DNA of 22,896 bases from a virus: IMG/VR virus record IMGVR_UViG_3300030098_005444, positions 1 through 22,896 of that record; one strand, written 5' to 3'. Shown here piece after piece: positions 1 to 22,896 of this stretch. The stretch's first letter is position 1, and each line of letters begins with the position of its first letter. Below the pieces are notes generated by a model. The model searched no databases. It had not been told where the DNA came from and was given only the letters and a program-made list of their open reading frames with translations. The position numbers were made by a program, and so were the translations under genes.

Positions 1-10
1 CTTTCGACAT
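1..10 (-). CDS. start of a leftward gene cut by the window edge
   Basis: A minus-strand ATG lies at 10-8, preceded by GGGAGAG two bases upstream, the same kind of ribosome binding site used by the other leftward genes. Only the first three codons (Met-Ser-Lys) are inside the window, so nothing can be said about function. It would be the next gene of the leftward operon after the PD-(D/E)XK-like gene, separated from that gene's stop by 40 bases. Confidence 0.5.
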
Positions 11-50
11 TTCTCTCCCTGGTTAAAAAAGGTAACGTTGCGGTTTGCTC

Positions 51-686
51 TTATTCTTCTGACTTGGCGAGCTTATCCTTTTGATGCCTTTTGAATATTT
101 TACTCCATCTTTGTGCTTCTGTCAACTTTAATAAATCTTCTAAATATATGGCTCTTTTACTATATTCCAACCACTTAACCCTTGGCATCTTAACCAAATC
201 CTTCTTAAATATGGTTTCTAACTTATAGCACCCAAATATTTCTACTTCTTGCGTAGAAAGAGACACGAGACAAGGAATAAGAAAATCCCTATTAGTACAA
301 TTTCTAAAGAGCTTGTCAGTATGTCCATGACCATTGCCTCCATATTGGAGAATATACGAGTTACCATATTCGGCTGCGGATTCTTCAGACTGGGATTTGC
401 AGTGAAAGTTATTTCCTTCATCGTCTGTAAAATCTGCATCATAACTTTTATCCTTTTTGGCATATATTTTAAAATCAGGTTCATTAGTTTTTATGCCAAA
501 TTTTTTTAACATACGATAGATTGCGATCTCTCCCAAAGCACCTATTTTAATATCATACATTATTTTATCAATGTTTTTTTGACCTCTTCCTTCATAGTGG
601 TCCATTGATATATGGACTCTGTCTTCAGCAAATTGCTCAGCTATCTTTAGGTCGCCTTTTTTTAGGCTTATCTTTAAGCTTTTCAT
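51..686 (-). CDS. PD-(D/E)XK-like phage nuclease (predicted)
   Basis: This 211-residue protein has the layout of a restriction-endonuclease-fold nuclease. It has a helix with Glu53 in GALGEIAI, an acidic pair region (Asp71, Asp83, Asp85 in SYDADF), and a following strand ending in HCKSQ with Lys97 and Gln99. The canonical D/E-x-K is replaced by H-x-K here, so catalysis is not certain. A likely role is cutting or processing DNA during replication or host DNA degradation. The ATG at 686 has AGGGAG eight bases upstream and lies 50 bases inside the preceding gene, so the two are probably translationally coupled. The family call rests on motif pattern only. Confidence 0.55.
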   Translation of the reverse strand: MKSLKISLKKGDLKIAEQFAEDRVHISMDHYEGRGQKNIDKIMYDIKIGALGEIAIYRMLKKFGIKTNEPDFKIYAKKDKSYDADFTDDEGNNFHCKSQSEESAAEYGNSYILQYGGNGHGHTDKLFRNCTNRDFLIPCLVSLSTQEVEIFGCYKLETIFKKDLVKMPRVKWLEYSKRAIYLEDLLKLTEAQRWSKIFKRHQKDKLAKSEE

Positions 687-870
687 CTAACATCTCCCTA
701 TAGTTTTTAGTCAAAGCTTTACATTTTCTATTTAAATACTCATTTTGACTTTTATATACTTCTATTTCTTTCTTTAACTTTTTATTAATCATGTATAAAG
801 AATTTTTATCATCAATTAACTTTTCTATTAACTTGTCTCTCTCACTTGTAATTTTTTGTATTTTTGCCAT
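637..870 (-). CDS. small basic coiled-coil protein, unknown function
   Basis: The product is 77 residues, almost entirely charged, with heptad-like spacing of Leu/Ile from about residue 12 to 65 and a Lys/Arg/Pro-rich tail. This predicts one long coiled coil. The start at 870 is supported by TGGAGG seven bases upstream. It overlaps the next gene by 50 bases in another frame. I do not recognise a family; it may be an oligomerising accessory protein. Confidence 0.6.
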   Translation of the reverse strand: MAKIQKITSERDKLIEKLIDDKNSLYMINKKLKKEIEVYKSQNEYLNRKCKALTKNYREMLDEKLKDKPKKRRPKDS

Positions 871-936
871 TGAGTGCCTCCAGTTGGTTTAAAAATGTTA
901 CGAAATTTGGTTCCGCACTCTCCCTAAAAAGTTTAA

Positions 937-1233
937 TTAATTCTTTATTTTTTTTTTAAATTCAGGACACCAATCATAGTGATGAGGAATAGATAATTTA
1001 TCTCCTCCACATTCACAGTTAGTTTTAGGTTTGGAATCCTTAACTAATTCATAAGGTTTTATATCGTTTTCATTAATAACAATTTTACATCCTTTGCTAT
1101 ATAACTCTATAGTGTAATAATAATTATTTGGAATTGCCATTGTATTTACTTCTGTAACTTTAGCTTTTTCATCAAAATGAATGCCTTTTTTAGCTACTCG
1201 TACAATATCGCCTAACTTATATTTCATTTGCAA
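937..1233 (-). CDS. small phage protein with C-x-C-G ... H-H-x4-C zinc-ribbon-like tail
   Basis: This 98-residue protein has an N-terminal half of short strands (YKLGDIVRVAKKG, a small beta-barrel look). The C-terminal part carries Cys-x-Cys-Gly-Gly followed by His-His-Tyr-Asp-Trp-Cys-Pro. C-x-C-G ... H-x-x-W-C arrangements recur in small phage proteins and suggest one bound zinc. It overlaps the end of the upstream DNA polymerase gene by 10 bases, so it belongs to the replication operon. The first codons M-Q-M allow a start at 1233 or 1227. Function is unknown. Confidence 0.6.
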   Translation of the reverse strand: MQMKYKLGDIVRVAKKGIHFDEKAKVTEVNTMAIPNNYYYTIELYSKGCKIVINENDIKPYELVKDSKPKTNCECGGDKLSIPHHYDWCPEFKKKIKN

Positions 1234-2924
1234 TACCTCTCTGAAACTGTCGTTTCAACACCTACCTTGACGTCTGGTACCACTACCTTCATAGAATCTA
1301 TCATAATCTTTTCCTGCTTTTCTGTCAACTCTTTTACTTGATTTTCTGGTACTTCTGTAATAATTTCGTCGTGTACAAAGCCAACTATCTTAAATCCCGA
1401 GTCCATTAGGTTATATAAAGCTAATTTCGCCCCATCGGCTGCAAGTCCTTGGAATGGGGTATTCTTTTCTGCACAGAAGGTAGTGTTATTGCGTAACCTG
1501 CCTGTCCTTGTCCATACATAACCTTTCTCGCCATCTAAATACTTTTTCATCTCAGGGAATGCATCAAACCATACTTTCTTCATATTAGATGCCTCATCTC
1601 TACTAATATCTAATCCATATCCCTTTGAAAATTCAATAAAGGTATCGATGCCTAATCCCCCTGGGAATCCGAAGTTTGCAGCTTTAGCAGCTTGTCTTTG
1701 CCATTTCTCTACTTGAGATTCTTCTACTCCAAATAGAACAGATGCATAATATCTATGTAGATCTAATCCAGCATTTATCTTATCTCTCATAACAGATTCG
1801 CCAAATTCGTCATAAAGAACTTGTGCAAGTGTTGATAATTCAATAGCTGAATAATCTGTAATTAAAAAAGTATTACCCTCTTCTGCTTTAAACATAGAGC
1901 GAATTTCGCCATCTCTCGGTAACTGTTGAAAATTAGGTCTAGCACAACCAGTCCTGCCTGTATTTTTCAATAAGTCATATCTAGGGTGAACGCGAGTTCC
2001 CTCTAAATCTCTAACAAAGTGGGTACTTTTTTCTAAACTTTTATATTGTAAATATGTTTTAATAAAAGGTTCATGCTTAAAAGGCTTTAAATCCTCTTCT
2101 CGCATACTGTAATCACCTGTGGGTGTCTTGGGTATTGCTTGAAGTCCTAAGTACTCCATAACCCCATTATAACGCTTCTGATTACCTTTCTCACCTCTTA
2201 CCCATCCATAGGTAGCTAATTTACGCAAACATTTGTCCATTTTACTATATTGCTGCTCTAAAAATAATTTCGCCCTTTTTTCATCAAAACCAATACCATT
2301 CTTATATGTGCGGTTTAAGGCTAAATTCCCTGCCAATTGTATTTGATGCGAAAGAAAGTTAGTTGTATTAGTAGCTTTAATTAGTGAACTTAATCTAACA
2401 AATGCATTAAAAGTAGCTATAACATCCTTTGCCCCATACTCTAAAAATATGAGAGAAATTTCTTCTATCTTCTTGTCCTTGAAGTATTCGAAGTTTTCCC
2501 TAACTTCGACATCTTTTTCAAGTTCAATTTGGAACAACTTTGACGTAACCTCAGCGAGGCTATAACGCCTAGGCACAAAGCCATCAGTAGCCAAGCAATA
2601 TAACCTATACATAATAAGTACGTCATATATTAAATCCTTTTCTACCTGGTCATTACATTTCCAGTTTGTGTGCTTTTCAATAACATCAATGTCAAAAGGA
2701 GCATTTGCGAATACTAATTTTTTATGTGAATTTTTCACCATGAATTCTTCGACTTGCTCGCTTCTGACATAGAATAAAGACTCCCCATCAAATACTTGAA
2801 AAGTAATTAGATCAGGAGTCTCGGTAAACGGGACCACCATAGTTTCAGTATCGATGGCAAGAATATGATTTAACTCTTCACCCTGCCATATTTTAATGTC
2901 ATATTCTATACCATCGTACTTCAC
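1224..2924 (-). CDS. PolA-family (family A) DNA polymerase with 3'-5' exonuclease
   Basis: This 566-residue replicative polymerase is shorter than T7 gp5 (704). The 3'-5' exonuclease motifs are Exo I Asp25-x-Glu27, Exo II Asn74-x3-Asp78 (NAPFD) and Exo III Tyr163-x3-Asp167. Polymerase motif A is Asp357-Tyr-Ser-x-Ile-Glu362, motif B is Arg410-x3-Lys414-x3-Phe418, and motif C is His518-Asp519-Glu520, so both active sites look intact. In motif B the tyrosine four residues after Phe (Tyr766 of E. coli Pol I) is Gly422, in FGFPGGLG. The gene starts with GTG that shares one base with the TAG of the DUF669-type gene (TAGTG), so translation is coupled to the likely single-strand-binding partner. Confidence 0.95.
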   Translation of the reverse strand: MKYDGIEYDIKIWQGEELNHILAIDTETMVVPFTETPDLITFQVFDGESLFYVRSEQVEEFMVKNSHKKLVFANAPFDIDVIEKHTNWKCNDQVEKDLIYDVLIMYRLYCLATDGFVPRRYSLAEVTSKLFQIELEKDVEVRENFEYFKDKKIEEISLIFLEYGAKDVIATFNAFVRLSSLIKATNTTNFLSHQIQLAGNLALNRTYKNGIGFDEKRAKLFLEQQYSKMDKCLRKLATYGWVRGEKGNQKRYNGVMEYLGLQAIPKTPTGDYSMREEDLKPFKHEPFIKTYLQYKSLEKSTHFVRDLEGTRVHPRYDLLKNTGRTGCARPNFQQLPRDGEIRSMFKAEEGNTFLITDYSAIELSTLAQVLYDEFGESVMRDKINAGLDLHRYYASVLFGVEESQVEKWQRQAAKAANFGFPGGLGIDTFIEFSKGYGLDISRDEASNMKKVWFDAFPEMKKYLDGEKGYVWTRTGRLRNNTTFCAEKNTPFQGLAADGAKLALYNLMDSGFKIVGFVHDEIITEVPENQVKELTEKQEKIMIDSMKVVVPDVKVGVETTVSERYCK

Positions 2925-3355
2925 TAGCTTCTAATCCATTTTTTTATTACATTTTTAGGCTTAAATCCAGCTTTAAATTCTACTCCTACGCTTAAAATAA
3001 GGTCACTCCCAATGTAATTCTCAACTTGAGAAGCATCGTTGCCAATAGCATCAAATCCACCATTAACTCCCATTGCTTTCAAGCATTTTGATAACTTTTC
3101 TTTACCAATTTTAACAGCATCTTGATAATTCGTTGCTGGGTTAGAATGGGACATTAGAAAATCGTGAAAAATAAGACGTCCTTTAGAATCTCCTTCCTGT
3201 ACTTTGAATGATGTTGCTACTTTTGTGCCATCACCATTTTTTGTTGGACCTTCTGTTGCCCGATCTAACTTAACTAAATACTCACCATCTGGTAGTGGGT
3301 CATAAGTTTTCTTGGTTCCAGTGTTTGCTTGTGTATTTTGACTCCCTATAGCCAT
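2924..3355 (-). CDS. DUF669-type protein, likely single-stranded DNA binding
   Basis: This 143-residue protein has the DUF669 pattern: PDGEYLVKLDRA, then a K-x-G segment, a strand pair ending in GRLIFHDFLMSH, and a C-terminal domain ending in GSDLILSVGVE. DUF669 proteins occur in phage replication/recombination modules and are thought to act as single-strand DNA binding proteins. Here it lies directly upstream of the DNA polymerase, sharing one base with it. The ATG at 3355 has GGAG six bases upstream. Residues 1-14 (Gln/Thr/Asn-rich) look disordered. The family match is good; the biochemical role is inferred from the family and context. Confidence 0.75.
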   Translation of the reverse strand: MAIGSQNTQANTGTKKTYDPLPDGEYLVKLDRATEGPTKNGDGTKVATSFKVQEGDSKGRLIFHDFLMSHSNPATNYQDAVKIGKEKLSKCLKAMGVNGGFDAIGNDASQVENYIGSDLILSVGVEFKAGFKPKNVIKKWIRS

Positions 3356-3380
3356 AAATATCTCCTTTGTTTCTGCAGGG

Positions 3381-3584
3381 TTAGAGTTTGGTTAAACTTT
3401 CCTCTGTTATATTTTTAAAATATTGTTCTACTGTTAATCTGTGATACATTCTAATGCTATCTTCTATAATATCTATAATAGCCATTGCTATCATAGGATC
3501 GGCATCTTCTAACTCAGAGAAAGTTTCCCTTTCCATAATGCCTTCAATTACTTTCATTAGTAATTCTTCATTCAGTGGTTCCAT
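3381..3584 (-). CDS. small acidic helical protein, unknown
   Basis: The product is 67 residues, strongly acidic in its first half (repeated Glu/Asp between residues 4 and 42) and predicted all-helical. It sits between a 57-residue basic ORF and the DUF669 gene, with GGGAG upstream of its ATG (TAGGGAGTTAAAAAATG on the minus strand). The ribosome binding site lies inside the end of the preceding small gene, which overlaps it by 17 bases. No family recognised. Confidence 0.6.
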   Translation of the reverse strand: MEPLNEELLMKVIEGIMERETFSELEDADPMIAMAIIDIIEDSIRMYHRLTVEQYFKNITEESLTKL

Positions 3585-3741
3585 TTTTTAACTCCCTATA
3601 TTTTTGTTTCATTGCTTTATACATACGTCGTTTATCATCTTTATACCAAATTTGAAAATTAGGGGCGCGTCCATATTCTCTTGGCGTAGATGGTTTATAA
3701 TCACTTAGTCTTCTTAGTGCTCTTGCTACTTTTCCTCGCAC
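3568..3741 (-). CDS. small basic protein with GTG start, unknown
   Basis: A 57-codon reading frame starts with GTG at 3741, preceded by a perfect GGAGG five bases upstream. The product is basic and has a DYKPSTPREYGR stretch near residue 14 and a basic helix at the C-terminus (KDDKRRMYKAMKQKYREL). The frame overlaps the preceding ORF (3701-3862) by 41 bases and the following gene by 17 bases. This fills an otherwise gene-free gap in the operon. The ribosome binding site and gap-filling position are the main support. Confidence 0.55.
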   Translation of the reverse strand: MRGKVARALRRLSDYKPSTPREYGRAPNFQIWYKDDKRRMYKAMKQKYRELKNGTTE

Positions 3742-3862
3742 TCTTACCTCCCGACAAAGCTTCTATTAACTCTTTTAAAAGTATTTCTACCCTTGCTTGA
3801 GAGTCATAAACTTCTTTAATCATTTTCTCTCTTTCTAATTCTACTTCTCTTCTTGTTGGCAT
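3701..3862 (-). CDS. small charged helical protein with Lys/Ser tail
   Basis: A 53-residue frame starts at ATG 3862 with AAAGGAG seven bases upstream, one of the strongest ribosome binding sites in the block. Residues 1-37 form a charged helix (MPTRREVELEREK...LLKELIEAL). The last 16 residues are a Gly-Gly-Lys-Ser and Lys/Ser/Thr-rich basic tail that could contact nucleic acid. Its 3' end overlaps the GTG-started 57-residue gene in another frame. Function unknown. Confidence 0.55.
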   Translation of the reverse strand: MPTRREVELEREKMIKEVYDSQARVEILLKELIEALSGGKSARKSSKSTKKTK

Positions 3863-3893
3863 AATTTCTCCTTTATTATTATATCTAAAAATT

Positions 3894-4322
3894 TTATTTT
3901 ACATCTGCATATATTCTACTAAAAGTTTCTTTTACCTTCTCATCGCTAACAGGATTAAATAATTCATTATATTCCTCAGTAGAAAGCATCCTTTTTTTAG
4001 CTATAGGTGGGCGATATATTTCTTTATACTCCCCCCAAAAATCAACGTCGTTATAGGAATACTTTTGACTATCCCAGTCAGGATAAAGTATAAACTCAAT
4101 TGCTTCATCTTCCATTAAATATGATATATCAACATTTTCATTTATAGCAAACTTTCTTGCGGTCCTAAAGTAATTGTAAACTTCTTTATACAGTTCTTCT
4201 TTAGTAGGGTAATACATATACTGTTTAGCAAAAAAAGTATTATCACTTTTGGTCCAAAGGTCATCAAAGATGTCTCTTAATTCCTGTAAGGTGTAATGTA
4301 AATATCTTTTTTTCTTTGCCAT
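3894..4322 (-). CDS. hypothetical protein, aromatic-rich
   Basis: This 142-residue protein has many Tyr, Trp and Phe residues (e.g. FFAKQYMYYPTKEELY and DFWGEYKEIYRPP), predicted mixed helix/loop and soluble. The ATG at 4322 is preceded by AAAGGAG six bases upstream. It lies in the replication operon between a helical 87-residue protein and the 53-residue protein. I do not recognise the family. Confidence 0.65.
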   Translation of the reverse strand: MAKKKRYLHYTLQELRDIFDDLWTKSDNTFFAKQYMYYPTKEELYKEVYNYFRTARKFAINENVDISYLMEDEAIEFILYPDWDSQKYSYNDVDFWGEYKEIYRPPIAKKRMLSTEEYNELFNPVSDEKVKETFSRIYADVK

Positions 4323-4333
4323 TCTTTTCTCCT

Positions 4334-4597
4334 TTATAGAATAATTTTTTTAATACCTAATAATTTTAATTTGGCATCAGTGGCTTCTGCCCATTCGTTT
4401 ATAGTTGATTCTGGTAATTCTCCAGATGCAATTAACTCTTCAATCTCAGCTAATCTTTTATTTAATTTAAGTCTTAACTCAACTAAATTTTCATGATCTA
4501 AATAATATTGAGTTCTAATAATTTGGTCAATAGACTTAATAGCTCTTTTAATTTCACTCGTTAAACTCATTGCTTCATTCCTAGTCTTTAGTGTCAT
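4334..4597 (-). CDS. small helical/coiled-coil protein, unknown
   Basis: The product is 87 residues, mostly helical with heptad-like hydrophobics (EIKRAIKSIDQII and LVELRLKLNKRLAEIEELI). The start overlaps the 3' end of the RecE/RecB-like exonuclease gene by 17 bases. A second Met at residue 10 is possible. Position suggests an accessory to the exonuclease/replication genes, but no function can be assigned from sequence. Confidence 0.55.
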   Translation of the reverse strand: MTLKTRNEAMSLTSEIKRAIKSIDQIIRTQYYLDHENLVELRLKLNKRLAEIEELIASGELPESTINEWAEATDAKLKLLGIKKIIL

Positions 4598-5384
4598 CGA
4601 AAACTGCCCATGAGGGAATATCTACTTCTTGTATGCCCTCTTCAAAATATTTACCAGTCTCCCTTGCTTTTTTAAGTAATTGTATACTCTTTTTATACTT
4701 CCGTCTACCATTTTCTAATAAATTTTTTGAAGCTTTTAACACCTCAATTTCATTAGACATTTTGTTAATAAATAAGAAATAGAATTCAAATTCATTACCA
4801 AAATACTTGGTAAATGCATCTACATATAGAGCAGCACTTAAATCATAATCAAATCTTACAACAGTTTTTCCTACGGCAAATCTATCTACAGGGTCGCTTG
4901 TAGTTTTAACATCTATTATTTGACCATATTTAACATAATCAGCTCTTACTTTTATTTTCATACCTTCTAATTCAACACATAAAGTTTGCTCAGCTTTTCC
5001 TCTAGTAACCATACTAGAGGCTAATTCATGTTCTGTGTAAGCTTCTAATATAGCCTGTGCCTGTAAAAATTGCGATCTTGTGATAATTATTTTACCTTCA
5101 TTTTCTGCTTTAAATTCTTTATAAGCATTTCCACGCCTAGATGCGCCCTCAAAAATTGCATACTCATCATCAACTTTTTCAGGTTCCAATATTAAAGAGT
5201 GAATGTATGATCCAAAATCATAAGCACTTTTATATTTTTCTTCTCTTGGTAACTTTAAAATATATCTATTATGATACTCTTTTGGGTCTTTTAAATATAA
5301 TTTTAAAGTTGATGACGACTCATATTCCCGATCCCCATGATAATCCTCATTAGTAATATTTTGATTTATACCTAACTTTAACAT
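4581..5384 (-). CDS. RecE/RecB-like PD-(D/E)XK exonuclease (DUF3799-like)
   Basis: This 267-residue nuclease has the ordered motifs of the RecE/RecB-like branch of the PD-(D/E)XK fold. They are His62 in GSYIHSLILEP, Glu132 in KAEQ, Asp149 in RADY, Asp158-x-Lys160 in IDVKTT, and the helical YDLSAALYVDAF segment (180-191) where many relatives have Gln. The role expected is 5'-3' resection of double-stranded DNA for phage recombination, with the nearby DUF669 protein coating the single strand. The ATG at 5384 overlaps the primase-helicase stop by 7 bases and has AGGAG seven bases upstream. All metal-binding residues appear present. Confidence 0.85.
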   Translation of the reverse strand: MLKLGINQNITNEDYHGDREYESSSTLKLYLKDPKEYHNRYILKLPREEKYKSAYDFGSYIHSLILEPEKVDDEYAIFEGASRRGNAYKEFKAENEGKIIITRSQFLQAQAILEAYTEHELASSMVTRGKAEQTLCVELEGMKIKVRADYVKYGQIIDVKTTSDPVDRFAVGKTVVRFDYDLSAALYVDAFTKYFGNEFEFYFLFINKMSNEIEVLKASKNLLENGRRKYKKSIQLLKKARETGKYFEEGIQEVDIPSWAVFDDTKD

Positions 5385-7513
5385 TCTACACTCCTGTAAA
5401 CTTGTGAACTTCTTTTACTGTCAAACTTTTTTTCTAAAGAAAGATATATAAAATTATTATCTAATAAATCTTTAATAATATCGTCTCTTTCCCTTGCTTT
5501 TAAAAATCTAGTATTATTTGATAACTCTCTCCTAGAGATACCTTTTTTACCTTTAGATTTAATAATTAAAAGAACTTTATTTGTATCCTCTTCTGCCTTA
5601 TTTCTAAAAATATTATTTTCAGCTAACTCTTTAATTATTTCAAAAAAGTATTTAACCATTGCGTAGGCAAATCTAACATCGTCTTCGTCAACTATTGGGT
5701 CTTTAAATCCCATATTAGAAAGAGAGTGTATTAAAGCAATCTTAAGCATTTGTTGATACAATCTACTTATAATTGGTAGCATTTTATCCATTGGGTCGGT
5801 TTCTCTTCTTAGCCTATCAAATTCTTTAAATGCACCACTTAATAAAATATTAGCTTCTTTAGTTTTATCTACTTTAAATATTTTTTGCTCAAATTCGGCT
5901 ATAAATTTACCAGATTTTGGCGGTTCAAAGCCAGCAAGAATTTCTAATAATTTTATAGTTTGTTTATCTAAAGAATAAGGATTCTCTATTCTTCTCGCTG
6001 GTTTACCATATTCACCTTTAAATACAAGAAAACGCCCCATTAAACCTTTTTCAATTGCCTCTGTACTAACACCTTGTTGAAAGCCAGTTGGCGTTGTAGA
6101 ACATAAAAGATTTACATTGGGGCGAACTTGTCTCCCTTTATGACCGCCTGCAGTCATTCTCCCTAAGAATATGGAATTAGAACATGTGTACAATTCTGCC
6201 AAAATGTCTGCCATTTTTCCATTAAAAGTAGCCCCTCCCTTATTTACTGATCTTAAGAGTCCACCTGCCTCATCTATAATATCAAGCCGTGTAGGTAACT
6301 CTGCTAATCCATCCATAAGAGAGGCGTCACTAACGTAATCTCCTGCTCCTAACAACCCATCTTGTTTAATTAATGCTAATACTTCTTTAATTTTCTGTTG
6401 CGGAGCATCTTTACCGGCGCCTGATGGGGCTACGTTTAAAATGTATAAATTTGGTGCAACACCTTCGAATTCAAATTTTCTACCGCCCAATGTAGCTAAT
6501 ACTGATAGGGCTGCAGAAAGAGCGAATGCGGGTTGCTCTATATATGAGTTATTCAATATAAATTTCTGTATTGCAGCGAGGACACCTTTTGCCCGAGGTA
6601 ACTCTAGGCTTGACTTTTTTATAAGTTCCTCGCTTTGTGACTTTTTTGAGCGAACTTCCTTTGCTAATTCGTAGTCAATTGCATGTGCTGTAGTCGGTCT
6701 TTCATAATGCTGATTATTTTTAAATGCTTTAGCATTGAATGAATTCAAATGGTTAGAGTAAAATACTAGAGCATTTGTAAACTTTTCATCGTGTCTTATG
6801 GCACTCTCTTGAGTGTCTGTAAATAGTGGAGGGTCGTGATTTTCCTCATCAAACTTTATCATTTTTTGTAAAGCCTCATCAATTGGTGTAGAATTTGCTA
6901 TCAATTCAGAACAGTATTTACTCATTGCGTCATTTCTACCACTAATTACCTTCCTTCCTTTAGCCTCTGAATTAGGAAAAAATTTAGCTAATGTTAACTC
7001 AATTTCTGCTAATAACATAGGAGGCAAAGAAGGCAGCTCATTTATGTGGAGGTCTAATAATGCTTTATCTACCCACCTATATGAACTGCCGTTTGGGTGT
7101 ACCGAAGGAGGAACGGTAGTCTTTTTATTCTCTGCCAATACTTCTATAACAACTTTACCATTAAAGGTAACTTTATTTGTACTTTCATTATTATATTTGA
7201 AAAATCGGGTCCATCCCTTAGAACCTATTTTCGCTACTGGTGATTCTGGTAAAATGTCTTCAATGACATCTATAATTTGCTGATCATCACAATCAAAATC
7301 TAATGCAATTATACCTGATGCTTTTCCTAAACATACAGCTATATTTGACTCATTAAATGAATTATTCCAATCACTTACCTCTTCCTTTGAAGGTAATCTA
7401 TCATTGTATTCTGTCCAACCTTTGATTAGAGGATTCTTTCCTCCAAACTTATCTGGAATAACAGATATTCCTTTATCTATGTATTCCTGTGCATATTCTT
7501 TAAATAAATGCAT
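5378..7513 (-). CDS. primase-polymerase / DUF3987 helicase fusion (replication protein)
   Basis: This 711-residue protein has two enzymatic parts. Residues 1-170 match the bifunctional primase/polymerase N-terminal (AEP) domain, with catalytic Asp72-x-Asp74 in ALDFDCD, a later acidic strand around Glu124, and the S-x-H motif Ser137/His139 in VPPSVHPNG. Residues about 300-640 match DUF3987, a RecA/AAA-like ATPase: P-loop APSGAGKD (362-369), Walker B IIDEAGG with Asp414-Glu415, a STTPTGF sensor-like strand, and a downstream GR pair in LMGRFLVF. The C-terminus looks like a winged helix. It probably primes and unwinds DNA for the adjacent polymerase. The start at 7513 has TAGGAG six bases upstream. 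Confidence 0.9.
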   Translation of the reverse strand: MHLFKEYAQEYIDKGISVIPDKFGGKNPLIKGWTEYNDRLPSKEEVSDWNNSFNESNIAVCLGKASGIIALDFDCDDQQIIDVIEDILPESPVAKIGSKGWTRFFKYNNESTNKVTFNGKVVIEVLAENKKTTVPPSVHPNGSSYRWVDKALLDLHINELPSLPPMLLAEIELTLAKFFPNSEAKGRKVISGRNDAMSKYCSELIANSTPIDEALQKMIKFDEENHDPPLFTDTQESAIRHDEKFTNALVFYSNHLNSFNAKAFKNNQHYERPTTAHAIDYELAKEVRSKKSQSEELIKKSSLELPRAKGVLAAIQKFILNNSYIEQPAFALSAALSVLATLGGRKFEFEGVAPNLYILNVAPSGAGKDAPQQKIKEVLALIKQDGLLGAGDYVSDASLMDGLAELPTRLDIIDEAGGLLRSVNKGGATFNGKMADILAELYTCSNSIFLGRMTAGGHKGRQVRPNVNLLCSTTPTGFQQGVSTEAIEKGLMGRFLVFKGEYGKPARRIENPYSLDKQTIKLLEILAGFEPPKSGKFIAEFEQKIFKVDKTKEANILLSGAFKEFDRLRRETDPMDKMLPIISRLYQQMLKIALIHSLSNMGFKDPIVDEDDVRFAYAMVKYFFEIIKELAENNIFRNKAEEDTNKVLLIIKSKGKKGISRRELSNNTRFLKARERDDIIKDLLDNNFIYLSLEKKFDSKRSSQVYRSVEC

Positions 7514-7521
7514 TTTCGCTC

Positions 7522-7719
7522 CTAAATATAAAAATCTTCGTCTTTTCTTCTTAAATCAAGCTCTTCTTGCGCATCATCTACAACTTGATAACCACAAGCA
7601 GTTAAAAACTTATTAAATGCTTTAGTTAAGTCACCTAAAGTTTGGGCTTCTGTATAGATATATACGCTTTCCGTGTCTTCTTTACCGTAGTGTTCTGTCG
7701 ATTTACTAAAAGTAATCAT
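7522..7719 (-). CDS. small acidic protein, unknown
   Basis: This 65-residue soluble protein ends in an acidic/basic tail (EELDLRRKDEDFYI). I prefer the ATG at 7719 over an in-frame ATG at 7743. AAGGGAG lies a few bases upstream of 7719, and this ATG overlaps the TGA of the PQ-loop-like gene as ATGA, a typical coupled start. It precedes the primase-helicase gene by 8 bases. No family recognised. Confidence 0.6.
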   Translation of the reverse strand: MITFSKSTEHYGKEDTESVYIYTEAQTLGDLTKAFNKFLTACGYQVVDDAQEELDLRRKDEDFYI

Positions 7720-8039
7720 TTTTTCTCCCTTGTTATACACCATGAATTATTACATGGTACTGTACAAAATGCACATTTGTCAACTATTTTTTTTTTTACC
7801 TTCCAATATATCATAATACTAATAAATATTATGTTACATATATAATTTATAAGTCGAGGTATAGCCATAGTCTTAAACTCGTATATAAGTAGCCCAATTT
7901 CGCCTAGCATCCACATTGTGAGGAGTCCCCAACCTACGTCACACCTTTTATTGCGAACGCTTCTAATGGCTTCTGGAAGTCCGCAGAATGCGAGCATGAG
8001 TCCGCTTATGTAACCTATTAATTCTATATTATCTACCAC
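7716..8039 (-). CDS. SemiSWEET / PQ-loop-like three-helix membrane protein
   Basis: This 107-residue membrane protein matches the single-repeat PQ-loop (MtN3/SWEET) layout. Helix 1 is IGYISGLMLAFCGLPEAI, with Pro22-Glu23 in place of the Pro-Gln pair. Helix 2 is GWGLLTMWMLGEIGLLIYEF, with Trp43. Helix 3 is PRLINYICNIIFISIMIYW, with Asn65 and Asn69. Dimers of SemiSWEETs move sugars or other small molecules across membranes. The last 20 residues carry four Cys (89, 92, 96, 101), which is unusual for the family. It overlaps the following gene by ATGA and the preceding one by 11 bases. The fold is a moderately confident call; the substrate is unknown. Confidence 0.6.
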   Translation of the reverse strand: MVDNIELIGYISGLMLAFCGLPEAIRSVRNKRCDVGWGLLTMWMLGEIGLLIYEFKTMAIPRLINYICNIIFISIMIYWKVKKKIVDKCAFCTVPCNNSWCITREKK

Positions 8040-8226
8040 GATTCAATCTCCTCTTCACCTCATGGGGCAAAAATGGTCTTCTTTTCGCTAATACACGCTT
8101 ACGACACGCCTTTGCGCGTTTATCACACGCTTTAGACACGTTTATTACACGTTTAGGCTCGACCGGAATAGTAGCCATTCTTATAAAACCGTTGGTAAAC
8201 AATATAAATATAATAATATCAATCAT
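8029..8226 (-). CDS. small membrane-anchored, very basic protein
   Basis: This 65-residue protein has an N-terminal hydrophobic helix (MIDIIIFILFTNGFI) followed by an Arg/Lys/Cys-rich tail (SKACDKRAKACRKRVLAKRR). I choose the ATG at 8226 rather than the in-frame ATG at 8238. GGAGAG sits just upstream of 8226 and nothing precedes 8238. The basic tail is encoded by six near-identical 11-base units (see repeat). Because 11 is not a multiple of 3, the protein itself repeats only loosely. Role unknown. Confidence 0.5.
   Translation of the reverse strand: MIDIIIFILFTNGFIRMATIPVEPKRVINVSKACDKRAKACRKRVLAKRRPFLPHEVKRRLNRGR
8093..8157. repeat. six tandem 11-bp units, iteron-like
   Basis: Plus-strand units begin at 8093, 8104, 8115, 8125, 8136 and 8147, with consensus ACACGYTTANN. 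The third unit is degenerate (CGCGTTTATC, 10 bases). A period of 11 places each copy on nearly the same face of the helix, as in replication iterons or operator arrays. The array is inside a coding region and lies about 130 bases from the AT-rich dyad region at 8239-8353. Confidence 0.6.
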
Positions 8227-8238
8227 TTCTCTCTCCAT

Positions 8239-8353
8239 ATAAAAAAATTAAAATATTTCTTGACACCAATAAATTAATATGATAGATATATATCTTAGAA
8301 ACCAGTTGAGATATATATTTATATATTAAGAAATATATCTTAGATATATATCT
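8239..8353. other. AT-rich intergenic region with dyad repeats, candidate replication origin
   Basis: This gap of about 115 bases is nearly all A/T. It carries two identical 12-bp palindromes AGATATATATCT at 8284-8295 and 8342-8353, plus near copies around 8310 and 8331-8339. A perfect -35 hexamer TTGACA (8259-8264, plus strand) has no good -10 partner. AT-rich DNA with dyads beside an 11-bp iteron-like array is the classic layout of a DNA unwinding element. It could instead be a promoter/operator for the leftward genes. Confidence 0.35.
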
Positions 8354-8645
8354 ACTCATTAATAAAATCCCAATCTAATTCACTTATTCCTAAAGCTCTA
8401 TAAAAATTTTCATCAGTTCCGAAACAAGCATCCAAATTATATTCTAATGCTTTCTCAATCATTTGATATAACCCATCTTTCTCCTCATCAGTTACATTCT
8501 TTAATTCCTCAACCAAATCTACACTTTTCCTGGCAACCTTAATGACCTTTACAATCCTTTCAGTTACCTCATCGAAATGCTTCTTAGATTGCAATTTTCG
8601 CTGTTTTGTGGTATCATCTTTGCATATGCGAATTTCCTTTGTCAT
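8352..8645 (-). CDS. small helical acidic protein, unknown
   Basis: This 97-residue soluble protein is basic at the N-terminus and acidic, helical in the rest (LVEELKNVTDEEKDGLYQMIEKALEY). ATG 8645 has GGAGG seven bases upstream. The complementary plus strand encodes the opposite-direction RusA gene, which starts at 8626, so the first 20 bases overlap divergently. The RusA promoter also lies within this coding sequence, making transcriptional interference likely. No family recognised. Confidence 0.55.
   Translation of the reverse strand: MTKEIRICKDDTTKQRKLQSKKHFDEVTERIVKVIKVARKSVDLVEELKNVTDEEKDGLYQMIEKALEYNLDACFGTDENFYRALGISELDWDFINE
8589..8617 (+). promoter_or_regulatory. sigma-70-type extended -10 promoter for rusA
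   Basis: TTGCAA (8589-8594) is followed by a 17-base spacer and TATCAT (8612-8617). TGG sits immediately before the -10, which is the extended -10 signature TGn. A start about seven bases on would fall near 8624, two bases before the rusA ATG at 8626, giving a leaderless or nearly leaderless mRNA. There is no ribosome binding site before this ATG, which is consistent. Confidence 0.5.
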
Positions 8646-9096
8646 TGATTGTCCTCCATTTTCATCAAATAAAGCATACTATAAGAACCGACAGCTAACC
8701 CAACAAGCGCGAGTATGGCGTGAAGAATTTCTTTATCAGATGCAATGTCCAAAAATTCAGCAAAGCCTACAGCAGTTCCGAAACCAATTCCAACCATCAA
8801 AACATGGTATAGAAGCAAAATATGTTTTCTTTTATCCTTCATCTATTCTCCTTACTAAGCGTGGCGAAATTAGCCGCCGTTCATGTGATTTAACAAACAT
8901 TGAAAAGTTAGTACAAGACAACGTTTTTGAACCACGTTACAATGGTCGCATCATCCGTGATAAAACCATTATTAATTTAAACCTTGATGACAAATACATT
9001 ACTCATCTTGAGTCTCGCAAGTGCCTTCACCCTCAGAATCGTTATCAGATCGAGATTTTGCTTTCTTTAATTCCTCTTCCAAAATCTGATCAATAA
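8626..9096 (+). CDS. rusA: RusA-type Holliday junction resolvase, opposite strand to its operon
   Basis: This 156-residue protein has the RusA layout: an N-terminal strand then CPPFSSNKAYYKN (9-21), with conserved Pro-Pro and Asn15. A central strand leads into SRRSCDLTNIEKLVQD, with Asp88, Asn91, Lys94 and Asp98. A LDDKYITHLESRK segment follows (Asp121, Asp122, Lys132), then a final strand YQIEILLSLIPL. RusA cleaves four-way junctions in replication/recombination intermediates. By alignment to E. coli RusA (Asp70, Asp72, Asp91, Lys76), the second catalytic Asp is Thr90. I choose ATG 8626 over upstream in-frame Met because homology begins here. All 13 arginines use CGN codons, unlike the AGA-rich neighbours, suggesting separate acquisition. 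Confidence 0.8.
   Translation: MRISFVIDCPPFSSNKAYYKNRQLTQQARVWREEFLYQMQCPKIQQSLQQFRNQFQPSKHGIEAKYVFFYPSSILLTKRGEISRRSCDLTNIEKLVQDNVFEPRYNGRIIRDKTIINLNLDDKYITHLESRKCLHPQNRYQIEILLSLIPLPKSDQ
8642..8842 (-). CDS. possible two-helix membrane protein, wholly antisense to rusA
   Basis: A 66-residue frame with two hydrophobic segments (HILLLYHVLMVGIGFGTAVGF and ILHAILALVGLAVGSYSMLYL) and a short acidic tail. AGGAG stands five bases before its ATG, and its TGA overlaps the next ATG as ATGA, both typical of real genes here. However, it lies entirely on the complement of rusA. In this frame the second codon position faces the rusA wobble base, so A-ending rusA codons would create hydrophobic codons by chance. 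It may be a true antisense gene or a shadow. Confidence 0.35.
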   Translation of the reverse strand: MKDKRKHILLLYHVLMVGIGFGTAVGFAEFLDIASDKEILHAILALVGLAVGSYSMLYLMKMEDNQ

Positions 9097-9099
9097 GCT

Positions 9100-9435
9100 T
9101 TAAGTACTCATCTCCATAAATTTGCATTCCTTCTCCTTTTTAGTATGATGCTCTTGTCTCAGCTCATTATTACTTATTAAAATCCATCTATCCATTCCTT
9201 TTAAGTCATAAATCTGTTCCCAAGTGTAACCCTTAGACTGCAATGTTCTCGCCTTTGCTATGGGTCTATAACCGCCTTGGGATGGTCTTCTAGGATGTAA
9301 ATTGTATTGTGATACGGCTATAGCATAAGAACCGCATTTAACACATTTTCCTTCCTTATCGACTTTGGTTGACGTAAACCTTCCGTAGCAACGCCTCTTT
9401 TTTAAAAACTCACAATCACATTCATAAGTCGCCAT
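9100..9435 (-). CDS. hypothetical protein with Cys-rich zinc-binding-like N-terminus
   Basis: This 111-residue protein has cysteines at 6, 8, 16, 31 and 34 (C-x-C ... C ... CVKCG), consistent with a small treble-clef or zinc-ribbon site. A helical region follows that includes SKGYTWEQIYDL. Its ATG shares one base with the stop of mazG (TAATG). The gene stops four bases beyond the convergent rusA stop. Function unknown; a nucleic-acid or protein-binding role would be usual for such a finger. Confidence 0.6.
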   Translation of the reverse strand: MATYECDCEFLKKRRCYGRFTSTKVDKEGKCVKCGSYAIAVSQYNLHPRRPSQGGYRPIAKARTLQSKGYTWEQIYDLKGMDRWILISNNELRQEHHTKKEKECKFMEMST

Positions 9436-9746
9436 TATCTATCATCTCCTTCTCCGTTAATAGTACCTCTTTTATACCTACTTTGCAACTTACTTAAGTT
9501 AGCCTTAGCAACGTCTTCAAAATCAAAATCATAGGCATAACTCAATTGACTTAAGTACCAAAGAACATCTCCTAACTCTTTTTGGAGTGCCTTCTTCTCA
9601 AAAACACCGTCTCTAATCTCCTTTTTTATCTTCTCCAATACTTCACCAACCTCACCGCCTAATCCTAACGCCAAATAAAGCGCATCGTTTTTTACATTAC
9701 CTTGCATATACATGCGCGCTCTTTTTTGATATTGATTTAAAGTCAT
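9435..9746 (-). CDS. mazG: MazG-like nucleotide pyrophosphohydrolase
   Basis: This 103-residue protein is a single MazG domain, with the metal-binding helix pair GGEVGEVLEKIKK (Glu32, Glu35) and KELGDVLWYLSQL (Glu57, Asp60). MazG-type enzymes hydrolyse nucleoside triphosphates to monophosphates and pyrophosphate. Phage versions are proposed to adjust dNTP pools or host (p)ppGpp-related signalling. The start has GGAGGAG six bases upstream, just after the stop of the small lipoprotein. All four acidic ligands are present, so it should be active. Confidence 0.9.
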   Translation of the reverse strand: MTLNQYQKRARMYMQGNVKNDALYLALGLGGEVGEVLEKIKKEIRDGVFEKKALQKELGDVLWYLSQLSYAYDFDFEDVAKANLSKLQSRYKRGTINGEGDDR

Positions 9747-9749
9747 AAC

Positions 9750-9962
9750 TTACTCCTCCACTATATCTCTTAAAAAATCATTTAAGCATTCATTTAATTG
9801 CTCGTTAGTTGTAGCCAATACCTGACAATAACTCTTAGCAAACTCAATTTGCCATTCAATATCATGCTTAACTCTATACTGTTCTGGCACATCTATTTTT
9901 ATGTTATCTGGTATTAACGGTTTTCCGCATCCAATTAAAAGTAATAATATTAATGTTCGCAT
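9750..9962 (-). CDS. small lipoprotein
   Basis: I choose ATG 9962, giving 70 residues. AAAGGA lies just upstream, and the product then begins with a compact lipoprotein signal, MRTLILLLLIGC, with lipobox Leu9-Ile-Gly-Cys12. The longer in-frame start at 10010 would bury the signal. The mature part is a short, mostly helical acidic domain with two more Cys. Being in the early block rather than a lysis module, it could be a superinfection-exclusion or envelope-modifying lipoprotein. An o-spanin is possible but has no partner in view. It overlaps the PhaR-like gene by 13 bases. Confidence 0.6.
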   Translation of the reverse strand: MRTLILLLLIGCGKPLIPDNIKIDVPEQYRVKHDIEWQIEFAKSYCQVLATTNEQLNECLNDFLRDIVEE

Positions 9963-10267
9963 GGTGTTCCTTTTTGTATGGGTTGTAATACTTGACGCTC
10001 TAAATTCCACGATTTATACAATAGATTACTTAATAATGCTACTGTACTATTTGAAAAAGTATCTATCTTCTTAGCAAAATTTTGAATAATATATCTATTA
10101 CCTCTTAATAATGCCGTCTCTTGATTAAAATCTTCTCCGATATTAAATACGCCAATCTGGTAACCGTTTCTAATGTACTCTATAACATTACTAAAATTAA
10201 CATACTCACTTTTATCATAACAGTATAATTTTCTATTCTTATAATAAACAAAGTTCTTAAATTTCAT
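9950..10267 (-). CDS. PhaR / PHB-accumulation-regulator-like DNA-binding protein
   Basis: This 105-residue protein has an N-terminal half matching the polyhydroxyalkanoate synthesis regulator DNA-binding domain (PHB_acc_N). It has YYKNRKLYCYDKSEYVNF, then VIEYIRNGYQIGVFN and an ET-x-L segment, like the family's Y-x-NR-x-LY ... S-x-Y-V ... G-x3-V pattern. In bacteria PhaR binds DNA and PHB granules to control phasin and PHB synthesis genes. The C-terminal 40 residues are not recognised. In a phage early operon it is a candidate transcription factor acting on phage promoters or host carbon-storage genes. Confidence 0.6.
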   Translation of the reverse strand: MKFKNFVYYKNRKLYCYDKSEYVNFSNVIEYIRNGYQIGVFNIGEDFNQETALLRGNRYIIQNFAKKIDTFSNSTVALLSNLLYKSWNLERQVLQPIQKGTPCEH

Positions 10268-10490
10268 GATTCTCTCCTTTACAAAAACGCTTTATTGCGT
10301 GGTTTAATATATCATAGGCTTCATTATGATAACCTATTTTTTCATAAAAAGCAGTAAATAAGTCTACCGCTTTATCACTATTTCCAAACAGTTTTTCAAT
10401 ACTCTCATCATCTATTTGGTGTTCTATTAGATCTTTTATTGCACTGTTTGAGTACTCGTTCATAAACGCTAGATAACCCCATTTCATCAT
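10257..10490 (-). CDS. small helical protein, unknown
   Basis: This 77-residue acidic, helical and soluble protein (AIKDLIEHQIDDESIEKLF and KAVDLFTAFYEKIGYHNEAYDIL) starts Met-Met. AAGGAG is better spaced for the second ATG at 10487. It overlaps the PhaR-like gene by 11 bases at its 3' end. No family recognised. Confidence 0.55.
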   Translation of the reverse strand: MMKWGYLAFMNEYSNSAIKDLIEHQIDDESIEKLFGNSDKAVDLFTAFYEKIGYHNEAYDILNHAIKRFCKGENHEI

Positions 10491-10584
10491 ACTCTCCTTT
10501 ATTGGGTGGACACATTAATGCATCTCTTTTAACTATTGTTAACATAATTACAAATAAATACAATACTATTATAAATTTTATCAT
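10408..10584 (-). CDS. possible small membrane peptide overlapping the next gene
   Basis: A 58-codon frame starts at ATG 10584, two bases after the stop of the basic 43-residue gene, with GAGGTG ten bases upstream. Residues 2-18 form one transmembrane helix (IKFIIVLYLFVIMLTIV), followed by a polar tail. It fills the gap 10491-10586 but then runs 83 bases into the next gene in another frame, which lowers confidence. Confidence 0.3.
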   Translation of the reverse strand: MIKFIIVLYLFVIMLTIVKRDALMCPPNKGEYDEMGLSSVYERVLKQCNKRSNRTPNR

Positions 10585-10586
10585 AA

Positions 10587-10718
10587 CTATTTTTCACCTC
10601 GACTTGCCCTTGCATTTTTCTTATGCGTATTAACTATTTTAATATTAACAAAGTTATTTTTAGTTAACTTATGTTTTTTCAATCCCTTCTTCTTACACTT
10701 CTTTTTTACGTTACTCAT
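10587..10718 (-). CDS. small Lys-rich basic protein (alternative upstream TTG start)
   Basis: From ATG 10718, preceded by AAAGGAG six bases upstream, the product is 43 residues and extremely basic (MSNVKKKCKKKGLKKHK...), likely nucleic-acid binding. An in-frame TTG at 10778 also has an AAAGGAG upstream and would add a hydrophobic N-terminus of 20 residues (FFTFATLLMFRCLFI). Two products, soluble and membrane-anchored, are possible. The TTG and its ribosome binding site lie inside the leader stem-loop described separately. Confidence 0.5.
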   Translation of the reverse strand: MSNVKKKCKKKGLKKHKLTKNNFVNIKIVNTHKKNARASRGEK

Positions 10719-10737
10719 TTTATTCTCCTTTATAAAA

Positions 10738-10811
10738 AGGCACCGAAACATTAATAAGGTTGCAAAGGTGAAAAACAAAGGCTTTCTCCTTTTTAGTTAA
10801 GTTCGATGCCT
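10738..10811 (-). promoter_or_regulatory. leader stem-loop enclosing a ribosome binding site and TTG start
   Basis: In minus-strand RNA, AGGCAUCGAA (10811-10802) pairs over 10 bp with UUCGGUGCCU (10747-10738). One pair is G-U, which would be a mismatch in plus-strand RNA. Inside the loop AAAGG and CCUUU can pair around the AAGGAG of the TTG start. This could regulate translation of the long form of the basic protein. Confidence 0.35.
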
Positions 10812-10833
10812 GTTAACTTGTTACTAATTATAT

Positions 10834-10849
10834 TGCACATCCTGTGCCA
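10834..10849 (-). promoter_or_regulatory. possible fifth sigma-54-type promoter
   Basis: The minus strand reads TGGCACA-GGAT-GTGCA, with the exact -24/-12 spacing of TGGCACG-N4-TTGCW and two mismatches. It lies in an intergenic gap, and the predicted start near 10823 is just before the leader stem-loop. The site is weaker than the four at 12027-12239. Confidence 0.35.
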
Positions 10850-10875
10850 AACTTATTCATCCTATTCTTAATTAC

Positions 10876-11031
10876 TTACGCTGCCTCCTCTGTATAAAGT
10901 TTAAGCAATTGTTTATAAAAATCATAACCACGTGTAGCATCCTCAGAAACTTGTAGACGTTCTAAGTCTTGTATGACTTCAAGCTCCGTCGGTATAGGTG
11001 GTAATAATAAATATTCAAATGTTTTAGTCAT
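10876..11031 (-). CDS. small acidic protein, unknown
   Basis: A 51-residue frame starts at ATG 11031, with AAGGAG eight bases upstream. The product is acidic (MTKTFEYLLLPPIPTELEVI...LYTEEAA), with an N-terminal hydrophobic/proline segment and a helical remainder. It fills the space between two conserved small early genes and is followed by the gap holding the sigma-54-like site. Function unknown. Confidence 0.55.
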   Translation of the reverse strand: MTKTFEYLLLPPIPTELEVIQDLERLQVSEDATRGYDFYKQLLKLYTEEAA

Positions 11032-11043
11032 AATAATATCTCC

Positions 11044-11316
11044 TTAAAATCCAATACAATAAAAGCTCATATTATCTTCAAAATCAATAGTATGGTCGTT
11101 TATTTTATCATATAAATACCATTCAAAGTCTTTTTGATATAAATGCAATCTTGCGGGTAACAAATCATTTATACAATTCTTAGTATGCCTAGTACGCCAA
11201 CCTCCTGAATTTAATTTAATATTATTGCCCTCTCTAATAAAAATAACTGTATTATAAAGTTGTGCAATAGTCTGACCTTCATGGTTAACTACATTTAACC
11301 CTGCTCTTTTTTTCAT
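11044..11316 (-). CDS. conserved-type small phage protein (SGGWRT-H-TK motif)
   Basis: This 90-residue protein has the pattern Y-x-T-V-x-F then LNSGGWRTRHTKNCIND, which I recognise from many small uncharacterised phage early proteins. It is predicted beta-rich. Its ATG overlaps the stop of the upstream gene by one base (TAATG). Function unknown, but it belongs to a group often seen near phage early promoters. Confidence 0.65.
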   Translation of the reverse strand: MKKRAGLNVVNHEGQTIAQLYNTVIFIREGNNIKLNSGGWRTRHTKNCINDLLPARLHLYQKDFEWYLYDKINDHTIDFEDNMSFYCIGF

Positions 11317-11723
11317 TACTCACCTCCATTAAATGTATAATATTTATCAGTAATAGGACAACGACTCCAATTATCTCCAATAAGCTTTTTATCAGTTAAA
11401 ACCAACTTACCTAAATTAGTTGATTCACCATAATGAGGTATTAGTGTACCATTCCTATCCGAGTCTACTACAACGAAAGCCTCCTGATCAAATAAGTCAG
11501 CAAGTGCAATTCCAAAGCTGCGAGCCTCTTTAACAGTGTCCGTTGTAACTAAATAACTTAACTCTGTTTGCCCTTTCCATGAACCAATTAACGTTTTAAA
11601 TGGCAAATTCATTGCAGTTAATTCGTGCTCTAATTTAATAGAGTTGTCTACGTCATTAACATCTCCTTTAAATGCCGAAACGATGAAAAATGGCTTCTTA
11701 GGTTGTTTGTTAAGTGTTCTCAT
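11316..11723 (-). CDS. hypothetical phage protein, DUF3293-like pattern
   Basis: This 135-residue soluble alpha/beta protein shows FFIVSAFKGD, then Asn27 and a helix, IGSWKGQTELSYLV, and ALADLFDQEAFVVVD. That is a weak resemblance to the DUF3293 layout (SAF-N-helix-G-W-E-S-x-V-helix-Q-A). It starts directly after the TAA of the HTH-like gene, in the same frame, with AAAGGAGG upstream. Function unknown. Confidence 0.6.
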   Translation of the reverse strand: MRTLNKQPKKPFFIVSAFKGDVNDVDNSIKLEHELTAMNLPFKTLIGSWKGQTELSYLVTTDTVKEARSFGIALADLFDQEAFVVVDSDRNGTLIPHYGESTNLGKLVLTDKKLIGDNWSRCPITDKYYTFNGGE

Positions 11724-11912
11724 TTAAATACCTCCTTTAAGGTTCTCGTTATTAATTTCCTTACCTATTTTAATAAGTTTTAAAGCTTTATTAGTAGACA
11801 TACCATAAAACTCCGCAAACTTTTCAACAGTGAGGAAATTATTCAAATAATCTAAATATAATAGCTCTAATTTATATAAAGCACTATTAATCTCTCTCAT
11901 TTAAATACCTCC
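11718..11912. repeat. 18-bp direct repeat over two ribosome binding sites
   Basis: TCTCATTTAAATACCTCC occurs at 11718-11735 and 11895-11912. On the minus strand each copy is GGAGGTATTTAAATGAGA: the ribosome binding site, the stop of the upstream ORF (GGI-stop) and the start of the next. It looks like a duplicated translation start cassette. Confidence 0.7.
11724..11900 (-). CDS. small helix-turn-helix-like protein
   Basis: A 58-residue frame starts at ATG 11900, with GGAGG seven bases upstream. Residues 23-48 (LTVEKFAEFYGMSTNKALKLIKIGKE) fit a helix-turn-helix of the kind found in small phage regulators. It is the second gene after the leftward promoters, so an early regulatory role is reasonable. 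Its TAA is immediately followed, in frame, by the ATG of the 135-residue gene. Confidence 0.6.
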   Translation of the reverse strand: MREINSALYKLELLYLDYLNNFLTVEKFAEFYGMSTNKALKLIKIGKEINNENLKGGI

Positions 11913-11975
11913 AATGGTTGAAATTGATAATAAAAGAATGTAAACAAAACTAAAAACTTTAATACATTTAATCAT
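11901..11975 (-). CDS. 24-residue membrane peptide, first of the leftward operon
   Basis: ATG 11975 has a perfect GGAGG five bases upstream and is the first start codon after the leftward sigma-54-like promoter at 12027-12042. The peptide is MIKCIKVFSFVYILLLSIST plus four residues, essentially one transmembrane helix. It may be a real mini-protein or a leader peptide coupling translation to the next gene, whose ATG directly follows its stop. Confidence 0.4.
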   Translation of the reverse strand: MIKCIKVFSFVYILLLSISTIGGI

Positions 11976-12026
11976 GTTTTCCTCCAGTAAATAAAGCATA
12001 ACAAATTTTTAAATGAATTAATACAA

Positions 12027-12042
12027 CGCAAAAATCGTGCCA
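12027..12042 (-). promoter_or_regulatory. sigma-54 (RpoN) promoter P1, leftward
   Basis: The minus strand reads TGGCACG-ATTT-TTGCG, matching the TGGCACG-N4-TTGCW consensus except for the last base. The predicted start is about 12016, some 40 bases before the first leftward gene (ATG 11975). It forms a back-to-back pair with P3. Confidence 0.65.
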
Positions 12043-12074
12043 CAACAAAAAAATGCATAAAAATGTAAATTAAT

Positions 12075-12090
12075 TGGTACGAAACTTGCA
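12075..12090 (+). promoter_or_regulatory. sigma-54 (RpoN) promoter P3, rightward
   Basis: TGGTACG-AAAC-TTGCA matches the consensus except for one T (common alternative Y) in the -24 element. The predicted start is near 12101. Its -24 box is 32 bases from that of P1, giving a divergent pair. Confidence 0.6.
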
Positions 12091-12205
12091 TAATAAATAT
12101 ATTTCACCCGCAAAATTACATATAAAGGATTGCAAGATCTATGCCAGAAATGTACGTCCCCTTCCCACGCGCAAATAAGCCATAAATAAATCTTATTGAC
12201 ATCAC

Positions 12206-12221
12206 TGGTACTAAACTTGCT
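12206..12221 (+). promoter_or_regulatory. sigma-54 (RpoN) promoter P4, rightward
   Basis: TGGTACT-AAAC-TTGCT keeps the GG and GC cores at exact spacing. The predicted start near 12232 falls inside P2, which faces it. An overlapping TTGACA (12196) with GCTAAT (12219) at 17 bases could also act as a sigma-70 promoter. Confidence 0.5.
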
Positions 12222-12223
12222 AA

Positions 12224-12239
12224 TGCAAACATCGTGCCA
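12224..12239 (-). promoter_or_regulatory. sigma-54 (RpoN) promoter P2, leftward, perfect consensus
   Basis: The minus strand reads TGGCACG-ATGT-TTGCA, matching every specified base of TGGCACG-N4-TTGCW. The predicted start near 12213 lies within P4, so only one of the two can be used at a time. Confidence 0.7.
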
Positions 12240-12374
12240 ATCATGCCCCCATGGAAAAAAGCACCCCCGCGAAATATGTTGAATTAACTATATAATATAT
12301 ATAGACTTACACCTATTTTTCCCGCAGCAAACACCCCCCGCTAACTAGCTGAAAAGCCGAAACCCCGCGCGCAA

Positions 12375-12408
12375 ATTTTAAAAAAGAGCGAAGCGATTTT
12401 TTTAAAAT
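12375..12408. terminator. bidirectional hairpin with GCGAAGC cap (terminator or attenuator)
   Basis: Arms ATTTTAAAAAA (12375-12385) and TTTTTTAAAAT (12398-12408) form an 11-bp AT stem. The loop holds GCGAAGC (12388-12394), known as an exceptionally stable mini-hairpin in DNA. T-runs flank it on both strands. It lies between the rightward sigma-54-like promoters and the first rightward gene, so it could insulate or attenuate. Confidence 0.45.
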
Positions 12409-12436
12409 ATATTCCCAATCTTTTTCCAAGATTTTC

Positions 12437-12465
12437 TTGACTTTTTACTATGGGTATGATAAGGT
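12437..12465 (+). promoter_or_regulatory. sigma-70-like promoter before the rightward block
   Basis: TTGACT (12437-12442) is 17 bases from TAAGGT (12460-12465). A better -10 hexamer TATGAT (12455-12460) sits only 12 bases away. Either way the mRNA would start close to the ATG at 12472. The -35 is good, the -10 ambiguous. Confidence 0.35.
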
Positions 12466-12471
12466 TTACGG

Positions 12472-12801
12472 ATGCGAAAACCAACCAAATTTAAGTCCGG
12501 TTTTTATAACTGGAAAATTGTCTGGTCTAAAGAGAAGACTGATGAGATGTTCGGTAAGACAGACATAATTACAAAGACAGTAACAATTTATAAACAAGAT
12601 AATGAGGAGATTGAAAGGGAGACTCTATTTCATGAACTAATGCATGTAGTGGGTGAAGATAAGTATGAAGCCATATTTTCTTATGAACCTGAAAAGAAGG
12701 AGTTAGATAGGGAAGAAAACTTAATTCGCCTTCTATCACCATCTATGATGCAAATGCTTAGTGATAACAAAGACTTATCTCGCTTTCTATTTAAAATTTA
12801 A
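12472..12801 (+). CDS. HExxH metallopeptidase-like protein (ImmA/IrrE- or SprT-like)
   Basis: This 109-residue protein has a zinc-protease signature, ETLFHELMHVVGED (His54-Glu55-x2-His58), after a beta-rich N-terminus that includes TVTIYK. A helical tail starting REENLIRLLS could supply the third ligand. ImmA-type phage proteases cleave repressors; others act on host proteins. It is the first gene after the divergent control region. AAGG lies seven bases before the ATG. The substrate is unknown; small proteins with this layout often precede phage terminase genes. Confidence 0.65.
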   Translation: MRKPTKFKSGFYNWKIVWSKEKTDEMFGKTDIITKTVTIYKQDNEEIERETLFHELMHVVGEDKYEAIFSYEPEKKELDREENLIRLLSPSMMQMLSDNKDLSRFLFKI

Positions 12802-12802
12802 T

Positions 12803-13339
12803 ATGGGAAAAGGTAAAACTTCAAAATACGATTTAAAAACGGCAAAAGAATTATACATGTCTTTTAAGCCACCTAGAGAAATAGCAGAAACTATGGATAT
12901 GCCGTACAAAACTTTAATGTACCATATTGCAAAGTGGAAGGATGAGCGTTCTTTAATGAGAAATGAACTACTTAGAGAACTTACTGAAAATAAAAGTGCC
13001 ATTCTTTCTTCATTGGTAGGTAACTCATTGGAATGCTTAGATCGCGCTATTGCTGATTTAAAGCATAGAGGTACACCCCCTACCATAAAAGAGGCTAGAT
13101 GGATTGCTAACATTGTAACCGAACTTGATAAAATAGTTAGGTTAGATGAAGGCACTCCTACAGATATAATAGCAGAACACAAACCTTCAACCATAATTGA
13201 ATTGAAGGATAAACTTAAACGCGATCCTTTCTATCTGGAGGATGCAAATTACAGGGAGATTACTAATGAAAAAACTACTACTGATCCTACTTCTGATGTC
13301 GAGTCTAGCAATGGGCGAGACAAAGGAGATAAAGAGTAA
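12803..13339 (+). CDS. terS: terminase small subunit (HTH DNA-binding)
   Basis: From ATG 12803 the protein is 178 residues. The basic N-terminus carries a helix-turn-helix (PREIAETMDMPYKTLMYHIAKWKDER, about residues 24-49), followed by helices and a disordered acidic tail. That is the layout of phage small terminases, which recognise the packaging site. It sits two genes before the large terminase. The start follows the previous stop by one base without a ribosome binding site, so reinitiation is likely; an in-frame GTG at 12761 is less attractive. The last 74 bases overlap the protease gene in another frame, encoding its signal peptide. Confidence 0.65.
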   Translation: MGKGKTSKYDLKTAKELYMSFKPPREIAETMDMPYKTLMYHIAKWKDERSLMRNELLRELTENKSAILSSLVGNSLECLDRAIADLKHRGTPPTIKEARWIANIVTELDKIVRLDEGTPTDIIAEHKPSTIIELKDKLKRDPFYLEDANYREITNEKTTTDPTSDVESSNGRDKGDKE

Positions 13340-13967
13340 ACAAATTTTATTGACTGAGTATAATAGCGTTTTACTTAAAGGTGCTATAAATTTTAAATCG
13401 GCTACTAGCTTTACAAACAGACTATTAGATTTAAGCGCATCAATAAGATTAACAGATACTATTTACATTGTAATTGACTCTCCAGGAGGTTCAATTTATG
13501 CTGGTCTATCACTAATATCTGCAATACAATCTATTCCTCAAAAAGTAGAATGTATTTCCCTATTTTCAGCTTCCATGGCTCATGGTCTTTTGCAAGCTTG
13601 TCCAGGTAAAAGATATATTGATGGTAATACTGGAGTATCTATGATTCATAGAGCTAGAGGCGGCTTTTTTGGACAATTTAATAATGGTGAAGTTGAATCC
13701 CAATTAAAGTTGTGGAAAGGTATTGTATCTAGTATGGAAATTAGAAATGCTAATAGAATGAATTATAGTTTAGAAGAATATAGAAAGCGATCTAAAGATG
13801 AATGGTGGTGTTCAGGTTATAAATGTGTAAAAGAAAGATTTGTAGATGGATTAGCTAATATTAGATGTGGTAAAGATTTACATAGAGTTAAAGTTAAAGT
13901 TAATAAAAATTACTATTATTCAGCTTGCCCTTTAGTAAGTGGATATATGAGATATGAATCTTATTAG
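13266..13967 (+). CDS. secreted ClpP-like serine protease
   Basis: ATG 13266 (AGGGAG seven bases upstream) gives 233 residues beginning with a signal peptide, MKKLLLILLLMSSLAMGE. The rest has the ClpP/crotonase-like protease fold: DSPGGSI (71-77), nucleophile Ser103 in SASMAHG, His128 in VSMIHRARGG, and a probable Asp178 before FVDGL. Six cysteines (96, 112, 182, 187, 201 and near 228) fit an oxidising, extracytoplasmic location. ClpP-like prohead proteases are common beside terminase and portal genes, but they lack signal peptides. This one may instead act in the periplasm or envelope. The last 14 bases overlap the large terminase start. Confidence 0.75.
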   Translation: MKKLLLILLLMSSLAMGETKEIKSKQILLTEYNSVLLKGAINFKSATSFTNRLLDLSASIRLTDTIYIVIDSPGGSIYAGLSLISAIQSIPQKVECISLFSASMAHGLLQACPGKRYIDGNTGVSMIHRARGGFFGQFNNGEVESQLKLWKGIVSSMEIRNANRMNYSLEEYRKRSKDEWWCSGYKCVKERFVDGLANIRCGKDLHRVKVKVNKNYYYSACPLVSGYMRYESY

Positions 13968-15441
13968 TTTATCTCCCTCAGATAAATTATATCTCCAAAT
14001 AATGGATGATTTGCATTCAAATTGGAATCCTCACCCTGGTCAAGTCAAGGTGGGGATGCCTCTTATTAAAAAAGATGTAAACACCCTATTTATACAGTGT
14101 GGGCGAAAATGGGGTAAAACCGATTTTGCCATTTATTTGTTATGGAGACATGCACTTTTAAATCCAGGTTCAACTTGCTATTACATTACACCCGAACTTT
14201 CGCACGGTAGAGAAATTATTTGGCATAATAGTAGGCTTACACAATTTGGTAGAGAAAGAGATGACATGGGACGTATTGTACCAGGAGGAGAAGAACCATT
14301 ACGCAAATACATTAAACATGTATCAAACGTAGATTCTAGGCTAACTTTAAAAAACGGATCTACTATAAAAATTGTTGGTTCTGAAAACTGGGCAGCAGCT
14401 AACGGTCTAACACCAGATTTTGTAGTATATGATGAATTTAAAGTTTTTCACACACAATTTCACAACGAAATGAATCCAAACCGTATTGTTAGGAAGGCTC
14501 CCTTAGTAATTATTGGGACGCCTCCTAAACCTGGAGATAGAAATGCCGAACAATACCTCGAATTCGCGGAAGAATGCACAAATAGGCGTGATGCGTTTCA
14601 CATTATCGCCTCATCTTACGATAACCCTTTTACACCCAGTGATGAAATTGACCGTGAGATCGAAAAATTACGGTTACGTGGTGAAGATGATGTCATCGAA
14701 CGAGAATATTTTGGAAAAATTGCAGTGGGAGGACGGAACGCTATTTTCCCCATGTTCGACAAAAGTCAAATAAAACCTCATAAGGAGTTATTAAATGCAA
14801 TTACTAGAGATCGCAAAAAATTGGATTGGTTCTGTATTACTGATCCTGGCTCAACTACTTGTTTCGCTGTTTTACTTGGTTGCATTAATCCTTATACAAA
14901 GCATCTCTATATTATGGACGAAATCTACGAAGTTAATCAAGAAAATACTACCGTAAGATCAATTTATCCTAGAATAGATGCAAAAATGGCAGAACTTTTT
15001 CCGCATTCATCCGTAGAAGATGACTGGTGTAAAGTTTATGATGAGGCTGCAGCTTGGTTTTCAACCGAAGTTATGCATCAATACGGCATCTATTTTATGC
15101 CTACTGCCAAACATATGAATAAAAAAGAGCATGGTTTAAGTTTAATTAAAGATCAATTAATACATGGTCTTGTATCTATTTCGGATAGATGTGAAAAATT
15201 AGTGTGGGAAATGCAAAACTATGTTAAAGATAGTAAAGGTAACATACCAAAGAAAAATGACCATTTAGTTGATTGTTGGCGATATTTAAATGCGGCTGCT
15301 AATTATAATATGATTGAAGTATTAGAAATTTTAAAACAAAAGAATGATAACGATCGTCGTTATTATAGTATGGAAGATGATTATAAAGCTTTAAAGAAAC
15401 ACGATGATTGGACCTTTAATATAATACCTTGGGAGGATTAA
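13954..15441 (+). CDS. terL: terminase large subunit (packaging ATPase-nuclease)
   Basis: This 495-residue protein has the ATPase domain with Walker A GRKWGKT (50-56) and Walker B FVVYDEF (Asp160-Glu161), then a coupling-like segment VIIGTPP (185-191). The C-terminal RNase H-like nuclease has Asp297 in ITDPGST, an acidic strand VYDEA near 380, and a final Asp in NDHLVDCWRY. It pumps DNA into the capsid and cuts concatemers. The start overlaps the protease gene by 14 bases with only a weak GGA upstream. All catalytic elements look intact. Confidence 0.95.
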   Translation: MNLISLSPSDKLYLQIMDDLHSNWNPHPGQVKVGMPLIKKDVNTLFIQCGRKWGKTDFAIYLLWRHALLNPGSTCYYITPELSHGREIIWHNSRLTQFGRERDDMGRIVPGGEEPLRKYIKHVSNVDSRLTLKNGSTIKIVGSENWAAANGLTPDFVVYDEFKVFHTQFHNEMNPNRIVRKAPLVIIGTPPKPGDRNAEQYLEFAEECTNRRDAFHIIASSYDNPFTPSDEIDREIEKLRLRGEDDVIEREYFGKIAVGGRNAIFPMFDKSQIKPHKELLNAITRDRKKLDWFCITDPGSTTCFAVLLGCINPYTKHLYIMDEIYEVNQENTTVRSIYPRIDAKMAELFPHSSVEDDWCKVYDEAAAWFSTEVMHQYGIYFMPTAKHMNKKEHGLSLIKDQLIHGLVSISDRCEKLVWEMQNYVKDSKGNIPKKNDHLVDCWRYLNAAANYNMIEVLEILKQKNDNDRRYYSMEDDYKALKKHDDWTFNIIPWED

Positions 15442-15684
15442 ATGCCTAATATTATTGTAATGTTGTATATTTTTTCAATTTTAGGTTGCATTTTGAGTGC
15501 AATTAGTATATGCTTGTCTCTGTATGCCATAATTTTGGCAAAAAGTTTGGAAAAAGCAACACATACAGTACAATTTATGCCCGCAGAGCAAACGCTTGAT
15601 CCAAATTTCTCAAACCAAAAAGATATTGAGGAAATCAATGTTGAAGGTAAAGAAGAGAATGAAGATATCTATAGGATGGTGTAA
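15442..15684 (+). CDS. small single-helix membrane protein between terL and portal
   Basis: This 80-residue protein has a long hydrophobic N-terminal segment (about 4-34, IIVMLYIFSILGCILSAISICL...) and an acidic cytoplasmic-type tail (KDIEEINVEGKEENEDIY). It starts immediately after the terL stop with GGGAGGA upstream. Function unknown. A holin or a membrane-associated packaging factor are possibilities that the sequence does not separate. Confidence 0.6.
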   Translation: MPNIIVMLYIFSILGCILSAISICLSLYAIILAKSLEKATHTVQFMPAEQTLDPNFSNQKDIEEINVEGKEENEDIYRMV

Positions 15685-17793
15685 ATGAGCTTTTTTGATG
15701 AATTAGGCGATGATCGCCCAGATAAAATTAATGTAAAGCCATTTCATTCTGTAAAAGATAAAGACGAGAAAAAAGTTCTCGCATGGTTAGCAAAAGTAAT
15801 TGAAACTTTAGAAAAACAAGGTATAGCAAGACAGGCTAAATATAAAAAAAATTTAGAGGCTTATCGCGGTTCTACAAATCTTCCTAAAAGAAGCGACATT
15901 CGTCGTTCAGACCGTCAATCAATTAACCGAGTTAATAAGTTTGTCATTAATCATTTATATGATATGACTGAAACTCGCGTATCCCAAATGACGCGAATTA
16001 AGCCTGCTGTTGATGTTTTACCTACAAATGATGAGTTTGAAGACAAAAATGCGGCAAAAGCTGTAAAGTATTTAATTAATCATTTGTGGTACATCAATGA
16101 TATGGACGCTATATTGCAAAAAATGCAAAGACAAGCTCGTATATTTGGTGAGTCTTATTGTTTTATTGAGTGGGATTCTAGTAAAGGTGATTTACACCCT
16201 TTATATGTAAAAGCTAGGGATAGTAAAATAGATCTTGATCTTTTAGATGAGCAAGGTAATCCAATTGGTAAAATAGATAAAGATAAGCCAGTTTATATCG
16301 GTGATATTAATTATGATATAGAAGTACCTTGGAGAGTTTATTTACAGAGACAAAAAAAGTTTGAAGATGTAGAATATTGTTTTAGAGTTAAAATTAAATC
16401 TACAGAAGATTTAAAAAAAGAATATCCTGATAAAGCAGAAAAATTAAAAACAGAAACAAATGTAAAAGCTTTTTCTGAAAGTGATTTAACAGAACATTTA
16501 TTAGAAGAAGAAACAGTTATATATGAATTTTTTCATAAAAAAACTAAACATTGTCCTCAAGGATATTTTGCAAAATTTACTAAAGATGTAATCTTAGAAT
16601 CAAGTGAATTACCTTATTCTCACGGTAAACTACCATTTGAAAGATTAACTGATTTAGATATACCTGAACAATTAAATGGTGTTTCTGCATATGAAATGGT
16701 TAGACCAATACAAAATATGCATGACAACCTTTCAACCCTATTAGCTAAAAATATTTATTTAATGGGACATGCAAAATGGGTTATGCCTAGAGGTGCTTGT
16801 AAGATTGAAAGTTTAGGTAATGATAATACTATTGTACAATATCAAGGACCGACTCCACCACAAATGTTACAAACATCCCCTAATCCCCCAGAAGCATATG
16901 CATTTAGAAATTCATTAAGAGACGAAATGGGACAAATATATGGTGTTCAAGGTGTCTCAAGAGGTACTCCTCCTGCAGGTATTACTGCTGGTGTAGCTTT
17001 ACAATTTTTAAATGAGCAGGAACAAGAAAGAGCAACATCTGATGTAGCTAAACATAATGCCTTAGTACAAAGCATGGCAAAGAAAACTATTGCTGTAGCG
17101 GGAGACTACTACCAACCAGACGACGGACGAATGTTACGCATAGTTGGTAAAGATAATAAATATTCTATACGTCATTTTGATTCAGCTAATTTAAGTAAAG
17201 ATTATGATGTTAGAATGCAAGTTGGATCTGCATTGCCAGAAAGTAAAGCTGGTAAGATTCAACGTATTGTAGAAATAATGCAAATGAAACCAGACCTATT
17301 ATCTAATGAAAGGTGGGTAGATTTACTTGAATTAGGTAATAGTGATAAAATGAATACATTAATTACTGCTGCAGTTAAAGCTGCCGAATCTGAAAATGAA
17401 GATATGATGGCAGGCAAACCTGTAGCTGATCCTCAAGATTATGAAGATCATATAGTACATTGGAAAACCCATACTAAAGCAATTCAAAACCGTTCTTTTA
17501 AAGAAGAATGTCCACCTGAATATAGAGAAAAGGTGTTAGATCATATTGCTTTACATGAGTTTGTTATGATTGAAAAGGCGCGAGCTAATCCAGCATTTGA
17601 AGCAAAATTAGCAGAACTTCCTCTATTTCCAATTTTTCCAAACGGTTTTGTACCTCGCTCAAGAGAGCATATGCAACTTGTTGTGCAAGGTCAAGCTAAT
17701 AGAGGAGAACAAGTTTCTGAAATAGTTCCTGGACAAGAACAAAATGACGATAATGAACCATTTCCAATAAACAAAAAAAAAGGGAGAGAGTAA
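15685..17793 (+). CDS. portal protein
   Basis: This 702-residue protein forms the dodecameric channel at the capsid vertex. It has the usual portal pattern: N-terminal helices, NRVNKFVINHLYDMTETRVSQMTRIKP (81-107), QARIFGESYCFIEWD (150-164), VPWRVYLQRQKKFEDVEYCF, and a long helical GITAGVALQFLNEQEQ region, ending in a polar tail. It follows terL and precedes the scaffold, the standard order. The length is typical of podovirus-like portals, but tail type cannot be decided from this window. Confidence 0.9.
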   Translation: MSFFDELGDDRPDKINVKPFHSVKDKDEKKVLAWLAKVIETLEKQGIARQAKYKKNLEAYRGSTNLPKRSDIRRSDRQSINRVNKFVINHLYDMTETRVSQMTRIKPAVDVLPTNDEFEDKNAAKAVKYLINHLWYINDMDAILQKMQRQARIFGESYCFIEWDSSKGDLHPLYVKARDSKIDLDLLDEQGNPIGKIDKDKPVYIGDINYDIEVPWRVYLQRQKKFEDVEYCFRVKIKSTEDLKKEYPDKAEKLKTETNVKAFSESDLTEHLLEEETVIYEFFHKKTKHCPQGYFAKFTKDVILESSELPYSHGKLPFERLTDLDIPEQLNGVSAYEMVRPIQNMHDNLSTLLAKNIYLMGHAKWVMPRGACKIESLGNDNTIVQYQGPTPPQMLQTSPNPPEAYAFRNSLRDEMGQIYGVQGVSRGTPPAGITAGVALQFLNEQEQERATSDVAKHNALVQSMAKKTIAVAGDYYQPDDGRMLRIVGKDNKYSIRHFDSANLSKDYDVRMQVGSALPESKAGKIQRIVEIMQMKPDLLSNERWVDLLELGNSDKMNTLITAAVKAAESENEDMMAGKPVADPQDYEDHIVHWKTHTKAIQNRSFKEECPPEYREKVLDHIALHEFVMIEKARANPAFEAKLAELPLFPIFPNGFVPRSREHMQLVVQGQANRGEQVSEIVPGQEQNDDNEPFPINKKKGRE

Positions 17794-18969
17794 ATGAGTG
17801 AAGAATCAATAAACCAAGTACAAGAAATTAATGAGGAGGTATCTACCAGTGAAGGAGATGCAAATAAAGCTAATTTAATGTCTTTTGATGATTTAGACAA
17901 TTTAACAGATGATAGGTCAGATAAGGAATTATTAAATGAGGCAAAAAAAGTTTCAGAGGAGAAGGGAGAAAAAGACAAACCAGAACCTAAAGAACAAAGT
18001 AATGCAGAAGAGAAAAAAGTTGATGCAGAAAAGGCTGAAGAGAGCGAAGAAGCTGAAGAAGTTAAAGAAATCAAGAAATTACTTGGTAAATTTAATGAAG
18101 AAGAGATGGAAATAGCTGCAGAAACTTTATTTAAGCATAAAGTAGATGGGGAAGACGTAGATGTGTCTCTTCAAGATTTATTAAACAATTATTCAGGAAA
18201 AGTAAGTTATGATAAAAAATTTCAAGAATTTTCTGAATCTAAAAAAGAATTTGATGAATATAAAACTACATATGATAAAGATATAGACCTAATTAATGGG
18301 TATATTAATGATTTTGCAGAAAAATTAAAAAGTAATGATGCGATGGGGGCATTATCTTATTTTGCAGAGTTTTCTGGAATGGAACCGCACACTTTTAAGC
18401 GGCAACTCCTTGACCAGTTAGCTCCAGAAATTGAGAGAATGTCATTATTAAGTCCAGAGCAGATTGAAAATGAGCGGTTGGCTCAGGAGAATGATTATCT
18501 CCAAAAACAACAAGAGTCTGAAGCGAATAAACGTCAACAAGAGCAGTCACAAAATGAACTCTTGAGTGAAATAAAACGACTTCAGGAAGCTCATAGTATC
18601 TCGGATGATGAATTTCAAGGTGCTTACCAGGAATTGGTGGATGGTAACTTTGATGGTGAAATTACTCCTGAAATAGTTGCAGAGTACTACGTACATTCTG
18701 CGGCTTTCTCTAAATCAGAAGCAATTTTAGATCAAGTTAATCCCGATCTTGTAAATAACGACCAAATTGTTGAAAGCCTTCAAAAAGTGGTAGTAGAGAA
18801 CCCTTCTTTTGATGACAACGATTTGTTAGAAATTGTACAAGAGGTTTATGGAAGTTCTAAAAAACAAGCATCCAAAGCTGTTTCAAAAAAAGTGGCGCAA
18901 GCTGCTCCGAAGCAGGTAACTGAGGTGTCAAAAGATAAACAAACATATGTTTCTTTTGATGATTTATAA
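17794..18969 (+). CDS. capsid scaffolding protein
   Basis: This 391-residue protein is highly acidic and mostly helical, with a disordered Glu/Lys N-terminus. It has the HKVDGEDVDVSLQDLLNNYSGKVSYDKK segment typical of phage scaffolds, a long coiled coil (about 225-265), and a basic/Ala-rich C-terminus. It sits directly before the major capsid gene. The pentapeptide SFDDL occurs near the start (30-34) and as the last five residues. It would drive procapsid assembly and then leave. Confidence 0.8.
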   Translation: MSEESINQVQEINEEVSTSEGDANKANLMSFDDLDNLTDDRSDKELLNEAKKVSEEKGEKDKPEPKEQSNAEEKKVDAEKAEESEEAEEVKEIKKLLGKFNEEEMEIAAETLFKHKVDGEDVDVSLQDLLNNYSGKVSYDKKFQEFSESKKEFDEYKTTYDKDIDLINGYINDFAEKLKSNDAMGALSYFAEFSGMEPHTFKRQLLDQLAPEIERMSLLSPEQIENERLAQENDYLQKQQESEANKRQQEQSQNELLSEIKRLQEAHSISDDEFQGAYQELVDGNFDGEITPEIVAEYYVHSAAFSKSEAILDQVNPDLVNNDQIVESLQKVVVENPSFDDNDLLEIVQEVYGSSKKQASKAVSKKVAQAAPKQVTEVSKDKQTYVSFDDL

Positions 18970-18992
18970 ATTTTTAAATATAGGAGTTAAAA

Positions 18993-20171
18993 ATGGCTGA
19001 ACAATTTAATTATAGCTTAGCTAATGCTTCTGCCTTATTTAAGATTAAGTATGAGAAACTTTCTGAAAACGTGTATAACTCTGCTAATGTTTTATTAGGT
19101 AGATGTAAAAAATCTTACAATTTTACGGGTAAACAATTATCAATTGCAATCCCACAATCTTTTGCTGGTGGTGTTGGTTCAGGTTCTTTACCAAAAGCCA
19201 ACGCAGCTAATTATGCTGATGCCCAAATTACAGCTAAAAAAATGTATGCTGTAGTAGAAATTGATAGAGAAACTATCAAAGCTGCTATGAGTGACGAAGG
19301 TGCTTTCGTTAGAGCTACAAAAGAAGTTGTTAAAAAAGGTGTTGAAGCTTTTATGAGAAACCTTTCAAGAGCTTTATTTGCAGATGGTTCAGGTAAGTTA
19401 GGAACTTGTAGTGGTTCTCCATCAGTAGTTAGTGGTAACACTGTTGTAACTATTTCTGATTTTAAAGAAGCTAATTTTGAAGAAGCAGATCTAGTAGATG
19501 TTGGTTCTTCAAGTTCAAAGCAAATTGAAATTCTTGAAGTTGATCCTGATGCTGGAACTGTTACTTTAAAAGGTGATGTTTCTTCAGATGCTACTAACGG
19601 TATAATTCTTTATATGCAAGGGTCTAATAGTTCTGATCCTGAAGGTTTAGACGGAGTAATAAAAAAATCTGATAGTAGAACAGAATCTTATGGAATTACT
19701 CATGCTCGTAGATGGGATTCAAAAATTAAAGATGCTGGAGCTGCTGCTATTTCATCTGATCTTTTAAATGAAATGATGTTAAAAGTTGAGAAATCTTGTG
19801 GAAAGTCTCCAAATCTTATTGTTTGTTCATACAAGCAATATGAAAAAATTCTAAACTTATTAGAAGACCAAAAAAGATATGAAGTTAAAACTAGAGCTGG
19901 ACTTAAGTCTAAATCTGGTGCTGATATCAGCTTTTCTGGTGTTGAGTTTATGTCTTCTTCTGGTCCAGTAGGGATTTTTCCTGAAAGATTTGTTGAAGAT
20001 GATAGCCACATTCACATTTATCACAGACCAGATTTTGGTTGGTTTGATGATGATGGAACGGTTTTTTTAAGAAAATCTGATTCTGATGCATATGAAGCAA
20101 GATATGGTGGGTACTTAAATGTATATATCAACCCTTGTTTTCATGGTGTATTACATAATCTAAGTGTCTAA
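18993..20171 (+). CDS. major capsid protein (HK97-fold type)
   Basis: This 392-residue protein has the hallmarks of HK97-fold coats: an N-terminal arm, SLPKANAANYADAQITAKKMYAVVEIDRETIKAAM (E-loop/spine helix region, about 65-100), a long helix, an AFMRNLSRALFADGSGKLG segment, and a C-terminal DDDGTVFLRKSDSDAYEARYGGYLNVYIN. It follows the scaffold and is followed by a strong terminator, consistent with high expression. The ribosome binding site is AGGAG, with A-rich spacing. Confidence 0.9.
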   Translation: MAEQFNYSLANASALFKIKYEKLSENVYNSANVLLGRCKKSYNFTGKQLSIAIPQSFAGGVGSGSLPKANAANYADAQITAKKMYAVVEIDRETIKAAMSDEGAFVRATKEVVKKGVEAFMRNLSRALFADGSGKLGTCSGSPSVVSGNTVVTISDFKEANFEEADLVDVGSSSSKQIEILEVDPDAGTVTLKGDVSSDATNGIILYMQGSNSSDPEGLDGVIKKSDSRTESYGITHARRWDSKIKDAGAAAISSDLLNEMMLKVEKSCGKSPNLIVCSYKQYEKILNLLEDQKRYEVKTRAGLKSKSGADISFSGVEFMSSSGPVGIFPERFVEDDSHIHIYHRPDFGWFDDDGTVFLRKSDSDAYEARYGGYLNVYINPCFHGVLHNLSV

Positions 20172-20173
20172 AA

Positions 20174-20222
20174 GCTAGGTTCTCTCCCTGCCTAGCACCC
20201 CTGGAGAAATCTGGGGGTTTTT
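20174..20222 (+). terminator. tandem hairpins, rho-independent terminator after the capsid gene
   Basis: GCTAGG (20174) pairs with CCTAGC (20191-20196). A second hairpin, 20198-20217, has a CCCC/GGGG stem, a U-G step and a GAAA tetraloop, followed by TTTTT. This lies three bases past the capsid stop and would separate capsid expression from the downstream tail genes. Confidence 0.85.
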
Positions 20223-20261
20223 AGGGAGAATAACTTGAGTATATAACCAAAGGAATAAAAA

Positions 20262-20603
20262 ATGTTAAGATCACCAAAATCAACACAAAGAAAAATGAGA
20301 CAATTAGAGCTTATACTTGATGAGGCTTCTAAAAGTGTAAGTGGAGATTTATCTGCAAAATTAAGTGGACCAGCTAAAAATCAAGTTAAATCTATTGTTT
20401 GTGACGGAAGTGGCGTAGTAGAAATAGAATTAAAACAACCATTTGCTGCTCAACCAATAGTAATTAGATCTAATGCTAATTCAATTGCTCCAGGAGCTAG
20501 AAAAGGCGGGTCTGGCACAGATAAAATTAAATTTACTATTGATAATGCAGGATTAGAAACACATATTCTAATCGTTGGTTCAGATATTACAGAGCAATAT
20601 TAA
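20262..20603 (+). CDS. small beta-rich virion-type protein
   Basis: This 113-residue protein has a helical N-terminus (RKMRQLELILDEA) followed by a beta-rich domain (VVEIELKQPFAAQPIVIRSNA and ETHILIVGSD). It starts after AAAGGA, between the capsid terminator and the long LamG protein. Possible roles include head decoration or a tail/head-tail component; no family is certain. The next gene begins 14 bases after its stop. Confidence 0.6.
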   Translation: MLRSPKSTQRKMRQLELILDEASKSVSGDLSAKLSGPAKNQVKSIVCDGSGVVEIELKQPFAAQPIVIRSNANSIAPGARKGGSGTDKIKFTIDNAGLETHILIVGSDITEQY

Positions 20604-20616
20604 GAAGGAATAAGGC

Positions 20617-22896
20617 ATGTCGTCTAATGATAAAAGAGATTTAACAACTAAAGCGAATGATGGCGCAGTTTCTGATGGAAAAGGTAAAGGCGGTGGAGTT
20701 GATATTACAGGAGATGTAGTAACTTTACCTCCAGACGCAACAGATGTTATATTTACAAGCGTATGTGATAGTTCTTTAAGTGGAGTTGTTGATGCAAAAT
20801 TAGAAATGTCTTATGATAAAGAAAATTGGTGTCCGGCAGTGACTGAAGAGTATGCTGCTGGTACATCTGTTACAGGCTGGGGAAACTCAAGATATTTAGA
20901 TACAGTTCCTGGCACAGGTGTTAAAAAAAATAAATATTGCCAAGGTAAAAAAACTTATGATACTTCAGGTAATCCTGGAGGTTCAGCTAGAGACGTATTA
21001 TATGATTTTATGCAAAAAAATAAGCCATTTAATATTAATTGGTGGCATAAATCGGAGACAGTGCCTAGTGCTACATATAACCCAATAATTTTTAGACAAG
21101 GAAATAAAGATCCGTTTTCAAATGAAAAATATTTAAATTTATCAAAAGGTACTGGGGAAGATAAGAACAAATACCTCTCAGCACCATCAAACATAGCATA
21201 TGACACATTTACAAAATGCTTAGAAGTATCAGACTCAACTGACACAGGAGCCTTTTTAGAAATTGAAAACACCAGTGGAACAGGTTCTTCTGATTTTCAT
21301 GATGGAAAGGGAAATCCGGCTACTGCATCCACTAAATCTTGGACAATGAGTTTTTGGTACAAAAGCCCTAGTAATTCTGTACCTAACTCAACATCAGTAA
21401 TTAGATATATGGCATACTTTGGAGAATCTTGGGGACTTTACTTAGGCACTGATGGTAAATTTTATTTAAAAAATAGATATATTTACACTGAAATGATTAT
21501 GCCTACAGGTATAGATCTTTTTGATGGAAATTGGCACCATGTTACTTTTACATGGAGACATGATTCAGGTGGTTCAACTACTTCAACTGATTACAAGACT
21601 GCAGCAAACAATGCAACAGATCCAGGGTCTTCATTATTTATTGATGGACAACCTACTACAACAACAGCATGGACAACTTACCATACACTGCCTTCTTGGT
21701 CATATAGTGATATGGGAATTGCTGGATACAATCCTGGGTCTAGTTCTGCATTAGGGTCAGTGCCAGGAAGATATGCTCACCTTGCAATAGAGACAGGAGC
21801 ACAGGTTGCATCAGATGCCTCAACTAGATATAACAGTGGAGTACCTACAGATTTAAGCTCTACTGTACCTATCTATTTAAATTTTGAAAATGATTCCAAT
21901 GACTCTGGTACATCTTCTATTTCTTCATCAACTAATTTAGATGAACAAGGAACTGGGCATAGTAGTTCAGGAACTCCTGACAGTGATTATCCTTCAGTAG
22001 TACATGGAAGCATTTTTTCAATTGCTACACTTTCTAATACTAACATGAAAGCACAAATTACCAGGGACATATTCCATGAAAAAATGGGGGCAACTTCACC
22101 TTTTACAATAAATACGTGGTTTAATAGTAGTGCGCCACCAGAAGTTACGGCAACTGAAAATTTTGGTGTTACAAAATACCTAGACTGCAATAATGAAACA
22201 AACAAATCAGCAAGTTTTGACCAAAGAATGAGGACTGATCCTATTTTTTGGGATTCAAGTGCTTCAGCTACTTTATTTAAGCCTAATGGAGATTGGTCCG
22301 TATCTTTTTGGTTCAAATACACAGACAGCTCTGCATATGGAATAATTTGGGACATGAGAAACCCTGATGATGCAAACAAAAGAATGATTTTATATACAGG
22401 AAGCTCAGCAAACTATTTGTACCTTTTTGCTAGGCATGGTTCAGGGGGTAGTTACGCACAAAGAAATTATGGATCTGCTGCAAAAGCTCTTTTGCTTGAT
22501 GGTAACTGGCATCATGTTGTAATTACCAATGCAGCTTCTTCAAGTTCTACAAATGGAACAATGGGAGACACCACAACAAATATGAAGTTGTGGATTGATG
22601 GAGTATGTAAAGATTCAGGTGGCACAGACACAATGGGGAATTGGACTACTTCAGCAGACAATCTGCGTATGACTTTTGGAAATTCTGGAACTGAATCTCT
22701 TGGTTTAAATCAATATTACCCAATTGATCATGGTTTATCTAATGTATCTACATGGACAGTAGATTTAGCTTCAGACATAAGTGGAACTTCTTCAGCAAAA
22801 ATTTCTTCATTGTATGATAATGGTCCAACTGATTTAACAAATGAAACAGGGCTTTTGAATTGGTTTAGATGTGGAGATACTGCAGGAGATAATTTA
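20617..22896 (+). CDS. LamG-repeat tail/appendage protein (3' end beyond the window)
   Basis: ATG 20617 has GAAGGAA upstream, and the frame stays open to the window edge (760 codons, no stop). Concanavalin/LamG-like modules recur. Entry strands FNINWWHK (138), SWTMSFWYK (241), SPFTINTWF (494) and DWSVSFWFK (559) are visible. So are two DGNWHHV strands (303 and 628) and two IDG turns (SLFIDGQP near 339, KLWIDGVC near 657). Phage LamG proteins bind glycans or form fibres/baseplate parts, so host recognition is likely. N-terminal residues 1-120 could be a virion attachment domain. Confidence 0.8.
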   Translation, partial: MSSNDKRDLTTKANDGAVSDGKGKGGGVDITGDVVTLPPDATDVIFTSVCDSSLSGVVDAKLEMSYDKENWCPAVTEEYAAGTSVTGWGNSRYLDTVPGTGVKKNKYCQGKKTYDTSGNPGGSARDVLYDFMQKNKPFNINWWHKSETVPSATYNPIIFRQGNKDPFSNEKYLNLSKGTGEDKNKYLSAPSNIAYDTFTKCLEVSDSTDTGAFLEIENTSGTGSSDFHDGKGNPATASTKSWTMSFWYKSPSNSVPNSTSVIRYMAYFGESWGLYLGTDGKFYLKNRYIYTEMIMPTGIDLFDGNWHHVTFTWRHDSGGSTTSTDYKTAANNATDPGSSLFIDGQPTTTTAWTTYHTLPSWSYSDMGIAGYNPGSSSALGSVPGRYAHLAIETGAQVASDASTRYNSGVPTDLSSTVPIYLNFENDSNDSGTSSISSSTNLDEQGTGHSSSGTPDSDYPSVVHGSIFSIATLSNTNMKAQITRDIFHEKMGATSPFTINTWFNSSAPPEVTATENFGVTKYLDCNNETNKSASFDQRMRTDPIFWDSSASATLFKPNGDWSVSFWFKYTDSSAYGIIWDMRNPDDANKRMILYTGSSANYLYLFARHGSGGSYAQRNYGSAAKALLLDGNWHHVVITNAASSSSTNGTMGDTTTNMKLWIDGVCKDSGGTDTMGNWTTSADNLRMTFGNSGTESLGLNQYYPIDHGLSNVSTWTVDLASDISGTSSAKISSLYDNGPTDLTNETGLLNWFRCGDTAGDNL

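Follow-up and report, generated by a model that had tools for sequence, protein, structure and literature searches.

Head-to-head arrays of sigma-54-like elements at the early/late divergence of tailed phages: a putative host-dependent control region

Lytic phages are generally taught to use sigma-70, sigma factors of their own or their own polymerases for transcription. In bacteria, the RNA polymerase holoenzyme containing sigma-54 (RpoN), E-sigma54, makes stable closed complexes and requires an ATPase activator. Opposed promoters are also known in bacteria, where bidirectional sigma-70 promoters consist of two overlapping opposed promoters with starts approximately 18–20 bp apart. Operators of the lambda CII/cI type, on the other hand, are short repeated sites featuring helical phasing near early/late decision promoters, the CII site being TTGC-N6-TTGC. 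Published consensus sequences for sigma-54 promoters comprise TGGCACG-N4-TTGC (PMC3224663), TGGCAC-N5-7-TTGCT (PMC12316311) and, for the E. coli RpoN holoenzyme, TGGCACnnTTnTTGC (PMC8743547); furthermore, repression was reported for some E. coli sigma-54 binding sites (PMC4551910). A prior description of phage sigma-54 arrays was not found in the open-access literature.

The window, i.e., the whole stretch of DNA analyzed in this study, is one complete viral contig of 22.9 kb with approximately 33% GC and originates from an uncultured, marine tailed phage. Its left block is transcribed leftward and encodes DNA polymerase and primase, with a SAM lyase gene in first position, whereas the right block is transcribed rightward and encodes a metallopeptidase-like protein, a presumed TerS, a ClpP-like protease, TerL, portal and capsid. 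The genes and the region relevant for the following sections are:

11724..11900, minus strand: leftward gene of 58 amino acids with a weak HTH_17 match, a candidate regulator that is disfavoured
11901..12471 (571 bases), no strand: divergent control region in the intergenic space that separates the leftward replication/early block from the rightward terminase/virion block
12803..13339, plus strand: presumed terminase small subunit with a helix-turn-helix-like N-terminus, presumed from position and sequence (no Pfam or PHROG match)
13954-15441, plus strand: terL, located 3' of the presumed TerS gene

The early leftward gene at 11316-11723 was identified as an S-adenosylmethionine lyase (PF23780), a function of the anti-restriction type also known from phage T3, and ArdC-type anti-restriction genes adjoin arrays in three other phage groups. 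A short leftward ORF (MIKCIKVFSFVYILLLSISTIGGI, 11901-11975) with a good ribosome-binding site was also noticed 5' of the HTH gene.

Within the divergent region, the following sites were found, matches being scored against the pattern TGGYAC-N5-TTGC:

12027-12042, minus strand: site A, TGGCACGATTTTTGCG, exact match, predicted sigma-54 start at ~12016, kept in relatives L001, L005, L006 and L008
12075-12090, plus strand: site B, TGGTACGAAACTTGCA, exact match, predicted start at ~12101, back-to-back with A at an offset of 48
12131-12146, minus strand: site E, TGGCATAGATCTTGCA, one mismatch, absent from the original prediction
12206-12221, plus strand: site C, TGGTACTAAACTTGCT, exact match
12224-12239, minus strand: site D, TGGCACGATGTTTGCA, exact match
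12206..12239 (34 bp), no strand: head-to-head pair C(+)/D(-), TGGTACTAAACTTGCT-AA-TGCAAACATCGTGCCA

The original prediction had listed four sigma-54-like sites with exact spacing, and their letters and positions were all verified. Its claim that they are confined to the gap between the two blocks also held, since sites A, B, C and D are the only exact matches in the 22.9 kb window; words with one mismatch outside the gap (3216, 8609, 10835, 11601, and 20859) are scattered. A recurring word of the early block, TGGTATGATTCTTGCA, was set aside as being codon-constrained (window position 8609 lies within an ORF). In the comparison with shuffled sequence that had been proposed, 0.02 matches were expected in the shuffled window and none of 100 dinucleotide shuffles gave four or more sites, while a Markov model predicted 0.0026 sites for the 571-base gap, inside which all five sites were found. 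The predicted starts of pair C/D, 12232(+) and 12213(-), are divergent and 19 bp apart.

The array is flanked by further elements, the sigma-70 promoter assignments in the window family having been made by eye:

11995..12004, minus strand: extended -10 sigma-70-like promoter, TGTTATGCT, serving the early leftward genes, immediately downstream of site A
12246..12339, no strand: C-tracts (12246-12250, 12264-12268, and 12334-12339) flanking the array on its late side
12375..12408, no strand: AT-rich hairpin with the conserved loop GAGCGAAGCG, in the interval separating the array from the late gene, its stem varying among relatives
12437..12465, plus strand: sigma-70-like promoter TTGACT-N17-TAAGGT, immediately 5' of the first rightward gene

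The leftward promoter reads TGTTATGAT in relatives L003 and L008. The rightward promoter is conserved in relatives as TTGACA-N17-TANNNT, with TTGACA in most of them, and its predicted start at ~12472 falls on the A of the ATG, so that the message of the first rightward gene may be leaderless. A search against Rfam yielded no match.

To place the cluster among related phages, 57 IMG/VR loci were collected by terminase homology. The homologous gap is located approximately 1.5–2.3 kb upstream of terL; its motif density is 2.07 per kb vs. 0.04 per kb elsewhere, corresponding to an approximately 54-fold difference. Nearly all relatives with a terminase identity of ≥72% and a sequenced gap retain at least one site, the exception being L018. 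Pair C/D is retained in L004, L005, L008, and L046, the last of which still has its head-to-head pair at approximately 50% terminase identity; the more distant relatives L042-L044, L052, L053, and L056 were without sites. The spacing is invariant, as TGGCA-N6-TTGC was counted 54 times in the relatives' gaps, whereas none of the other spacings from 2 to 11 occurred at all. Two MAGs with distant terminase relatives (37–39%) contain rpoN, and no site was detected in the stretches checked. Likewise, no array was found in the regions analyzed of the cultured terminase relatives Caulobacter GB2A, Roseobacter CRP-6, Brevundimonas Polewnik, Stenotrophomonas ANB28, and Alteromonas R9Y3, or in the whole genomes of Pseudoalteromonas H40/1 and Vibrio 1.030.O.

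Pattern scans of viral contigs revealed that the geometry is not restricted to the window family. Two elements head-to-head and 1–4 bp apart were detected at no fewer than 80 loci, whereas the scrambled version of the pattern and the versions with the inner spacing changed by +1 or -1 each gave zero matches in the same collection. Together with the shuffles, these scrambled and spacing controls exclude a chance origin of the cluster. Further scans addressed wider head-to-head pairs and back-to-back pairs, their figures referring to the matches listed. The 289 loci analyzed, being the matches listed from the three scans plus the window-family controls, were distinguished by shared flanking genes into at least 126 phage groups with GC contents of 0.30–0.66, a count that depends on flanking-gene linkage in loci of which many are fragmentary and have rough gene calls. 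In 50 array-bearing records, several hundred single sites were found in total vs. a single match to the reversed control pattern. The head-to-head pair (spacer 1–6) was found in 0 out of 398 Pseudomonadota genomes, representing a sample of one phylum, where the viral totals are lower bounds and the densities not exactly comparable. As shown by these scans at the level of sequence patterns, head-to-head arrays form a widespread class of putative phage control region with a fixed head-to-head and back-to-back geometry.

A logo was computed from 534 sites, taking one locus for each of the 126 groups, and reads YTGGCA[C57/T41][G65/A26]R-N2-Y-TTGC-W. Its secondary positions are Y at position 0 (71%), R at position 7 (91%), R at position 8 (72%), and W at position 16 (90%); the scan patterns had left positions 0, 7, and 8 free and had partly constrained positions 6 and 16. 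The sites agree with the secondary consensus YTGGCACGRNNNTTGCW, the window family doing so at positions 7 and 8, and they contain the -24 GG and -12 GC elements with the fixed N10 spacing. The arrays thus share with bacterial sigma-54 promoters the TGGCAC-N5-TTGC element, the GG-N10-GC spacing, the secondary preferences, and also a neighbourhood in which IHF-like sites are commoner (22/126 vs. 10/190 in the background). Accordingly, the original reading of the motif as the sigma-54 consensus was borne out, with the addition of positions that it had not used, of the invariant spacing and of the conserved place in relatives. Unlike bacterial sigma-54 promoters, the phage elements are arranged in head-to-head pairs 1–5 bp apart and in alternating series of up to ten sites, are strand-neutral, and occur in phage control regions only. 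The two half-elements differ consistently, position 2 being G and position 13 being T in 99% of the sites each, which disfavours a simple direct-repeat operator.

Detailed analysis of the geometry revealed that the offsets of adjacent back-to-back sites peak at 22–25, 32–35, and 44–47, with valleys at 27–29 and 38–39, corresponding to a helical period of approximately 10.5–11, and that head-to-head offsets peak at 18. The longest arrays comprise 9–10 sites in approximately 200 bp and alternate strictly. Packing at 18–26 bp precludes binding of two holoenzymes at once unless they are on different DNA faces. Furthermore, the strand of the sites relative to the late genes is balanced (78 towards, 81 away), and the surroundings of arrays are richer in sigma-70-like promoters, which tend to point outward. 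The idea that the sites are simple promoters driving the two blocks is thus not supported: the strands are balanced, the sites are too tightly packed, and sigma-70-type promoters lie between them and the first genes in the window family and in Pseudomonas phage PAK_P4. These flanking promoters alone could be sufficient for transcription. A head-to-head pair, for its part, would serve genes on either side.

The same features would suit operators of another regulator, either phage-encoded or a host protein, whose recognition site resembles the sigma-54 element and which would occupy one face of the DNA cooperatively, flanked by divergent sigma-70 promoters, and act as an early-to-late switch. 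Strand neutrality and tight packing point in this direction, the helical phasing would suit a small cooperative protein, and the array lies between outward-pointing sigma-70-like promoters, being only 11 bp from promoter_03 in the cultured phage PAK_P4. Like lambda CII and cI type operators, the arrays are short, repeated, and helically phased; unlike those of CII, their half-elements are not alike (TGGCA vs. TTGC), and no gene for a regulator was found in the vicinity. None of the gene families in 14 related genomes of the window family tracks the sites, and beside the arrays only terminases recur. Such operators would also have to persist over GC contents of 0.30–0.66, next to unrelated terminases, while matching five secondary positions of the sigma-54 logo. 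For these reasons, and with no sigma-54 domain in 50 records, the alternative of a phage regulator's operators, already named in the original prediction, was disfavoured, and the operator reading as a whole is regarded as unlikely, even though a phage regulator might be encoded elsewhere and have diverged strongly. The neighbouring 58-amino-acid HTH gene was rejected for this role, as it occurs in one of nine site-bearing genomes. For Pseudomonas phage K5, binding of the host protein SrpA to a palindrome in a Pakpunavirus promoter was described, with the motif NTATC-N(0,9)-GATAN (PMC5945682); this motif is unrelated in sequence, and SrpA was rejected as the identity of the pair.

The very good consensus, the many sites per genome, their strand neutrality and their restriction to phages among the genomes tested would also be in line with a sponge, in which decoy sites titrate host sigma-54 after phage DNA replication and thereby silence host sigma-54 responses. 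However, a sponge needs neither the fixed position upstream of terL, where early and late genes diverge, nor the sites at several operon starts in one group (G440/L331), and the packing is ill-suited to holding many holoenzymes, making this reading improbable.

The placement of the cluster at the early/late divergence, as originally described for the window, holds across many phage groups. Of the 43 groups in whose locus terL could be recognised, 42 have the array upstream of this gene, typically 0.1–1.7 kb away, and C/G tracts across groups amount to 60 runs on the late side vs. 15 on the early side. Both observations could be expected if the repeats served in packaging (pac/cos) or as a replication origin and were bound by the small subunit of the terminase or by an initiator, and cultured phages carrying the element add two further points to this proposal. 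One of the loci (L174) is Pseudomonas phage vB_PaeM_C2-10_Ab02, a Pakpunavirus infecting P. aeruginosa, which features four more sites in its terminal repeats, two of them inside an ORF; in the T5-like Vibrio phage VspSw_1, eight sites are clustered near early genes and are accompanied by DnaA-like boxes (L401 20100-23400). On the other hand, the main Pakpunavirus pair, being the most conserved, lies approximately 12 kb from the terminal repeats, the presumed terS is present in relatives both with and without sites, and the terminases near arrays are spread over many PHROG families. DnaA boxes were not enriched near arrays (3/126 vs. 3/190 in the background), and DnaA-type origin iterons were rejected on this basis. 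A role in packaging or replication is hence considered hardly probable. The two Ab02 sites inside the terminal-repeat ORF (L410 349-643; HNH endonuclease in the PAK_P4 annotation) encode a repeated TSNN(H/R)A motif and, judged from this coding context, may be coincidences. In VspSw_1, three sites border on or overlap with start codons (ATGCCA, read on the opposite strand).

The main pair of Ab02 (80960-80993) is the counterpart of PAK_P4 55823-55856, and P. putida phage Amme-3 and P. plecoglossicida phage SYP keep the -24/-12 letters near-exactly while the N5 letters vary. The PAK_P4 record, whose annotation is partly derived from RNA-seq, contains an antisense RNA and a leftward sigma-70 promoter (promoter_03) beside the pair, and a second sigma-70 promoter points right; the RNA beside the pair is explained by the sigma-70 promoter. 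A C/T-rich block of approximately 70 bp to the right of the Pakpunavirus pair (L411 1995-2090) is conserved across the phages of P. aeruginosa, P. putida, and P. plecoglossicida above most of its surroundings. Both P. aeruginosa and Vibrio encode rpoN.

Since very different phages carry the element, sigma-54 is the simplest shared binder. Binding of host E-sigma54 at the cluster, as a control element that would make divergent phage transcription depend on the state of the host, is the function that we favour, with a probability that we place slightly above even. Host E-sigma54 would sit at the array between the early and late blocks as a closed complex, unable to open the DNA without a host enhancer-binding ATPase of the NtrC or PspF type, and, while silent, would keep the flanking sigma-70-type promoters in check or compete with them. 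Once the host activator fires, the head-to-head pair might act as one compact bidirectional promoter, which is conceivable as its predicted starts diverge by approximately 19 bp. A comparable divergence of 18–20 bp characterizes bidirectional sigma-70 promoters; unlike these, the phage pair is built of sigma-54 elements and is far more sequence-specific, and its two-strand transcription is a prediction. Early and late transcription of the phage would thereby read the nitrogen or envelope-stress state of the host. The dominant output may be firing, or else occlusion and titration; the proposed mechanism makes no choice between them.

Candidates for a phage-encoded sigma-54 or activator were rejected: no sigma-54 domain and only weak, generic AAA+ matches, none of them convincing, were obtained for the 50 array-bearing records, and no bacterial enhancer-binding protein was identified in 18 relatives. 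NtrC-type palindromes were not enriched near arrays, and a binding site for an activator was not identified. The broader proposal, namely that helically phased head-to-head sigma-54 arrays, present in more than 100 unrelated groups and in none of the sampled bacterial genomes, represent a new class of phage control element coupling the early/late switch of many lytic phages to sigma-54 and the sigma-54 activators of their hosts, is put forward tentatively, its chances appearing a little short of even. If true, infection outcome would depend on nitrogen and envelope-stress signalling, and a candidate mechanism for the effects of rpoN on phage sensitivity would be at hand. Pakpunaviruses together with P. 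aeruginosa make the sigma-54 reading directly testable; should sigma-54 turn out not to be the binder, an unknown protein shared by widely differing hosts of these phages would have to be assumed. Phage FelixO1 infects rpoN and IHF mutants of Salmonella less well, an effect credited to glutamine and RpoS (PMC8744999). The FelixO1 genome is without an array, so the rpoN effect has no bearing here and the phage was dismissed as a supporting case.

In the large phages of loci L331 (group G440) and L144, pairs are repeated at several places over a few kb. Four back-to-back pairs approximately 550–720 bp apart were observed in L331 (5077-7056), and those that were read flank a GC-rich hairpin, GCCCGAGCCGGTTCGGC.
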